DNA of 64,000 nt from positions 1-64,000 of the forward strand of contig JAHOYZ010000021.1 in the NCBI GenBank assembly GCA_019038695.1. The letters run 5' to 3'. The notes below the pieces were generated by a model. That model saw only the letters and a list, made by a program, of their open reading frames with translations. It ran no database searches and was not told the origin of the DNA. The position numbers and the translations under genes were made by a program. Below, in pieces: positions 1 through 64,000 of this stretch. This DNA comes from Candidatus Zixiibacteriota bacterium (GTDB taxonomy: Bacteria > Zixibacteria > MSB-5A5 > GN15 > FEB-12). Positions within the stretch are counted from its first letter, which is position 1; each line of letters opens with the position of its first letter.

Positions 1-861
<861 letters not shown>

Positions 862-960
862 TATAAAAATTTGTTACTTGATCGTATGATCAAAGCGGCA
901 CAGCCTATTAGGCGATGCCAAAGCAATATCGCGTCTCGAATAAAAATCTATGAAAAGTAT

Positions 961-1078
961 TCCCGGTGGCGATGGCGACGGGGCCATACCTGTTCCCATT
1001 CCGAACACAGAAGTCAAGCCCGTCTACGTCGATGGTACTGCGTGGGTCACTGCGTGGGAGAGTAGAAAGCTGCCGGGT
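961..1078 (+). rRNA. 5S ribosomal RNA
   Basis: A block of about 118 bases with the 5S hallmark 'acctgttcccattccgaaca' and closing helix ends 'cccggtggc' and 'gctgccggg'. It lies about 100 bases after 23S rRNA and directly before a terminator, as expected at the end of an rRNA operon. End points are set from the closing helix and could move by two or three bases. Confidence 0.95.
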
Positions 1079-1087
1079 TTAAATTAA

Positions 1088-1117
1088 AAACCCCTCTAGT
1101 AATAGAGGGGTTTTTTT
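1088..1117 (+). terminator. Intrinsic terminator of the rRNA operon
   Basis: Stem 'aacccctct' / 'agaggggtt' with the short loop 'agtaat', followed by seven T. It stands just after 5S rRNA. Confidence 0.9.
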
Positions 1118-1156
1118 GTGATTGACGAGAGCTGTTTTCATGTTATCGTGTAGCCT

Positions 1157-1702
1157 ATGGACTTAGACATACTAAATCACATCGGTACGGTGCTTGGCAT
1201 CGTTGTAGGGGTTTCAGCACTAGTTCTCGGGGCTGTGAACTTCCTACGGGACAAAGCCAAGGTAGTTGTTGGAGTTGTATGGGATCTAAGTGTGACCGAT
1301 GGTTATGAGAAACTACTACGATATAGATTGCCGATGTTCACTGAGGAGCAATTGTCGAGAATACTCGACCAGAAAAACGCAAATCCAAGTAAATACTACG
1401 CGGTAGTTACCATTCACAATACTGGAAGAAGACCCGTTTTCGTAAGTCATGCATGTTTCAAACTCCCTAAGGGGTCTAGGCCTTCACGCTTTCTCTTCAA
1501 AGACGCTATCGCGGGGCGAACATTGAAAGAAGGTGACCCTCCCATGACCATTGTTATGGAACAAGTAGGTATGGAGAAGTATTCGCGGGATTGGAGGGAC
1601 GTTATTGCCGAGGTAACGGACTCCACGGGCAGGGTTTGGAGATCACAACGGACAAAGAAGAAGCACAAGCCTTCTTGGGCGAAGGCATGTCAGAAGTCCT
1701 AA
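1157..1702 (+). CDS. Hypothetical membrane-anchored protein
   Basis: Protein of 181 residues. One hydrophobic helix at about residues 10-30 ('VLGIVVGVSALVLGAVNF') anchors a soluble C-terminal part, which contains a beta-rich stretch ('YYAVVTIHNTGRRPVFVSHA') resembling an immunoglobulin-like sandwich and a very basic tail ('RTKKKHKPSW'). I do not recognise a named family. ATG start at 1157; the ribosome binding site is weak. The gene overlaps the next one by 16 bases, so the two are probably translated together and may act as a pair of membrane proteins. It directly follows the rRNA operon terminator, in a stretch rich in dispersed repeats, which suggests accessory DNA. Confidence 0.6.
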   Translation: MDLDILNHIGTVLGIVVGVSALVLGAVNFLRDKAKVVVGVVWDLSVTDGYEKLLRYRLPMFTEEQLSRILDQKNANPSKYYAVVTIHNTGRRPVFVSHACFKLPKGSRPSRFLFKDAIAGRTLKEGDPPMTIVMEQVGMEKYSRDWRDVIAEVTDSTGRVWRSQRTKKKHKPSWAKACQKS

Positions 1703-2142
1703 CGATATCCCTAACAGCCGCCTTAACTGTATTAGGTGGATTGTTTGTGCTTGTTGTTGGCCGCCTGACTGAGAAGTTTCTCATAGAGCCGATCATCAGG
1801 TTCAGGAGTACAGTGAGAGAAGTGGCATATGCTCTCGACTTCTATGCGAATGCCTACTGCAATCCGAGCACTTTGATGACCGAAGATCTACAGCTGGCTA
1901 GTAGGGAACTCCGTCATCTTGCGGGCCAACTTCGTGCAAACTCCTATGAACTAACCACAAGACCGTGGATTCGCCTGCGTGCCAAATTGCCCACGACACA
2001 GGATATCGACGAAGCCTCGTCTAACATGATCGGGCTTTCTAATGGACTATTCGCCGTTCATCCCGATAGCATTCACGATCTGATTGATGCAAATTTGAAG
2101 AGAGTTGATGCCGTGAGGTTGAAGCTGTCAATACGGACTTGA
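1687..2142 (+). CDS. Hypothetical membrane protein
   Basis: Protein of about 151 residues from an ATG at 1687, inside the end of the preceding gene. The reading frame is open further upstream, but that part overlaps the previous gene in another frame and lacks a hydrophobic start, so the internal ATG is preferred. The N-terminus has a transmembrane helix ('ISLTAALTVLGGLFVLVVGR', residues about 6-25), then a basic soluble domain with predicted helices. No family recognised. The tight overlap points to translational coupling with its neighbour. Confidence 0.5.
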   Translation: MSEVLTISLTAALTVLGGLFVLVVGRLTEKFLIEPIIRFRSTVREVAYALDFYANAYCNPSTLMTEDLQLASRELRHLAGQLRANSYELTTRPWIRLRAKLPTTQDIDEASSNMIGLSNGLFAVHPDSIHDLIDANLKRVDAVRLKLSIRT

Positions 2143-2152
2143 GGCTGGCCCC

Positions 2153-2180
2153 GGTGCCCCATAGCTTGCTATGGGTTCAG
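2153..2180 (+). repeat. Dispersed palindrome, 'agcttgct' family
   Basis: The segment 'gccccatagcttgctatggg' is an imperfect palindrome. The same element with 'cacagcttgctgtggg' occurs at 63678-63702, 63717-63745 and, inverted, 63882-63907. With 2143-2819 otherwise free of convincing genes, this stretch holds repeats only. Confidence 0.7.
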
Positions 2181-2480
2181 TCCGAGACAACACCGGTACC
2201 CCATCCCTAAGCCCCTTTGGCGGGCGTCGGGTGGGTATGTAACGCCCTTTCCCTACAACATCACACCAACTTGTTCCTCCCGTCCCTTGTTTATGAGACA
2301 AGCACAAAACGGACGAACCCCAATTCATATCCAAAAGCAATACAAAAAGTGCCCCATATTCACTACAATTTCACGGCATGAAACTATAAGCAAATCCGCC
2401 GTACGCATCCAATGACAAGGAGTTACACCAAAAACGCAAAACGCGTATTACCAAACGAACCCATTTTGAGAAGAGAAGAC

Positions 2481-2508
2481 TGGATTCCCGCTTTCGCGGG
2501 AGTGACAG
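2481..2508 (+). repeat. Dispersed inverted repeat (VIPAKAGIQ-type)
   Basis: 'tggattcccgctttcgcggg' with stem cccgc/gcggg. This matches the widespread palindromic repeat that spuriously translates as 'HSRESGNP' or 'VIPAKAGIQ' in many bacterial genomes. Non-coding. Confidence 0.7.
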
Positions 2509-2527
2509 GAAGGGAATCGTCGCATAG

Positions 2528-2561
2528 GAATGGGGCAGACGAGGGCGTCTGCCGCCCACGG
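2528..2561 (+). repeat. Dispersed palindrome, 'ggcagac..gtctgcc' family
   Basis: Arms ggcagac (2534-2540) and gtctgcc (2547-2553) flanked by conserved 'gaatgg' and 'gcccac'. A nearly identical copy is at 23989-24020, differing at one base of the loop. Confidence 0.75.
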
Positions 2562-2602
2562 AAACAAGAGGCAATCCAAGATCAAAACCAAGTCGAACGC
2601 TC

Positions 2603-2674
2603 TGTCATGCCGGACTTGATCCGGCATCCAGTTCTGGATTGGAAGCCTGGTTTCCGGCGTTCGCCGGAATGACG
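2603..2674 (+). repeat. Dispersed composite repeat with two hairpins
   Basis: First hairpin 'atgccggacttgatccggca'; second hairpin 'ccggcgttcgccgg' at 2654-2667. Positions 2603-2631 recur base for base at 22047-22075. Same VIPAKAGIQ-type class as 2481-2508. Confidence 0.75.
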
Positions 2675-2819
2675 TTAAAAGAAGGTTCGGAAGTGTTTGC
2701 AGGCTGGGCCACCGCCCAGTATACACAACTGGAAGGTCTATTTGTGATTGTGCCAACATCAGTGTCACGGTATATAGCAAAAAAAGGAAATCTATCGTTA
2801 GTTCTCAGCAATAGGTAAT

Positions 2820-3182
2820 ATGATGGAAAAGAATGAGAAAATTCTCGATTTCATGATGATATTGAGCAAGAATGAAGAGACCATAGTATCGCGTTTGAGA
2901 AAGTTGGCTCTTAAACAATCTGATGAAGTGCGTGAAGATATAAAATGGAATGCCCTTTGCTTTTTCAAGGGTGATCGTGCTTTTGTCGGTATTATGCCAT
3001 ACAAGAAGTATATTTCCGTAATCTTTGATCGTGGTGTGGAATTGGAAGATCCAGACGCAATGCTGGAAGGCAAAGGTCACATCATGCGGCATATCAAGAT
3101 TCGGTGTCTGAATGACCTGAAGGAAAAACACCTGTCTTCATATATCAAAGGATCGTTCTTATTGGATGAGGAGGAAGAGTAA
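2820..3182 (+). CDS. DUF1801 (YdhG-like) domain protein
   Basis: Protein of 120 residues matching the DUF1801 pattern: a central 'DIKWNALCFFKGDRAFVGI', then 'YKKYISVIFDRGVEL' and 'LEGKGHIMRHIKI'. The fold is the small alpha/beta YdhG/YjbR type; its biochemical role is not established. Two ATG codons stand at the start (2820 and 2823) behind a weak 'aggta' site. The stop codon overlaps the start of the next gene in the form TAATG, so the two genes are translationally coupled. Such pairs with VOC proteins are common in environmental and soil bacteria, but I cannot infer a pathway. Fairly sure of the family. Confidence 0.8.
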   Translation: MMEKNEKILDFMMILSKNEETIVSRLRKLALKQSDEVREDIKWNALCFFKGDRAFVGIMPYKKYISVIFDRGVELEDPDAMLEGKGHIMRHIKIRCLNDLKEKHLSSYIKGSFLLDEEEE

Positions 3183-3577
3183 TGATCGCAGAAACAGTGT
3201 CTGCGTGCATCGTCACAGAGAAGATTGAAGAATCCCGTGACTTCTATGTAAAGCACTTCCATGCTAAGATCACATTTGACTGCGGTTGGTATGTGAATCT
3301 ACAAATCGGCAAGGAAACTTCCGAGCTGCAGTTCATGTCACCGCAAGAGCAGGGACCTCCAGCATGCAACCCGGCGGGTCTGACATATAATTTCTCGGTG
3401 TCAGATGTGGATGCGGAATATGAACGACTTACTGGTGAGGGTCTAACTCCCATCATGCCAATCGAAGATCACCCGTGGGGCGATCGTGGGTTTGCAATTC
3501 TGGATCCGAATGGAGTCATGCTCTACATCTACTCCGACAGGGAACCAGCGGAGGAGTTCAAGCAATACTTCAAATGA
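3182..3577 (+). CDS. VOC (glyoxalase/bleomycin resistance) family protein
   Basis: Protein of 131 residues with the vicinal-oxygen-chelate layout: two beta-alpha-beta-beta-beta modules, opening 'SACIVTEKIEESRDFYVKHF' and closing 'GFAILDPNGVMLYIYS', with the usual DPNG turn. Members bind a divalent metal or small electrophilic or antibiotic ligands. The typical His/Glu metal ligands are not clearly all present here, so the substrate is unknown. It begins on the stop codon of the preceding DUF1801 gene (TAATG) and is its translational partner. Confidence 0.8.
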   Translation: MIAETVSACIVTEKIEESRDFYVKHFHAKITFDCGWYVNLQIGKETSELQFMSPQEQGPPACNPAGLTYNFSVSDVDAEYERLTGEGLTPIMPIEDHPWGDRGFAILDPNGVMLYIYSDREPAEEFKQYFK

Positions 3578-3667
3578 GATAACAATGAGTGTCCAGCTCA
3601 AACTCATTTTGACCGGGAATCTTATCACCACGCCCCCTTCGACTCCGCTCACTGAAGATAATAGTAG

Positions 3668-3689
3668 GTCAAGCGGCCTGCCGCTTGAC
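3668..3689 (+). repeat. Dispersed palindrome, 'gtcaagcgg' family
   Basis: Perfect 9-base arms gtcaagcgg / ccgcttgac around the loop cctg. Related copies occur at 22083-22103, 23887-23910 and 23935-23953. The stretch 3578-3705 holds this repeat and no convincing gene. Confidence 0.75.
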
Positions 3690-3705
3690 GATCGCGCTAA
3701 TGTAC

Positions 3706-3734
3706 TTGACTGTTACTCTGTTCCGAATTACCAT
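3706..3734 (+). promoter_or_regulatory. Candidate promoter of the riboswitch-btuB transcript
   Basis: TTGACT, 17-base spacer, TACCAT, ending about 15 bases before the riboswitch. The -10 match is only moderate. Confidence 0.35.
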
Positions 3735-3747
3735 ACCCCTACATCGT

Positions 3748-3920
3748 TGTGGTGCCGTCCGATGGGGACGGATAATAGGGAAGATGGTGAGACTCCATCG
3801 CAGCCCCGCTACTGTAACGGCTACTCGTTCGACACTATGCCACTCGTAAATAGACCCGCCGATGGCGGCACGGGGAAGGCGTCGAACGGGGTTAATGCCC
3901 AAGCCAGGAAACCTGCCATA
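3748..3920 (+). promoter_or_regulatory. Cobalamin (B12) riboswitch
   Basis: Carries the conserved B12-aptamer blocks in order: 'ggtgccgtcc', 'aatagggaagatggtgaga', 'ctccatcgcagccccgctac' followed by tgtaacgg, then 'gcca' and the B12 box 'aagccaggaaacctgcc' at 3901-3917. The downstream part to 3990 includes a GC-rich hairpin that could hide the 'caggaggtc' ribosome binding site of the receptor gene. Known behaviour of the class is to reduce expression of the downstream gene when adenosylcobalamin is bound. Its position ahead of a BtuB-type receptor fits exactly. Confidence 0.92.
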
Positions 3921-4002
3921 ACCGCATTTGCATCCAGGCGCCGTCTGCGCGGGTACGACGGTTTGTTCTTCCGCGCCGGTGGCTGCTCAGGAGGTCATCA
4001 TT

Positions 4003-6039
4003 ATGAGGCGCGTTTTTCTTTGCACGTGTCTGGTAGTTGTTTGTGGCGCGTTGGGAGCCACTGCAACCGAGAACAAAGGCAGTCTTGAATCGCCGCATCA
4101 GCTCGACGATTCAACCGTTGTCACCGCCAATCGCTACGGCCTATCGTTCGAACAAGCGATCTGGCCCGCGACAATCATTTCCCTCGACCGGGAGTTAGCC
4201 CAACCATCGTTGGCAACTGTACTTGAAGGTCAAGCCGGAGTCGACATTCGCAGTTACAATGGTGACGGTTCGGTGGCGACGCTTTCCAGTTGGGGGGTGT
4301 TCAATCGTCATATGCTGCTTCTATACAACGGACGAGTGGTTAAAGACTATTCGTTGGGCGGGTTCAATCTTTCCGATTTCAGTGCGGATGAATTCGAGCG
4401 CGTGGAAATCGTTAAAGGACCGCAGTCAGCGTTCTATGGTTCGGATGCTGTCGGCGGAGTGGTGAATCTCATTTCGCGCAACGCGATGGTTCAGCGGACC
4501 GATTTTGTTGGTCGGATTGGATCGTTCGGATACCGGCAATATCGTGCCGACATGGCTCACAAGATTGGTCCGTTGGGAATCGGGGTCGGGATGGAGCAGG
4601 TCACGACCGATAACCGACGCGCAAATGGTGGAGTCGACAGGCTACTCGGCAGTGTGCGCGGCGACTATGTCTCCGGTGATAATTGTCATGCCCTGGCATT
4701 TACCGCTCGCTACTTCAACGACAGCCTTGGTGTGCCCGGTCCGGTGCCCGATCAGGATTTCATTCCGGCCTACGGCAACAACGAATCCAATAGCCTCACT
4801 GCCCGGCAGCAGGATGAGAACTATTCGTTTGACCTTCAATATCGATACGACGACGATGAATCGACCCGTGGCCAGGTTGATCTGTTCTGGGAGAAGAAGG
4901 AGTTGGAATATAGGTCGCTCTACAACTACAGTTTCTTTTATGAAGGGGAAGATGAATCGTTCAATGTCGATTCTGTTGATGTGCTGGCCTACAGTCGGTA
5001 TTTGAAACGGTCGTCCGGCTTGTCGGTCAGGCTCATAAGAGATACGGGACCAATGGTTCTGGCCGGGGGAGTGGACTGGCTGTCAGGGTCTCTTCATGCC
5101 AGCAGCGATGATACCAGTCACGCTACCAATATCGTTGGGCCATTTGCGCCATACGAATATGGATACGTAACAGCGGCCGACTGGGATGGGCGTCAGAACC
5201 AATTTGATGTGTGGTCGAATGTAGCCTCTACCGAGTGGAATCGCATGCACATCGATGTGAGTGGGCGACTCCAGTTTGTTAGTGGAAGAAAAACGCAACC
5301 CTCTTACAATCTGGGCTTGAACTACCATGCCACACATTCTGTTCGTGTCAAACTCGGCTATGCCTACGCCTTTCGTCTACCGAGTATTGCCGAGCAATTC
5401 GCTGACGATGTTTATACTGCCGGCAACTCTGGCCTTGATCCCGAAACAGCGCGATCTCTTCACGGCAGCGTCGCCGTTTCTGCTCTGGGCGACCGGTTGA
5501 GTTGTATGACGACTGTTTTTCACCAACGTATCGCCTCGCTCATTTTGTATGAGTACAATCCGACGATCTTCCGCTCGGCGCCGGTGAATGTTGAGCGTTT
5601 CCGTTCGACCGGAATTGACATCAACCTGGAAGCCGATCTGGGCAGTGGAATCAGTTTGAGCTGGGATGGGGTTGTACAAGAGGCTGAGCAGACTACCGAT
5701 CATGGGCAGACCTTTGTTAAGGCATATTATGTACCGGATATCAAGTGGCGTGCGGACCTTGCAGTGCATTCTGCGCTCTGGGATGGCAGTGTGACGGTGT
5801 CACACACTTCCGAGCGTTCGATTGAAATGTGGGGGGGAAGCGAAAAAGAAATCTCATCCGTCTATGAACTGGGACTGGGAGTGGGAGTTCATTTGTCCCG
5901 TGTCTTTCACTTTGGATTATCCGTTCATGATCTCACTGACCAGCGTCGTCCGGATCAGTTTGGGTTTACAACAGGTGATGGCGACTATCCCGGTTTGGGC
6001 CGAAGGTTCCTGCTGGAAGTTAAGATTTCGCCACGTTGA
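4003..6039 (+). CDS. btuB: TonB-dependent cobalamin receptor, BtuB type
   Basis: Outer-membrane receptor of about 678 residues. A signal peptide (residues 1-22) is followed by a TonB box region 'DDSTVVTANRYG', very like the 'DTLVVTANRF' of E. coli BtuB, then the plug domain ('VLEGQAGVDIRSYNGDGS', 'VEIVKGPQSAFYGSDAVGG') and a long beta-barrel ending in 'GRRFLLEVKISPR'. The start at 4003 is chosen because it gives the signal peptide and has 'caggaggtc' at the right distance; the frame is open further upstream but runs through the riboswitch. The cobalamin riboswitch upstream supports corrinoid transport as its job. Energy would come from the TonB/ExbBD cluster at 13-20 kb. No BtuFCD importer is seen in the window. 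Confidence 0.92.
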   Translation: MRRVFLCTCLVVVCGALGATATENKGSLESPHQLDDSTVVTANRYGLSFEQAIWPATIISLDRELAQPSLATVLEGQAGVDIRSYNGDGSVATLSSWGVFNRHMLLLYNGRVVKDYSLGGFNLSDFSADEFERVEIVKGPQSAFYGSDAVGGVVNLISRNAMVQRTDFVGRIGSFGYRQYRADMAHKIGPLGIGVGMEQVTTDNRRANGGVDRLLGSVRGDYVSGDNCHALAFTARYFNDSLGVPGPVPDQDFIPAYGNNESNSLTARQQDENYSFDLQYRYDDDESTRGQVDLFWEKKELEYRSLYNYSFFYEGEDESFNVDSVDVLAYSRYLKRSSGLSVRLIRDTGPMVLAGGVDWLSGSLHASSDDTSHATNIVGPFAPYEYGYVTAADWDGRQNQFDVWSNVASTEWNRMHIDVSGRLQFVSGRKTQPSYNLGLNYHATHSVRVKLGYAYAFRLPSIAEQFADDVYTAGNSGLDPETARSLHGSVAVSALGDRLSCMTTVFHQRIASLILYEYNPTIFRSAPVNVERFRSTGIDINLEADLGSGISLSWDGVVQEAEQTTDHGQTFVKAYYVPDIKWRADLAVHSALWDGSVTVSHTSERSIEMWGGSEKEISSVYELGLGVGVHLSRVFHFGLSVHDLTDQRRPDQFGFTTGDGDYPGLGRRFLLEVKISPR

Positions 6040-6116
6040 GTGACTAACAGCATTTCGGCGATGCGTTCGGCGAGGGCAGAAGGGGGGCGCAATTGTTACA
6101 ATCGGCGCTTTAGGCA

Positions 6117-6145
6117 TTGACTGCGACGGATAGGAGCAGTATACT
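6117..6145 (+). promoter_or_regulatory. Candidate promoter
   Basis: TTGACT, 17-base spacer, TATACT. It would start RNA near 6152, which makes the TTG codon at 6170 less likely as a start than the ATG codons at 6191/6200. Confidence 0.5.
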
Positions 6146-6199
6146 AATAATAAGCCCAGTCATTGCAAATTGGCTAGACCGCTCGACAGGATGGAAGTT

Positions 6200-6619
6200 A
6201 TGAACGGATGGCACTTGGAATATGATATTGACGTTGATGAGGAAAATGGCGTTGTCTACGAAAAGATCTACGGCATTTTTCGTCCTGATACAACTCTGGC
6301 ATATCTCAGGGATTTCGAGGAGAAGGTCACTCCGATTATTGAGAAACCCTGGGTTGAACTGACTGACCTATTGAAGTGGAAAACCTGTCACCCGGAATGT
6401 ATCAGAATGATAGGCGATCATCTACGATGGTGCCGTGAACACAATATGAAGTGGTCGGTCAATATCATAGACAATACGGTTACTTATGGCCAGTTGAAGA
6501 GGATGATAGCCATCGGTGGCACGCGCAGTATTTCCAAGATGTATCGTAACCATAAGGACGGTGCGTTGTTTCTTCGCGAACAAGGATTCACGGTAGGAGA
6601 GTTTTTAGGGGGGCGTTGA
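6200..6619 (+). CDS. Hypothetical protein, possibly STAS/SpoIIAA-like
   Basis: Small soluble protein of 139 residues with no signal peptide. It alternates beta strands and helices: 'VVYEKIYGIFRPDTTLAYL', 'WVELTDL', then a long helix with 'MIGDHLRWCREHNMKWSVNI'. This order, with a conserved-looking 'ELTDL' after the second strand, resembles SpoIIAA/STAS-like domains, but I would not assign it firmly. Starts are possible at 6170 (TTG), 6191 (ATG) and 6200 (ATG); 6200 is preferred because of 'acagg' about nine bases upstream. It has its own promoter and a stem-loop behind it, so it is probably a single-gene unit. Confidence 0.6.
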   Translation: MNGWHLEYDIDVDEENGVVYEKIYGIFRPDTTLAYLRDFEEKVTPIIEKPWVELTDLLKWKTCHPECIRMIGDHLRWCREHNMKWSVNIIDNTVTYGQLKRMIAIGGTRSISKMYRNHKDGALFLREQGFTVGEFLGGR

Positions 6620-6629
6620 GTTATGAAAA

Positions 6630-6668
6630 TGGGAGTAAGCAGGGGTTGGTCTGCTTCCCATTCTTATT
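6630..6668 (+). terminator. Stem-loop after the 6200 gene
   Basis: Arms 'tgggagtaagcag' and 'ctgcttccca' with a small bulge, followed by a T-rich 'ttctta'. The right arm and flank recur at 9651-9667. Confidence 0.4.
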
Positions 6669-6766
6669 CCAGTACCAGTGAGAGTTTACAATCTATTCTT
6701 CGATTTGCTAATTTGTAATAATGACCGTTATTACAAATTATTCTCACTACTACCAATGCAATCATG

Positions 6767-6795
6767 TTGACAATATTAGTTGAATGGAGTATCTT
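6767..6795 (+). promoter_or_regulatory. Candidate promoter of the secreted-protein gene
   Basis: TTGACA, 17-base spacer, TATCTT, about 80 bases before the ATG at 6874. Confidence 0.45.
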
Positions 6796-6873
6796 ATTAA
6801 TCTTAGGAACCAAGCGTGCTACACGCTGAAATACATATCAAGATACTGCAAATTGTAGGAATAAGAGGTACTT

Positions 6874-9606
6874 ATGAAAACAGCATACTTGTTCGTATTG
6901 ATATTCTTATTATCCGCCTTGGTTATGGCTGCGCCCCCTCCGGGCTATGAACCTCAAAGTGAGTTTGAAGACTCCAAATCTATCGACAATGACACGTATA
7001 TCAATGCCAATAAAATCCTGATGTTTGTAACAAACCACGGCAATTTCGGTCGTGATCTGGCTGGTATATTCGGCAATGATTTCGGTACATATTATCCATA
7101 CGTTTCCAATCAGGAAATTATGAATAGCAATCTCGATATGAGTGTACTATATGCAGCCGGACTATGGATGGGTGGCCTTGTCAACAGCGAAATTCGGGTG
7201 GCCATCGCCGAATACTCCGATGAGTACGTCTCCGGTCCAATGGCAGGTGGAACCTATCAACCCGATAATCCGGATTTCAGGGTTTATAAGCTGTACAAAG
7301 ACAGTTTAGAAAGCAATCCGAACATCGATTATTTGCAATGGCCGGTTGATCAGGGCGCGCCGGTTGATGAATCAGGAAATCCACAGATAATCGGTGATCA
7401 AATGCTGTGGGCAGTTTTCAACGACGCCGATCCGCTTCAACACGATAACCGCTCAGGGGAAACCGCTCCGCTTGGAATAGAGGTGCAGCAAACAGTCTGG
7501 GCAGAGGATCAAGACGGTTCTATTACTATACCTCTGAGCTATACGATACCGGTATATCACTATGGTTATTCAGATGTGGGCGTAGAGGTAGATATTGTTG
7601 ACGGTTCGGCATTCACTGGTGATGATTACATGGTTGTTATTGATAGTGTCGTAGGGTATGGTGCGGTCTGGAATCTGATAAACACGACAACCAGCGTAGA
7701 ACTCCTTACTAACCAGACGAATTTCAGCGGAGATGACAGCAGCCCGGTTGTAGATGGTTTAAGAATAAGAGTAATTGTGCCCGAAGGTATCTCATGGAAT
7801 TGGAGTGGTTCGACAAGACCATTTACAAGTGTAGACTGGGGAGGATCAGGGTTCTTTGGCGGAATTGGTTTGGGATATGAATTCTTCGGTTCATCATTTG
7901 ACTTCATATCTCCATTTAATGTAGAAGTACGATGGATAGAGGACGGAACCGGTCAAAACGGATATTGCTACCGTCGCGATCAAGGCTATACCTATGATGG
8001 ATTGTTTCCCCAGAATCTTACTGTCTGGGATGTAACCTCTTCACCCGAACGGCAAATAAATTTTGCTTTTGTAGAGTTTTATGATCCTTCTAATACGAGT
8101 GGACAGGACGCTGACTCGATCTGGAATCCTGGCGAACAGTATGATATTAATGGATTCCGTGATAGCCTAGCCGGTAGGGAGTACTTCTTCATCTTAGATT
8201 CCGATTATTCTCCTTCGGAAATTCCGGCATATGCACAGGATCAAGCCTTGTTTAATGATTTTGGTAACTTCGATTGCTTGATCGGAGGATGGGTTAGACA
8301 TCGTTATGGTGATGGCAAACCTGATCCGGGTGATATATGGAGAATTAATGCCCAAATTGGTAATCCAGGCATACCGGATACATTTACGTTCACTCCAAGT
8401 TACGAACAAGCAACCAGTGGTCCGGAAGGAATATCGATATACATAAAATACAAATTGTATAATAAGGGCGGGAATACAATTGATGATTTTTATATATCGC
8501 TCTGGTCAGATTCCGACCTCGGCCAGGCATCCGATGATCTTGTTGGCTGCGACACTCTGGACGATATCTTCTTCTGCTATAATGGCGAACCGATAGACAA
8601 TAAATACGGAGTATATCCACCAGCCGTGGGATTCAAAGTTCTCGAAGGACCCACTGTACCATCACCGGGTAGTACGGCAGTTTTCGACGGAAACCATATA
8701 CCCGGATACAAAAATCTCGGACTGACTGCCTTCATTAAATATATCAATGGAACCGATCCTGATGATTATGAAGAGACTTATAATTATATGCAGGGTTTGA
8801 ACAGGGATGGTACACCGCTTCCCAACGGTACAAAGTATGCGGTACCCGGGGATCCTGTAACAGGTGTAGGCGATATTGATTCTGATCCATCAGATTGTCG
8901 GATGATGGGGAATTTTGGACCCATGACATTTAATCCCGGCGACAGCCAATATGTCTTAATCAAACTTGCGGTTGGCCAAGGTTTGGATTATTTGTCCTCT
9001 ATTACCGTTCTTAAAGAAGTTCTAAATTTCGAACCACCACCTTCACCGACAGAACTGATAGCTGCCATCCGGCCTGATCCGCAATACGGTTTGTTCATGT
9101 TTGCACTGGATCCGCTTATGGATACGATATTCATCACCCGGCAAGGCAGTGATCCTGTAGGTGATATAGATTATTCCAGCCTGTTGATCAATGGGTCGAT
9201 GGTACCAGAATCGGTTACACTATTACCGTCTCATCCCGATTTCAATGGGGAAGTACTGGCTTTGGTTATCCCGGCCAAGGAATTCATAATGGGTTATGGG
9301 CTACCGTGGGGTATCAACGAAGTCACCTATTCAGTTAGCGGTGCTTTCTCCGATGAGACTCCGCTTCTTCTTAATGGCTCGACTATCATTATTGGTCACA
9401 TACCTGGTGACATAAATGGAGATGGGAACGGTCCCAATGTGGCTGACTTAACATTCCTGGTTGATTACCTATTCCTGGGTGGTCCTCATCCCCCGGTTAT
9501 GGTGACTGCTGATCTTGATTGTAATAGGAGCATCAATGTCAGTGAGTTGACATTGTTGGTAGATCATCTTTTCAAGGGAGGACCGGCTCCGGTAGCGTGT
9601 CCGTGA
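6874..9606 (+). CDS. Large secreted protein with C-terminal dockerin-like repeats
   Basis: Protein of 910 residues with a signal peptide (residues 1-19, ending 'LVMAAPPPG') and a long Asp/Gly/Tyr-rich extracellular region without a recognised catalytic domain. The last 65 residues hold two dockerin-like modules: 'GDINGDGNGPNVADLTFLVD' and 'ADLDCNRSINVSELTLLVDH', each with a calcium-loop pattern (DxNxDGx..) and a helix, and each followed by 'LF-GGP'. Known dockerins bind cohesins; in this lineage such tails may instead be sorting or anchoring signals, which is inference. A similar tail ends the protein at 29988. Start supported by 'aagagg' 6-7 bases upstream. Codon use is more AT-rich than in the neighbours. 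Confidence 0.8.
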   Translation: MKTAYLFVLIFLLSALVMAAPPPGYEPQSEFEDSKSIDNDTYINANKILMFVTNHGNFGRDLAGIFGNDFGTYYPYVSNQEIMNSNLDMSVLYAAGLWMGGLVNSEIRVAIAEYSDEYVSGPMAGGTYQPDNPDFRVYKLYKDSLESNPNIDYLQWPVDQGAPVDESGNPQIIGDQMLWAVFNDADPLQHDNRSGETAPLGIEVQQTVWAEDQDGSITIPLSYTIPVYHYGYSDVGVEVDIVDGSAFTGDDYMVVIDSVVGYGAVWNLINTTTSVELLTNQTNFSGDDSSPVVDGLRIRVIVPEGISWNWSGSTRPFTSVDWGGSGFFGGIGLGYEFFGSSFDFISPFNVEVRWIEDGTGQNGYCYRRDQGYTYDGLFPQNLTVWDVTSSPERQINFAFVEFYDPSNTSGQDADSIWNPGEQYDINGFRDSLAGREYFFILDSDYSPSEIPAYAQDQALFNDFGNFDCLIGGWVRHRYGDGKPDPGDIWRINAQIGNPGIPDTFTFTPSYEQATSGPEGISIYIKYKLYNKGGNTIDDFYISLWSDSDLGQASDDLVGCDTLDDIFFCYNGEPIDNKYGVYPPAVGFKVLEGPTVPSPGSTAVFDGNHIPGYKNLGLTAFIKYINGTDPDDYEETYNYMQGLNRDGTPLPNGTKYAVPGDPVTGVGDIDSDPSDCRMMGNFGPMTFNPGDSQYVLIKLAVGQGLDYLSSITVLKEVLNFEPPPSPTELIAAIRPDPQYGLFMFALDPLMDTIFITRQGSDPVGDIDYSSLLINGSMVPESVTLLPSHPDFNGEVLALVIPAKEFIMGYGLPWGINEVTYSVSGAFSDETPLLLNGSTIIIGHIPGDINGDGNGPNVADLTFLVDYLFLGGPHPPVMVTADLDCNRSINVSELTLLVDHLFKGGPAPVACP

Positions 9607-9617
9607 AATATCCTACT

Positions 9618-9661
9618 GTGGGAAGCAGTGTTACTCTCTCTGCTTATATGCTGCTTCCCAC
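9618..9661 (+). terminator. Stem-loop after the dockerin-type gene
   Basis: Perfect 11-base arms gtgggaagcag (9618-9628) and ctgcttcccac (9651-9661), followed by 'tcttatgtt'. No strong T run. Confidence 0.45.
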
Positions 9662-9808
9662 TCTTATGTTAATAATTCATCAACCTCCCTAACCCCCCAG
9701 ATCTCTACTCCTAAAACTCGGGACTCCGATTCTAGGGTTGTAGTTATAGCATCAAGCTTCGCTTGTGACGGCAAGAAGAAAGTAATGTCACATGGAGGTG
9801 ACTGCTTT

Positions 9809-11314
9809 CTATCGTCCCGTCCATCCTCTGATCCGTTTTCTGTCTTCTGGTTCCACCAGGAAATATCCGACTGTCAGACAAATCGCCAGGATGACAAACA
9901 GGTTACCGAAGAACCCGGTCCATGTTGTCGGCTCCCAGACCCATCGAATTAGATACGCAGTGGGTAGTGTCAGAGCGGCTCCTGTCGTTCCGGCCAGGGC
10001 AATTCGACGCATGATTCGCCACCAGGATGTTTTGACCACTTTCGACATCATGTAGGGGTAGAGGGTTGTGAACAGTAGCAGTTGCGGAATTACTACTGCG
10101 AAGGCCATCCCCAAAATTCCATACTCACGGATCAGGAACACAGCCAGAATGAGTTTGAGAACCGACTCGCACACCAGCACCACCAGCAATTTGCGGTGTT
10201 CCTCAATGGCAAACAAGATAGCATCACCGATGATCTGTGGCAGCAATACGGCCGTACCTACGGCCAGAATACGCATGACATCAGCGGCCTGTGAGAACTC
10301 TGGTGCCAGCCAGAGATCAACGAAGTTCTGGGCGTAGATCACGACCCCGACTGCGACTGAGAAGGAGAAAAAGCTGACGTACTTGATTGCTCGCAGATAG
10401 ACACTGCGAATGACTTCCAGAGGACTGGTGGCTTCGATATGCGAGACCGCCGGCACAAGAGGAATAGCTATGGCATTGATGATACCCCGCAGGTGGCGCA
10501 TCAGTTGAGCACCCGGGCTATATATTGCTGCCGCTACTGTGGAGTTCAGCAAACCAAGCAGTACGGAGTCAGTGTTGTATAGAATCAGCCAGCACAGGGC
10601 GATGCCCATTGAGATCCTGGAATATGTAAATAGCATCCGCGCTGTTGGTTTGTCGGCTTGTGAGGGGGCAATCTGTACTTCCGGTTGCTGGTGCAACAGA
10701 ATTCCAGCTGCCACCAGATGCTTGACCACAGTCAGGAGCAGAATTACCAATGCGAGCGCCACCAGACCGTGGCCACGGGTCAGCATGAAAACCATAAGCG
10801 CAGTACGGATTATTTCTTCGGAGACATTCAAACCGTTGACAATATCGTAGCGATGAAACGCGCCGAGCGAGTTGCCGAAGGGGAGAGCCACGAAATTGAA
10901 AGCCATGAAAGCCCCGAGAATTATCAAAGCCGTTCTTCCTTCATGCATCAGCGCCGGATCGGATATTTTGAAGTAATGGAAGAACAGAGTAGCAAAGCCA
11001 ACCACGCCGGCCAGAACCAGTGCACCAGTGAAAAAATAGAGTACGTTGGCTGTATTGAGTACTCGATTGATACTATCATGGTCACGACGAGCAAGAAACT
11101 TACTAATATACCTGGTGAGAGCCGAGGTTAGTCCGCAGTCAAGCAGTGAAAAATAGAAGACAGTCTGAAAGATTATTACCCATACACCGTAGCGTTCACC
11201 ACCGAGTACCGAAGTTATGTAGGGTACAAAGAAAAAGGTGATTATGATCCGTACCAGATAGGCAGACCATGATGAGCACATGTTCTTGAAAAATTGTTGA
11301 CCAACATTAAGCAC
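9809..11314 (-). CDS. Polysaccharide/lipid flippase (Wzx-like, MOP superfamily)
   Basis: Integral membrane protein of 501 residues with 12-14 predicted transmembrane helices. It has the N-terminal pattern of polysaccharide biosynthesis flippases ('YLVRIIITFFFVPYITSVLG', 'YGVWVIIFQTVFYFSLLDCG', 'ALTRYISKFLA'). Known members move undecaprenyl-linked oligosaccharide units, or lipid intermediates, across the inner membrane for O-antigen, capsule or exopolysaccharide assembly. It starts with GTG at 11314, behind a good 'ggagga' site. No glycosyltransferase or polymerase genes are next to it, so the substrate cannot be inferred. It is divergently transcribed from the 11478 gene, with separate promoters in the 160-base gap. 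Confidence 0.85.
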   Translation of the reverse strand: MLNVGQQFFKNMCSSWSAYLVRIIITFFFVPYITSVLGGERYGVWVIIFQTVFYFSLLDCGLTSALTRYISKFLARRDHDSINRVLNTANVLYFFTGALVLAGVVGFATLFFHYFKISDPALMHEGRTALIILGAFMAFNFVALPFGNSLGAFHRYDIVNGLNVSEEIIRTALMVFMLTRGHGLVALALVILLLTVVKHLVAAGILLHQQPEVQIAPSQADKPTARMLFTYSRISMGIALCWLILYNTDSVLLGLLNSTVAAAIYSPGAQLMRHLRGIINAIAIPLVPAVSHIEATSPLEVIRSVYLRAIKYVSFFSFSVAVGVVIYAQNFVDLWLAPEFSQAADVMRILAVGTAVLLPQIIGDAILFAIEEHRKLLVVLVCESVLKLILAVFLIREYGILGMAFAVVIPQLLLFTTLYPYMMSKVVKTSWWRIMRRIALAGTTGAALTLPTAYLIRWVWEPTTWTGFFGNLFVILAICLTVGYFLVEPEDRKRIRGWTGR

Positions 11315-11355
11315 GAGTTTCCTCCGGTTGGATCAAAGCTCCAATTCGCCACAAC

Positions 11356-11385
11356 AGTAAACGACATTGTTTGTACCGGTGTCAA
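11356..11385 (-). promoter_or_regulatory. Candidate promoter of the flippase gene
   Basis: On the minus strand: TTGACA, 18-base spacer, TTTACT, about 40 bases before the GTG start. Confidence 0.5.
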
Positions 11386-11413
11386 GCAGGGGAGAGGTAG
11401 AGTTTTTTGTTTT

Positions 11414-11443
11414 GCGCGGTGATCGGGTGGCAGCGTATAATCC
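11414..11443 (+). promoter_or_regulatory. Candidate promoter of the 11478 gene
   Basis: A perfect -10 TATAAT (11438-11443) with a poor -35 TTGCGC at an 18-base distance. Confidence 0.35.
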
Positions 11444-11477
11444 ATGTAATGATACTGGACGTTCAGGAGGAACGAAT

Positions 11478-12584
11478 ATGTTGGCTATTATCTTGACCAT
11501 TCTATTGTCTGCTGTGCTTCTCATGGATTCCGTTGGTGTAGCGGCTGCGGAGCGACCGTCGCTCTTTGGGTTTTCGCCAGCCTATCTGGAAGATACCCTG
11601 ACAGCGTTCACGCCGCCGTCGAATCCGCCCTATCGCACAAGAGAGGAGCGGACCAGAGTAATTATTCAAGTAGATGAATCCGGTCGCGTGACCGGTGTCG
11701 AGGCCGATGATAGCCAGCAGTCTCCCACTGCAACATATGTACGCGACTATCTAAAGACGATGGCATTTGAACCGGCGCTATTTGAGAATCAACCGATAGC
11801 GTCACAGTTGCCGGTCTATGTCACTATGCAGCCTTCCCGCAAGTATCCCGATTTCATGTTCCCTTTCAGTGAGGATGGGGGAGTAGTAGATCGCGAATTG
11901 TACCTGGGGACATTCGAACTTAATGATATCCGTCTTCCTACTCTAAAGATGTTCCCCAAGTACTTTTGCAGTTTGCCTGATGACAGTACGAACCTATATC
12001 GGTTTATGATGCTGAAGATTGCCCTTGACGAGCATGGGGAGGTTCTCGACGTCCAGGAAGTGTTTTCGACCTATGCTCCCTGCACACAGATGATTTCGTC
12101 AGCGGCATTGTGGGCGGAGTATGCTCCAGCTGTGGTCAAAGGGAAGCCGGTTTCGTCCGAATGTTTTGTAGCCGTTTCACTTTTTCCGTCAATAGCTTTC
12201 TCTCTCGGAAAGTGGAGACCCGATGATTCGGATACTCTATCGCCAACACAACGTTGGCGAGTCGAGTTGATTGCCGACACCGTTGGTCTGATGCGTAAAC
12301 CGGTACCTCGCAGAGCGGGTGAGTTGGTGATCAATGTTTCGGCTCGTGCATTCCCCACTCGAGATACGGTCAGCGCTGTCCTCATGTTTGATACTTCAGG
12401 TAACGCCTCTGTACGTCGAACGAACAAAGTGTCAAAACCTATTCGCAAAGCAATAGGGGAGTTGCGGGGTCGACTTGATTTTCATCCTGCACTCGATTAT
12501 GCCGGTCGGCCTCAGCGATTCTCCGGACTGGTGCATCTCGTGCTTGATGTTAGTGGAAGGATACGAATCGACTGTCTGTGGTAG
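11478..12584 (+). CDS. Exported protein with three TonB-C-like modules
   Basis: Protein of 368 residues. The ATG at 11478 is chosen for its 'caggagg' site and because it gives an N-terminal signal sequence ('MLAIILTILLSAVLLMDSVG'). No export signal follows the alternative upstream starts. The mature part shows three stretches of the pattern 'V(D/L)(E/T)SG.V..V....' followed by a helix and 'F.PA....G.P': 'VIIQVDESGRVTGVEAD' with 'MAFEPALFENQPI', 'KIALDEHGEVLDVQEV' with 'EYAPAVVKGKPV', and 'AVLMFDTSGNASV' with 'LDFHPALDYAGRPQ'. That is the signature of the TonB C-terminal fold, found here in diverged tandem form. No proline-rich linker is present. Probably periplasmic; role unknown. Confidence 0.65.
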   Translation: MLAIILTILLSAVLLMDSVGVAAAERPSLFGFSPAYLEDTLTAFTPPSNPPYRTREERTRVIIQVDESGRVTGVEADDSQQSPTATYVRDYLKTMAFEPALFENQPIASQLPVYVTMQPSRKYPDFMFPFSEDGGVVDRELYLGTFELNDIRLPTLKMFPKYFCSLPDDSTNLYRFMMLKIALDEHGEVLDVQEVFSTYAPCTQMISSAALWAEYAPAVVKGKPVSSECFVAVSLFPSIAFSLGKWRPDDSDTLSPTQRWRVELIADTVGLMRKPVPRRAGELVINVSARAFPTRDTVSAVLMFDTSGNASVRRTNKVSKPIRKAIGELRGRLDFHPALDYAGRPQRFSGLVHLVLDVSGRIRIDCLW

Positions 12585-12875
12585 CAGGTTAGGTGATTAG
12601 AGTCGTATCTGCGTAACAATAGGGGGAACACTCGATTACAGGCTACTCATTTTGGTATGTGCTGCGCATATCTTGCGTTGGGAGCATTTAATACACACGT
12701 TGTAATATTCCACCGATCTGTATCATGTTGTTTGTCAACGACTAATGGCGACAACGAGGATCGCGCGTCCTTTTTGGCATGATTATTGAACTATTCTGTG
12801 ACTAGCTCACCGTTCTACCGCCATTTGCTTTGGAAGAAACAGACGAGTCAACTGTAGTACGAGAGGAGTGACAAC

Positions 12876-13079
12876 ATGGAGTGGACCATCAGGATACTTA
12901 ACCTTCTGTCGGCGGTACTATTGCTCGTGACAGGAATCTATGTTCAGGTAGGATTTGCTGTAATACTTTCCCCTGCCGTCAGGATGCTGATTGTAGCGGG
13001 CGCCCTACTTTACTTTCTGTTGCGGCTGGATCAGTTTATGCCTAGTGAAAGAGATATCTCGCCGTCGGTAGAGCGGTGA
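12876..13079 (+). CDS. Small two-helix membrane protein
   Basis: Protein of 67 residues with two hydrophobic segments (about 5-25 and 31-50) and a short charged tail. Start supported by 'agaggag' 8 bases upstream. No family recognised. It resembles small inner-membrane proteins with a DUF2892-like layout (two helices, 'R.L....G..L...G'), but the match is not firm. It lies between a gap of about 290 bases in which I see no gene (12585-12875) and the promoter of the TonB-system operon. Confidence 0.55.
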   Translation: MEWTIRILNLLSAVLLLVTGIYVQVGFAVILSPAVRMLIVAGALLYFLLRLDQFMPSERDISPSVER

Positions 13080-13100
13080 TTTGGCGAAAAAAAGTTTAGC

Positions 13101-13128
13101 TTGACAACATTGTAATTCAGATTATTAT
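13101..13128 (+). promoter_or_regulatory. Promoter of the TPR-ExbB-ExbD-TonB operon
   Basis: Consensus TTGACA, 16-base spacer, TATTAT; RNA would start near 13135. A second TATAAT at 13143-13148 lacks a good -35. Confidence 0.6.
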
Positions 13129-13162
13129 GTGGTCTTGTTTGTTATAATGGTAGAGAGAATAT

Positions 13163-15091
13163 GTGACTCTAATGAATAGGTTTTTGATGCGATTTGCTTA
13201 TCAAGTATTGTTTGCTGTTCTTGTTTTGGGAGCAACAGCTTTGGTTCAGGCCGAAGATGTTAAACCGATCATTAATGAGGTTCTCACCAAAGGTGATACC
13301 GTCAAAGCGATTGGGCTTCTCGGCAATGAAATCGATGTCGACCCGGCTTACCACTACAACTACTATATATTGGGAAGAATCCACTTCAATCAGGGTCGAT
13401 GCCCCGAAGCCCGCGACCAGTTCTTAGTGGCTCTGACCAAGAAGAAGAAACACCTTGAGTCCAAGTACTACCTGGGGCTTTGTTACATCAAATTGGGTGA
13501 GCTCGACGAGGCCGAAAAGCTGATGGAAGAGGGCCGGAAAAAGGCCAAGAAGGACCTGAAGCACATGTTTGAGAATGGCTACGGGTTGGTAAAACTGGCT
13601 CAGGGGGATTATCGGGAAGCCGATCATGCCTTCCGACAGGCTCTCGTAGGGGATTCTATGAATGCCGAGTACCATATTAATCTCGGTGATGCGAATTTCT
13701 ATTCGGGTGTTCCTTATCTGGCTATTGTGGAATATGAGAAAGCTCTGCAGTTGGACACGGCTAGTCTTGAAGTGTATTTTCATTGGGCTGAAGCTTGCCT
13801 GGAGACGAAGGATTATGGTTGTGCCATCGAGAAGCTTCGTACTGTGCTCCAGAAAGACAGCACCCATGCCCCGGCGTGGATGCGGGCCGGCGAGATTTAT
13901 TTCAAAGCGGCGCTGTCTTCGCGGTCGCGTGCCGAACGAAACGAGCGATTCAAGGAAACGATTGGATCTTACAAGCGGTATCTTGAGTTGGCTGCCACCG
14001 AGCCGGATTCTTCCAATGTTCGTGTGTTTTTTGGTCTCGCACTATCGTATGTGAATCTGTCTGGATGGGAGGAGTCGGGTAAGTATTTTGAACAGGTTCT
14101 GTCGATTCCTTACGAGCCCAAGGATGTCTACTTCTACTATGGCAAGTCGCTCTGGGGTACCAAGGAGTATGCCAAAAGTGCCGAGATGCTGATGAAGCAT
14201 ATCGAGTGGGTGGGTCAGCAGGATGCTGATTACCATTCGCGTATCAGCGAGGCCGAATTGTACCAACTTTTGGGTGACGATTATTTCTATCGCAAACCTG
14301 ACAAAGATTATGCCTCGGCTATACCTCATTACAAGAAGTCACTTGCAGCCAGACCGGAACAGAAGCGACTGCTTCAAAACATCGCTATTGGTTATCATTC
14401 GCTTCAGTCATACGCACAGGCGATTGAATACTACGACCTGCGGATCGAAGCCGGGCTGGATTCCACCAGCGCTTCGATCGTGAAGAACGCTGCATATTGT
14501 GCACTTAACCTAGCCAATCAGGCGGGTGACGGCGACGATGAAGATATTGATGAAGAGGAAGAGGACATTGCGCTTCCGGCCAGTCCGGAGGAGTTGTATC
14601 AGAAGGCCGTGGATTACATGGTGCTGTACATCGAGTATCACCCAGAGGATGTCAAAGCAATGTTGATGGTGGCCAACACCTACCTTTACCAGCTGTCCAA
14701 CTGTACTGAAGGGGTCAAGTATTTCCAGCAGTTGCTGACTGTTGATCCGGACAATTGTGACGCCAAGAAATCGCTCGGTTATGCCTATTTCGGTGGAGTT
14801 TGCAACAAGAACTACACCAAGGCTCTGGGATATCTCAAAGATGCCTATACCTGTTACAAGTCCACCGATGCTGGTGGGCCGTGTACGGATGTGGCGTTGG
14901 TGCTATGGGTAGCTCAGTGTTACCATTTGCGAGCTGCTGAAAAGACTCAGAATCAGGGAGATGGTGCGGGCGAGGATGATTTTAGAGAAGCTCATAAGTG
15001 GTATGGTCGTGTGCTCCAGTGTGAACCCGGACATGCTGAAGCCAAGAAGAACCGGGATGAAATCCAATTCGAGTTTTCGGAGAAAAATTGA
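13163..15091 (+). CDS. Exported tetratricopeptide-repeat protein
   Basis: Protein of about 642 residues with a signal peptide ('AYQVLFAVLVLGATALVQAE') and some ten or more TPR units from residue 40 to the end (for example 'YYILGRIHFNQGRCPEARDQF', 'YYLGLCYIKLGELDEAEKLM'). It is interrupted near residue 455-475 by an acidic linker 'DGDDEDIDEEEEDI'. GTG at 13163 lies behind 'gagag'; ATG at 13172 is an alternative. TPR proteins of this kind are scaffolds in the periplasm. As first gene of an operon with ExbB/ExbD/TonB, it probably organises or couples the TonB machinery, as TPR proteins do in other FCB bacteria; that coupling is inference. Confidence 0.8.
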   Translation: MTLMNRFLMRFAYQVLFAVLVLGATALVQAEDVKPIINEVLTKGDTVKAIGLLGNEIDVDPAYHYNYYILGRIHFNQGRCPEARDQFLVALTKKKKHLESKYYLGLCYIKLGELDEAEKLMEEGRKKAKKDLKHMFENGYGLVKLAQGDYREADHAFRQALVGDSMNAEYHINLGDANFYSGVPYLAIVEYEKALQLDTASLEVYFHWAEACLETKDYGCAIEKLRTVLQKDSTHAPAWMRAGEIYFKAALSSRSRAERNERFKETIGSYKRYLELAATEPDSSNVRVFFGLALSYVNLSGWEESGKYFEQVLSIPYEPKDVYFYYGKSLWGTKEYAKSAEMLMKHIEWVGQQDADYHSRISEAELYQLLGDDYFYRKPDKDYASAIPHYKKSLAARPEQKRLLQNIAIGYHSLQSYAQAIEYYDLRIEAGLDSTSASIVKNAAYCALNLANQAGDGDDEDIDEEEEDIALPASPEELYQKAVDYMVLYIEYHPEDVKAMLMVANTYLYQLSNCTEGVKYFQQLLTVDPDNCDAKKSLGYAYFGGVCNKNYTKALGYLKDAYTCYKSTDAGGPCTDVALVLWVAQCYHLRAAEKTQNQGDGAGEDDFREAHKWYGRVLQCEPGHAEAKKNRDEIQFEFSEKN

Positions 15092-15123
15092 CCGCAGACT
15101 CATGTTGCTGCCTGGGAGTTTGA

Positions 15124-16116
15124 ATGCCTGAGAAGGACAAAAAGAAAAGTAGTTCCAATCGCGTTAGTGATCAGGATCGTTTCAAGTTCATCGGTTTCGA
15201 GGTTTTCCCCGGCAAGCCGAAGGACCTGTTCAAGTCTGACGCGGAAAAAAAGAAATTGATGGATGAAGTCCGTCAGAAGCGGGATAGCGGGGATATCCTC
15301 AGAGATTGCTCTCTTATGGAAGAGCGCATCAATATGAGTGATCGCATCACCCTGACGGTCGCTTCGGTGGTAATCTTCATTACGCTGTTCATCCCGTGGT
15401 ACGGTCTCTACAATGAGATTGAAGAGATAACAACCGTGCCAACGCCGGTTGATAGCACGGCAGTAGCCGCCGTTGTGGTTGATTCGCTCGCGACTGACAG
15501 TTTGGGAATTGCCCTTGTCGAGAGTGACTCTGCAATTTTGCTATCCGAGACGGCTGTAGAGGAAGAACCTTCAGAGGTGGCTGTAGTCGAGGATACCGTT
15601 GAGGCGAGTGAAGAACGACCTGATGCTGCTGTAGCGAGCAGGAGTACTGCCGAGGAAGTTATCCACGGCTATGTGGCGAAGAAGAAGGTCCACAAGGAGG
15701 TGGTTCACAAATCCGGTTTGGGTGCTCTCATCTCCATTGGTTCTGTCGGGGGGAGCATGTTCTCATCCGGCTTTGTCCTAATCCTTACGGCGGTCATTTT
15801 CTTGTTTTATACGCTACTTAGTATTGGACTTCCCGCCTATACCCTCTACGGCATTTTTGGTGTCAAGGGTGATGCGGATGAAAAGGCGTTGGAGTTGAAG
15901 AAGATTCTTCGTTACAACTGGATTCCGTTATGCTTGTTCGTGTTAGCGTTGCTCCTGTCGTTTTTCGGAGCGGACTACGGCTTCGATTCCGTAGCAGCAT
16001 TTTCCAGCCTGGGAGATTCTTATTCGGTTGGTGTGTTCATGGATTCTCTGTCATGGGGAATCTTAGTGTCTCTGGCCGCCTTTGTTTTGGTGGCTGCTAA
16101 GGGATCAGAGATTTGA
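15124..16116 (+). CDS. Membrane protein of the TonB-system operon, unknown function
   Basis: Protein of 330 residues. A charged cytoplasmic N-terminus ('DRFKFIGFEVFPGKPKDLF', residues about 18-36) leads to a first membrane helix at about 75-95. A low-complexity Val/Ala/Glu/Ser/Asp segment (100-180) and a basic 'KKKVHKEVVHK' follow, then three membrane helices (about 210-330). The low-complexity part looks like an extracytoplasmic linker. I do not recognise a family. It sits 32 bases after the TPR gene and 48 before exbB on the same strand, so a role in assembling the TonB motor is likely but unproven. Confidence 0.65.
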   Translation: MPEKDKKKSSSNRVSDQDRFKFIGFEVFPGKPKDLFKSDAEKKKLMDEVRQKRDSGDILRDCSLMEERINMSDRITLTVASVVIFITLFIPWYGLYNEIEEITTVPTPVDSTAVAAVVVDSLATDSLGIALVESDSAILLSETAVEEEPSEVAVVEDTVEASEERPDAAVASRSTAEEVIHGYVAKKKVHKEVVHKSGLGALISIGSVGGSMFSSGFVLILTAVIFLFYTLLSIGLPAYTLYGIFGVKGDADEKALELKKILRYNWIPLCLFVLALLLSFFGADYGFDSVAAFSSLGDSYSVGVFMDSLSWGILVSLAAFVLVAAKGSEI

Positions 16117-16164
16117 AGAAAGAACGTATTAGTTATAGTATAGTTACTTTGGAGGATTGACCCA

Positions 16165-16923
16165 GTGGTTAAACAGACGATCTTTGTGACGCTTAATGCG
16201 ATCGTAGCCTTCGCGATAGGCGGTGGTCTCTTTTACGGTGTATTTAGAACGTCGGAGAATCCCATCATTCACTCGGTCTACCAGGGTGGTCCGCTGGTAG
16301 TCTTGTTGATCGCGATTTTCATCATGTGTATGGTATTCGTAATCGAGCGCTACGTTTCGTTGTACAAGGTGGCTAAGGGGAAGAGCTCGGTACAGGTTTT
16401 CTTTAAGAAGCTTGTCACTCTGATCCAGAACGATGATTTTGATGGCGCTCTGGCTGCCTGCGACAAGCAACGCGGTACAACTGCGAATGTCCTGCGGGCC
16501 GGTATTGACCGTTACCGCGAGGTCAAGGATAGTTCAGCTTATGACTCTGAGAAGAAAATCACGCTGACCCAGGCTTCGATTGAAGAGGCCAATGCGTTGG
16601 AAGGACCATTGTTGGAACGGAACCTGATCGCTCTCTCGACGATTGCGTCCATTGCAACGATGGTCGGTCTGCTGGGAACGACGATTGGTATGATTCGCGC
16701 CTTCGCCGCCACCGGTAATGTCGAGGGTGGCGTTATTGATGCTACCGCTCTGGCGACCGGTATCTCCGAGGCGCTGATCAACACAGCTGGTGGTTTGCTG
16801 TCTGGTATTTTGGGTATCTTCTTCTACAACTTCTTTGTGAACAAGGTGGATGCTTTCAACTACACGACCGATGAAGCCACTTTTGAAATTATTCAGATCC
16901 TGAAAGCGAAACAGGGGATCTAA
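16165..16923 (+). CDS. exbB: ExbB/TolQ/MotA-family proton channel
   Basis: Inner-membrane protein of 252 residues with hydrophobic helices near residues 9-28, 42-61, 157-180 and 203-226. The diagnostic MotA/TolQ/ExbB segment is readable: 'ALSTIASIATMVGLLGTTIG' and 'GISEALINTAGGLLSGILGI'. Known ExbB forms a pentamer around ExbD and converts proton flow into work on TonB. It has four helices, one more than E. coli ExbB has around its core, with a long cytoplasmic domain between the second and third. GTG start with 'ggagg' ten bases upstream. exbD follows after three bases, so the genes are co-translated. Confidence 0.92.
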   Translation: MVKQTIFVTLNAIVAFAIGGGLFYGVFRTSENPIIHSVYQGGPLVVLLIAIFIMCMVFVIERYVSLYKVAKGKSSVQVFFKKLVTLIQNDDFDGALAACDKQRGTTANVLRAGIDRYREVKDSSAYDSEKKITLTQASIEEANALEGPLLERNLIALSTIASIATMVGLLGTTIGMIRAFAATGNVEGGVIDATALATGISEALINTAGGLLSGILGIFFYNFFVNKVDAFNYTTDEATFEIIQILKAKQGI

Positions 16924-16926
16924 GTC

Positions 16927-17415
16927 ATGGCCGGAAAGAAACGGCGAGTTGCAATTACAATTGATATGACGCCGATGGTGGATATCGCCTTCCTGTTGCT
17001 GATTTTCTACATGGCGACCACCACGTTTAAGCCGCCGGAGGCACGCGCGGTAGAATTGCCCGCATCTCATTCGCAAATCGAATTGCCGGGCAAGGACATT
17101 ATCAACATCACGATCACCAAGTACGACTCAATCTATGTTGATTATGTCCAGATCGCTACCATTGAGATCGAAGGTCAGATGGTTAACACTACTGTTCGCT
17201 ATGTTCGCACCTGCGACAAGTACAATGTTTCGGAAGAGATTAACCGCGCTCGCGCCAAGATTCTCAGGGCCTTACTTGTGATCAAGGCGGACCGGCGGGC
17301 GAGTTTTGGAATTATGGATGATGTGATGTCGTCGATGCAGGAAAATCACCTGGAGCGATTTCTTATCATCACGGACAACGAAGTTGAGACGAAGGCGGCG
17401 GCGGAGGGCAGTTGA
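16927..17415 (+). CDS. exbD: ExbD/TolR-family protein (first copy)
   Basis: Protein of 162 residues with a short basic cytoplasmic tail, a single membrane helix ('MVDIAFLLLIFYMATTTF') and a periplasmic domain. Asp19 in 'TPMVD19IAF' corresponds to the essential proton-carrying Asp of ExbD. The periplasmic domain ends with the typical 'IKADRRASFGIMDDVMSSMQ' pattern. It starts four bases after exbB and works with it as the stator of the TonB motor. A second ExbD with a different periplasmic domain follows, so the two may form a heteromer or serve different TonB proteins. Confidence 0.92.
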   Translation: MAGKKRRVAITIDMTPMVDIAFLLLIFYMATTTFKPPEARAVELPASHSQIELPGKDIINITITKYDSIYVDYVQIATIEIEGQMVNTTVRYVRTCDKYNVSEEINRARAKILRALLVIKADRRASFGIMDDVMSSMQENHLERFLIITDNEVETKAAAEGS

Positions 17416-17488
17416 GCCTTTCGATGCCTGTGATTGTATAATTTAGTAGGACTGACACACGATCCTGAGAGGAGAGTGATTATATACC

Positions 17489-18142
17489 ATGGCCGGTGAC
17501 GTAGTAGAACGCCAGAAAAAAGGCGGTAAAAAAGGTCTAAGACGGCCGAAGCGCAGAATCTCGATCCGCATCGACATGACGCCGATGGTGGATATCGCTT
17601 TCCTGTTGCTCATTTTCTATATGGTATCAACGGTATTTTCCATGCCTCAGGCGATGGAGATTAACCTTCCGCCGGATGATCAGACTGAGGAGATCGAGGT
17701 CAAGGAATCTAACCTGTTGACCATTCGGATCGACGAGGAAAGTCGTTTCTGGTGGAATCTTAAGACCCCGACACCGGAGAACCTGCCGCTGATGCTTCCG
17801 TCGAATCCTAATAAGCCGGATTCGATAGTTTACAAGCTCAACCCGGATACTCTACAGGGCTTGCTTCTGGAACAGAACCGAGCTAACGACAAGCTCAACA
17901 CGCTAATCCTTATTCACAAAGATGCCACTTATGCCGACATGGTAGACATTCTGGACGAGGTTGACCTTATCGAGCGTTCCTGGAACAAGTATACAGCCGA
18001 CCAGCTCGGTAAGAAAGTAGATGAGCTTACCAAGGATGAGAAGTTCTCTTATCGCTACGCTATCGGTGATTGGAACCCACGCGATGACAAGATCCTAGAG
18101 GCGGCTCTGGCCAATGTGATGGCAGCAGGAGGAGGTGAGTAA
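17489..18142 (+). CDS. exbD: ExbD/TolR-family protein (second copy)
   Basis: Protein of 217 residues. A basic tail ('KKGGKKGLRRPKRRISIRID') is followed by one membrane helix with the conserved Asp35 in 'DMTPMVDIAFLLLIFYM', then a periplasmic domain longer than usual. An insert around residues 80-125 ('ESRFWWNLKTPTPENLPLML') separates the two halves, and 'LILIHKDATYADMVDILDEV' is the usual closing helix region. The transmembrane block is nearly identical to the first ExbD copy while the periplasmic part is different, pointing to old duplication with divergent partners. 'gagaggagag' upstream supports the start. Confidence 0.92.
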   Translation: MAGDVVERQKKGGKKGLRRPKRRISIRIDMTPMVDIAFLLLIFYMVSTVFSMPQAMEINLPPDDQTEEIEVKESNLLTIRIDEESRFWWNLKTPTPENLPLMLPSNPNKPDSIVYKLNPDTLQGLLLEQNRANDKLNTLILIHKDATYADMVDILDEVDLIERSWNKYTADQLGKKVDELTKDEKFSYRYAIGDWNPRDDKILEAALANVMAAGGGE

Positions 18143-18145
18143 GAT

Positions 18146-18874
18146 ATGGCTGATAACACCAACAGCGCTCTGTACTCATCTTATGGTGCCTATGCTCTGA
18201 AAGCCAAGTACCAGCAGAGTTTCATAATCGGTACTGGATCTATGCTCGGTTTTGTGTTGCTCATCCTACTCATTGGGTGGGTGATCTCCATAATGGGCGA
18301 GGAAGACTATCTTGATGCCCCTGCGGTCGTCATCAAAACTGTGGCCGATCTGGGACCTCCACCGAGTATCAGCAAGCCCAAACCACAGATCGAACTTGCC
18401 CAGCCGAACGTCGCAGCCCCAAAGGTTGGTATCCCGAAGCCTGTCGCAGATGATGAAGTGTTGGACGAAGATGTGGTTATCGCTACTCGCGACGAACTGG
18501 CCGAAATCGTGGCACCGGATATCTCATCTTCGAGTGACGCCGGTGACATTGTCGTGGACATCGCCGATGATGATTACCTGCCGGCACCGGATGAGTTCAT
18601 AAAGGTGGAACATATCCCGGAGATGATTCACTCGATAGATCCGAAGTACCCGCGCTTGGCCGAGCAGGCCGGGATTACCGGTGTTGTATGGGTCAAGGCG
18701 CTGGTCGATGAAAGTGGCAGCGTGCTTAAGGCGATTGTGGGCAAAACATCGGGTACCACTTCGCTGGACGAAGCTGCAGTTGAAGCAGCCTACAAGTACA
18801 AATACAAACCCGCGATTCAGAATGGCCGACCCATCAAATGTTGGGTGACTTACAAAGTTGATTTCGTACTGTAG
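18146..18874 (+). CDS. tonB: TonB energy transducer (first copy)
   Basis: Protein of 242 residues. Cytoplasmic motif 'YGAYALKAKYQQ' (about residues 12-23), one membrane helix (about 25-46), a proline/valine-rich periplasmic spacer ('PPPSISKPKPQIELAQPNV'), and a TonB C-terminal domain: 'IDPKYPRLAEQAGITGVVWV', 'LVDESGSVLKAIV', 'YKYKPAIQNGRPIKCWV'. TonB spans the periplasm and opens TonB-dependent receptors with energy from ExbB/ExbD. It starts four bases after the second exbD and is the last gene before a terminator. The likely client in the window is the BtuB receptor at 4003. Confidence 0.93.
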   Translation: MADNTNSALYSSYGAYALKAKYQQSFIIGTGSMLGFVLLILLIGWVISIMGEEDYLDAPAVVIKTVADLGPPPSISKPKPQIELAQPNVAAPKVGIPKPVADDEVLDEDVVIATRDELAEIVAPDISSSSDAGDIVVDIADDDYLPAPDEFIKVEHIPEMIHSIDPKYPRLAEQAGITGVVWVKALVDESGSVLKAIVGKTSGTTSLDEAAVEAAYKYKYKPAIQNGRPIKCWVTYKVDFVL

Positions 18875-18912
18875 ATTGTAACTTATAGATAGTAGAATAA
18901 AGAATATTTACA

Positions 18913-18942
18913 CCCTCCGGAGGTTTCTTCGGAGGGTTTTTC
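18913..18942 (+). terminator. Intrinsic terminator of the TonB operon
   Basis: Stem ccctccg (18913-18919) / cggaggg (18930-18936) followed by six T interrupted by nothing but the final 'ct'. Ends the operon that begins at 13101. Confidence 0.85.
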
Positions 18943-19148
18943 TATGTCTGAATCTGATTTACGGTCCTGTTGCGATTTTGTTGTAAGCAAAAAGGGGACT
19001 CTGTGCGTCATTATGGTGAATCCACACAGGTTGATTCCACCGCAGAACTGTGTGGAAGATGTTGTCCCGCCTCACCTGCGTAAGGTGCCCTTCACTGACA
19101 TTGGAATGCCGCTCGCCAGGCGGCTCAACCAATACGAAGGAGGTTGGG

Positions 19149-19901
19149 ATGTCTTCAATGAAACACAAGCAGCGCACCCCTTATGGTGCATACGAACTCA
19201 AAGCGACCTACCAGCGCAATATGCTGGTGGCTATGATGATTGTTACTAGCGCAGTGTTGGTCGTTTTGTTGGCGGCGGCGGTCGCGGCACAACTGAGTGC
19301 CGTCGATGTTGAGCCGATTGATACGCAGGAAGAGTACATAGAGATCATCATTAACACCACACCGCCACCGACGATAATTCGTGAAAAGAAAGACTTTACA
19401 GTGGAGGCTCCCCGGAGGAAGGAGAATGTTGAAGTCGGTATTCCGACACCGGTTCCTGACACGGAAGGACCGGACGAGGATATGTTGATCGCATCGCAAG
19501 CCGATCTGAGGAACAAGGTAGGGACAAACCCTTTTGACGGTGGAGGTGGGGCTGGTCCGGAGACTGATTTGCGGGGTAGGTCACTTCCTCCTATGAGCGA
19601 TTGGGAACCTCGCATGGGTGACTTCGTCAAGGTCGAAGTAGAGCCTGAGATGATCTACGAAGAGACACCCACGTATCCGAAGCTTCTCCAGAAGGCAGGG
19701 ATCACCGGTATAGTATGGGTGTGGGCATTAGTGGACGAGCAGGGGAAAGTGACAAAGGCACAAGTGGCCAGATCGAGCGGGAACGATGCAATGGATGAAG
19801 CCGCCGTTAAGGCCGCATACAAATGCCAATACAGCCCTGGGATCCAAAATGGCCGACCGGTTAAGGTCGGCGTGACATACAAAGTAGAGTTCGTGTTGTA
19901 G
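19149..19901 (+). CDS. tonB: TonB energy transducer (second copy)
   Basis: Protein of 250 residues built like the preceding TonB: cytoplasmic 'TPYGAYELKATYQRNM', a membrane helix (about 25-47), spacer with 'TTPPPTIIREKKDF' and a glycine-rich 'NPFDGGGGAGPETDLRG', then a TonB C-terminal domain ('ETPTYPKLLQKAGITGIVWV', 'LVDEQGKVTKAQVARSSG', 'YSPGIQNGRPVKVGV'). The ATG at 19149 is chosen for its 'aaggaggt' site; the frame is open further upstream but without a start that fits. Lying behind the terminator of the first TonB operon, it is probably transcribed separately and may serve other receptors. Confidence 0.92.
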   Translation: MSSMKHKQRTPYGAYELKATYQRNMLVAMMIVTSAVLVVLLAAAVAAQLSAVDVEPIDTQEEYIEIIINTTPPPTIIREKKDFTVEAPRRKENVEVGIPTPVPDTEGPDEDMLIASQADLRNKVGTNPFDGGGGAGPETDLRGRSLPPMSDWEPRMGDFVKVEVEPEMIYEETPTYPKLLQKAGITGIVWVWALVDEQGKVTKAQVARSSGNDAMDEAAVKAAYKCQYSPGIQNGRPVKVGVTYKVEFVL

Positions 19902-20004
19902 GTTGATTTGGTACCCAACGATGACGATCGGTACATACCACAATTCGATTCTCCCCCGACGCCTTCGGCTCTGAGTGGTGTACCGTTTTGTACTGCTGGC
20001 GAGA

Positions 20005-21207
20005 CTACGAGACCTTCTCCAGTGCACTTTCGAGGTCGGCTTTCAAGTCGTTGACGTCTTCTATCCCGACCGAGTATCTTACGAGTTCATCCTTAATGCC
20101 AGCTTCCTCTCGTTTCTCCTTTGGTATACCGGCATGAGTCATCAATGCGGGAGATTCAAGCAGGGATTCCACTCCGCCGAGCGACACCGCGATGGTGTTG
20201 AGCCGAACGCTGTTCATGAAGGTTCTGGCTCCGTTGAGACCTCCCTTGACGCCGAAGCAGATCATCGAGCCGGGACCTTTCATCTGCGTACCACTTTTCA
20301 CCAGGTCATATTTGGGATGGTCATCGAATCCGGGGAAAACCACCCATTCAATTCTTGGATGATTCCTGAGGTAGTCAGCTAGAGCGATCGCGTTATCCTG
20401 CATGACCGTCATCCTGAGGCCGAGCGTCTTGACGCCCTTGAAGAAAAGTGCTGCCGAATGCGGGGACAGGGTGGCGCCGGTGTTCATGACGATATTCCGT
20501 AGATCATAGAAATCTTTTTCGGTCTTTGAGATAATCATCCCGCCAACCGCGTCAGCATGGCCACCAATGGATTTAGTCATGGAGTGGACAACGACGTCAG
20601 CGCCAAGATCGAGGGGATTCTGGAGGAATGGAGAGCAGAATGTGTTATCTACAACGAGGGGGATATTTTTGCCGTGAGCAATCTCTGAGACCTTTTTGAT
20701 GTTGGTTATCGAGAGAGTGGGGTTTGCGGGAGTCTCTATATAGATGAGTCTTGTTTCTGGTCGTATCGCCTTCTTGACAAGGTCCAAGTCAGAAGTGTCA
20801 ACAAATGTAGCCCGGCACCCCCATTTGCCGTAAAAGAAATCTTCTTCCAGAATAGTGCGCGAGGGGCCGTACATGGAGGCAGTTGTAACAGCATGGCTGT
20901 TCTTGTCCAGGAAGTGGTAATAGATTGCGTTTGTAGCCGCCATCCCGGAGGCTGTGGCGATTCCGCCGTAGCCGTGCTCAAGATCGGCAAGCTTGTCTTC
21001 CAGTGCTGATACGGTCGGATTATAGAGCCGGGAATATATTCCTTTCTTGTCTCGACTGGCAAAGCGAGTGGCACCGTCGTCGCAGGTTTCAAAAGCGTAC
21101 GTCGAACATTCTTCTATGGGGGGGTTCACCGGTCCTGATTGTGCATGATAACCAGCGTGAACTGTCCGGGAATTGAAGCCCTGGTTTCGTTTGTCAGTCT
21201 TGCTCAT
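20005..21207 (-). CDS. Trans-sulfuration family PLP enzyme (cystathionine gamma-synthase / methionine gamma-lyase type)
   Basis: Protein of about 400 residues of the Cys/Met metabolism PLP family. Visible landmarks: 'YSRLYNPTVSALEDKLADLE', 'GMAATNAIYYHFL', the aspartate motif 'IPLVVDNTFCSPFLQNPLDL', the PLP lysine in 'VHSMTKSIGGHADAVGG' and the late 'VSLGGVESLLESPALMTHAG'. Such enzymes catalyse gamma-replacement or gamma-elimination on homoserine esters, cystathionine or methionine. The subfamily cannot be fixed without alignment: 'MTHAGIP' resembles methionine gamma-lyase and cystathionine gamma-synthase alike. ATG at 21207 is preferred over GTG at 21222. No neighbouring methionine genes are seen, and it faces the TonB gene convergently. 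Confidence 0.85.
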   Translation of the reverse strand: MSKTDKRNQGFNSRTVHAGYHAQSGPVNPPIEECSTYAFETCDDGATRFASRDKKGIYSRLYNPTVSALEDKLADLEHGYGGIATASGMAATNAIYYHFLDKNSHAVTTASMYGPSRTILEEDFFYGKWGCRATFVDTSDLDLVKKAIRPETRLIYIETPANPTLSITNIKKVSEIAHGKNIPLVVDNTFCSPFLQNPLDLGADVVVHSMTKSIGGHADAVGGMIISKTEKDFYDLRNIVMNTGATLSPHSAALFFKGVKTLGLRMTVMQDNAIALADYLRNHPRIEWVVFPGFDDHPKYDLVKSGTQMKGPGSMICFGVKGGLNGARTFMNSVRLNTIAVSLGGVESLLESPALMTHAGIPKEKREEAGIKDELVRYSVGIEDVNDLKADLESALEKVS

Positions 21208-21433
21208 TTTATCGAATCTCACTTGAGTGTTTGTTGGCTGTCGTCAACTTTAATACGGAATCAATCATGCGTTCATAATACGGTCTCAATGATCAGGGAA
21301 CAAGTGATCCGATGTGAAGAATTCTTTCGATTTGTGTGAATACTTTATCTGTTTCCCTCGTATTACACATAAGAGGAGTGAGACAGTACTGCAGACGAAG
21401 GCAACTGGATTGAAAAGAAAGGATTGGGAGGAA

Positions 21434-21943
21434 ATGAGAAATCATGGAAAGGCAAATCAATCAGCTGTTCAAGCCCGGGTGCTGCCGTATTTGACTCTGC
21501 AAAACCGCCGGATTAGGGTATTAGTCGCTGCCGTGACGACTCTGATGGCCATCGCGCTGTTGTGGGCCGCGCCAAGTTATGGAACAACGGTGACAGGGGA
21601 GAGCACATCGCAAGGCGACAGCGCCGTGATGCTTGACTCGCTGCCTGATATGAATACGTTCATTCCGGTCGACACTCAGCCGGAACTGGTCTATCGTCAT
21701 CCGCCCGAATATCCTCGTATCGCCGAGAATGCACGCATCACCGGCAGAGTTTATCTCAAAACGTTGATTGATGAATCGGGTGAGGTGCTCAAGTCGGCCG
21801 TACTGAAATCTTCGGGCAATGTCTGGCTTGATCGTGCGGCTAAAAAGGCAGCCGCGAAAAATAAATACAAACCAGCAATTTATCAGGGGAAGCCGATTCT
21901 GTACTGGGCAACCTACAAAGTAGATTTCGTTTTGGGGGATTAG
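21434..21943 (+). CDS. Short TonB-like protein
   Basis: Protein of 169 residues with one hydrophobic helix (about residues 28-52, 'VLVAAVTTLMAIALLW') and a complete TonB C-terminal domain: 'HPPEYPRIAENARITGRVYL', 'LIDESGEVLKSAVLKSSG', 'NKYKPAIYQGKPILYWATY'. Between them lies a linker of only about 30 residues, too short to span the periplasm as classical TonB does, and the 'YGAY-LKA-YQ' motif of the other two TonB proteins is absent. It may therefore act close to the inner membrane or be a secreted TonB-domain protein. The ATG at 21434 has 'gggagg' very close; a start further upstream would add about 40 residues without a recognisable feature. A strong terminator follows. Confidence 0.75.
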   Translation: MRNHGKANQSAVQARVLPYLTLQNRRIRVLVAAVTTLMAIALLWAAPSYGTTVTGESTSQGDSAVMLDSLPDMNTFIPVDTQPELVYRHPPEYPRIAENARITGRVYLKTLIDESGEVLKSAVLKSSGNVWLDRAAKKAAAKNKYKPAIYQGKPILYWATYKVDFVLGD

Positions 21944-21981
21944 GGAACTTCTTTTCTCACGCGCCCTGCGTCGTGATTGCA

Positions 21982-22013
21982 GCCTCCGGGTTTATGCCCG
22001 GGGGCTTTTTTGT
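21982..22013 (+). terminator. Intrinsic terminator after the short TonB-like gene
   Basis: Stem gcctccggg / cccgggggc with loop 'tttatg', followed by six T. Confidence 0.88.
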
Positions 22014-22046
22014 GAACATTGTCACACAGGGTGCTATGCTCAGCCT

Positions 22047-22103
22047 TGTCATGCCGGACTTGATCCGGCATCCAGTCTCCCAGTCAAGCGGCAGGCCACT
22101 TGA
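22047..22103 (+). repeat. Composite dispersed repeat
   Basis: 22047-22075 is identical to 2603-2631 (hairpin atgccgga/tccggcat). It is followed at 22083-22103 by an imperfect 'gtcaagcggc' palindrome of the 3668 family. Lies between two convergent genes. Confidence 0.75.
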
Positions 22104-22112
22104 TCGCGGATC

Positions 22113-23546
22113 CTACCTGATCAAGAGCATCTTCTTCGACGATACATGCTCGCCCATCGTGATACGGTAGAAATACACTCCCGTCCCGATCGCTTTGCCG
22201 CGGCTATCGGTTCCATCCCATTCCTTCTCGTAAGTGTTTGCTGACTGCACTTCGTCCACCAAGGTGGCAACGCGTTGGCCGAGGAGGTTGTAAATGTCGA
22301 TTACAACTCTGCTCTTAGTCGTTACGTTGTACTTGATCGTGGTGGCCGGGTTGAAGGGGTTGGGGTAGTTCTGGGCCAACTCGAAACCTGAAGGTACTTG
22401 TCCAAAGGGACTGTCATCAACTCCCGTTGCCGTTTTATTGAGAAGGATAGAGACATTGTCGGATTCTCCATCAGCCACGGCCAGGTCATTGTCGCCATCG
22501 CCGTCCAGGTCAGCCGCAAAGACTGACAAGGGTAAGTTTCCCGTCCCATAATCGACCGCCGCCTGGTATGTTCCGTCGCCATTGTTTATCAGGATATAGA
22601 CATTGTTGGAATTCTGATTAGCAACCGCCAGGTCGATGTAAGTATCCTCGTCAAGGTTAGCCGCAAAGACTGAATAGGGATAATTCCCCGCCGCATAATT
22701 GACCGCAGCCTGGTAAGTTCCGGTATTATCAATATTCATCAGGATAGAGACGTTGCCGGAACTATAATTAGCCACCGCCAGGTCGCTGTCACCGTCCTCG
22801 TCAAGGTCGGCCACAAAGACTGAATATGGTCCGTCTCCCGTCGCGTAATTGACCGCAGCCTGGTATGTTCCGGTATTATCAATATTCATCAGGATGGAGA
22901 CATTGTCGGAATTATAATTAGTTACCACGAGGTCAATGTCATCGTCGCCGTCAAGGTTAGCCGCAAAGACTGATATGAGTCCATCTCCTGCGCCGTAATT
23001 GTCCGCCGCCTGGTATGTCCCGTTGCCATTGTTTTTAAGGATGGAGACGTTGTTGGAAGTGGTATTAGCTGTTACCAGGTCTTTGTACCCATTGCCGTCA
23101 AGGTCAGCCGCAAAGACGGAAGAGGGTTCGTCTCCTACACCGTAATTGACCGCCGCCTGGTATGTTCCGGTATTATCAATATTCATCAGGATGGAGACAT
23201 TGTCGGAAAAATAATTAGCCACCGCCAAGTCGATGTCACCGTCCTCGTCAAGGTCAGCCGCAAAGACGGAGCTGGGGCCGTCTCCCGTACCGTAATTGAC
23301 CGCCGCCTGGTATGTTCCGTCGCCATTGTTTATCAGGATAGAGACATTGTCGGAAATGGTATTAACTATTGCCAGGTCGTTGTACCCATCGCCGTCAAGG
23401 TCAGCTGCAAAGACTGATCTGGGTTCGTCTCCCGCCGCGTAATTGACCGCCGGGGCAAACATATTCTGAGCGAAGACATTGGCTGCTAGAGAGACTGTTA
23501 GCAGAGCAGCCAATATTGGAATCCTGAAAAGTGAACAAGTTTTCAT
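22113..23546 (-). CDS. Secreted FG-GAP/VCBS repeat protein with type IX-like sorting domain
   Basis: Protein of 477 residues. The ATG at 23546 is chosen for its 'ggagg' site and signal peptide ('ILAALLTVSLAANVFAQ'). Seven tandem units of 49-50 residues follow, each of the form 'AAVNYGTGDGPSSVFAADLD' with a calcium loop D-x-D-x-D-G and '..DLAVAN...DNVSIL.N', i.e. FG-GAP/VCBS blades that should close into a seven-bladed beta-propeller. The last 90 residues hold 'NYPNPFNPATTIKYNV', 'VVIDIYNLLGQRVATL' and 'GVYFYRITMGEHVSSKKMLL', the FlgD-like C-terminal domain used by the type IX secretion system. Probably a cell-surface or released protein; no enzymatic domain is seen. Confidence 0.88.
   Translation of the reverse strand: MKTCSLFRIPILAALLTVSLAANVFAQNMFAPAVNYAAGDEPRSVFAADLDGDGYNDLAIVNTISDNVSILINNGDGTYQAAVNYGTGDGPSSVFAADLDEDGDIDLAVANYFSDNVSILMNIDNTGTYQAAVNYGVGDEPSSVFAADLDGNGYKDLVTANTTSNNVSILKNNGNGTYQAADNYGAGDGLISVFAANLDGDDDIDLVVTNYNSDNVSILMNIDNTGTYQAAVNYATGDGPYSVFVADLDEDGDSDLAVANYSSGNVSILMNIDNTGTYQAAVNYAAGNYPYSVFAANLDEDTYIDLAVANQNSNNVYILINNGDGTYQAAVDYGTGNLPLSVFAADLDGDGDNDLAVADGESDNVSILLNKTATGVDDSPFGQVPSGFELAQNYPNPFNPATTIKYNVTTKSRVVIDIYNLLGQRVATLVDEVQSANTYEKEWDGTDSRGKAIGTGVYFYRITMGEHVSSKKMLLIR
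22440..23470 (-). repeat. Coding tandem repeat, seven units of about 147-150 bp
   Basis: Blocks such as 'attgaccgc(c/a)gcctggta' and 'ttccggtattatcaatattc' recur at regular distance through the gene at 22113. DNA identity between units is high, indicating recent duplication within the gene. Confidence 0.85.
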
Positions 23547-23615
23547 ACAATCCTCCATACGTAAGAAATGATGATATGGGACTATCATAATAGTTCCGAT
23601 CCAGTCGGTCAACTG

Positions 23616-23635
23616 GAAACCCAGATGTCGGGTTT
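23616..23635 (+). repeat. Short hairpin 'gaaaccc..gggtttc'
   Basis: Arms gaaaccc and gggtttc around 'agatgtc'. It looks like another small dispersed palindrome, although no second copy is seen in this window. Confidence 0.4.
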
Positions 23636-23768
23636 CTCATTTGTCCGTCTGACGCCGGACTCACTCGGAACCACGACCTACACAATTTGTAACCTACTAT
23701 CAGTCATACTAATACCGCAACCTTCTTGGCGTCTTCATTACCCCGTGAGTTTTTCCTGATTAATTTGC

Positions 23769-23797
23769 TTGACAACTGCACAAATGTGCAGTATTGT
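23769..23797 (+). promoter_or_regulatory. Promoter with palindromic operator in its spacer
   Basis: Consensus TTGACA (23769-23774), a 17-base spacer and TATTGT (23792-23797). The spacer is almost entirely the inverted repeat 'ctgcacaaatgtgcag', which extends by one base pair to actgcac/gtgcagt. A regulator bound there would block RNA polymerase, so this is a likely repressor-controlled promoter for the zinc-ribbon ORF and helicase downstream. Confidence 0.6.
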
Positions 23798-23842
23798 TGA
23801 TTACAAGCCGATACAAGGAAGTAGCTGGAGAAAGGAAAGAGC

Positions 23843-24301
23843 ATGTCGGAGTTCCTTTTTGGACACAATGCAAGTGAAAATCATGTAGATCAAGCCGCCT
23901 GTCGGCTTGACACGGAGAAGAAATTCCATGCCCCGTCAAGCGGCAGGCCGACAGTATCACTGCAACTTGCCCCACCGCCACTTCATATGAATGGGGCAGA
24001 CGGGGGCGTCTGCCGCCCACTGGATCAAGGCCGCTCGGATGTCGGTGTTATGTCTGTGGCGGGTGAAGGAGAAATATCATATCCCTGGGTTGAGATCAGC
24101 CAGGATTTGGTTCACAGTGATACTGTCCGCAGTGATACTGTATGCAGTGATACTGTACGCAACCGCATTGGCGAGGCTGGTGCTTCGCCTGATCGGTGTC
24201 ACTATGTTAATGCTGCTAGCTGTCCCGACTGTGGGTCGGGTATGGTGCGCTTGGGGAGCTGTTTCAGTTGTCCCGCCTGCGGTTGGGGGAGTTGCTGCTG
24301 A
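23843..24301 (+). CDS. Possible zinc-ribbon protein with repeat-derived N-terminal half
   Basis: An ORF of 152 residues with an ATG at 23843 behind 'gaaaggaaag' and the operator-type promoter at 23769. Residues about 15-60 are simply translated dispersed repeats. Residues 90-105 are encoded by a 15-base triplication ('SDTV' repeats). The C-terminus is a clear zinc ribbon, 'CPDCGSGMVRLGSCFSCPAC' followed by GWGSCC, closely resembling the C-terminal ribbon of B12-dependent class II ribonucleotide reductase (NrdJ). It may be a small protein invaded by palindromic elements, or a decayed remnant. It ends 66 bases before the helicase start and would be co-transcribed with it. Treat as uncertain. 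Confidence 0.4.
   Translation: MSEFLFGHNASENHVDQAACRLDTEKKFHAPSSGRPTVSLQLAPPPLHMNGADGGVCRPLDQGRSDVGVMSVAGEGEISYPWVEISQDLVHSDTVRSDTVCSDTVRNRIGEAGASPDRCHYVNAASCPDCGSGMVRLGSCFSCPACGWGSCC
23890..23953 (+). repeat. Pair of 'gtcaagc' palindromes
   Basis: First copy tcaagccg (23890-23897) / cggcttga (23903-23910); second, 'gtcaagcggcaggccgac' at 23935-23952, in opposite orientation. Members of the family at 3668. Confidence 0.65.
23989..24020 (+). repeat. Dispersed palindrome, 'ggcagac..gtctgcc' family
   Basis: Near-identical to 2528-2559: arms ggcagac/gtctgcc with flanks gaatgg and gcccac. Confidence 0.75.
24115..24159 (+). repeat. Three 15-bp direct repeats, each a small palindrome
   Basis: Three consecutive copies of 'cagtgatactgt' plus a variable triplet (ccg, atg, acg), period 15. 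Each core cagt-gat-actg is a perfect inverted repeat. Confidence 0.8.
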
Positions 24302-24367
24302 TTATGGATCGATGGGATACCATTGATGGCTGGGAAACGAGCCTGGAGTGAGGAGTCAGAGGGCGAT

Positions 24368-27088
24368 ATGACAGTTATGGATTTACAAAAATGGGGAATA
24401 CCGTCGCGGATCATCGACATCTGGAATGACCGCCAGGGGTCACGTCTGCTACCGGTGCAGAGCAAAGCAGTACGGAAGGGGTTGCTTGGCATGGAGGGGC
24501 AGGACCTCAGTCGAGTGTCGCTGCGAACGTTGGTCTCAGCGCCCACCGGATCGGGCAAATCATTTTGTGCTGAGATGGCCATGATACAGGCGCTGACATC
24601 ACGACAAAAGACAGTGCTGCTGTATCCGTTGAAATCACTTGCGGAGCAGAAGTACCGTGTCTTGGAGGAGACTTACGCTCCGCTGGGAATAAAGTGCATC
24701 ATAGCTACCGGCGATCACCCGGAGAACGATGCTCTCTTGGCCCGTGGTGAGTACCAGGTCGCAGTTGTTATCTATGAGAAGTTCGATTTGTTGCTGACGG
24801 CCAATCTTGATGCGCTGGGGGGGATTGGGCTGATAGTGATTGATGAGATTCAGACGATTGCCGAGCCAAAGCGAGGGGCGGTACTTGAACGGTTACTGAC
24901 CAAAGTTATCTCCTCTGTCTATACTCCTTCGCTGGTGGGGCTGTCGGCTGTCATTGGTGACTCGGACACAGCCGCAGGTCGGTTGGCTGACTGGTTGGGA
25001 GCCACGCTGATAGAGGAGACAACACGTCCGGTTGATCTTCTGCGCGGGGTGGCCGCCGAAGGATCTTTCCGGTACCGGTCCTACAATGACGGTGTAGACG
25101 GGAGCGAACCGTTTGAAACACCGGAAGCGGGAGATGAGCCTTTCGAGTCTTTCGCCAACCAATTGAGAAAAGAGGCGGTTCCGACATTGGTGTTTCTGAA
25201 GTCGCGCCGCGAGACGATTGATTGTGCTTTCAAACTGGCCGCATCAGTCGCCTGGGCACCGGCCGAACAGGCAATTGAGGAACTCAAGGCCGAGGAGCCG
25301 TCCTTCTTGATCCGCACACTCACCCAAACGCTCAGCCGTGGAGTGGGGTTTCATAGCGCCGATTTGTCATCAAGGCAGCGTACAATTGTAGAGAATGCCT
25401 TTACGCGACATGATATTATGGTGTTATTCTCAACTACTACTTTAGCTATGGGGGTTGATCTCCCGGCCGAACGAGTTTTGCTTGAGACGGTCAAATACAC
25501 CGATGGAACCTATGCCGGCAGTCCTTTACTGGTGCCGATCAGTCTGGCGGAGTTTGACAATATTACCGGTCGAGCTGGACGTCTGGGGCTTTCGGGTGAT
25601 TTCCCCGGTCGGGCGATTGTCCTGGCGGTCTCGGAGTTTGACCGCGATGTCCTCTGGCGCAATTATATCATGCCGGAAACATCGGCGCCGATCAGGTCTG
25701 CTCTGGGAAGTCTGCCGCTTGAGGATTGGGTGTTAAACATGGCAGTCGCCGGGGTCGCCTGCGCCAGAACGGATCTGGATTCATTGTTTGCGAATACCTT
25801 GTATGCGGCCGTTGGGCCGGTTGATGATTCCGTGAGTATTGTTGGTGGACTGTCCCCTGATTTCGATACGGCATTGCAGTGCCTGCAAGACAGGGGATTG
25901 GTACGACTGGAGCTGGATGACACTATTATTGTTACCCCGCTTGGACGGACGGTAGCACTGATCGGGCTTTCGGTCAGGCAGGCAGGTTTTTTCCAACAAA
26001 AGCTCAACGATCACAGGCCCGAATCTCTCGAGGCATGGCTTGCGTTGGCTTTGAGTGCGCCGGATTGGGAACCGCCGGCGGGGATGCTGACGCGGTTGGA
26101 ACAGGTGGGCAACGGTCCAGCGAAACTGTTGTGGCAGCACTATGATCATTTGGTTGACGCAGCGGCGATGTTGATTGGTCGACCATCGAACAGCGAGCCG
26201 CTTGGCAGATCTGTCGCGGTACGCCTGAAGGGGCTGCTGATGCTCTGCGAATGGATTAGCATGACACCGGTGAAACGTCTCGAGGAGCGTTTTCAAGCTC
26301 ATCTCGGTCAGATAATGAATCTTGGGGATCAGGCGGCCCACCTGGTGATGGCGCTGAGACGTCTTGATGATGTCGGGAATCGGCAGGCAGGGTCAAATTG
26401 TGAACTTGAGGGCCTCGTATTCGGTCTTCGTTTTGGATTGGTGGCTGATCTGCGGGAGTTGTACGGGCACTTCGGCAGTAGTCTGGTCAGGTCTGATTTT
26501 GTTGCTCTGAAGGAGGCCGGTCTCGTCAGTTTGAGAGACGTTTTTGACTGTTCTTCCGAGAGACTCAGGGAAATTATCGATAATGCTCGTAAGTTTATGT
26601 CATTTATGGAGAAAGTGGAAATACTAAAACAGGAGGTAGACATGCAGTCCAATGTTGGAACCGAAGAACGAGTGACGGCGCGTGGGCCGGTGCTGGTGGC
26701 ACAACCCGAATCGATTATTGTCGATGGCAGTTACGAACGGGAACGCTATCTGGTCAGGATTGATGGCTTTCCGGTTCGGCTGACGGGGAAGTCGTTTAAG
26801 TACTTTACCAAGCTGGCCTGGGGCCGGTTGTGCAGCGATGGGGGTTGGATTTATAAGGAAGACATTGAGATGGGATTCAACCAGGCGCGTTACCTGTACA
26901 GGATGAAGAATGAAATTGCGGCCGGGTTGGGAATGAGTTGGCCCGTCTTTGAGAACAATCGTCTCGGTTATTACCGGTTGCAGATCGATCCAACCAGGAT
27001 AGATATTAACGTGGAGAATCTCCGAGACCATCCGGACTACGAACTGCGCGATATGATCTCAGGAAGGGAATCGGGACCGGTGAACTGA
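24368..27088 (+). CDS. Ski2-like superfamily 2 DNA/RNA helicase
   Basis: Protein of about 906 residues. Motif I 'APTGSGKS' with Lys64, motif II 'DEIQ' (Asp159), 'LYPLKSLAEQKYR' (Ia), 'LSAVIGD' (III), 'FLKSRRETI' (IV), 'FSTTTLAMGVDLPAERV' (V) and 'DNITGRAGRLG' (VI) identify an SF2 helicase of the Ski2/Hel308 type, found in repair and RNA processing. A helical C-terminal region and a winged-helix-like tail ('VRLTGKSFKYFTKLAWGRLC', from about residue 805) follow; the tail resembles a DNA-binding effector domain. ATG at 24368 is preferred for 'agaggg'; ATG at 24326 is possible. It stands downstream of the operator-type promoter at 23769. Confidence 0.85.
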   Translation: MTVMDLQKWGIPSRIIDIWNDRQGSRLLPVQSKAVRKGLLGMEGQDLSRVSLRTLVSAPTGSGKSFCAEMAMIQALTSRQKTVLLYPLKSLAEQKYRVLEETYAPLGIKCIIATGDHPENDALLARGEYQVAVVIYEKFDLLLTANLDALGGIGLIVIDEIQTIAEPKRGAVLERLLTKVISSVYTPSLVGLSAVIGDSDTAAGRLADWLGATLIEETTRPVDLLRGVAAEGSFRYRSYNDGVDGSEPFETPEAGDEPFESFANQLRKEAVPTLVFLKSRRETIDCAFKLAASVAWAPAEQAIEELKAEEPSFLIRTLTQTLSRGVGFHSADLSSRQRTIVENAFTRHDIMVLFSTTTLAMGVDLPAERVLLETVKYTDGTYAGSPLLVPISLAEFDNITGRAGRLGLSGDFPGRAIVLAVSEFDRDVLWRNYIMPETSAPIRSALGSLPLEDWVLNMAVAGVACARTDLDSLFANTLYAAVGPVDDSVSIVGGLSPDFDTALQCLQDRGLVRLELDDTIIVTPLGRTVALIGLSVRQAGFFQQKLNDHRPESLEAWLALALSAPDWEPPAGMLTRLEQVGNGPAKLLWQHYDHLVDAAAMLIGRPSNSEPLGRSVAVRLKGLLMLCEWISMTPVKRLEERFQAHLGQIMNLGDQAAHLVMALRRLDDVGNRQAGSNCELEGLVFGLRFGLVADLRELYGHFGSSLVRSDFVALKEAGLVSLRDVFDCSSERLREIIDNARKFMSFMEKVEILKQEVDMQSNVGTEERVTARGPVLVAQPESIIVDGSYERERYLVRIDGFPVRLTGKSFKYFTKLAWGRLCSDGGWIYKEDIEMGFNQARYLYRMKNEIAAGLGMSWPVFENNRLGYYRLQIDPTRIDINVENLRDHPDYELRDMISGRESGPVN

Positions 27089-27126
27089 TCGGCTTCTATT
27101 CTCGACAGGGAATGATCACCGGTCCC
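27073..27126 (+). terminator. Stem-loop at the 3' end of the helicase gene
   Basis: Arms gggaccggtga and tcaccggtccc (11 perfect pairs) overlapping the stop codon, loop about 32 bases. No T run, so it may protect the 3' end rather than terminate. Confidence 0.35.
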
Positions 27127-27139
27127 CAACAAATTAAAA

Positions 27140-27169
27140 TTGACATTTGCGCTACGGTCGGTCTACCTT
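27140..27169 (+). promoter_or_regulatory. Candidate promoter of the Lon-like gene
   Basis: Consensus TTGACA, 18-base spacer, TACCTT (weak -10); about 30 bases before the GTG start. Confidence 0.35.
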
Positions 27170-27196
27170 TTCTCAAGTGAAAGGAGATCATGTGCA

Positions 27197-29713
27197 GTGA
27201 GTAGTACTGACAGGAAAACACCGACCATTGTACCGCCCAAAGGCAGTCTTCCAATTCTGCCTTCGGATCAGGAGGATCGATTCCCGGTTCTGCCGCTTCA
27301 GACTGGCGTTCTGTTTCCCGGAACGATGATGACGTTGCAGATTGGGCGACTTGACAACCTGGAGCTGATTAGGTATTGCCTGGATGGCAAACGCGAGTTT
27401 GTGGCTTCATATTCATCCTCGCATCCCGGTGACCAGAATGGTGGATCAATTCACCAGGTTGGTGTGACTGCAACTGTTCGTGACAGTCGGGAAGGACCTG
27501 CCGATTCGCTGGTTGTTACGCTGGAGGGAATGCAGCGGGTTGTAATCACTAAGATTGTCAGTCAGAAACCTTATCTGATGGCGACGGTGAGTTATCTCCA
27601 GTGGCCCAAGTCAGTAAATCGAAAATTGAAGACCAAAGTTGATGCCGTGATCTCGATTGCCAAAGAGATTACTGAGCTTGATCCCGGCTATTCGTCCGAA
27701 GTACTGAATGTTCTGCGGATGAATCAGAATGACCCGTCCTTACTTGCAGATAAGGCTGCTTCTCTGTTTCATTTCCCTCTGTCCAGCAAGCAGAAGCTAC
27801 TGGATACGGCTGACCTCAAAAAGCGGTACGAGAACCTCCTGTCTAACCTGAATGCCGAATTGAACCGGGTAGCGACGTCTCGTAGTATTGATGAGAATGT
27901 CAAGTCCACAATTGCCGAAGAACAAAAGCGCTCTTACCTCAAACAGCAACTCCATGAGATTCGCCGTCAGCTGGGCGAGGATTTGTCTGAGGAGCGAGAG
28001 GCGGTGCGGTTTCATAAGATATTGAAGGACACCCCCAAGCTGCCGTCGGAAGTGGTGGCTCGGGCGACGATTGAAATCGACCGTCTATCGCAGTTGTCTC
28101 CTGCCTCGGCTGAGTATGGTGATGTCAAGAGCTACCTTGATTGGATTCTTGCCATGCCATGGGGGAAATGTACTCCCGAGGATTACGAGATCGCCGACGT
28201 ATCGCGGATACTGGAGAAAGACTATTACGGTCCCGCGAACATTCGCGAACAGATATTGGAACGTCTTTCAGTGCGCAAGTTGGCTGGTGGCGCTAATGTC
28301 ATTCCGACTCTCTGCCTTGTGGGTGCTCCCGGTACGGGTAAGGCATCATTGGCCAAAGCGATCGCCCACGCGCTGGGCAAAGAATTCGTTCGAATCTCGG
28401 TGGGTGGGATATCGGACGTTGCTGAGGTCAAGGGGTCGCCCCGGACATTTATGGGTGCTATGCCGGGCAAGATTGTTCGCACTCTGCGCGATGCGGGTAC
28501 CTGTGACCCGGTGGTGCTGATTGAGGACATTGACTATTTCAATATGGACAACGACTCCTCTGTCAATACGGCCCTGCTTGAGGTTGTAGACAATCGATGG
28601 AACTCACGTTTCCTGGACAACTATCTTGGGGTTCATTTCGATTTCAGCCGTATTCTGTTCATCTGCTCTGTGCGGTCATTCGAGGAGATACCGGAACAGT
28701 TCATACCGCGATTTGAGATTCTGGAGTTACCCGGCTATATTGAACGCGAGAAAATTGCTATTTCGAAAAAATTTCTCATTCCGAGACTACTCAAGGCTCA
28801 TGGTTTGCGGAAATCGGAATTATCTTTCACGGACAAAATTTTGACCAGGATCATTTCGAATTATACTATGGAAGCCGGTCTACTTGGCTTCTCGCAGCAG
28901 ATTGAGAAGATTTGCCGTAAGGTCACTCTGGCTAAGTCAGCCAAGCCAAGAAAATCATGGAGCATCAACGAACGAAATATTATCTCCTACCTCGGTCCGC
29001 CAATCTATATCCCCGAGCGAGCTGTGAGTACGCCTGAAATTGGCACAGCCGCTGGTTTGGCGTGGACAGGAGCGGGTGGTGATTTGATGTTTATTGAGGG
29101 ACTGAAGATGAAGGGGGAGGGGCAGATCATTACTACTGGTTCGCTGGGTGAAGTGATGCGAGAGTCTATCCTGGCGGCCCACTCATATGTCCGTTCCAAA
29201 TCCGATGTTCTTGGTATCGACTCCAACGACTTCAGTCAGTTTGATATTCATATCCACTTTCCGTCCGGGGCTATTCCCAAGGACGGACCTTCGGCGGGCG
29301 TCACAGTCTGTTTGGTGATTGCTTCAGTGATGGCTGAACGGCCGATTCGGAACGATGTGGCTGTTACCGGAGAAGTGACGTTGCGGGGCAGAGTGCTTCA
29401 GGTTGGTGGAATCAAGGAAAAAATCTCGGCTGCCTATCGAGCCGGTATAAGCCATGTGGCTATGCCAAAGGAAAACGAAAAAGATATTAAAGACTTGCCG
29501 AAGGAGATCCTTCGCAAGCTAAAATTCACATTCATCGAGCGAGTTGACGAGTTGTTTGAGGTTTGCTTGCTCGACTTTACTCCGTCATCGTATACGCTTG
29601 AAAAGATCTTTGCTGAAGAGATCGAGAAGGCGAAAAAGCGCAAATCCCGTTCAGTCCGTAAGTCGACGGTCAAAAAATCCGCAGCGCGCCGGAACACTGG
29701 CAAGAAGAAGTAA
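27197..29713 (+). CDS. Lon-family protease with degenerate AAA+ ATPase motifs
   Basis: Protein of 838 residues with full Lon layout: N-terminal substrate domain ('FPVLPLQTGVLFPGTMMTL', about residues 30-48), coiled coil ('YLKQQLHEIRRQLGED'), AAA+ module, and C-terminal protease with Ser699 in 'PKDGPSAG' and Lys740 in 'VGGIKEK'. The AAA+ module departs from family consensus: Walker A 'GAPGTGKA' has Ala383 for the usual Thr, Walker B reads 'VVLIEDID' (Glu443-Asp444 where Asp-Glu is usual), sensor-1 Asn is replaced ('FICSVRS') and sensor-2 'EAGVR' reads 'EAGLL' (Leu563). It ends in a Lys/Arg/Ser-rich tail. GTG start with 'aaggag' 10 bases upstream. Probably a paralogue of a normal Lon elsewhere; ATP hydrolysis is likely weak or absent. 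Confidence 0.9.
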   Translation: MSSTDRKTPTIVPPKGSLPILPSDQEDRFPVLPLQTGVLFPGTMMTLQIGRLDNLELIRYCLDGKREFVASYSSSHPGDQNGGSIHQVGVTATVRDSREGPADSLVVTLEGMQRVVITKIVSQKPYLMATVSYLQWPKSVNRKLKTKVDAVISIAKEITELDPGYSSEVLNVLRMNQNDPSLLADKAASLFHFPLSSKQKLLDTADLKKRYENLLSNLNAELNRVATSRSIDENVKSTIAEEQKRSYLKQQLHEIRRQLGEDLSEEREAVRFHKILKDTPKLPSEVVARATIEIDRLSQLSPASAEYGDVKSYLDWILAMPWGKCTPEDYEIADVSRILEKDYYGPANIREQILERLSVRKLAGGANVIPTLCLVGAPGTGKASLAKAIAHALGKEFVRISVGGISDVAEVKGSPRTFMGAMPGKIVRTLRDAGTCDPVVLIEDIDYFNMDNDSSVNTALLEVVDNRWNSRFLDNYLGVHFDFSRILFICSVRSFEEIPEQFIPRFEILELPGYIEREKIAISKKFLIPRLLKAHGLRKSELSFTDKILTRIISNYTMEAGLLGFSQQIEKICRKVTLAKSAKPRKSWSINERNIISYLGPPIYIPERAVSTPEIGTAAGLAWTGAGGDLMFIEGLKMKGEGQIITTGSLGEVMRESILAAHSYVRSKSDVLGIDSNDFSQFDIHIHFPSGAIPKDGPSAGVTVCLVIASVMAERPIRNDVAVTGEVTLRGRVLQVGGIKEKISAAYRAGISHVAMPKENEKDIKDLPKEILRKLKFTFIERVDELFEVCLLDFTPSSYTLEKIFAEEIEKAKKRKSRSVRKSTVKKSAARRNTGKKK

Positions 29714-29736
29714 GGTTCGTGGAATGCGATTTGGGC

Positions 29737-29766
29737 TTGACACTGTGCGGTGACAATTGCTATACT
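29737..29766 (+). promoter_or_regulatory. Candidate promoter of the BACON/dockerin gene
   Basis: Consensus TTGACA, 18-base spacer, TATACT, about 220 bases before the ATG at 29988. Confidence 0.45.
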
Positions 29767-29987
29767 ACCTCTAAGGGTAAATGGTCTTCTGTTGAATTGA
29801 CCGTAAACTTCTTGAACCTCGCATTCTAAATGAGTCGAATACAAAATGACAGCGGTCGTCTGGTTCTCCTGGTCAATGACGTCTTCTCCCTGTTTTCGAG
29901 TGGGCGATCGTGTGTTCGAGACTGTGAAGGGTGCTGGTCAATCCTTGTGAGCGAAATACAGTTTGTAACAAGCATGGAGGCATACAA

Positions 29988-32330
29988 ATGAAGAAGTGGC
30001 GTGTTGTGTTGGGGTTGATTCTGGTCATCTCATTGACTACGTCAGCCATGGCTCAGTTTGAACAGGATCCCAATGATGCCGGGGCGGCGGATACGGTAGA
30101 AATGGTATTTTCTGTTATTCCCGACTATACTACTGGTCAGTATAACGTGCAGATGGATCTCTGGGTGTTTAATGATGCGAATTTGCTCATAGGTGCAACA
30201 TCAGGTTTTACCTGGGATAATGCGAATCTTCAAATGGACAGCGCTACTGCATCTGATCTGACGGATAATGCTTTTGATATTGGACCGTTCTTTTATGAAG
30301 ACGCCGACATTGACCTGACCAATAGTAATCAGCGCTTTCTGTTTGGCGGAGCACTCCTGTTCGCTTCCGGAGTGGCCTCAGCGCCAGAGAGCCAGATTTG
30401 GGCGAGCTACTATTTCACTCTGTCTGATTGGGATATCTGCGACTCTATTGCTCTGGACTCGTTGACCTACTCACCTGGATCGGACTTTGGACTTGTTGGT
30501 CAGGGCAATCATATCTATCAGCCCTATTGGAAGGGACGGATTGTAGCATATGATACGGCCTGTATTCCTTCGGCGAACCTTGTGCTATCGACGGATTTGC
30601 TGAGTTTTGATGCAGTGGAGGGGGCGTCAAGCCCGGATCCGCAGTCCTTTACGGTTAGCTCCGACGGTGTACCGCTGTTCATCAATATTTCTGAAACCAT
30701 TCCCTGGTTGGCTATAAGTCCCAGTTCGGGCTGGACCACGCAAGTTATCAGCGTTTTGCCGAACACGATCGGAATGTCGACGGGTACCTATTTGGATTCG
30801 ATTCGCGTTGAATCGGCTTTGGGAGGTAATTCTCCTCAGTATTTGAAGGTGGAGCTCGTAATCGAATCACCACCACCTGAGATCGGTGCTACTCCAACGG
30901 TTTTCTATTTCAATGCGGTTGCCGGAGAGGATGATCCCGATCCCAAGATTCTTACGATTACTAACGAGGGTGGCCCCACGCTCAACTGGACTGTCTCCAA
31001 TAGTGAAAGCTGGCTTAGCCTGACACCGGGAGCTGGAACTGATGCTGGCGATGTGACTGTCTCTGTCAACATTACTGGTCTCTCATACGATGATTATGTG
31101 GACACAATTGTTATCACCGACCCCATGGCATCCAATGATCCTGTTAAGGTACCGGTGTTTCTGTCGGTCGGATCAGACTTACCCATCATTGAAGTGGATT
31201 CGGCGTTTAACTATATAGTGGTACCAACGGCCAAGATGGCGGTTGATCCTCGTACAATTCTAATCAGGAATGCTGGCGCTGGTACTATGAACTTCTGGTT
31301 GGAAGAAAGTTCTGTTCGTCTGTTCACCGTTACTCCTAGTTCGGGTACGGCTTCACAGGAGGTTGAGGTCGGTTTCAAACTCACTTCCGGTAGTGCGGGT
31401 GATATCTATGACGATACACTCTGGGTGTATTCCAATGAGGCCATTAATTCTCCGTTCCCGGTAGTGTTCCAGTTTCATTTGCTGGACAACCCCGCGTACA
31501 TGTATGTGACCAGCGATACGGTCTATCTGGAGCTATATGAATGCACAATGGGGGCGGGTAATGTCCCACCGATATCAATGTTTACGGTGGACAATGTTGG
31601 CGGTGAAGATCCTATGGGCTTCGATCTCACCTGGGAATCTGATCTATTTTCGGTTACAGCACTTTTCCCTAATGCCCCTACGGGTGTTATGATTCAGGCC
31701 AACTATCTCAATCTGCCGGTGGGGACCTATCTGGACACGATCGTGATCTATGCCCAAACCTCGCTGATCCAGTGGGACACGGTGATCGTACGTTATGATG
31801 TGATAGAGCCCACCGAGACACCCGAGATATGGCTGACGGGATACGATTTTGTTATTCCTGCGAAGGAGAACTCGGGACCTGTCCCGCCGATAGGAATGGG
31901 TGTTGATAATGTACACGGTGGTTGTATGGACTGGTATGTCATTGAAAACGTTCCCTGGATGTATCCAACGGATACGGCCGGTACGGTTCCATCGAGTTTC
32001 TCTATAGGGTCTAACGCCGATGGATTTGTGTTTGGTGAGTATCCTGACTCCTTCTTTGTTCATTCGGATGAAGCGGCCAATAGCCCACAACGGGTTGATG
32101 TACTGTTCCGGGTCTGGCGATTCCACGGGGACATGGATTACAGTTGTGAAATCAATATCCTGGACTTAACTTATATGGTAAGTTATTTGTTCCTGGGTGG
32201 TCCGGGACCGATTCCGACCTACTTCGTCGGCAATCTGAATTGCGATCACACAGTTGATATTCTTGATCTGACCTACTTCGTCAGCTATCTCTTCAGCGGT
32301 GGACCAATGCCGTGCGGTAATCCGTATTAG
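29988..32330 (+). CDS. Secreted BACON-like repeat protein with C-terminal dockerin-like modules
   Basis: Protein of 780 residues. The ATG at 29988 has 'ggagg' seven bases upstream and gives a signal peptide ('VVLGLILVISLTTSAMAQF'). After an N-terminal cohesin-like beta domain (about 20-190), several copies of the BACON type follow ('SETIPWLAISPSSGWT', 'SNSESWLSLTPGAGTDAGDV', 'FTVTPSSGTASQEVEV', 'ENVPWMYPTDTAGTVPSS'), each an immunoglobulin-like unit of about 90-110 residues. The end holds 'GDMDYSCEINILDLTYMVSY' and 'GNLNCDHTVDILDLTYFVSY' with 'LF-GGP', the same dockerin-like tail as in the 6874 protein. Probably a surface or extracellular adhesive protein; the ligand is unknown. Confidence 0.82.
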   Translation: MKKWRVVLGLILVISLTTSAMAQFEQDPNDAGAADTVEMVFSVIPDYTTGQYNVQMDLWVFNDANLLIGATSGFTWDNANLQMDSATASDLTDNAFDIGPFFYEDADIDLTNSNQRFLFGGALLFASGVASAPESQIWASYYFTLSDWDICDSIALDSLTYSPGSDFGLVGQGNHIYQPYWKGRIVAYDTACIPSANLVLSTDLLSFDAVEGASSPDPQSFTVSSDGVPLFINISETIPWLAISPSSGWTTQVISVLPNTIGMSTGTYLDSIRVESALGGNSPQYLKVELVIESPPPEIGATPTVFYFNAVAGEDDPDPKILTITNEGGPTLNWTVSNSESWLSLTPGAGTDAGDVTVSVNITGLSYDDYVDTIVITDPMASNDPVKVPVFLSVGSDLPIIEVDSAFNYIVVPTAKMAVDPRTILIRNAGAGTMNFWLEESSVRLFTVTPSSGTASQEVEVGFKLTSGSAGDIYDDTLWVYSNEAINSPFPVVFQFHLLDNPAYMYVTSDTVYLELYECTMGAGNVPPISMFTVDNVGGEDPMGFDLTWESDLFSVTALFPNAPTGVMIQANYLNLPVGTYLDTIVIYAQTSLIQWDTVIVRYDVIEPTETPEIWLTGYDFVIPAKENSGPVPPIGMGVDNVHGGCMDWYVIENVPWMYPTDTAGTVPSSFSIGSNADGFVFGEYPDSFFVHSDEAANSPQRVDVLFRVWRFHGDMDYSCEINILDLTYMVSYLFLGGPGPIPTYFVGNLNCDHTVDILDLTYFVSYLFSGGPMPCGNPY

Positions 32331-32358
32331 CCGCTGAATCAAATGTCGTGATATACAG

Positions 32359-32393
32359 GAGCGTCACTTCAATCTGAGGTGACGCTCTTTTTG
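32359..32393 (+). terminator. Intrinsic terminator
   Basis: Stem gagcgtcac (32359-32367) / gtgacgctc (32379-32387), then five T. Confidence 0.9.
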
Positions 32394-32558
32394 TATCCCT
32401 GAGTCAAGTGGAAGCTTGCGGGGATGGATGGAAGTTGTATACACCACGGCATTTGTGGGGTCTCATCTGTAGTTTTAGTTGCATCTGGGCTGGCTACTTG
32501 GCTATTGTGTGACCGGAGACAGGAAAACGAAGACTCGGTTCCCATCAAAGGATTCCTG

Positions 32559-33878
32559 GTGACTCGAAACAGTCAAATAGAGACCTTCCACATTGCAACC
32601 TTTGGCTGCCAGATGAATCTGGCGGATTCGTCAACCTTAGTTGCCACTATGACAACACGTGGGTATCAACAGGTTTTCAGGGAGGAAGAGGCGGATTTAC
32701 TCATACTCAATACTTGCTCAGTTCGAGAAAAAGCCGAGCAGAGAGTCATTGGGCGACTAGGCGAAGTGAAGCGGTTTAAGCGTCTCAGACCACATCTGAA
32801 GGTGGCAGTGATCGGCTGTATGGCCCAACGGCTGGGGGAGGGCCTTCTAAGGACCAATCCCGGGGCGGATTTTGTTCTGGGCACAGATCGACTGTTTGAA
32901 TTGCCAGATGTCCTGGAGAATATCGAAGGAACGACACGAGTAATGACCGCGTTTGGTCATGAGAACATGGACGAGATATTGCCATCCCGCGAGTCTCCGT
33001 TTTCCGCGTTTGTTACGATTTCTCGTGGCTGTGACAATTACTGCTCATATTGTATTGTACCCCATGTGCGTGGGTCTGAACGAGCTCACTCGGCCGATCA
33101 CATTGTCAGGAACGTTCGATCTCTGGTCCGGGATGGAGTGGTTGAAATCACTCTGCTGGGGCAGAATGTCAACAGCTACCGACATGGGGACGTTAATTTC
33201 CCAACATTACTCGAGAGAGTCATGAACGAAACCGAGGTCCCGCGAGTACGGTTTATGACTTCGCATCCCAAGGATCTATCTTCTCACCTGATCGATATCA
33301 TCTCTCGTGAAGCGAGGATTATGCCGCATGTGCATCTACCCCTTCAGTCGGGAGCGGATCGGGTGTTGGAGAAGATGGGGCGGGGCTACACGATTGAGGA
33401 GTACATGAAGATCATTGATCGTCTGCGCGAAACTCTCGACTATGTATCCCTTACCACGGATTTGATTGTCGGTTTTCCCTCGGAGACGAAGACGGAATTT
33501 GAAATGACTCTTGAGGTTGTTCGACATGTTAAGTATGATGCGGCCTTCATGTTTCGTTACTCGGTTCGTCCTGGTACGCAAGCGGCTGATTGGGATGATA
33601 CCGTGTCAGAGGAAGAGAAGATTAGCCGTCTGAACCAGCTAATTGAGATCCAGCAGCAAATCGGGAATGAACGTAATCAGCGAGAAGTCGGTGAGGTCAG
33701 ATACGGATTGGTAGAGGGGACCTCACGACGCGATGTCAATGTGCTACGTGCTCGGACTGAAGGTAACAAGACTGCTCTCTTCGAGGCGGCAGAAGTCGAA
33801 ACGGGCAAAGTTGTTCCGATTCGGATTACCTCGGCCGATGCCTATACATTGCACGGTTGTATGGAGGTGACGCCCTGA
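32559..33878 (+). CDS. miaB: tRNA-2-methylthio-N6-dimethylallyladenosine synthase MiaB
   Basis: Radical-SAM methylthiotransferase of 439 residues that adds the methylthio group to i6A37 of tRNAs reading UNN codons. N-terminal UPF0004 domain with three cluster-binding cysteines ('TFGCQMN', 'NTCSVR', 'VIGCMAQ'), radical-SAM motif 'CDNYCSYCIVPHVRG' (CxxxCxxC), and a C-terminal TRAM domain. The central 'LLGQNVNSY' and 'MTSHPKDL' are characteristic of MiaB, and 'SVRPGTQAA' is also present. GTG at 32559 with 'aaagga' upstream gives the usual family length; the longer frame from 32424 adds a non-homologous tail. It overlaps the next gene by one base (TGATG). Confidence 0.95.
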   Translation: MTRNSQIETFHIATFGCQMNLADSSTLVATMTTRGYQQVFREEEADLLILNTCSVREKAEQRVIGRLGEVKRFKRLRPHLKVAVIGCMAQRLGEGLLRTNPGADFVLGTDRLFELPDVLENIEGTTRVMTAFGHENMDEILPSRESPFSAFVTISRGCDNYCSYCIVPHVRGSERAHSADHIVRNVRSLVRDGVVEITLLGQNVNSYRHGDVNFPTLLERVMNETEVPRVRFMTSHPKDLSSHLIDIISREARIMPHVHLPLQSGADRVLEKMGRGYTIEEYMKIIDRLRETLDYVSLTTDLIVGFPSETKTEFEMTLEVVRHVKYDAAFMFRYSVRPGTQAADWDDTVSEEEKISRLNQLIEIQQQIGNERNQREVGEVRYGLVEGTSRRDVNVLRARTEGNKTALFEAAEVETGKVVPIRITSADAYTLHGCMEVTP

Positions 33879-36805
33879 TGCTGGAGTTGTGGCCGCATAT
33901 GTTGCTTTCAGTTTTCGTCGTGCTGGTGATTGTGTTTCTGGTTGTTAGATTACGACTGTTCGCCGGAGAGGGAGTTTCGGGCAGGGGTTTCTTCCTGGCG
34001 GGAGGGGTTCTTCTCGTGCTGGTTTCAGTATGGCGGAGTGTTACATATCTAACCGCGTACAATGACTGGTTCCTTGACGGAGTCTACCAGATTATTGATG
34101 TGATTTGGTTGGGCGTACTTCTGATTGGGATTGCCTTGGTGACAATTGGTCTCGCTCTGTACGCTGATCATTGGCAGTGCAAGCGGCGTGAGATCGAGAT
34201 CCGGGATCAGAAACTGTCCATTCTGGATAACCTGCAGCGTGATGCTCGCGGTCCCTATCAACTCATGGCGTTGCTTGATATGTCGGTCAAGGAAATCATT
34301 GCCCAGTTGCCTGAGTGTGCCGGAGCAGTTTTCCTGTTGAATCGCAATCAACGCCAGTTCGTTCTTGGCGCCGGAGTTGGATTCACCAAATCGGAACAGG
34401 GGGTGCTGGAGTACCTGCCGTTGGAGCACAATCTGGTTAGCCAGGCACTTGATGTTGGAGAGCCACTATTAGGGGGACCGTTTGATCTTGTTGATCGATC
34501 AGGAAAAATCCACTCTTCCCGATTCAAATCATCCCTGGTTCTGCCCTTGATTTCGGGAGTAGACAAGATCGGAGGCATTCTTCTACTGGGTGATGATGAT
34601 CGATCATTTAGTCATCAGGAAGTACGCTATCTGCAACCAGTGGCCGAGTGGTTGGTTGAGAGAATAAAGTCTGCTCGATTGGAACGGGAATTGTCAGCAG
34701 CACAAACTGAATCAAAAAACTACAATACGGCCAGGGCTGATTTGTCGGCGCGTGTGCTGGAAGTAGCGAGTGCCTTGACTTCATCAGATGCTGCGACTGC
34801 ATTTTGTCGCTGCCTGGTAGGGTTGGGTTCGGCCGGATCAGCGCATTTGGCTGGGATTGTTAACGGCCAATTACAAGTTCTTAGCGGAAGCGAACCGTTG
34901 CAAAGCTTATCGGAAAGCTACAAGACAGCTCTCGTTGATGCCGTTGACCGTCACAAGCCTCTTATCATCAATCAGGAGGCAACTGCGGATAGTGGGCGTC
35001 AATATGTGGCGTATTCCACTTTAGTGTTTCCGATCCCCGATTCGTCGGACCGAAATGCTCTATTACTGAGACGTGAGGGTTCCCAGTTCAAGTTGAGTGA
35101 TTACGAATTAAAAACGGTCGAGATGTTCGTGCCTCTGGCTCGGTTGGCTCTTCAGAGGGATGATACTCGTCGCGTTAGTGTTACACAACGTCGTGGTTTT
35201 CAGACGATACTGGGCTTGATGCAATTCGATGGTGATGGTCGTTTTCAGGATTCTCCCGCGTTTTTCCTTGAGCAAATGAACAAACTCCTCCCGAATAGCA
35301 GTCAGGGAATAACTTTTGTGCGGTCCAGAGATGGTAGCATGAAGGCGGTTGGGGGACTGCGGTTGGGTGACAGCGAGATTGAAGGGCTTGAAATCCTACC
35401 CGGTGAAGGAATGGTTGGAGCAACTTCCAATCGTGGAGAGCCATCTTTTGTGTATGGTAGGAAGGACGTGGCCAGAGCTCTTGAGGATTTCGATTCCTCC
35501 GTTCGCGATAGGTTGTATCGGATGTTAGGCGAACGTGGTCTACCGCCGTTTGTGGCTGCTTGTCCTGTTCACTGCGTAGAGCAGGTAGTAGGAGTTGTGA
35601 TGCTCTTTGTCTTTGATATGACCGAGAGTGAGCGTGGAGAGTGGGAACGACTTCTCACGCTCGCCATGTCTTTGTACTCTATGCGTTTGACGGTCGGGGA
35701 ACTTCATCGGGTGGGACGAACGCTGGAAGGTGGCGAGAGTGGCCTTCAGATTGGGGCTGCGACGAATCGTTTCAATAACCATCTTTCTGCCATTATCGGA
35801 AATGCGGAGCTAGCCATATCGCGTCCCGAACTCGGTGGTGAGGTGGCAGAGCATTTGCGCAGCATTATTATCGAAGCGGAATTGGCTGCGGGATATATGA
35901 AAGATACTTTTGGGGCAGAATCAGCGGCCGATGAAGCAGCGATTCTGGACGAAGCTCCAACTCTGGACGTGTTGATTCGGTCGTTTTTGAAGCCGCATCA
36001 TATATCAGGTAAGCTGCATATGATTGGTGATCGTCCGCGGGAGCTCAGTTTGGAATTGAAATCCGAGACCGTAATTGATGCGATCGATCAGCGGGTCCAG
36101 GATCTGGTCCTCGGTGCTCTGGATCGGTTTGGTGCCGTTGCCGCAGAGGATGACCGACTCGCGGTAACAAGCTACCGCGAAGGTGAATACGTTTACGTTG
36201 ACATTTCGCGTCATCAGGAGAACTTTCCTCCCGTCGAGCATGTGTCCGGTTTCGGAGATTACGAACTTCCGCAGGAAGCCCTGCGATTTCGTCCAGCCGA
36301 TAGCTATCTCAGGCATGCGGTCGATACCGGTTGTCGATATGCCTATGACCGGACGAATCAGACACTTACATATCTCTCGTTTAGGTTTCCCGTTCGATCC
36401 CCGAAGGATGTTTTGTACTCCGCCGGAAGCAAGGAAGTATCAATTCTGGCAGTGGATGATCAGAGTGTTATTCTTGATCTGGTCTCGGCCATGTGTCAGT
36501 CTCTTGGCTATAGTGTGAAAACCGCTACATCCGGAAAAGAGGCCATACAGGCGGTACGTGATTCAAGATTTGACATCATTCTGCTGGATCTGGCTATGCC
36601 AGAGATGTCGGGACTGGAGGCCGCCGCCCAAATCAGGCGAATCAGCCCTGGTCTGCCCATTGTGCTGGTCACCGGATGGGGCGTCGATATTGATCCCGCT
36701 CAACTCGAGGCCCTTGGGATTGAAGATGTGCTGTACAAACCGTTCAGGATCGAGCAATTAACAGAAAAAATCCAGTCTATTGCCCACGTACTCGACTCTC
36801 GCTGA
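33878..36805 (+). CDS. GAF-domain hybrid sensor with degenerate kinase core and receiver domain
   Basis: Protein of 975 residues. Three N-terminal membrane helices (about 5-25, 40-58, 72-95), then two or three GAF-like domains (about 125-270, 300-440, 460-620). A histidine-kinase dimerisation helix follows in which the phospho-acceptor is replaced: 'NRFNNHLSAIIGN' has Asn630 where relatives have His. The region that should be the ATP-binding domain (about 700-850) lacks the DNGxG and GxGxGL motifs. A C-terminal receiver domain is intact: Asp860/Asp861, phospho-acceptor Asp904 in 'ILLDLAMPEMSG' and Lys954 in 'YKPF'. So it likely receives phosphate rather than making it. It begins on the stop codon of miaB with 'ggaggtgac' upstream. 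Confidence 0.8.
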   Translation: MLELWPHMLLSVFVVLVIVFLVVRLRLFAGEGVSGRGFFLAGGVLLVLVSVWRSVTYLTAYNDWFLDGVYQIIDVIWLGVLLIGIALVTIGLALYADHWQCKRREIEIRDQKLSILDNLQRDARGPYQLMALLDMSVKEIIAQLPECAGAVFLLNRNQRQFVLGAGVGFTKSEQGVLEYLPLEHNLVSQALDVGEPLLGGPFDLVDRSGKIHSSRFKSSLVLPLISGVDKIGGILLLGDDDRSFSHQEVRYLQPVAEWLVERIKSARLERELSAAQTESKNYNTARADLSARVLEVASALTSSDAATAFCRCLVGLGSAGSAHLAGIVNGQLQVLSGSEPLQSLSESYKTALVDAVDRHKPLIINQEATADSGRQYVAYSTLVFPIPDSSDRNALLLRREGSQFKLSDYELKTVEMFVPLARLALQRDDTRRVSVTQRRGFQTILGLMQFDGDGRFQDSPAFFLEQMNKLLPNSSQGITFVRSRDGSMKAVGGLRLGDSEIEGLEILPGEGMVGATSNRGEPSFVYGRKDVARALEDFDSSVRDRLYRMLGERGLPPFVAACPVHCVEQVVGVVMLFVFDMTESERGEWERLLTLAMSLYSMRLTVGELHRVGRTLEGGESGLQIGAATNRFNNHLSAIIGNAELAISRPELGGEVAEHLRSIIIEAELAAGYMKDTFGAESAADEAAILDEAPTLDVLIRSFLKPHHISGKLHMIGDRPRELSLELKSETVIDAIDQRVQDLVLGALDRFGAVAAEDDRLAVTSYREGEYVYVDISRHQENFPPVEHVSGFGDYELPQEALRFRPADSYLRHAVDTGCRYAYDRTNQTLTYLSFRFPVRSPKDVLYSAGSKEVSILAVDDQSVILDLVSAMCQSLGYSVKTATSGKEAIQAVRDSRFDIILLDLAMPEMSGLEAAAQIRRISPGLPIVLVTGWGVDIDPAQLEALGIEDVLYKPFRIEQLTEKIQSIAHVLDSR

Positions 36806-36890
36806 TCATTCTATCCAACCAGTTGTTGACCTCATGGCTAACGATTTTGGGTTATCGGTCGATAAGAGAAAGAGAAACTGAGAGGTAGCT

Positions 36891-38216
36891 GTGGATAAAA
36901 CGAGAATTATTGAGCAAATCAGAGAAAACAACCGGATACTATCATTACCACAGACGCTCTCGGAGATTCTGGCGGAAGTTGGCAAAGATGATTTCTCTCC
37001 GGATTCGCTGGCGAAGATAATCCTGAAAGATCCGTCACTCACCGGCAAAATTCTCCAACTGGCCAACTCTTCATTTTATCACCAGCTCAGCGAGATAAAG
37101 ACTGTTCAACAGGCGGTTTCGATTCTGGGCATGACGACCGTTAAGTGTATGGCTTTGTCCACCTCGGTGTTTCATCCCGACAAGGTTGCCTCCGAAACCG
37201 GCGTAGATCCCAAGTCTTTCTTTACCTACGTTCTTTCGATTGCAGCGGCCAGTGAACAGTTGGCCAAGTGCTTGGGCCACCAGGCATCGGAGGAAGCATT
37301 CGTGGCCGGACTCCTTACCGATATTGGAGTCCTGTTTTTCCTGCATCACTATCCCCGGGAGTATGGTGAAATTGTCTCCGGACGGAGTTCGGCTCCTAAC
37401 CTGGTTGAGGCGGAGCGGGAGATTTTCGGCACTGATCATATGGAGGTTGGGTATCACCTGGCTAAGACCTGGGGATTGCCGGACTACGTGCTGAAGGCGA
37501 TAAGAGGACACCACGATATCTCAGAACTTCAAGACAGTCACCCACTGACAAATTCAGTGAGTTTGGCTGTCCTCCTGACGACTGATGAATTCTCTGGCTT
37601 CAAACAACCAATTGAGAGGCGACTGGAAGATGTTGCCCGGGTTGTTGACGAGCTTGGAATCAGCAAGGAACAGGTTGACGAAGTTACATTTTCATTACTC
37701 CCTAAGACTTTGGAAACGGCCGAGTTTGTGGGTGTTGATATTGGCAATGTCGAAGAAATCCTGACGCGAGCCAACCAGGAAATCTGGAAGTCGTACCTGA
37801 CCATTGAGAACCTCTTCAAAGAACGTTCGGAACTTACTCAGAAGCTTCTGGAGCAGGAACGCGTTCGTGGGGCAGAGGAGGCCAAGAATATTGCGATGGC
37901 TACCCTATCACATTATCTCAACAACGCTATCATGGCCATCTTTGGCCGATCCCAGATAATGCGAATGCACTTTGAGCGAGGACAAACGGAGAAGATCTAT
38001 GACACCCTGCCAAGAGAACTCGATGTCATCGATAATTCAGTAAAGAGGATGGTGGCAGTGCTGGCGGAGATGAAAGATATCTCACCTATTGATTCGAAGC
38101 GCCTTCATTCAATGTCGGAAGCTCTCAACCTGGACGATCGGATTGAGTCGCGTTTAACGAAGATGGATTTCGACAGTACCTTGCCTGAGAAGCGCACTGC
38201 CGAGTTGAGCAAGTGA
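36891..38216 (+). CDS. HDOD-domain protein with orphan kinase dimerisation helix
   Basis: Protein of 441 residues. Residues about 15-215 form an HDOD domain ('IILKDPSLTGKILQLANSSF', 'VQQAVSILGMTTVKCMALS', 'EAFVAGLLTDIGVLFFLHHY', 'GHHDI'), a regulatory relative of HD phosphohydrolases found in signalling proteins. After a helical linker, residues about 330-400 resemble a DHp dimerisation domain: 'MATLSHYLNNAIMAIFGRSQ' with His341 in the phospho-acceptor position. No ATP-binding domain follows. It is 85 bases behind the receiver-carrying pseudo-kinase, which suggests that the two work in one phosphorelay. GTG start at 36891 with 'gagagg' upstream. The HDOD call is firm, the DHp call fairly so. 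Confidence 0.82.
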   Translation: MDKTRIIEQIRENNRILSLPQTLSEILAEVGKDDFSPDSLAKIILKDPSLTGKILQLANSSFYHQLSEIKTVQQAVSILGMTTVKCMALSTSVFHPDKVASETGVDPKSFFTYVLSIAAASEQLAKCLGHQASEEAFVAGLLTDIGVLFFLHHYPREYGEIVSGRSSAPNLVEAEREIFGTDHMEVGYHLAKTWGLPDYVLKAIRGHHDISELQDSHPLTNSVSLAVLLTTDEFSGFKQPIERRLEDVARVVDELGISKEQVDEVTFSLLPKTLETAEFVGVDIGNVEEILTRANQEIWKSYLTIENLFKERSELTQKLLEQERVRGAEEAKNIAMATLSHYLNNAIMAIFGRSQIMRMHFERGQTEKIYDTLPRELDVIDNSVKRMVAVLAEMKDISPIDSKRLHSMSEALNLDDRIESRLTKMDFDSTLPEKRTAELSK

Positions 38217-38263
38217 TGTCCTATCCGGTTGACTCTATCTCAACCAATCCTTAATTTAAGCTC

Positions 38264-39463
38264 ATGTTGACTTACCTCACTTCCGGCGAATCTCATGGGC
38301 CGCAATTGACGGCCGTTATGGACGGACTCCCGTCCGGACTATCAGTGAACATCGACCAGATCAATTTCCAACTCGCTCGTCGTCAGAAGGGATATGGTCG
38401 GGGCGGACGTATGAAAATCGAGAACGATCAAGTCCAAATTGTCTCTGGTATTCGGGGGGGAGTAACTATCGGAGGGCCGATTACATTCGTTATTCCCAAT
38501 CGTGACTGGGTCAACTGGAAGCGAATTATGCATCCCGTCAACGACCTGCCAGATGATTTGTCGCCAGGGGAGCGTCGGTTGGCGTACCAGACATCCTGTC
38601 CGCGACCGGGGCATGCCGACCTGGCTGGGGCTGTGAAATGGAACCACCATGATATGCGCAACGTACTTGAGCGAGCTTCAGCTCGTGAGACGGCGGCCAG
38701 AGTTGCTCTGGGTGCCTTATCACGACAGCTTCTGGAGCATTTCGGTGTTTCCATCGCTTCTCACGTAGTGCGCATAGGACCAGTGGCTCTGGATAGAAAA
38801 TCTGATCTTTCAGATCTTGGTCTAGTGACGAGCGTTACGGAGGCATCCGAAGTTCGCTGCCTTGACAAGGAGACCGGGGAGAGAATGAAGGACGCTATAG
38901 ATGAGGCGAAAGAAGCGGGCGATTCGCTGGGTGGTGTGGCCGAGATAATTATCCGTGGTCTACCCGTCGGACTGGGTGGCTTCTCGCAGTGGTACGATCG
39001 ACTTGACGGTCAGCTGGCGGGAGCCATGATGGCTATTCACTCCGTCAAAGGGGTGGAAATAGGGATGGGTTTTGAAATGGCCACGCGGCACGGTTCCGAA
39101 GTACACGATCAGATATTTCACGACCCTGAGGGGAGCAGGAACCGGAAATATTTCTACCGTTCGAGCAACAACGCCGGCGGCATTGAGGGTGGTATCACCA
39201 ACGGCGAGGACATCATCATACGCGTGGCAAGTAAGCCGATTTCGACCTTGACTCGCCCTCTAGCGACAGTTGATGTGCGTTCCAAGGAACCGGCTATAGC
39301 AATGGTGGAGCGAACCGACAACTGTGTAGTACCTGCTCTGGCGGTCATCGGAGAGACAGTTGCGTCCCTGGTGTTGGCGGAAGCCTTTCTGCAAAAATTT
39401 GGTTCGGATAATATGGTTGAGACGGAGCGCAACTATCGATCGTTTATTAAATCCGAGTTCTAA
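38264..39463 (+). CDS. aroC: Chorismate synthase
   Basis: Protein of 399 residues. It catalyses the last step of the shikimate pathway, EPSP to chorismate, using reduced FMN. Family landmarks are present in order: 'TSGESHGPQLTAVMDGLPSG', 'ARRQKGYGRGGRMKIENDQV', 'RPGHADLAGAVKW', 'RASARETAARVALG', 'GGFSQWYDRLDGQLAGAMM', and 'SSNNAGGIEGGITNGE'. Length is slightly above the typical 360-390. ATG at 38264; the ribosome binding site is weak. It stands alone among signalling genes and pepA, without other shikimate genes, so its context says little about regulation. Confidence 0.96.
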   Translation: MLTYLTSGESHGPQLTAVMDGLPSGLSVNIDQINFQLARRQKGYGRGGRMKIENDQVQIVSGIRGGVTIGGPITFVIPNRDWVNWKRIMHPVNDLPDDLSPGERRLAYQTSCPRPGHADLAGAVKWNHHDMRNVLERASARETAARVALGALSRQLLEHFGVSIASHVVRIGPVALDRKSDLSDLGLVTSVTEASEVRCLDKETGERMKDAIDEAKEAGDSLGGVAEIIIRGLPVGLGGFSQWYDRLDGQLAGAMMAIHSVKGVEIGMGFEMATRHGSEVHDQIFHDPEGSRNRKYFYRSSNNAGGIEGGITNGEDIIIRVASKPISTLTRPLATVDVRSKEPAIAMVERTDNCVVPALAVIGETVASLVLAEAFLQKFGSDNMVETERNYRSFIKSEF

Positions 39464-39688
39464 CTGTCTATGCATGTCAATTCGCCTGTTGGTTTGGTAT
39501 TGAAATCATGTACCTTGATCATCAAATGGCAGGCAGCTTAACCTACTGATAAGTACGGTAATCTTCATTGCAGTGTAAATGGGGAATCTCTCCGTGATTA
39601 TTCAGAGTATAACGAAGTCTCAGGTTCAAATCGGTTGCCCACGCTGTGTCCAATGCTTAGCTTGTTCTCAACAACAAGGAGTTATGCT

Positions 39689-41182
39689 ATGAATCTAAAG
39701 TACACGGCCGAACACCCGGCCAATTGTGACGCCGACAGTCTGGTGATATTCACGACTGAGTATGAGAAGATCTCCGACAAAACCCTGCGGGAACTTAACG
39801 TAACTTCGGGCGGGGCTGTCGAAACATTGCTGGACTCGGGCCAGTTCAAGGGCAGAGAAGGACAGATAGCGACCATCATGCACCCGGCTGGTTATTCAAC
39901 CAAGCGAGCCATTCTCGTCGGAATAGGTGACCACCGCAAGGTGGATGCTGACTCATACCGTCGTGCTTCGGGGCGCTTGTCCAAAGATCCCGGCCTCAAG
40001 AATTCTTCCTCGGCTTCGTTCTACTTTGGCAAGGCGGAAGATGCTACATTTTATCAGGGAGCGATTGAAGGCTATATTCTGGGTGGTTTCAAGCAACGAG
40101 AATTCAAGACCGGGGATAACGCCGAAGATGATTCCAAACTCAAGACGGTTAATTTTGTAATCGATAACAAGCGTCTTTTAAAGCGGTTGGAGAAAGCTGT
40201 CACACGCGGCCGCATTATGGCTGAAGGACAGTGTCTGGTGCGTCGTCTGGCCAATACTCCTTCGAATCATTTGACACCTGCCAAGTTGGCTACGTTGGCT
40301 AAGAAATTGGCGAAGGCTAATGGTCTCGAATGTACGATCCTTGATCAGAAGAAAATCGAAGCCCAGAAAATGGGAGCCGTATTGTCGGTGGCCAAGGGGT
40401 CAGTTGAGCCGCCGAAATTCATTATCTTAAAATACTCAGGTGGTCATCCGGGTCAGAAACCGGTCGTGTTGGTAGGTAAGGGAGTGACTTTCGATGCTGG
40501 AGGTATATCGCTCAAACCACCTTTGTTGATGCACGAGATGCGGGGAGATATGGCTGGGGCGGCTACAGTTCTGGCCGCCATTGTTGCTGCGGCTCAGCTG
40601 GAGCTGCGACTGAATGTGGTTGCGCTCATGCCGGCGGTCGAGAATCTCCCTTCTGGTACGGCAACCAAACCCGGAGATGTGATCACTTCGCGCAAGGGGT
40701 TGACTATTGAAGTTATAAATACCGATGCTGAAGGACGGCTTATTCTCGCCGACGGACTTGATTTCGCCAATACTTTTGAGCCACAGGCGGTCTTGGATAT
40801 AGCTACTCTTACGGGAGCGGCGCAGTACATTTTGGGTTATGCCGGAGCGCCTGTTCTGGGGAATAACGACAAGCTATTGCAACGAGTGATAAATGCCTCG
40901 GTGGCCACAGCCGAACCGGTCTGGGAGTTGCCGATTTGGGACTACCACCGTGACCAGATGAAATCATCGTTGGCCGATATGGTCAATTCTGCCGGCAAGT
41001 ATGCGGGGACTATTACGGCTACCGTATTTCTTGAGAAATTCGTCGGCGATTGGCCGTGGGTGCATATTGACATCGCTTCAGTGGACCAGGAACCGAAAGG
41101 TCGTCCCTATATGCCCAAAGGTACTACCGGTTTCGGATTGCGCCTGATGGTCGAACTTCTGAGCAACTGGAAAAAGTTGTAG
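39689..41182 (+). CDS. pepA: Leucyl aminopeptidase (M17 family)
   Basis: Cytosolic metallo-aminopeptidase of 497 residues. The N-terminal domain is variable; the C-terminal catalytic domain carries the M17 signature 'NTDAEGRLILADGL', preceded by 'VGKGVTFDAGGISLKP' and 'MRGDMAGAATVLAAI', which supply the Lys, Asp and Glu ligands of the two-metal centre. Family members form hexamers and release N-terminal residues during protein turnover. The ATG at 39689 has 'aaggag' seven bases upstream. It is closed by a strong symmetrical terminator shared with the convergent gene. Confidence 0.94.
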   Translation: MNLKYTAEHPANCDADSLVIFTTEYEKISDKTLRELNVTSGGAVETLLDSGQFKGREGQIATIMHPAGYSTKRAILVGIGDHRKVDADSYRRASGRLSKDPGLKNSSSASFYFGKAEDATFYQGAIEGYILGGFKQREFKTGDNAEDDSKLKTVNFVIDNKRLLKRLEKAVTRGRIMAEGQCLVRRLANTPSNHLTPAKLATLAKKLAKANGLECTILDQKKIEAQKMGAVLSVAKGSVEPPKFIILKYSGGHPGQKPVVLVGKGVTFDAGGISLKPPLLMHEMRGDMAGAATVLAAIVAAAQLELRLNVVALMPAVENLPSGTATKPGDVITSRKGLTIEVINTDAEGRLILADGLDFANTFEPQAVLDIATLTGAAQYILGYAGAPVLGNNDKLLQRVINASVATAEPVWELPIWDYHRDQMKSSLADMVNSAGKYAGTITATVFLEKFVGDWPWVHIDIASVDQEPKGRPYMPKGTTGFGLRLMVELLSNWKKL

Positions 41183-41207
41183 CAGAATCCCATCGATAGA
41201 CATAGAA

Positions 41208-41236
41208 AAAGGCCGCTCAATTTGAGCGGCCTTTCT
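41208..41236 (+). terminator. Bidirectional intrinsic terminator
   Basis: Arms aaaggccgctcaa (41208-41220) and ttgagcggccttt (41222-41234) with A and T tracts on both sides, between convergent genes pepA and 41255. Confidence 0.92.
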
Positions 41237-41254
41237 TTGAGATATTCTGAAAAT

Positions 41255-42262
41255 CTATTTAGGCACGGCTTTTGACCAGGCGGGGAATTTGTCCAGTCCG
41301 GGGCCGGTCAGGCGACGAGCGCCGTTGCCGGTTATGTCGATTATCCAGACAGAACCATCGGTGGTCGAAAAAGTTATCCACTTGGAGTCGGGCGAGAAGG
41401 ATGGCGCGAGAGTGTACATATAGGCTCCAACCGGGGGCGTGAAAACGAGGTAGTGTTCACTCAGATCTGAGGAGGCTATATACAATCCGCCATCGTTGAT
41501 GTTGTTGTTTATGTAGGCGAGCCACTCGCCGTCGGGTGAGAAAGCTGGAGCAACCAGCTTGACATTGCTAGCGGAACGAGCGCGGATGGTATCAACCGGG
41601 ACCATAAAGTTATCTTTGTCAAAGACGACAAATCCTACCGGGCGCTTCTTATAGATAGTGACGGCGGCAATCTTACCTTGTGGTGATGCTGTCGGGGCGA
41701 TCAGGAAATCGTCATCGAAGTTCTGCCAGTCGTTGCGGAGAATCTGGAAGTTCTCACCGGTTGGTCCCATAGTGCATATCTGGTAATTCGGCATGCTGGC
41801 ATTGACCAAATTGGCGTTCATGTCCTTGCAGAACGTGATCGTTTGTCCGTCGGCGGACCACTCGGGTCCTTTGCTACCGAGGTCGTCCGTCAGGCGTGTC
41901 CACCACATCCTATTGTTGGCGTATGCCGAATCCAGCCAGGCCACGAAGATGTCATAAACTTTGTGCATACCGCCCACGACAGGGTCGGGGCCTTTCAGGT
42001 CAACTTTGCCAGAGCGAGTGAAGGCGATCCTGCGGCCATCGGGTGCCCAGCTGACACGGCCGTCGGCGTTGATGGACTCGCAGATCATATCCTGGTTTTT
42101 TCCGTCAGCGTCCATGACCCACACGTTCCCACTTCTGAGAAAGGCAATTTTCCCCTCAGGTAGGCCAATGGTCCCGGCTTTGTCAGCCGGAAGTTTAACA
42201 GCACTGATTGCTACCAGCGGCAGCATAATCAGCGCAAGAGTAGTCAGAGCTAATTTTCTCAT
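41255..42262 (-). CDS. Exported TolB/WD40-like beta-propeller protein
   Basis: Protein of 335 residues. The ATG at 42262 gives a signal peptide ('LALTTLALIMLPLVAISA'). The rest is made of PD40/WD40-like blades with the repeated '(P)FSPDG.W(I/L)(A/T)(Y/F)' pattern: 'VSWAPDGRRIAFTRSG', 'PEWSADGQTITFCKD', 'PAFSPDGEWLAYINN', 'PSFSPDSKWITFSTT'. These blades resemble the TolB propeller. It is 100 residues shorter than TolB and lacks TolB's N-terminal domain, so it is not TolB itself. Probably a periplasmic scaffold or binding protein. No partner is evident; the adjacent beta-barrel gene is on the same strand, about 200 bases upstream. Confidence 0.78.
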   Translation of the reverse strand: MRKLALTTLALIMLPLVAISAVKLPADKAGTIGLPEGKIAFLRSGNVWVMDADGKNQDMICESINADGRVSWAPDGRRIAFTRSGKVDLKGPDPVVGGMHKVYDIFVAWLDSAYANNRMWWTRLTDDLGSKGPEWSADGQTITFCKDMNANLVNASMPNYQICTMGPTGENFQILRNDWQNFDDDFLIAPTASPQGKIAAVTIYKKRPVGFVVFDKDNFMVPVDTIRARSASNVKLVAPAFSPDGEWLAYINNNINDGGLYIASSDLSEHYLVFTPPVGAYMYTLAPSFSPDSKWITFSTTDGSVWIIDITGNGARRLTGPGLDKFPAWSKAVPK

Positions 42263-42469
42263 CCGAAATTCACTTCCAATCACAGGTTTCAATCTCCGTT
42301 TAATGTTCACGGGCACAGCCAAGTATACTCGGTAGAGGCCGTGTGTCAACCCCCCCTGCATTGATTGTCATAGCACCCCTCTCGCCGTTAGGCTTGGTTG
42401 CTCGTAGAGGGCAGAAGTATACGTCCCCACTTTGGGTCAAGTCCGGTCGTCAGCAGGGTTTGATCAGCC

Positions 42470-43318
42470 TTACCACTGAAAATACCGTCTAAATTCGACT
42501 TTACCCCGGAATCCAGACAGGTTCAGATCAACCCGACTGTCGGCTGTCTCATCATAGGTCACAACAACTTCGTCACCTTGAGTATTATACCAGGCTATGT
42601 TCTTGAAGTTCAGGTAGAAGTAGCCGGCATCAGCACAGAGAGCCAGATTAAAGAGATTCAACGGATAGTCCACACCTACATTGAAGGAGATACCGGGGGC
42701 CGAACCCTTGAAAGTAGTATTACCTTCAATCGGAACCGACGTGGCCAGGTTGAGATTTTCATATTCGTTCCAAAGGTCCCAACTGGCGTTGTATAAGCCC
42801 ACCGTTGAGTTAAGGCGAATAGATATACTTTGGATCGGTGTCCCTGGTTGCGGAGAGTTCTTGAGGAAATAGTTTATGCCTGTGGAGAACCCGTAGACTT
42901 TGATCTTGCTGGTGAGATCACTAACTTCTATCGGTGTACCCGACGGAGGTGTGTATGTGAAAGGTCCGGCTTCATCAGATCCGAGTTGCATCCAGTATTC
43001 GCCGCCTACGGTCCAGGCTATCCGATTACCAATGCGCAGACCCATTTCAAGTCCGAATGACGAGGCCAGGTCGAGCGAGGCAATGTCGGCAGTGTTAACC
43101 CGGGCAGAGTTGGCAGTGGCGAACCGGTTGTACGAATTATCCCGGTTTATTCGATTAGCCGTATAACTCAGAGATATCCAACTGAGCTTCTTGGTGTGTT
43201 TTTCCTCAGTTTTCTTGAGGAATTTATCGATGATATCCTGCTCGGTCTGGGCACTGACGGTGGTGACGGCGGCCAGAAGAATGACCAAGGCACTGAGAAT
43301 CATAATAACTCGACGCAT
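42470..43318 (-). CDS. Outer-membrane beta-barrel-like protein
   Basis: Protein of 282 residues with a signal peptide ('MILSALVILLAAVTTVSAQ') and alternating amphipathic strands rich in Gly, Tyr, Asn and Ser ('FGLEMGLRIGNRIAWTVGGE', 'YGFSTGINYFLK', 'ISFNVGVDYPLN'). It ends in an aromatic residue ('KVEFRRYFQW'), as outer-membrane barrel proteins do. About 8-10 strands are likely, similar in size to OmpW- or PorV-like small barrels, but I do not recognise a specific family. Good ribosome site 'gggagg' before the ATG at 43318. Confidence 0.7.
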   Translation of the reverse strand: MRRVIMILSALVILLAAVTTVSAQTEQDIIDKFLKKTEEKHTKKLSWISLSYTANRINRDNSYNRFATANSARVNTADIASLDLASSFGLEMGLRIGNRIAWTVGGEYWMQLGSDEAGPFTYTPPSGTPIEVSDLTSKIKVYGFSTGINYFLKNSPQPGTPIQSISIRLNSTVGLYNASWDLWNEYENLNLATSVPIEGNTTFKGSAPGISFNVGVDYPLNLFNLALCADAGYFYLNFKNIAWYNTQGDEVVVTYDETADSRVDLNLSGFRGKVEFRRYFQW

Positions 43319-43416
43319 AATACCTCCCGGGTACGTTCAGTTGAAACAGCTATTTGTTCGATTATCGGACGAATTGAGAGGTTTCTTGATTCGCTGTGTG
43401 TAGAATATGCACTCAA

Positions 43417-43446
43417 GAAAAGGGCGGGTCATTACGACCCGCCCTG
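43417..43446 (-). terminator. Intrinsic terminator of nifJ
   Basis: Arms agggcgggtc (43421-43430) and gacccgccct (43436-43445); on the minus strand it is followed by 'tttt'. Lies about 50 bases past the nifJ stop. Confidence 0.85.
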
Positions 43447-43497
43447 GATTGGTCTGGTTATCAGGCCAGAACGCCTGCCATTGGCATCAGCCCTTGA

Positions 43498-46400
43498 CTA
43501 CTTCTCTTTGAGCGAGTAGTCCATCTTGGCCAATTGTGAATACATGTTCCAGCGACGGTCACAGTCGATCTGACCGAGTTCCATCAGGTTTTTAGCCCGG
43601 TCCGGATCCATGGCCTTCAAAGTACGGAAACGGTTCTCCGAATAGGCGAAGTCGCTAAACGAAATGGACGGTGCCTTGGAATCGAGCTGTAGCGGGTTCT
43701 TGCCCAGTCCGATGAGATCCGGGTTATAGCGGTACAGCATCCAATGGCCGGATTTGACCGCCTTGTCCTCTTGTTCAAGTCCACTGGCCATGTCAATACC
43801 GTGGGCGATACAATGGCTGTAGCAGATGAGAAGGGAGGGGCCGTCGAATCGTTCAGCTTCAACCATCGCCTTGACGGTCTGGTTGTGGCTGGCTCCGATG
43901 GCTACCTGAGCTACATACACCGAACCGTAGGCCATCATCATCAATCCAAGGTCCTTTTTGCCAAGTGGTTTGCCAGCCGCAGCAAACTTGGCGGTCGAAC
44001 CGCGCGGAGTGGATTTGGACATCTGTCCGCCGGTATTGGAGTAGACTTCGGTGTCGAGGACCAGAAGGTTCACGTTGCGGCCGGAGGCCAGTACATGATC
44101 AAGTCCACCGAACCCGATGTCGTACGCCCACCCATCACCACCAATTGCCCAGATGGACTTTTTGGTTAGGAAATTGGCCACATTCTTGAGCGCCGTTACC
44201 TTGTCATTATCGGGGAGTGTGTCGAGTTTTGCCACGAGCGCCGCAACGCGTTTGCGTTGTTCCTCGATCTTCTCCTGATTGTCCTGATCGGCGTTGGCGA
44301 GGTCGTCATACATCTCGGGTGCAAGTTCTTTGGTGAGATCCAGCGCATACCTTTGGAGCTGGTCGGCGGTTAGTCGCATTCCCATGCCGAACTCGGCACA
44401 ATCTTCAAACAATGAGTTGGACCAGGCCGGTCCCAGTCCGTCGGCTCGAGTACAGAACGGAGTGGTTGGGAGGTTGCCGCCATAGATCGAACTGCACCCG
44501 GTGGCGTTGGCACACAGAGCGCGGTCGCCGAACAATTGTGTCATCAGCTTCACGTAAGGTGTCTCGCCACAGCCAGCACAAGCTCCGGAGAACTCGAAAA
44601 GTGGCTTCACGAATTGGGAACCCTTGACGGTCTCGATCTTGAACAGGGCCGGATCCGGTTCAGGCAACTGATTGTTGAAGAAATCCCAATTTGTTCTCTC
44701 CTGTTCGCGCAGTGGTGGCTGAGGAGCCATCTCAATGGCGAACTTACCGGTCTTGTTGCCCTCAGTATCCTTGACTTCGGCTGGGCAGGCATGGACGCAA
44801 ATTTCGCATCCGGTGCAATCCTCAGGCGCGACTTGCAGGGAATACCATAGTCCTTTAAAAGCCTTCGTTTTGGCTTCGACCGCCTTAAATGCCTTGGGTG
44901 CCCCTTCGAGATCAGCTTTCTGGAAGACTTTGGGGCGGATAGCCGCGTGCGGGCAAACAATCGAGCAAATGTTGCACTGGATGCACGCCTCCGTGTCCCA
45001 GACAGGAATATCGACGGCGATATTACGTTTCTCGTACTGAGTTGTAGCGGTCATGTATGTACCGTCATCAGGGAAAACGGACACCGGGAGATCATCACCA
45101 CGACCAGCGATGATTTCAGCTGTAACTGACTTGACGAACTCAGGAGCATGGTCCGGTACAATCGGGGGCATGGTGATTGTGCTGGAGACCTTGTGAGGGT
45201 AGTTCACTTCTTTGAGAGCCTCAACGGCGGCATCAACCGCCGCGAAGTTCATATCGACTACTTTTTGTCCCTTACTGCCATAGGATTTGACAATGGCATC
45301 CTTGATAGCGTCGATGGCCTTGTCCTTGGGAAGGATGTTGGAGATGAAGAAGAAGGCGGTCTGCATGATCATATTGATCCGAGAGCCAAGCCCTAACTTC
45401 TTGGCCACCGCGATGCCATCAATCACAAAGAATTTGGCTTTCTTGTCGATAACCTGTTGCTGGACTTCTTTAGGGATGTTATCCCAGACTTCGTTCGCTC
45501 CAAACGGTGAGTTTAGCAGGAAAGTGCCGCCCTCAATCAGTTTGCCAACCATGTTGTATTTCTCAAGGAACGAGAAATTATGACAGGCGACAAATTGCGC
45601 GCTATTAATCAGGTAAGGTTTGCGAATCAGTTCTTTGCCAAAGCGCAGATGTGAAACCGTGATTGCCCCGGCTTTCTTGGAATCATAGACAAAGTAACCC
45701 TGGGCGAAGTTGTCTGTGTTACCGCCGATGATCTTGATCGAGTTCTTGTTGGCTCCTACAGTGCCGTCCGATCCCAAGCCGAAGAACAGACCTCGGAAAT
45801 TGTCACCTTCGAGATCGAAGGACAGGTCCGAATCAAGTGAGGTCATGGTGACGTCATCATTGATACCTACGGTAAAGTGGTTCTTGGGGGCGTCCGCTTT
45901 CAAGTTATCGAAAACAGCCTTTGCCATGGGGGGATTGAACTCATGGGAACCCAGGCCGTATCGTCCGCCGACTATGACCGGGTGCTCGGCGAAGGGTGCT
46001 GTCTTGTCGGCCAGGGCTTCAGTCACAGCCGCCTGTACGTCAATGTACATTGGTTCACCAATGCCACCGGGTTCTTTCGTGCGGTCCATGACAGCGATCT
46101 TTTTAACTGTGGCTGGCAAAGCCTTCATGAAAGCATCCACGGAGAATGGCCGATAGAGACGAACCTTGATGAGGCCGACTTTCTCTCCCTTGGCCATGAG
46201 AGCATCAACCGTCTCATGAACGACTTCGGAGCCGGTTCCCATAATAACCACGACGTGCTCTGCCTGGGGATGGCCGATGTAGTCAAAGAGATGATACTGG
46301 CGTCCCACAACAGAAGCAAACTTGTCCATAGCATTCTGGACAATAGCCGGTGTATTCTCGTAGTACTTGTTTATCGTTTCACGGTGCTGGAAGAAAACAT

Positions 46401-47121
46401 CGGGGTTTTGAGAAGTACCCTTGATGGTCGGACTGTCGGGGGAGAGGGCGCGTTGACGCTGAGCAGCTACCAGCTTTGACGGTAGCAGATCGCGCATGTC
46501 ATCGTAGCAGATTTCCTGGACTTTTTGTACTTCGTGTGAAGTACGGAAACCGTCAAAGAAATGAACAAAAGGTACTCTGCTCTCCAGCGTGGACCTTTGG
46601 ACGATCAAGGCCAAGTCCATGACTTCCTGGACCGAACCGGAAGCAAGGAGTCCGAAGCCTGTACCTCGAACCGACATCACATCACTATGATCACCGAAAA
46701 TTGACAGAGCGTGGGTGGCCACAGCTCTGGCTGTGACATGGAACGCAGTCGGGGTCAACTCACCGGCTATCTTGAACATGTTGGGGATCATCAGCAAAAG
46801 ACCCTGTGAAGCCGTAAAGGTCGTTGTGAGAGCGCCGGTAGTCAATGCTCCATGTACGGCACCGGAGGCGCCCGCTTCGGATTGCATTTCGATTACATCG
46901 GGGATGGCACCCCAGATGTTCTTCTCACCGGCGGCCGATTTGGCGTCGGACATCTCACCCATATCCGATGACGGAGTGATGGGATAAATAGCAATAACTT
47001 CGTTGGTTGCATGAGCGACATAGGCCGCCGCCGTGTTACCATCGATAGTGACCATGCGTCGTTTGCGATCGTCATGTTTTTTCTGTTTGTCCGTAGCTGA
47101 TGCTACAGCTTCTTGACTCAT
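43498..47121 (-). CDS. nifJ: Pyruvate:ferredoxin (flavodoxin) oxidoreductase, single-chain
   Basis: Homodimeric type enzyme of 1207 residues that converts pyruvate and CoA to acetyl-CoA, CO2 and reduced ferredoxin/flavodoxin. Domains in order: pyrimidine-binding domain I ('VTIDGNTAAAYVAHATNEVI', 'IYPITPSSDMGE'), CoA-binding region, gamma domain, a two-cluster ferredoxin domain ('CIQCNICSIVCPHAAIRP' and 'CTGCEICVHACPAEV'), and the TPP domain with 'CAGCGETPYVKL', 'GDGWAYDIGFGG' and 'EVYSNTGGQMSKSTPRG'. Start supported by 'caggagat'. It follows dcd and an Fe-S-type Rrf2 regulator gene on the same strand. The oxygen-sensitive clusters point to anaerobic or low-oxygen carbon metabolism; together with gltA and pta nearby it feeds acetyl-CoA. 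Confidence 0.97.
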   Translation of the reverse strand: MSQEAVASATDKQKKHDDRKRRMVTIDGNTAAAYVAHATNEVIAIYPITPSSDMGEMSDAKSAAGEKNIWGAIPDVIEMQSEAGASGAVHGALTTGALTTTFTASQGLLLMIPNMFKIAGELTPTAFHVTARAVATHALSIFGDHSDVMSVRGTGFGLLASGSVQEVMDLALIVQRSTLESRVPFVHFFDGFRTSHEVQKVQEICYDDMRDLLPSKLVAAQRQRALSPDSPTIKGTSQNPDVFFQHRETINKYYENTPAIVQNAMDKFASVVGRQYHLFDYIGHPQAEHVVVIMGTGSEVVHETVDALMAKGEKVGLIKVRLYRPFSVDAFMKALPATVKKIAVMDRTKEPGGIGEPMYIDVQAAVTEALADKTAPFAEHPVIVGGRYGLGSHEFNPPMAKAVFDNLKADAPKNHFTVGINDDVTMTSLDSDLSFDLEGDNFRGLFFGLGSDGTVGANKNSIKIIGGNTDNFAQGYFVYDSKKAGAITVSHLRFGKELIRKPYLINSAQFVACHNFSFLEKYNMVGKLIEGGTFLLNSPFGANEVWDNIPKEVQQQVIDKKAKFFVIDGIAVAKKLGLGSRINMIMQTAFFFISNILPKDKAIDAIKDAIVKSYGSKGQKVVDMNFAAVDAAVEALKEVNYPHKVSSTITMPPIVPDHAPEFVKSVTAEIIAGRGDDLPVSVFPDDGTYMTATTQYEKRNIAVDIPVWDTEACIQCNICSIVCPHAAIRPKVFQKADLEGAPKAFKAVEAKTKAFKGLWYSLQVAPEDCTGCEICVHACPAEVKDTEGNKTGKFAIEMAPQPPLREQERTNWDFFNNQLPEPDPALFKIETVKGSQFVKPLFEFSGACAGCGETPYVKLMTQLFGDRALCANATGCSSIYGGNLPTTPFCTRADGLGPAWSNSLFEDCAEFGMGMRLTADQLQRYALDLTKELAPEMYDDLANADQDNQEKIEEQRKRVAALVAKLDTLPDNDKVTALKNVANFLTKKSIWAIGGDGWAYDIGFGGLDHVLASGRNVNLLVLDTEVYSNTGGQMSKSTPRGSTAKFAAAGKPLGKKDLGLMMMAYGSVYVAQVAIGASHNQTVKAMVEAERFDGPSLLICYSHCIAHGIDMASGLEQEDKAVKSGHWMLYRYNPDLIGLGKNPLQLDSKAPSISFSDFAYSENRFRTLKAMDPDRAKNLMELGQIDCDRRWNMYSQLAKMDYSLKEK

Positions 47122-47180
47122 TTCAAATCTCCTGCAATGTGTATGTCACGAATTGTCGCAATTCACTATTATGATAGAAC

Positions 47181-47735
47181 TCAGTCCAGCTTTGACAGAG
47201 TAATCTCCTGCTGGCTCTGGTATTTTCCTTTTTTGTCCTTATAGGATTTTTGGCAGCTATCAGCACCCTCAAGAAACAGCAGTTGGCCGATGCCTTCGTT
47301 GGCATAGATACGGACCGGTACCGGCGAGGTATTAGCCAGTGAAAGGGTGGCGAAACCTTCCCACTCCGGTTCAAAAGGAGTAACATTAACCACGATGCCG
47401 CACCGGGCATAAGTTGACTTACCGGTACAGATTGTGATGACTCCACGCGGGATACGGAAGTACTCAAGCGTTCTGCCCAGAATGAATGAATTGGCCGGAA
47501 TCAGGATCGATTCGGCCTTAACATCAGTGAATAGTTTGTCATCGACCTGTTTAGGGTCCAGCTCAGCCACACCGTCAAAGGCTGGTTTTCTGAACTTGTT
47601 TGATAGACGGAAATCATACCCGTAACAGGATACACCATAGCTGACACCAGTCCTGACTTGCTCAGCCGAGAAAGGTTCAATCATTGCCTGATTCCGTGCC
47701 ATTTCAATTATCCAACTATCCGGTTTTACAGCCAT
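47181..47735 (-). CDS. dcd: dCTP deaminase
   Basis: Protein of 184 residues of the trimeric dUTPase/dCTP-deaminase fold; converts dCTP to dUTP for thymidylate synthesis. Visible landmarks: 'VSYGVSCYGYDFRLSNKFR', 'FILGRTLEYFRIPRGVITIC', the substrate-binding 'GKSTYARCGIVVNVTPFEPE' with the catalytic Glu in 'FEPEWEG', and 'YANEGIGQLLFLEG'. ATG at 47735 with 'aaggag' upstream gives the normal length; the longer frame to 47807 is not needed. It stands between the Rrf2 gene and nifJ on the same strand. Confidence 0.95.
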   Translation of the reverse strand: MAVKPDSWIIEMARNQAMIEPFSAEQVRTGVSYGVSCYGYDFRLSNKFRKPAFDGVAELDPKQVDDKLFTDVKAESILIPANSFILGRTLEYFRIPRGVITICTGKSTYARCGIVVNVTPFEPEWEGFATLSLANTSPVPVRIYANEGIGQLLFLEGADSCQKSYKDKKGKYQSQQEITLSKLD

Positions 47736-47835
47736 CTTGTGGCGACTCCTTAACCAATCAAAATTTGTGTCGGAAGATAAGGTCAAATATGTAAAGTGTA
47801 AACACAAATCTAATGAAGAACTGGCCTGATTACCT

Positions 47836-48261
47836 TCAGGAAGGGGACTCCTGGAGCTTCTGCCACTTGACCAGGTCCTCTACTGTGTAATGCTCAAAAA
47901 CCGAGACCATTTTGCTCTCGGCGAGGACCAACAACTCCCTCAGGGCACAGAAACCGTCTTTGTCGCAAGCCGATCGATCATTGGTGCATTTCATAAGATG
48001 GTACGATCCGACAATCGCCTCTAAGACCTCTTTTGTACTTACTTCAGCGGGGTTTCTGGATAGGGAGAACCCGCCCCTGACGCCACGATGGGAACGGATG
48101 ATATCTGCCCGGGAAAGAGACTGAAATATCTTGGCCAAGAATTTCTCCGGGATATCAGTTGCTTCCGAAATTTCTGAGAGAGGAGTGGCTATATTCTGGT
48201 CTTTCTCAGCCAGGTACATGACCCCGAGGATGCCGTATTCTTCTGCTTTGGTGAACTGCAT
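47836..48261 (-). CDS. Rrf2-family transcriptional regulator, Fe-S type
   Basis: Protein of 141 residues with an N-terminal winged helix ('MQFTKAEEYGILGVMYLA', 'IPEKFLAKIFQSLSRADII', 'HRGVRGGFSLSRNPAEVS'). Cys92, Cys99 and Cys105 are spaced almost as the cluster ligands of IscR (92/98/104), so it probably senses Fe-S status, oxidative stress or NO through a bound cluster. The ATG at 48261 matches the usual family start; ATG at 48273 is an alternative. Its own promoter carries a gacct-tt-aggtc palindrome, suggesting autoregulation. dcd and nifJ follow on the same strand and may be under its control. Confidence 0.9.
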   Translation of the reverse strand: MQFTKAEEYGILGVMYLAEKDQNIATPLSEISEATDIPEKFLAKIFQSLSRADIIRSHRGVRGGFSLSRNPAEVSTKEVLEAIVGSYHLMKCTNDRSACDKDGFCALRELLVLAESKMVSVFEHYTVEDLVKWQKLQESPS

Positions 48262-48348
48262 GGTCGATTCCATATCTGTCGTCGTTGCGCCTCGCCCTAT
48301 GGCTATTACAATCCGGTCGGGCAAGCCAGTAAATCAACAAACCAATTA

Positions 48349-48377
48349 ACTATACATAATGTAGACCTTTAGGTCAA
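48349..48377 (-). promoter_or_regulatory. Promoter of the Rrf2 gene with overlapping palindrome
   Basis: On the minus strand: TTGACC, 17-base spacer, TATAGT. The inverted repeat gacctttaggtc (48364-48375) overlaps the -35 box and spacer, a plausible autoregulatory operator. Confidence 0.6.
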
Positions 48378-48505
48378 AATAAATGCTATCTTCCCTCGTT
48401 CGTCACCCGATGTCCCAAAGAACCACAACATCTGTTGACATTCGGCCTTTGGGGTTGCTAACTTAGATACTTGGTGCAGTCGGTGGATATGATACCGAGG
48501 ATGTG

Positions 48506-49057
48506 ATGGAAAATCAAACCGAGCAACAGAGCAAATCACTGCTGATTGTCTATACCGGCGACGGTAAGGGTAAAACCACAGCGGCGCTTGGTATGTGCCT
48601 GCGAGCGATTGGACATGATTGGCATGTATGTGTCATACAGTTTATCAAGGGAACTTGGAAGTACGGGGAAATTGAGGGACTCAAACGGCTTGGCGCACAC
48701 ATTGAACTGAATATTGTAGGTGAGGGGTGTGTGGGCATCATGAATGACAGAAAGGATTTCGAGGAACATCGGCAGGCGGCGCGAAATGGAGTCAAGCTCG
48801 CTATCGAAAAGATTCGATCAAATGGTTACGAACTTGTTGTCCTTGATGAGCTTAATGTGGCGGTTGATCTTGGTTTGGTGACTGACGAAGAGGTCGAGGA
48901 ATTACTGGAAGCTCGGGGTAGTAGATTGCACATGGTCATTACCGGTCGCAATGCCAGAGAGTGGTTGATCGAAAGGGCTGATCTGGTTACGGAGATGAAG
49001 GAAGTCAAACACCCTTTCCAGAAGGGTGTGCTGGCCAAAAAGGGAATTGACTGGTGA
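48506..49057 (+). CDS. cobO: Corrinoid adenosyltransferase (CobO/BtuR family)
   Basis: Protein of 183 residues. It transfers the adenosyl group of ATP to cob(I)alamin or cobyrinic acid diamide, making the coenzyme form of B12. The family P-loop 'YTGDGKGKTTAALGMCLRAI' is at residues 14-33, with 'VIQFIKGTWKYGE' and the late 'VLDELNVAVDLGLV' and 'VITGRNA'. ATG at 48506 with 'cgagg' upstream. With the riboswitch-controlled BtuB receptor at 4003 this suggests B12 salvage, although the genes are 44 kb apart. It is divergent from the Rrf2 gene; trxB follows with its own promoter. Confidence 0.94.
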   Translation: MENQTEQQSKSLLIVYTGDGKGKTTAALGMCLRAIGHDWHVCVIQFIKGTWKYGEIEGLKRLGAHIELNIVGEGCVGIMNDRKDFEEHRQAARNGVKLAIEKIRSNGYELVVLDELNVAVDLGLVTDEEVEELLEARGSRLHMVITGRNAREWLIERADLVTEMKEVKHPFQKGVLAKKGIDW

Positions 49058-49102
49058 AATGTTTAGAAATGAGAGATCTTCCCGGCCGGATTGTGGTTTA
49101 GT

Positions 49103-49130
49103 TTGGCAAGAGATTCAGGTTAATTATACG
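49103..49130 (+). promoter_or_regulatory. Candidate promoter of trxB
   Basis: TTGGCA, 16-base spacer, TATACG, 25 bases before the ATG. Confidence 0.4.
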
Positions 49131-49154
49131 GGTTACGATATAGAGGTGTGACAG

Positions 49155-50090
49155 ATGGCTGAAGAGAAAAAGTATGATATCGTTATTGTAGGCGCCGGAC
49201 CGGGTGGACTGACTGCTGGATTGTATGCGGCCAGAGCGCAACGTAAGGTCGTGTGCCTTGAGAAGCTCCAACCCGGAGGACAGATCGCCAACACCGAAGA
49301 GGTGGAGGACTATCCGGGGTTTGAACACATTTCGGGGTGGGAATTAGCTCAGAAGATGGCCGATCATGCTAAGAAATTCGGTTTGAAAATCGAATCGGAA
49401 GAAGTTGAGGAAATTTGTGTTGAAGGCGAAGACCGACTGGTGCGTTGTGCCTCCGGGACAACCTATCGGGCTAAGGCTGTCATATTATCCACAGGTGGTT
49501 CACCCGTGTATCTTGGTGTACCGGGAGAAAAGGAATATACTGGTAAGGGGGTATCCTACTGTGCCATTTGTGATGGAGCCTTCTTTCGCGATCAAGTTAT
49601 TGCCGTTGCTGGTGGGGGAGACGCCGCGGTGGAGGAGGCGATATTCCTGACGAAGTTTGGCTCCAAGGTATGCATAATTCACCGCCGTGATGAACTCCGC
49701 GCCCAGAAGATCATTCAGCAGCGAGCTTTCGACAATGACAAGATCGAGATTATCTGGGATTCGGTAGTGGAATCTGTCAATGGAGATGGCAATAAGGTAA
49801 CAGATCTTTCTATCAAGAATGTCAAAAAGGGAGACAAGTTCACACTTAAGGTTGGCGCCATATTTGTATTTATTGGCTTCCGACCCAACTCCGACATTAC
49901 CCGCGAGGCGCTTCGCAGGGACCAGGGTGGGTACATTCTCACTGACGAGAAGATGGAGACTTCCATTCCCGGCATATATGCTTGCGGAGATGTTCGGGCT
50001 CAATTAGTAAGACAGATTACCAATGCCGTTGGCGACGGTACAACAGCGGCAGTTGCGGCTGAAAAACGGCTGGAAGAATTGGGGGATTAA
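49155..50090 (+). CDS. trxB: Thioredoxin-disulfide reductase
   Basis: Flavoprotein of 311 residues that passes electrons from NADPH through FAD and a redox disulfide to thioredoxin. FAD-binding '[16 protein letters not shown]', redox-active Cys136 and Cys139 in '[10 protein letters not shown]' (CAIC where CATC is commonest), NADPH-binding '[15 protein letters not shown]' and 'HRRDELRA', and the closing FAD motif '[20 protein letters not shown]' are all present, in the order of the small-type bacterial enzyme. The 'HRRDxxR' motif favours NADPH. ATG at 49155 behind 'gaggtg'. Confidence 0.95.
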
Positions 50091-50285
50091 GTCTCCGTTC
50101 TGGTCGAACTCTGATTCCGAAGGCACAAACTAGTGAGGTCAAGTGTGCATGATCCTGCGCATTTGATGAATCAGCAGGCAGTACGAAACTGGTTTTGAAA
50201 CTGCTCTGCTGTTGTCTGGAAGATACCATACAGCGCCTAAGTCGCGTCATACATTGAACAAGCTACAATCTTGAACGTCCCTATG

Positions 50286-50314
50286 TTGAATAACGGCATG
50301 TGGATTGCTATATA
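50286..50314 (+). promoter_or_regulatory. Candidate promoter of the structured leader
   Basis: TTGAAT, 17-base spacer, TATATA; RNA would begin near 50321. The preceding stretch 50091-50285 shows no gene. Confidence 0.45.
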
Positions 50315-50320
50315 TGCATA

Positions 50321-50428
50321 GCGGTGATAATTATCTTTCAGGGAAATTCCTGGGAGTGGTGCGCGCTGGTATTCCAGCCACCTGACATCTGAGTCGGGCA
50401 ATCCCCCTCCACCACTCCCAGTTTTTTT
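50321..50428 (+). ncRNA. Structured leader RNA or small RNA ending in an intrinsic terminator
   Basis: After the promoter at 50286, a perfect 12-base helix ctgggagtggtg (50350-50361) / caccactcccag (50410-50421) is followed by seven T. Inside it lie two further helices, ctgg/ccag and cctgac/gtcggg, giving a three-way junction. Just upstream, 'cagg' and 'cctg' around 50340-50352 could pair and compete with the terminator helix. It stands 45 bases before the kinase gene at 50474, so it may be an attenuator for the kinase operon or an independent small RNA. No known riboswitch consensus recognised. Confidence 0.5.
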
Positions 50429-50473
50429 TATCCAACCCGACTCTTCATTCAAAATCTGCCGATATATAGGTTG

Positions 50474-52462
50474 ATGTATCAGAACACGCAAAAAGCATTC
50501 GAGAAGTTTGTTGCTGATCACAAACCTGGGTTGATGGTCAGGTTGAGCCATCTGATTATCGTACAGGTGGCTTTTGTGTTTGCGGCTTTCATCTTGATAG
50601 TCCTGTATCCCAGTGCTCAGGGATCGTGGAGTAGGGATACCGAGCGTCTAACAGCGCATTTGAAGGTGCATGAATCGCAGATGCTGACGGTTATGGGCGA
50701 CTCGAACGGTGGGCCAGCTGATTCGCTGACACAAGCCAGGGCCGAGGTTGTTTTGGGGGAGACAATGGCTGTGGACAAGGGCATTGTCTTAGCCCAACTT
50801 CGTTTTCACCAATCTGATGGAGAATCTCTGGAGTGTTGGTATCGGCCTGATACTACGGCAGCCGTCGGCCAGGATCTGGATATCTTGTGCGAAGTCAGAG
50901 CCATTGATGACCGGCAGTTGTGGGGTGCAGATCTGCATGGGCGTTTGATTCCTCTTGAACTGGATAACGAACGTATCCTGTACGGTTATTCATTCGGAGA
51001 AGAAACCGGCAATACAGCGTTGCTCCTTTTTGTGTGGGAACATAATCTTCTGGTGTCTGACCGGTCCGCAATGCTCTATGCCTTGTTGATTCTCTTCCTC
51101 GGCGCGACACTGTCGGCGTTGTTGATGGTCTATCTCATCATTCGACGGTTCAACCATCCATACCGCCTCCTCCTTCATGGTCTCGAACAAACGGCACAAG
51201 GAGAAATGTATTTCGAAATTAAGGGAGAGGGTGAACAGGAATTGGATCGAGTGCGAACTGCCTTTAACCAAATATCTCGAACTTTGTGGGATGACCAGCA
51301 AAAGATGGCGCAGTATGACCATCGACTGAAAGATGCCACTGTAAGTCTGAAGGAGTCACAGATTCTGCTCGGGACGATCATTGAAAACTCACCAGTCGGG
51401 GTGGTGGCAAGCGATCTCAACGGTAGTATTATCATTTTCAATCGCAAAGCATCGGAGCTTTTTGGTTATAGTATTCGGGAGGCAATGGGTAGTCCACTGG
51501 AGACAATATTCGACAGAGCAGTTGACTCTCAGACCGACGAAGAGAAATCCACCGATAGCGAATCAGGGTTTGAGATTGTTGGACGCAGGAAGGATGACAG
51601 CCATTTTCCAGCCTACCTGATAAGCCTGCCGTTAGCCGCTGGCGACGGATCTCCGATTGCGCAACTGTACATGGTCCGGGATATTACCGAAAGTAAGCGG
51701 TTTCAGGAAATGATGATTCGGTTGGACCGGTTCTATAACCGCGGACGGATGTCGGGCGAGATTGCTCACGAAATCAATAACCACCTGTCGGTTCTGTCCG
51801 GAAATCTGGAATTGCTGCCACTTGCTATGGCGAGAGGAGAGCAAGAGAAAACTGATCGCAATCTGCAACAAATGCGGGAAGCTGTTGAACGCATAAATCG
51901 CTTCTCGGATGGACTGATGGACAGCAATCAGAGTGTCCAGGGTGATGTTACACTTGAAGTGTGTGATGTGAACCAATTGGTAGAGAATGTGATCACATTT
52001 CTAAAACCACAGAATCGTTTCGATAGGGTTACCATTGATACGCGTCTATCGACGAGTGTTCCACTGGTGCAAATTGATGCGGCACAGGTTCAGCAGGTAT
52101 TGGTGAACCTGGTTGATAATGCTGCTGAGGCCATCTGCGATAGTGGAGTTGAGGGACACATTGTTGTTTCTACAGCGACTACTGTTATCTGCGGTGAGCG
52201 GGCTGCCTGTATTGAGGTTTCCGACAATGGTCCAGGAGTACCGTCTGATAAGGTAGACAGGCTCTTTGAGCACCGTTTTACGACCAAACTACGGGGAAAT
52301 GGAATTGGGTTGGTGACCTGCCGGAAAATACTCGACGGCCATAACGGTCAAATTACATACGCCTATGACCAGGGTGCGATCTTCACCCTCTGTTTGCCCG
52401 TCTGGCAGTCTGCCGATTTTGACGTGACTTCGTTTTCTTCAACGCTTATGCCCAGTGCGTAG
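50474..52462 (+). CDS. Membrane-bound PAS-domain sensor histidine kinase
   Basis: Protein of about 662 residues. Membrane helices near residues 25-48 and 195-218 enclose a periplasmic sensor domain of about 145 residues. A HAMP-like segment follows ('PYRLLLHGLEQTAQGEMYF'), a PAS domain (about 295-410, 'IIENSPVGVVASDLNGSIII', 'YMVRDITESKRF'), a DHp helix with phospho-acceptor His432 in 'SGEIAHEINNHLSVLSGN', and an ATP-binding domain with 'NLVDNAAEAI', 'SDNGPGV' and 'GNGIGLVTCRKI'. All kinase motifs are intact. No response regulator is adjacent; a second kinase follows 48 bases later. ATG at 50474 with only a short 'agg' upstream. Confidence 0.9.
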   Translation: MYQNTQKAFEKFVADHKPGLMVRLSHLIIVQVAFVFAAFILIVLYPSAQGSWSRDTERLTAHLKVHESQMLTVMGDSNGGPADSLTQARAEVVLGETMAVDKGIVLAQLRFHQSDGESLECWYRPDTTAAVGQDLDILCEVRAIDDRQLWGADLHGRLIPLELDNERILYGYSFGEETGNTALLLFVWEHNLLVSDRSAMLYALLILFLGATLSALLMVYLIIRRFNHPYRLLLHGLEQTAQGEMYFEIKGEGEQELDRVRTAFNQISRTLWDDQQKMAQYDHRLKDATVSLKESQILLGTIIENSPVGVVASDLNGSIIIFNRKASELFGYSIREAMGSPLETIFDRAVDSQTDEEKSTDSESGFEIVGRRKDDSHFPAYLISLPLAAGDGSPIAQLYMVRDITESKRFQEMMIRLDRFYNRGRMSGEIAHEINNHLSVLSGNLELLPLAMARGEQEKTDRNLQQMREAVERINRFSDGLMDSNQSVQGDVTLEVCDVNQLVENVITFLKPQNRFDRVTIDTRLSTSVPLVQIDAAQVQQVLVNLVDNAAEAICDSGVEGHIVVSTATTVICGERAACIEVSDNGPGVPSDKVDRLFEHRFTTKLRGNGIGLVTCRKILDGHNGQITYAYDQGAIFTLCLPVWQSADFDVTSFSSTLMPSA

Positions 52463-52510
52463 ACATAGCTTTTTGTTGCAGCCAGGAGCTCGCGCCTCTT
52501 TCTTCATTAC

Positions 52511-54535
52511 ATGAGTGAGTTGAAAAGGACTTCCGCATCGGGACTTGATCGGCCTGTGCTCGTGATAGTCGTAGTGCTATTGGCCCTATTAGTCTTCGTG
52601 TTTGCGTGGGTCGGGATGCGAGTCAGCCGGGCTGACAGTCTTAGCCTGTTGGTGATGCAGGGGACGACATTTACAGAGGCGCTAGCGAATTCCTCAAGGA
52701 ATGCAATTGCATCGGAGTCATTCTACGATCATCTGGTTCATCGACGATTCAGTGAGATAGTAGCGAATCTGAGTGACATCCCACTGGACGGGAAGGCTGA
52801 CGAATCGTTGCAGCAGATCGCTCAGCGGCATGATCTTAGAGCGGCATTCATATGTGACCTCGACGGCTCGACAATAGTCTCCACCCCAAACAATGGGGAG
52901 TACGGTTCTCTTCCAGATTTCGTGATAGAGGAAATCAGAGCTCTGGCTGACGATCCTGAGAGCTACTATGTGCTTCTCTTCTATCAGGGTGGTGACGTGG
53001 GTCAGGCTGATCATTATTATCTTCGGTTAGCCAACACGCTTGATCGTGTTTTCGTGGTGGTGGCTGATGCCCTCTACTATGCGGAAGGACTCAGCCAGAC
53101 TCAGATTGGTTACCTGGTACAGAGCATGGCCCGGGAAGCGGGTGTGGAATATATCATTTATCAATCAACGGACGGCATCATCTTTGCCTCCCGTGCTACC
53201 GGTCAATTGCTGGCGATTGAGTCCGATCCTTTTCTGGCCGCAGCCCTTGAAGGTGATACGATTGTTCATCGACAATATCGGTTCCAGGATCGGGACGTGC
53301 TTGAGTTGGTGCGGCCGTTTGCGACCGATGAGTATCCTTTCGGATTGTTTCGGATCGGCCTTTCACTGGACGGGTTCTATGCCGTTTCGCGGGGGTTCGA
53401 TCGTCTGATGGCGGTTCTGGCGATTGCTATGTTCGGTCTGCTTCTGTTTGGTTTGCTTTATTTCAACAGTCGTCAGAAACGTCGGCAAATCAGTCGTGAA
53501 TTGCGTGACATAAAATCCAGCACGGACGTAATCTTTGATCAGATGCGGACCGGTGTGGCAGCACTCAGCCCCGATGGTACGATAGTTATCGCCAACCGCG
53601 CTTTCGAGAAGATTCTGGGTGTGAGAGATGTCCTGGGACGGTTATGGGATGAGGTTGTCACTATTCCCGAGCTACACTTGGGAGAGGTGGGAGAGTGGCA
53701 AAGATTTTCTGAAGAACGCGAAATTGTGACTGGTGCTGATGGTCGGAGCAAGACTCTATTGGTGGCAGCTTCCGAAGTTGCTCTTGGTGAGAAAAGCCCC
53801 TCGGGATTGGTTGTCGTTGTCTATGACATCACACGCCTGAAAGAGATCGAACAGGCTTCCGCTCAGCGTGAACGGCTGTCCGAAATGGGTGAATTGGCCG
53901 CAGGAGTAGCCCATGAGATCAGAAATCCTTTGAATGCAATTGCCATCGCCGCCCAACGATTAGCCAAAGAGTTTATACCGGACTCCAACCAGGATGAGTA
54001 TCAAGCATTCACCGGTGAAATCCGTAAGGAAGCACAGCGCCTCAATGACATCATTACCCGATTCTTGGCTCTGGCCCAGACCGGGCGCGAGGTCTTGTCG
54101 GAGGTTGTCCTCAGCGAGTTCTTTGAGGAATTTGGCCGTCTTCTGAAGATTGAGGCTGGTGAGTTGAACATCAGGCTGGAGATTGAAGTCCAACCGCATC
54201 TTGCCGTGAGGGCCAATTCCGACCGCCTGCGCGAGCTATTCACAAATCTGTTTGGTAATGCTAAAGAAGCTCTGGTTCGTCGTTCCGACGGACAAGTTCG
54301 CATCAGTGTTCAGAGAGTCGATATCGGAGTAGAGATCAGATTCTCGGACAACGGCCCCGGGATCGAACTTGATCAGCGCGATAAGATTTTCACACCATAC
54401 TTCACGACCAAGGATGGGGGAACTGGATTGGGACTGCCGACAGTGCATCGCATTGTCTCTGATTTTGGCGGGACGATAACGGTGGGAGCGTCCGAATCCA
54501 GCGGTGCGGAGTTCATCATCAGGATACCTTCATAA
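52511..54535 (+). CDS. Membrane-bound sensor histidine kinase, NtrB/AtoS-like
   Basis: Protein of 674 residues. Membrane helices near residues 14-36 and 295-318 flank a large extracytoplasmic sensor domain of about 255 residues. A PAS domain follows (about 345-445, 'MRTGVAALSPDGTIVIANRA'), then a DHp helix with His468 in 'ELAAGVAHEIRNPLNAIAIA', and an ATP-binding domain with 'NLFGNAKEAL', 'FSDNGPGI' and 'TGLGLPTVHRIVSDFGG'. The 'HEIRNPL' block is of the type that pairs with NtrC-like sigma-54 activators, but no such regulator is in the window. It shares the strand with the kinase at 50474, so the two may be co-expressed. No clear ribosome binding site before ATG 52511. Confidence 0.9.
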   Translation: MSELKRTSASGLDRPVLVIVVVLLALLVFVFAWVGMRVSRADSLSLLVMQGTTFTEALANSSRNAIASESFYDHLVHRRFSEIVANLSDIPLDGKADESLQQIAQRHDLRAAFICDLDGSTIVSTPNNGEYGSLPDFVIEEIRALADDPESYYVLLFYQGGDVGQADHYYLRLANTLDRVFVVVADALYYAEGLSQTQIGYLVQSMAREAGVEYIIYQSTDGIIFASRATGQLLAIESDPFLAAALEGDTIVHRQYRFQDRDVLELVRPFATDEYPFGLFRIGLSLDGFYAVSRGFDRLMAVLAIAMFGLLLFGLLYFNSRQKRRQISRELRDIKSSTDVIFDQMRTGVAALSPDGTIVIANRAFEKILGVRDVLGRLWDEVVTIPELHLGEVGEWQRFSEEREIVTGADGRSKTLLVAASEVALGEKSPSGLVVVVYDITRLKEIEQASAQRERLSEMGELAAGVAHEIRNPLNAIAIAAQRLAKEFIPDSNQDEYQAFTGEIRKEAQRLNDIITRFLALAQTGREVLSEVVLSEFFEEFGRLLKIEAGELNIRLEIEVQPHLAVRANSDRLRELFTNLFGNAKEALVRRSDGQVRISVQRVDIGVEIRFSDNGPGIELDQRDKIFTPYFTTKDGGTGLGLPTVHRIVSDFGGTITVGASESSGAEFIIRIPS

Positions 54536-54536
54536 G

Positions 54537-54561
54537 AAAAGGCGGCCCCATCGGGACCGCC
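54537..54561 (-). terminator. Intrinsic terminator of gltA
   Basis: On the minus strand ggcggtccc / ggggccgcc pair completely (one G-U), then 'tttt'. It sits directly against the stop codon of the convergent kinase gene. Confidence 0.82.
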
Positions 54562-54586
54562 TTCAAAGTAGTCACACAAATCGTGT

Positions 54587-55870
54587 TTACTTTTTCTTTG
54601 CAGCCTTCTTCAGCCAGGCGGTGCTGACTGATTTTGGCCGTGTGATCGGGGAGCCCAGCGCGCGGTTGAGAATCAACTGCGACAGCATACCCATTGCACG
54701 TGAAACCGAGAACAGTACTGTGTAGTACTCGAACTGGGTTAGGCCGAAAGCATACAGAACGGCGCCGGAACCGGCATCGACATTCGGCCACGGGTTAGCA
54801 GCCTTGCCGTGTTCTTTCAGAACGCCTGGCACAACGTTGTAAACCAGCTTGACCGTCTTGTAGACCGGATCCTTGGCGAGATACTTCTTGCCAAAGGCGA
54901 GGAAGGCGGTGAAGCGCGGATCAGTAACACGCAGTACAGCATGACCGTAGCCAGGGATCACCTTGTGGGCGTTGAGAGTCTCCCAGGCATAATCGGTAAT
55001 CTGCTTCTTGGTCGGTACGCCACCAAACTTGTCGATTGTCTCCAGGACCCAGTTGAGGCATTCCTGGTTGGCGAGACCGTGCAGAGGACCAGCCAGACCA
55101 TTCAGACCGGCTGAGACGGCGTAGAAAGGATCAGAAAGAGCCGATCCTACCGTGTGGCAGGTATTGGCTGAAACGTTGCCACCTTCATGGTCGCAGTGCA
55201 GAGTCAGGTAGAGGCGCATCATTTTGGCGGTGTCGCCCTTGCGAGGAGCCAAACCAAGCATCTTGGCATAGTCGGCGGCCCAATCGAGAGTTCTCGACGA
55301 TTTAATCAATTTTGCCTTGTGATACTTAATGCGGTAGACACCGGCGGCGATGGTGTGAATCGTGCCCATCACTCGCATGGCATCCTCAAACGTTGCATCC
55401 CAATAGTCCTGCTTGGCCATACCTTCCGCGTAACGCTTGCGGAAGACAGATTCGTTTTCCATGGCCAGGATAGCAGTGTCGAGCATGGCCATCGGGTGCG
55501 ATGATTTCGGCATAGCTTTAAGGACTTTCCAGACGTAGTCGGGAACTTTGCCGTAGGTCTTGAGTTCCTTTTGGAACAAGGCCAACTCACCCTTGGTCGG
55601 TAGTTTGCCGATCGTGAGCAGCCAGAAGATCTCCTCGGGGAGTTTCTTCATGAGTTTATCAAGAGTGTAGCCGCGGACGATGAGTCCCTTATCCGGCTCA
55701 ACGACTGAAGTATCACAGCACATACCTTTGATGCCGCGCATACCACCAATCGCCTGAGCGATGTTGACGTCGGAGATCTTTGTAGCTCCGTGCTTTTTGA
55801 GAAGATTGACGCGCTCTTTGCGGAGCTTCGGGATCTGTGCAGCCAATGTCTCTTTCAGAGTCTTCACCAT
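54587..55870 (-). CDS. gltA: Citrate synthase, eukaryotic/mitochondrial type
   Basis: Enzyme of 427 residues condensing acetyl-CoA and oxaloacetate to citrate. It follows the mitochondrial-type pattern rather than the E. coli hexameric type: 'LHCDHEGGNVSANTCHTVGS', 'ALSDPFYAVSAGLNGLAGPL' with 'HGLANQECL', 'VIPGYGHAVLR', and 'PNVDAGSGAVLYAFGL'. These supply the catalytic His of 'LHGLANQE', the oxaloacetate-binding His of 'GYGHAVLR' and the catalytic Asp of 'NVDAGSG'. The C-terminus is lysine-rich. Such genes occur in a few bacteria including Geobacter relatives. Its own strong promoter and a CRP-like palindrome lie upstream. ATG at 55870 with 'aagga'. Confidence 0.95.
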   Translation of the reverse strand: MVKTLKETLAAQIPKLRKERVNLLKKHGATKISDVNIAQAIGGMRGIKGMCCDTSVVEPDKGLIVRGYTLDKLMKKLPEEIFWLLTIGKLPTKGELALFQKELKTYGKVPDYVWKVLKAMPKSSHPMAMLDTAILAMENESVFRKRYAEGMAKQDYWDATFEDAMRVMGTIHTIAAGVYRIKYHKAKLIKSSRTLDWAADYAKMLGLAPRKGDTAKMMRLYLTLHCDHEGGNVSANTCHTVGSALSDPFYAVSAGLNGLAGPLHGLANQECLNWVLETIDKFGGVPTKKQITDYAWETLNAHKVIPGYGHAVLRVTDPRFTAFLAFGKKYLAKDPVYKTVKLVYNVVPGVLKEHGKAANPWPNVDAGSGAVLYAFGLTQFEYYTVLFSVSRAMGMLSQLILNRALGSPITRPKSVSTAWLKKAAKKK

Positions 55871-55938
55871 GAGATGTTCCTTTGATCTGTGAGTTTATGT
55901 ATTTCGTAAGTTTCTTTACTCAGCTAAACGGCCTCCAA

Positions 55939-55954
55939 TGTGAAACAATTCACA
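55939..55954 (-). promoter_or_regulatory. CRP/FNR-type palindrome in the gltA leader
   Basis: TGTGA-aacaat-TCACA is a perfect CRP-consensus inverted repeat. It lies about 8-23 bases downstream of the start point predicted from the gltA promoter, a position typical for repression. Confidence 0.55.
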
Positions 55955-55968
55955 TCCTCTGTCGCGTA

Positions 55969-55997
55969 ATTGTAATATGTCCTTAAGGTATTGTCAA
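55969..55997 (-). promoter_or_regulatory. Promoter of gltA
   Basis: On the minus strand: TTGACA, 17-base spacer, TACAAT (one mismatch in -10). Confidence 0.65.
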
Positions 55998-56031
55998 GTC
56001 CAAGACAGTTAAAATGAGACGCTCTTATCTA

Positions 56032-57396
56032 TTAAGGAAAGATTTTCCCGGGGTTGAGAATCTGGTTTGGATCAAAAACGTCCTTGATTCGTTTCATGCT
56101 CAATAGTGTGGCTGCATTGAACTCTGATTCCAGATATTTGCGTTTGGTCAAACCGATACCATGTTCGCCGGTCAACGTGCCGCCAAGTTCGATAGCTTTA
56201 TGAAGAAGATGTTCGATCTCTTGTTCCATCGTCCGGCGAAAACTGGCGGAGTCTTCTGTCGCCATGAAATTGATGTGCAGGTTGCCATCACCGGCGTGGC
56301 CATAACAGTTGATGCGAAGCGGGGAAGAGGTGTTCATTTGACGGACAAAGGCGACCAGCTCAGGCAGTCGGGAGATAGGCACTGCTACATCTTCGGACAT
56401 TCGCAAGACAGCCATCGCTTTCATGGCTTTTGATATATTACGGCGAACTGCCCAGAGACTGTCGGCCTTATTGTGGTTAGTTTCGATCCGAAGATATGAG
56501 CATTGATTGGATTCACACAGATGCCGAATGGTATTGGTCTGGATTTCCCTTTCGAGATCGTTGGTTTCGATGAGCAAGAGTGCGGCAGCATTATCGAGCT
56601 CTTGTGAGTGCTCGTATTCATTGGCGCAAGCGGCAGCATCGCCATCGATGTACTCGAGTACTGTAGGCACCAGTCCGGTTCGAATAATATCGGATACAGT
56701 CTGTGCAGCAGACTGTGTATGGTCAAAAGCGACCAACAAGGTCGTGCCGACGTCACTGGCCGGGATCAAACGGACAGCGATCTCTGTAATCACAGCCAAC
56801 GTACCCTCGGAGGCGATCAGAACATCTCCAAGCGCGAAACCTTTTCCTCCACCGTAAAGGCCGGTTCGCAGCAGACTTCCGTCGGGAGTAATCGCTCTTA
56901 GTCCGATGATATAATCTTTAGTGACGCCGAATCTTTTGCAGCGTAGACCGCCGGCACCTTCAGCGACATTCCCGCCGAGTGTCGATTCTTCAAAACTTGC
57001 CGGATCGGGTGGGTAGGCCAGACCGTGCTCGGCGACGGCGTCCTGCAACTGTTTGGTGATAACACCTGGACCGCAGAAAGCGCGAGAACACTTCGTATCG
57101 ATGTCCAGCTTCATCATTCTCTCGGTAGATAGAACCAATCCACCTGAAGCAGGTACGCACCCGCCGGACAAACCGGTACCGGCACCCCTTGGGATTAGTG
57201 GTATTTCTTTGTCACGGCAAAAAGAAAACGATGCGATCACATCTTCTTCGCTCTCGGCAAAGACAATCGCGGCTGGCTCACCAGTCTCGTCGGTGGCATC
57301 ATGACGATAGGGTTCAAAATGGTCTGGATCAAGAACGAGGCTATCCGGATTCGAGAGTTGCTTTCGGAGTGAATCGCAATCGGATTTGGATAGCAT
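56032..57396 (-). CDS. glcD: FAD-linked oxidase, glycolate oxidase GlcD / D-lactate dehydrogenase type
   Basis: Protein of 454 residues with a PCMH-type FAD domain ('IPLIPRGAGTGLSGGCVPAS', 'YPPDPASFEESTLGGNVAEG', 'FGVTKDYIIGLRAITPDG', 'LIASEGTLAVITEI') and the FAD-oxidase C-terminal domain ending 'GEHGIGLTKRKYL' and 'FDPNQILNPGKIF'. Relatives oxidise glycolate or D-lactate and pass electrons to an iron-sulfur subunit or quinones. Which 2-hydroxy acid is used cannot be told from sequence alone, and no GlcE/GlcF subunit gene is adjacent. It follows fmdB by 45 bases and closes the minus-strand operon from prfB. Confidence 0.88.
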   Translation of the reverse strand: MLSKSDCDSLRKQLSNPDSLVLDPDHFEPYRHDATDETGEPAAIVFAESEEDVIASFSFCRDKEIPLIPRGAGTGLSGGCVPASGGLVLSTERMMKLDIDTKCSRAFCGPGVITKQLQDAVAEHGLAYPPDPASFEESTLGGNVAEGAGGLRCKRFGVTKDYIIGLRAITPDGSLLRTGLYGGGKGFALGDVLIASEGTLAVITEIAVRLIPASDVGTTLLVAFDHTQSAAQTVSDIIRTGLVPTVLEYIDGDAAACANEYEHSQELDNAAALLLIETNDLEREIQTNTIRHLCESNQCSYLRIETNHNKADSLWAVRRNISKAMKAMAVLRMSEDVAVPISRLPELVAFVRQMNTSSPLRINCYGHAGDGNLHINFMATEDSASFRRTMEQEIEHLLHKAIELGGTLTGEHGIGLTKRKYLESEFNAATLLSMKRIKDVFDPNQILNPGKIFP

Positions 57397-57441
57397 TGAT
57401 CTCGGTGAAGTACTGATGTCTGTTAGGATTTAGGACAGACG

Positions 57442-57732
57442 TCAATCCTTCTTTTTCGTGTCCGTTTTCTTCTTGGTTTTATCGGATGAACTGGTGCTGG
57501 AGGAGGTCGTAGCTGTCGTGGTATCCTTGCGAGCATCCGATTTGTATTTATCACTGCGATAATCAGTTTGGTAGAAGCCGTGACCTTTGAAAATAAATCC
57601 GACTCCACCAGTAATCACCCGCTCAGTTAGTCCATCACACTCAGGGCAGAAAGTTATCGGGGGGGCTGTTATGCTCTGGAATTCTTCAAAATCATAGCCG
57701 CACTTGGTGCACCGATATTCGTATGTTGGCAT
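57442..57732 (-). CDS. FmdB-family zinc-ribbon protein
   Basis: Protein of 96 residues. The N-terminal 40 residues are the FmdB/CxxC-CxxC-SSSS zinc ribbon: 'MPTYEYRCTKCGYDFEEFQS' then 'CPECDG', two CxxC pairs binding one zinc. The 'VGFIFKGHGFYQTDYR' that follows is also typical. The tail is a low-complexity Thr/Ser/Lys/Asp run. Function of the family is poorly known; a regulatory or assembly role is assumed from its FmdB relative. Located between pckA and glcD on the same strand. Confidence 0.9.
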   Translation of the reverse strand: MPTYEYRCTKCGYDFEEFQSITAPPITFCPECDGLTERVITGGVGFIFKGHGFYQTDYRSDKYKSDARKDTTTATTSSSTSSSDKTKKKTDTKKKD

Positions 57733-57834
57733 TCTGTCGTCGCCTTATATTCTGATATTGAAAGCAGTAAGAAACCGGGGAACCGGTTTTCTTCTGCTCA
57801 ACAATCTCAATCAAATCCGAAGTTGCTGACTCTG

Positions 57835-59493
57835 CTATTTTTGTAGCCCAGTCTTATCCGGTCCTGCCTGAACTACGTCAGGAGTACAGCCGGAAGCGAA
57901 TTTCTTGAAGTTTTCAATAAACAAAGCCGCCAACTGCTGATACTTCTCGCGGTAGGCGTTGGGGTCTTCCCATGTCTCAATGGGATTGAGTACTTTGTCG
58001 GGTACGTTTTCGCAATGTCGTGGTACCCTGAATCCAAAGACCGGATCGGTACGGAAGTCTGAGTCCGGCAGCTTTCCTTCCAAAGCGGCATTCAGCAATG
58101 CTCGTGTATGATGAATACTCATTCGTTTACCAATGCCGTACGGGCCGCCTGTCCAGCCGGTGTTAACCAGCCAGCATTTGACGTCGTGCTTGAGCATCTT
58201 ATTCTTGAGCAATTCGGCATAATAAAACGGATGGTGCACCATGAACGGCGCTCCAAAGCAAGCGCTGAACGTAATCTCAGGTTCCTTACCAAGATCAATC
58301 TCAGTACCGCTGACTTTGGAAGTGTAGCCTGAGATAAAGTGGTACATGGCTTGTTCGGGGGAGAGTTCAGCGATTGGTGGCATGACTCCCGAAGCATCGC
58401 ACGTCAACATAATGATGTTCTCCGGATGCCCGGCTTTCTTATCCGGCACGGCATTATCGATGTAGTGCAGCGGATATGCAGCGCGCGTGTTCGGTGTCAT
58501 CAGTTCATCATCAAGATCAAGATTCCGCGAGACTGGGTCGAAGACAACGTTTTCGAGGATCGTGCCGTATTTCTGAGTACAGGCGTAGATCTGCGGCTCC
58601 GCCGTAGGAGAGAGGTTGATCACTTTGGCATAGCAGCCACCCTCGAAATTGAAAATACCCTCATCGCTCCAACCGTGCTCATCGTCACCGACCAGGTTTC
58701 TTTTGGGGTCGGCCGATAAAGTAGTTTTACCGGTACCGGATAGACCAAAGAACAAAGCGCTGTCGTTCTTAGGACCGACATTAGCCGAACAGTGCATGGT
58801 CAGCACGCCCTGGAGCGGGAGCAGGAAGTTCATAACGGTAAATACCGCCTTCTTGATTTCCCCCCCGTATCCGGAGTTGCCGATCAGACAGAGACGCTTA
58901 TCAAAGTTTAACAGAATGAAAGTCTCTGACAGTGTGGAGTCGATCTGTGGCACTCCCTTGAATGAGGGAAGATCAATGATTGTGAAATCAGGTATAAAGC
59001 GACGACGTTCGTCGTTGGTCTTGGGCGCGATGAGCATATTGCTGGCAAAAAGGCTGTGCCAGGCGTATTCTGTGATGATGCGAACGGGCAGGCGGTAGTT
59101 TTCGTCGGCGCCGCCATAGCAATCCTGCACAAACAGGTCGCGACCCTGAAGGAAACCCTGCATGCGGTTGAAAACAGCGTCGAACTTTTCCTGGCTATAG
59201 GGTCGGTTATACTCGCCCCACCAGATTTTGTCCTCGGTAGAAGCTTCCTTGACCACAAACTTATCGTTGGCCGCACGTGCGGTGTGTTTGCCGGTGTTGA
59301 CACTGATCGGGCCCATGTGAGTAAGGCGACCTTCTGAACGGAAGATAATCTCTTCGTATAGAGCTTCAGTCGGAAGATTCCAGTAGACATTGTTCAGATT
59401 GGTCAGACCGTGATTCGAGAGGCTGAAATCAGCTTTGACGGCGGTCTTTTCGTCCTGGGCAGGTGTCTTAACCTTGATGATGTACTGTGTCAT
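57835..59493 (-). CDS. pckA: Phosphoenolpyruvate carboxykinase (ATP)
   Basis: Enzyme of 552 residues interconverting oxaloacetate + ATP and PEP + CO2 + ADP, the entry to gluconeogenesis or, in reverse, an anaerobic carboxylation. Landmarks: P-loop 'GLSGTGKTTLSADPKRNLVG', the metal motif 'DDEHGWSDEGIFNFEGGCYA', and 'YPLHYIDNAVPDKKAGHP'. Its ATG overlaps the stop codon of the aminotransferase gene (ATGA), with 'aggaggg' inside that gene, so the two are translationally coupled. The pairing fits metabolism: the aminotransferase makes or consumes oxaloacetate, pckA's substrate. Confidence 0.96.
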   Translation of the reverse strand: MTQYIIKVKTPAQDEKTAVKADFSLSNHGLTNLNNVYWNLPTEALYEEIIFRSEGRLTHMGPISVNTGKHTARAANDKFVVKEASTEDKIWWGEYNRPYSQEKFDAVFNRMQGFLQGRDLFVQDCYGGADENYRLPVRIITEYAWHSLFASNMLIAPKTNDERRRFIPDFTIIDLPSFKGVPQIDSTLSETFILLNFDKRLCLIGNSGYGGEIKKAVFTVMNFLLPLQGVLTMHCSANVGPKNDSALFFGLSGTGKTTLSADPKRNLVGDDEHGWSDEGIFNFEGGCYAKVINLSPTAEPQIYACTQKYGTILENVVFDPVSRNLDLDDELMTPNTRAAYPLHYIDNAVPDKKAGHPENIIMLTCDASGVMPPIAELSPEQAMYHFISGYTSKVSGTEIDLGKEPEITFSACFGAPFMVHHPFYYAELLKNKMLKHDVKCWLVNTGWTGGPYGIGKRMSIHHTRALLNAALEGKLPDSDFRTDPVFGFRVPRHCENVPDKVLNPIETWEDPNAYREKYQQLAALFIENFKKFASGCTPDVVQAGPDKTGLQK

Positions 59494-60707
59494 TGCCAGT
59501 CCCTCCTGAACTTGCGGTCACCGATATATATCTCGTTCGGTGACTCGGGATCAAGCGCCCATTTGATACGGGCGATGCCTTCACGGATATCCTTGACGGA
59601 GCCACAGAAGCTAAGCCGCAGGTGTCCTTCCATACCGAACTCTCCGCCCGGCACCGCTACTACTCTGGCTTTGTCCACAAGGAATTTCGAGAGTTTCACG
59701 GAGTTTTTCTCGTAGGCTGAGAAGTCTGGCAGGCAGTAAAATGTTCCCCCCGGTACGACGGTATGAATGCCGCTAAAGGAGTTTAGCTCGTTGAGCATGA
59801 TTGCGGCATTGTTCTCCAGGGTGAGCCGAAGATTCTCGACGCCGCTTTGAATTCCATTAAGAGCTGCCGCCGCTGCTGACTGAAGCACTACCGACGGACA
59901 GGATGTGTTCTGAGCCGCGACGTTAATCATTGTCTCAGTAACCTTGCGACTGGCGACAGTCCAGCCAATCCGAAAGCCGGTCATGGCGTATGATTTCGAT
60001 ACTCCATTAACGACGATCACCTTGGAATCTTCAATGTCCTTTTTGACAAACTTGTATACGGAAGTCCAGGATTGGTCATCGAAGACGAGTTTGTGATAAA
60101 TGTCGTCCATTACGAGGTAAATACCCTTGGCCTCGCAGAACTCGACCAATTCGCCAATGAGGTCTTCACTATAAACCGCACCTGAGGGGTTGTTGGGGCT
60201 ATTGATGATGATAGCTTTAGTGTAGGAGCTGACGTTCTGGGTGATGTCTTCCATCGTAGGCACGAACCTGCCGGATTCTGGTGTTACGATCACCGGCACA
60301 CCATAGACCATCTTGACGATCTCCGGGTAGCTGACCCAATAGGGAGCAACGATAATGACTTCATCCTGCGGATTTACGAGGGTCATCATCAGGTTATAGA
60401 TGGCCTGTTTGGCACCGGCGGAAGCCATTACATTTTGCGGACCCACGACTTTGTTGTAGTTGTCCTCAGTATAGCGAATGATCGCCTTGATTAGTGAGGG
60501 AATACCTTCGGTGGGTGTATAGCGAACTTCGCCCGATTTCAGTCTGGCGGCAGCACTGAGAATGGCATCAATCGGTACCTTACTCTTAGGTTCACCGGCT
60601 CCGAGATGTATGACCGGTTCACCACGCTCCCGCAGAAGACGAGCGGTTTCGTTGAGGGCCAGGGTTGGAGACTCACTGATCTCCCTGGCCAGTTGGCTCA
60701 GACTCAT
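59490..60707 (-). CDS. Aspartate aminotransferase-like PLP enzyme (class I)
   Basis: Protein of 405 residues of the subgroup-Ib aminotransferases. Visible: 'YTPTEGIPSLIKAI', 'NSPNNPSGAVYS' (substrate/PLP Asn), 'MDDIYHKL' (PLP Asp and Tyr) and the PLP lysine in 'VNGVSKSYAMTGFRIGW', with 'LRLSFCGS' holding the carboxylate-binding Arg near the end. The likely reaction is aspartate + 2-oxoglutarate to oxaloacetate + glutamate. The stop overlaps the pckA start, and a 'gaaggga' ribosome site lies at the end of pta, five bases upstream. Substrate specificity is inferred from subgroup and context, so no symbol is given. Confidence 0.9.
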   Translation of the reverse strand: MSLSQLAREISESPTLALNETARLLRERGEPVIHLGAGEPKSKVPIDAILSAAARLKSGEVRYTPTEGIPSLIKAIIRYTEDNYNKVVGPQNVMASAGAKQAIYNLMMTLVNPQDEVIIVAPYWVSYPEIVKMVYGVPVIVTPESGRFVPTMEDITQNVSSYTKAIIINSPNNPSGAVYSEDLIGELVEFCEAKGIYLVMDDIYHKLVFDDQSWTSVYKFVKKDIEDSKVIVVNGVSKSYAMTGFRIGWTVASRKVTETMINVAAQNTSCPSVVLQSAAAAALNGIQSGVENLRLTLENNAAIMLNELNSFSGIHTVVPGGTFYCLPDFSAYEKNSVKLSKFLVDKARVVAVPGGEFGMEGHLRLSFCGSVKDIREGIARIKWALDPESPNEIYIGDRKFRRDWQ

Positions 60708-60712
60708 AAAAC

Positions 60713-61705
60713 TTATCCCTTCAGCAAAGTCGCAATTGCGGTGACATCAACAATATCATCAAAGGAGCATCCACGAGATAGGTCGTTAGCCGGTTTGGCC
60801 AGCCCCTGAATGATCGGTCCGGTGGCGGTTGCTCCAGCTAGTCGCTCAGTTAGTTTGTAACCTATGTTGGCGGCATCAAGGTCGGGGAATATCAGAACGT
60901 TGGCGTCGCCGGCGATCTCCGAGTCGGGTGCTTTGCGAGCGCCGATCTCGGGGACAATTGCGGCGTCCAATTGGAATTCGCCGTCAACCTTGAGGTCGGG
61001 GTGTTCTGTCTTAAGTATATCGAGGGCTTTGAGAACCTTGTCGACGTCCTCGTGTTTGGCGGAGCCCTTGGTGGAGAATGACAACATAGCTACACGCGGC
61101 TCCTCGCCCAATAGGAATTTCATCGTCTCGGCGGTGGAAACAGCAATCGAGGCCAGTTGCTCAGGAGTCGGGTTGGGCACAACAGCGCAGTCGCCATACA
61201 TGAACACTTTATCGTGGACGCCGCGGTATTTCGGCAGGGTCATCAAAAAGCAACTTGAGACGACCTTGATCCCCGGCTTAAGGCCGAGAACATGAATAGC
61301 AGCGCGAAGGACGTTGCCGGTGGTGTTGATGGCTCCGGCGACAGAAGCATCGGCGTGATCGTGACGTACCAACATTGCTCCGAAATACAACGGGTCCGCC
61401 ATCAACTCCTTCGCTTGCTCCTCGGTGATGCCCTTGGCTTTGCGCATCTCCATGAACTCTGCCACATAAGTATTGTAGTTTGGCGAGTGGGCCGGGTCGA
61501 CAACCTCAACCTGGCAGAGATTAAGGCCGTGTTCTTTGGCTAATGTTTCGATTTCTTTGGTGTCGCCCAGAATAGTTACCTGAGCGATTTCTTCCGAACG
61601 AATTTTCTTGGCGGCCTGGATAGTGCGCGGCTCGGTTCCTTCGGGGAGTACTACCCGGCGTTTCTTGGCGCGGGCATTGTCCTTGATTCGACTTAGTGCT
61701 TTCAT
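60713..61705 (-). CDS. pta: Phosphate acetyltransferase
   Basis: Enzyme of 330 residues converting acetyl-CoA and phosphate to acetyl-phosphate and CoA. It is of the short, single-domain type without the N-terminal DRTGG regulatory domain of E. coli Pta. Landmarks: 'VVLPEGTEPRTIQAAKKI', 'LMADPLYFGAMLVRHDHADA', 'VSSCFLMTLP', 'MLSFSTKGSAKHEDVDKV', 'ANVLIFPDLDAANIGYKL' and 'GPIIQGLAKPANDLSRGC'. No acetate kinase gene is in the window. It begins 29 bases after prfB and ends five bases before the aminotransferase, in one operon. Confidence 0.95.
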   Translation of the reverse strand: MKALSRIKDNARAKKRRVVLPEGTEPRTIQAAKKIRSEEIAQVTILGDTKEIETLAKEHGLNLCQVEVVDPAHSPNYNTYVAEFMEMRKAKGITEEQAKELMADPLYFGAMLVRHDHADASVAGAINTTGNVLRAAIHVLGLKPGIKVVSSCFLMTLPKYRGVHDKVFMYGDCAVVPNPTPEQLASIAVSTAETMKFLLGEEPRVAMLSFSTKGSAKHEDVDKVLKALDILKTEHPDLKVDGEFQLDAAIVPEIGARKAPDSEIAGDANVLIFPDLDAANIGYKLTERLAGATATGPIIQGLAKPANDLSRGCSFDDIVDVTAIATLLKG

Positions 61706-61734
61706 TTATGATCCAATTTCCTGTGAAATGTTAT

Positions 61735-62866
61735 TCATACCGTTTTGCTCGTTCGACGCAGACTGTCATTAAGCTCCGAGTCGGTCAGAAAGGCATCTAT
61801 GAACTGATCCAGATCGCCATCCATCACAGCCTGCACATTGCCGGTTTCGACAGAAGTGCGGTGATCCTTCACCATGTTATACGGATGGAAGACATATGAT
61901 CGTATTTGTGAACCCCACTCGATCTTTTTCTTAGCGTCCTCATATTTTTGCATCTTTTTTGCCTCTTCTTCCAGACGAAGCTGGTAGAGGCGTGAACGCA
62001 ACACCCGATAAGCGGCATCCTTGTTCTTGTGCTGGCTGCGTTCGGATTGACATGAGACCACTATACCGGTAGGAGCGTGTGTCAGACGAACCGCCGATGA
62101 GGTTTTGTTGACATGCTGACCTCCAGCGCCAGAAGCGCGGAAAGTGTCCACGCGGACGTCATCATCTTTAATCTCAACGTCAAGGTTACCTTCCGCCTCA
62201 GGAAAGACATGCACAGATACAAAGGAAGTGTGCCTTCGAGCGGCCGCATCAAAGGGGGAGATGCGGACAAGTCGATGAACACCGGATTCCGCTTTGAGGT
62301 GACCGTAGACAAAATCACCAGAGAATTCCATTGTAGCTGATTTGAGCCCCGCTTCTTCACCCGGTTGGTAATCCATCAGATCGACTTTGAAACCTCGACG
62401 CTCCGCCCAGCGATTGTACATGCGAAAGAGCATTTCTGCCCAATCCTGCGATTCGGTTCCGCCTGCTCCCGGATGGATAGTGAGCAACGCATTGCGGTGG
62501 TCGTCGCGACCCGACAGCAATGCGGACGACTCCAGCTTGTCGGTGGAGTCTTCCAAATCCTTCAGGGCAGTCATGAGGTCTTCCATGTCGGAGGTGCCCG
62601 TTGCGGAATCGGTCATCTCCAGAAGCTCACTCAAATCGTTGAGGTCGCCATCCAGTTGTTGGTACGACTCGACCCATTTTCGATGTACCGCTGTTTCCTT
62701 GGTCACTGCCTGTGCGGTCTGGTTGTTATCCCAGAATCCTTCCTGCGCAGACAGTTTTTCGAGAGCGGCTATTCGCTTTTTGCGTCCATCGAGGTCAAAG
62801 AAACCTCGCAAGTTTGTCGAGTCGTTTTCTCAGATCCGGTATCTTATTTTTCAGTTCCGCACTCAT
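61735..62866 (-). CDS. prfB: Peptide chain release factor 2, expressed by programmed +1 frameshift
   Basis: RF2 terminates translation at UGA and UAA. The zero frame starts at ATG 62866 (behind 'ggagg') and encodes 23 residues ('MSAELKNKIPDLRKRLDKLA' and RFL), then meets TGA at 62797-62795. The +1 frame continues as 'DLDGRKKRIAALEKL', 353 residues, to 61735, so the full product is about 376 residues. The stop recognition motif SPF ('VRISPFDAAARRH') and the catalytic GGQ ('GAGGQHVNKTSSAVRLTH') are both present. A gene model without the frameshift misses the true N-terminus. First gene of an operon with pta, the aminotransferase and pckA; its promoter is at 62897-62925. Confidence 0.95.
62795..62807 (-). 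other. prfB: prfB programmed frameshift site
   Basis: On the minus strand: 'gcg agg ttt ctt tga c'. It has the slippery CTT codon, the in-frame TGA followed by C, and a Shine-Dalgarno-like 'gagg' three bases before CTT, matching the E. coli prfB arrangement. Low RF2 makes the ribosome slip to +1 and complete RF2. Confidence 0.93.
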
Positions 62867-62896
62867 CCTACAACATCCTCCATTCAGGAAGCGAGA

Positions 62897-62925
62897 AATA
62901 TACTTCCGGGGTGCTATGGGGTCAA
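62897..62925 (-). promoter_or_regulatory. Promoter of the prfB operon
   Basis: On the minus strand: TTGACC, 17-base spacer, TATATT, about 30 bases before the prfB ATG. Confidence 0.6.
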
Positions 62926-62972
62926 TGAGATTTGCTCGGGAATAGTTACTTATTTCACAAGCCTGTGTGGGG

Positions 62973-63000
62973 TTGACTTTGCGGCCAATGCCCTTATCTT
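62973..63000 (+). promoter_or_regulatory. Candidate promoter of the MBL-fold gene
   Basis: TTGACT, 16-base spacer, TATCTT. RNA would start only a few bases before the ATG at 63011. Confidence 0.4.
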
Positions 63001-63010
63001 GGTGTCCATT

Positions 63011-63658
63011 ATGAAGCTGCAAACACTTGTTGTCGGAATGTTTGAAGTCAACTGTTTCCTTTACTGGGATGAAGATACCGGGGACGGTGTTATCATTGAT
63101 CCGGGAGATGAAGCCCAGAGGATTATCGAAGCGGTAGACCAAGCCGGATTCACGCCGAAAGCGATTTTACTGACCCATGGCCATGGCGACCATATCGTAG
63201 CCTTAACAGAGGTCAAGGAGAAGTATCGGATTCCACTATATATTGGCGATGGTGAACAGGACCTGCTGGCGAATCCATCGGCCAATGTAACTGCCCTAGT
63301 TGGCCACTCGATCATTACTCCACCGCCCGATCACTTGATGAACGATGGGGACACGCTCGCTATTGGCTCTGTCCAATTGAAGGTCTTGATGACACCCGGT
63401 CACACAACTGCCGGAGTCTGTTTCTACGACGAAATAGAGGCTCGTCTCTTTACGGGCGACACGCTTTTCTTCAGTTCTGTTGGTCGCACCGATCTACCTG
63501 GTGGATCGACCGAGCAGTTGATTGATTCCATCAAAACGAAAATCCTGACTCTGCCAGACTCGGTGACTTGTCACCCCGGTCATGGCCCTGAGACAACGGT
63601 AGGTAACGAACGCGCCCACAATCCGTTCCTGACTGGGGGGCTTAGCTCCTTTTTTTAA
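63011..63658 (+). CDS. MBL-fold metallo-hydrolase, glyoxalase II-like
   Basis: Protein of 215 residues with the metallo-beta-lactamase fold. The metal motif 'LTHGHGDHI' is followed by further ligands in 'MTPGHTTAGVCFY', 'LFTGDTLFFSSVGRTDLPGG' and 'TCHPGHGPETTVGNERAHNP', the pattern of YcbL/glyoxalase II-like hydrolases that split thioesters of glutathione or related thiols. The ATG at 63011 begins the conserved part ('MKLQTLVVGMFEVNCFLYW'). The frame is open far upstream, but that part lies antisense to prfB and is not coding. No ribosome binding site precedes it, and the promoter leaves almost no leader. Confidence 0.88.
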   Translation: MKLQTLVVGMFEVNCFLYWDEDTGDGVIIDPGDEAQRIIEAVDQAGFTPKAILLTHGHGDHIVALTEVKEKYRIPLYIGDGEQDLLANPSANVTALVGHSIITPPPDHLMNDGDTLAIGSVQLKVLMTPGHTTAGVCFYDEIEARLFTGDTLFFSSVGRTDLPGGSTEQLIDSIKTKILTLPDSVTCHPGHGPETTVGNERAHNPFLTGGLSSFF

Positions 63659-63677
63659 GAATCAGGGAGATTCGCTT

Positions 63678-63745
63678 GGTGCCCCACAGCTTGCTGCGGG
63701 ATGAAATTTGTAGGCAGGGTGGCCCACAGCTTGCTGTGGGATCAG
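63678..63745 (+). repeat. Two copies of the 'agcttgct' palindrome
   Basis: 'gccccacagcttgctgcggg' (63680-63699) and 'gcccacagcttgctgtggg' (63722-63740), direct copies of the family at 2153. Confidence 0.75.
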
Positions 63746-63881
63746 TAAGCACGTAGATTGTCTTGATGACAAGATTGCGACACATAGACGACTTGCGGCA
63801 CAGCCCGAATTGTTATAATCACAATTGCCGAACTCCGGATATCGTTGTGGTAGGGTTATGGGGACGGTGAGGTATTCACGG

Positions 63882-63907
63882 AACCCACAGCAAGCTGTGG
63901 GCCACCC
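63882..63907 (+). repeat. Inverted copy of the 'agcttgct' palindrome
   Basis: 'cccacagcaagctgtgggcc' is the reverse complement of the copy at 63717-63745; the two face each other across about 140 bases without a gene. Confidence 0.75.
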
Positions 63908-63923
63908 AGAGAGGAACCACACC

Positions 63924-64000
63924 ATGCTACTCCGTTCCTTCTATGTCCGCCCAACACTTGAGGTGGCTCCTGATCTCATTGGTAAGTACATCGTCTATAA
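63924..64000 (+). CDS. DNA-3-methyladenine glycosylase (MPG/AAG family), 5' fragment
   Basis: Only the first 25 codons are in the window: 'MLLRSFYVRPTLEVAPDLIG' then KYIVY. This matches the N-terminus of the MPG/AAG family ('L..SFY.R.TL.VA.DLLGK.L'), enzymes that excise alkylated purines in base excision repair. ATG at 63924 with 'agagga' upstream. The gene leaves the right edge, so the catalytic residues are not visible. Confidence 0.75.
   Translation, partial: MLLRSFYVRPTLEVAPDLIGKYIVY

Follow-up and report, generated by a model that had tools for sequence, protein, structure and literature searches.

The gene lon3 occupies positions 27197..29713 of the forward strand of the window, the 64,000-nucleotide stretch of DNA that was analysed, and its translation, NCBIfam and Pfam matches and AlphaFold model describe a full-length LonA-type protease of 838 amino acids with a degenerate AAA+ ATPase. 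The frame is uninterrupted from a GTG start at 27197 to the stop at 29711-29713, and direct reading of the sequence places a ribosome-binding site, AAAGGAG (27180..27186, +), 10 nt 5' of the GTG; the opposite strand contains numerous stops in the corresponding frame. The product is identified as endopeptidase La by NCBIfam TIGR00763 with 696.7 bits (cutoff 608), and the LON N-domain (PF02190), AAA (PF00004), Lon lid (PF22667) and Lon_C (PF05362) are all found above cutoff in the one chain. The architecture of Lon3 is LonA-type, with the LON substrate-binding N-terminal domain spanning residues 30-219 (27284..27853, +; PF02190, 124.6 bits). The complete domain set, the 838-residue frame and the ribosome-binding site bear out a sequence-only reading that had described the gene as full length and free of stops.

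Upstream, lon3 adjoins a gene on the same strand (24323..27088, +) for a Hel308/Ski2-like SF2 helicase, assigned by profile matches and locus comparison, which has recognisable helicase motifs and scores far below the cutoff of archaeal Hel308 models. Further upstream, on the reverse strand (22113-23612), lies a gene whose product has FG-GAP repeats and a C-terminal sorting domain for type IX secretion. Downstream of lon3 lies a forward-strand gene (29931-32330) whose 799-residue product has a signal-like N-terminus (ATG 29988) and a dockerin-like C-terminus and contains a BACON domain. An operon of lon3 with this gene was considered, but its product looks secreted and it has a strong promoter-like site of its own just upstream (TTGACA-18-TATACT, 29737-29766), and it was therefore treated as unrelated. 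An association of lon3 with a defence system was also rejected, since the PADLOC matches were to generic Lon, AAA and helicase only.

The motifs of Lon3 were examined in an alignment of 85 Lon3 sequences, 58 from the window's order and 27 from deeper families, and 88 canonical Lons. Four sites in the AAA+ core are altered, each at the place given for it in the sequence-only reading. In the P-loop GAPGTGKA (residues 376-383; 28322..28345, +), compared across the 58 order-level Lon3 and the 88 canonical Lons, Lys382 is retained and Thr is replaced by Ala383; the Walker B position reads Glu443-Asp444 (28523..28528, +) in place of the canonical Asp-Glu; the sensor-1 Asn is replaced by Arg493 (28673..28675, +) and the sensor-2 Arg by Leu563 (28883..28885, +). 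We tested whether such changes are common in canonical Lons, which by the sequence-only reading would have refuted it, and they are not, as the Walker B Asp-Glu, the sensor-1 Asn and the sensor-2 Arg are present in 88/88 and the Walker A Thr in 87/88. The protease site carries the catalytic Ser699 within PKDGPSAG (29291..29293, +), which is invariant in every aligned row, and the catalytic Lys742 within GGIKEK (29420..29422, +), with a gap of 42 residues between them, the separation of the catalytic Ser and Lys in Lon (PMC9569914). Of the dyad proposed earlier Ser699 stands, whereas its partner had been placed at Lys740, which is only the first Lys of GGIKEK and is replaced by Arg, Val, Ile or Asn among Lon3 relatives.

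Within the window's order, Ala383 (58/58), Asp444 (58/58) and Glu443 (57/58) recur in a P-loop of the form GxxGTGKA, sensor 1 is mostly Arg or Lys, with Ser, Thr or Gln in others, and sensor 2 is mostly Leu. The Lon3 of the deeper families mostly retain Thr383, vary at both sensors and have ED, DD, EQ, EP, EG, EE or DN at Walker B. None of the 85 Lon3 has an intact Walker B Asp-Glu pair, and the sensor-1 Asn is missing from all order-level members and from 24/27 of the deeper ones. Read from the alignment, the motor losses of the deeper families are partial and varied, and partly degenerate forms persist in neighbouring families. Lys742 is present in every Lon3 that covers its region, including 39/39 covered members of the window's own family, in which one ORF of 40 ends before this residue. 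When changes were mapped on the tree, each motor position had changed 2-6 times and Ser699 and Lys742 not once (0 each). The P-loop glycines Gly376, Gly379 and Gly381 are invariant in Lon3 and Lys382 is kept in 84/85, which makes nucleotide binding plausible.

These features bear on whether Lon3 could still be driven by ATP through an altered active site, for example with Asp444 and Asp446 replacing the Walker B pair. Within the order both the P-loop Lys and the carboxylates resembling Walker B are conserved, 40/40 own-family Lon3 have Phe, Tyr or Trp at the pore-loop-1 position, and omega of the AAA domain is low (0.006-0.12 in pairs with measurable dS, although many dS values are near saturation and these are a rough guide). 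In the order the Walker B carboxylates have been exchanged and not lost, and own-family members retain both the arginine finger and the aromatic residue of pore loop 1, so that Lon3 could conceivably still hydrolyse ATP slowly or contribute to the mechanics of the ring. However, four positions that are near-constant in canonical Lons have changed together, and the conserved RGDP segment that follows Walker B is replaced. Moreover, position 444, which is Asp throughout the order, is Asp, Gly, Gln, Glu, Asn or Pro in the deeper families, so that Gly, Pro, Gln or Asn can occupy the place of the catalytic Glu and classical hydrolysis could not be a common requirement of Lon3. An ATP-driven Lon3 is, in our judgement, quite unlikely.

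Lon3 was then compared with the known Lon types. It resembles LonA (E. coli, B. subtilis, M. taiwanensis) in domain order, in the 60 residues from the Walker A Lys382 to the Walker B Asp position (Glu443), in the 42-residue Ser-Lys gap, in the PKDGPSAG motif and in fold, and differs from it in lacking the ATP-hydrolysis residues, in a constraint that has moved to the protease domain and in a long basic C-terminal tail. LonC (Meiothermus taiwanensis LonC, MEROPS S16.007; PMC3391209) likewise combines a Ser-Lys protease with an AAA-like module whose Walker B, sensor 1 and sensor 2 are degenerate, although the loss of ATPase activity and the degradation of unfolded proteins, which are measured properties of LonC, are predicted ones of Lon3. 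LonC has a B-type site, with Asp before the catalytic Ser, where A-type sites have Pro (PMC9569914), and in its protease domain an insertion, CX3GLX(G/E), separates helix alpha3 from strand beta9 (PMC3391209). Lon3, in contrast, has a LonA N-domain, an A-type site with Pro698 directly before Ser699 and LonA spacing, and its residues 742-757 (KISAAYRAGISHVAMP) keep that spacing with no extra segment after Lys742, so that LonC was ruled out. Because Lon3 groups with LonA, its motor loss would be separate from, and convergent with, that of LonC. LonB was also rejected, as there is no membrane-anchoring insert and the gap between Walker A and Walker B is just 60 residues. An A-type protease site within a Lon variant subfamily is also found in LonBA (B. 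subtilis 'LonB'; PMC9569914), but LonBA is presumed to be membrane-bound and its AAA+ spacing is 82 residues against 60 in Lon3.

The AlphaFold model of Lon3, built from a 46-sequence alignment, has a complete Lon fold (mean pLDDT 83.5, pTM 0.56). Its AAA-protease core matches LonA chains with a target TM of up to 0.91, with the placement of the N-domain uncertain. The stretch right before Ser699 is of low confidence, and an active or inactive form is unreadable from the model.

Among 132 genomes of the phylum Zixibacteria, lon3 was called on its match score, and the loci that were read were then judged on their motifs; almost every member of the window's order (f1-f4) carries the gene, as do ten more families of the class (f5, f7-f13, f18 and f19). 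The nearest named relatives, both from Candidatus Zixiibacteriota genomes, are 82% (L056) and 70% (L034) identical. In a tree of Lons from which the motif columns had been removed, all 56 sampled Lon3 form one clade (SH-aLRT 100), with the canonical paralogs elsewhere, and the branching within this clade tracks the family labels. This match with host taxonomy looks like vertical inheritance. Degeneracy of the motor was searched for outside Zixibacteria and not found among the sampled Lons: every Lon that was read, from 11 genomes of other groups and from 7 genomes in the group around G132, has canonical motor motifs, and a contig scan with peptide patterns specific to the query returned no degenerate Lon outside the phylum. 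The search for a second, canonical lon that had been suggested earlier gave two LonA genes (C30 and C22) in the host genome. The same genome encodes a fourth Lon-type protease (L004; G000 C22, 4-2052), a LonC/YcbZ-type protein of 682 amino acids with Asp before the catalytic Ser, as in B-type sites, and a LonC-like Cys-containing insertion after the catalytic Lys. Separately, a genome of family f5 (G062) has an additional canonical-looking Lon (L191), which stands at the end of a very long branch and away from the remaining Zixibacteria Lons.

The distribution of selection along the chain differs between Lon3 and its paralogs. At matched overall divergence, identity within Lon3 is.77 in the protease domain,.63 in the AAA domain and.43 in the N-domain, its fastest-evolving part, whereas the C30-type canonical Zixibacteria Lon has.74 in AAA,.59 in the protease and.58 in the N-domain. 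The constraint is inverted in Lon3, with the protease above the AAA+ domain, the reverse of the canonical paralogs. Both canonical Zixibacteria Lon types (L002 and L003) have lower conservation in the protease domain than in AAA. Of 20 residues that are invariant in Lon3 but seldom seen in canonical Lons, 15 lie in the protease domain, and together with the inverted constraint this suggests to us that selection acts on a peptidase whose specificity is its own. The dN/dS check of lon3 gave omega well below 1, indicating purifying selection, and with clade-wide inheritance and an unchanged dyad it agrees with the earlier view that the gene is maintained. A pseudogene is ruled out by this selection and by the conserved frame. 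Could lon3 instead be a decaying duplicate heading for loss? Its AAA motifs are degenerate, and family f15 and most of f16 have one Lon only, canonical where read; against this, 14 families of the class retain lon3, its frame is open in most genomes, it is under purifying selection and its protease domain is more conserved than that of the canonical paralogs. Decay is very improbable, and omega well below 1 and the invariant dyad already go most of the way to refuting it.

We also considered that Lon3 might be a pseudo-ATPase subunit of mixed hexamers with canonical LonA, where it would lend its arginine finger to the ATP site of a neighbour and add a further protease site and N-domain. Canonical LonA co-occurs with it in the host genome and in the Lon3 genomes looked at, the complete LonA architecture is retained, and Arg505 at the arginine-finger position (28709..28711, +) is kept in 57/58 members of the order though the site in cis looks dead. 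On the other hand, this residue is kept in just 13/27 of the deeper Lon3, in which the protease is still intact; three f12-type Lon3 (L172, L173 and L101) start near residue 240-260 of the window protein and are without the entire N-domain, yet have an intact protease; and it is the N-domain that evolves fastest. On balance mixed hexamers seem unlikely. If they exist, Zixibacteria would tune Lon by subunit composition, and rings that include subunits with a dead motor and a live protease would be a kind of regulation new to the Lon family.

A different line of evidence concerns the C-terminal tail and the helicase. The last 25 residues of Lon3 (29636..29710, +) are basic, with a median net charge of +12.5 in the own family and +11 in the rest of the order and the deeper families, compared with +8 and +3 in canonical Zixibacteria Lons and -2 in non-Zixibacteria Lons. 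The tail of the L002-type canonical Zixibacteria Lon is moderately basic. The helicase gene precedes lon3 in more than 40 loci, in the window's order and in f5, f9 and f10, and the basic tail and the frequent adjacency hint at a link of Lon3 to nucleic acid. Lon3, motorless or not, might accordingly act with the helicase in DNA or RNA repair or surveillance, with the tail, basic across the whole clade, holding it at nucleic acid, a role that would be compatible with a motorless Lon3. However, lon3 is without an adjoining helicase in seven deeper families (f7, f8, f11-f13, f18 and f19), with helicase relatives elsewhere in deeper-family genomes; the two genes are separated or differently oriented in some own-family genomes; and the tail of the C30-type canonical Lon, at +8, is also moderately basic. 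We regard the nucleic-acid role as doubtful, and the earlier proposal of a partnership with the helicase is weakly supported, as the pair is adjacent in many loci but apart in these families and genomes.

Taken together, the sequences indicate that Lon3 combines degenerate motor motifs and an intact dyad with clade-wide inheritance, purifying selection and an inverted domain constraint. A retained P-loop next to missing hydrolysis residues is most simply read as a LonA peptidase without a motor, perhaps under nucleotide gating, and we consider it probable that Lon3 is a LonA peptidase that acts on unfolded or disordered proteins, either independently of ATP or gated by nucleotide. The earlier suggestion of an ATP-independent or ATP-binding-only Lon is in this respect well supported, by the clade-wide ATPase degeneracy, the constant dyad, the P-loop glycines and Lys, and purifying selection. 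Lon3 would be a third, specialised LonA in which the ATP-driven motor was abandoned and the peptidase retained. It most likely builds the usual Lon barrel, in which the P-loop may hold nucleotide as an assembly or gating ligand with no hydrolysis, and unfolded or disordered polypeptides would diffuse through the pore to the Ser699-Lys742 sites, while unfolding at the expense of ATP would fall to the cell's two canonical Lons. We infer the absence of ATPase activity, the active protease, the oligomer and the type of substrate from sequence. There are precedents for these steps: the MtaLonC hexamer binds six nucleotides, has no ATPase activity and degrades unfolded proteins (PMC3391209), and E. 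coli Lon with AMPPNP-Mg has an activated peptidase but cleaves casein slowly and non-processively (PMC7800598). Since the LonA protease is activated by nucleotide-Mg and Ala383 removes a Mg ligand, the protease of Lon3 could also be less active, and not constitutively open.

In the part of the literature covered, a search for Lon with a degenerate or missing ATPase returned only the LonC work and no LonA-type case, and a search for Lon in Zixibacteria returned nothing. Lon is the textbook protease with motor and peptidase in one chain. Lon3 would represent a LonA lineage without the motor, in which the peptidase is more strongly constrained than that of the canonical paralogs, and its graded forms provide a natural series on what AAA+ modules do beyond hydrolysis, in assembly, gating and allosteric activation of the protease. 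If Lon3 is indeed motorless, an ATP-independent Lon would have arisen not only in the LonC line but also from LonA.
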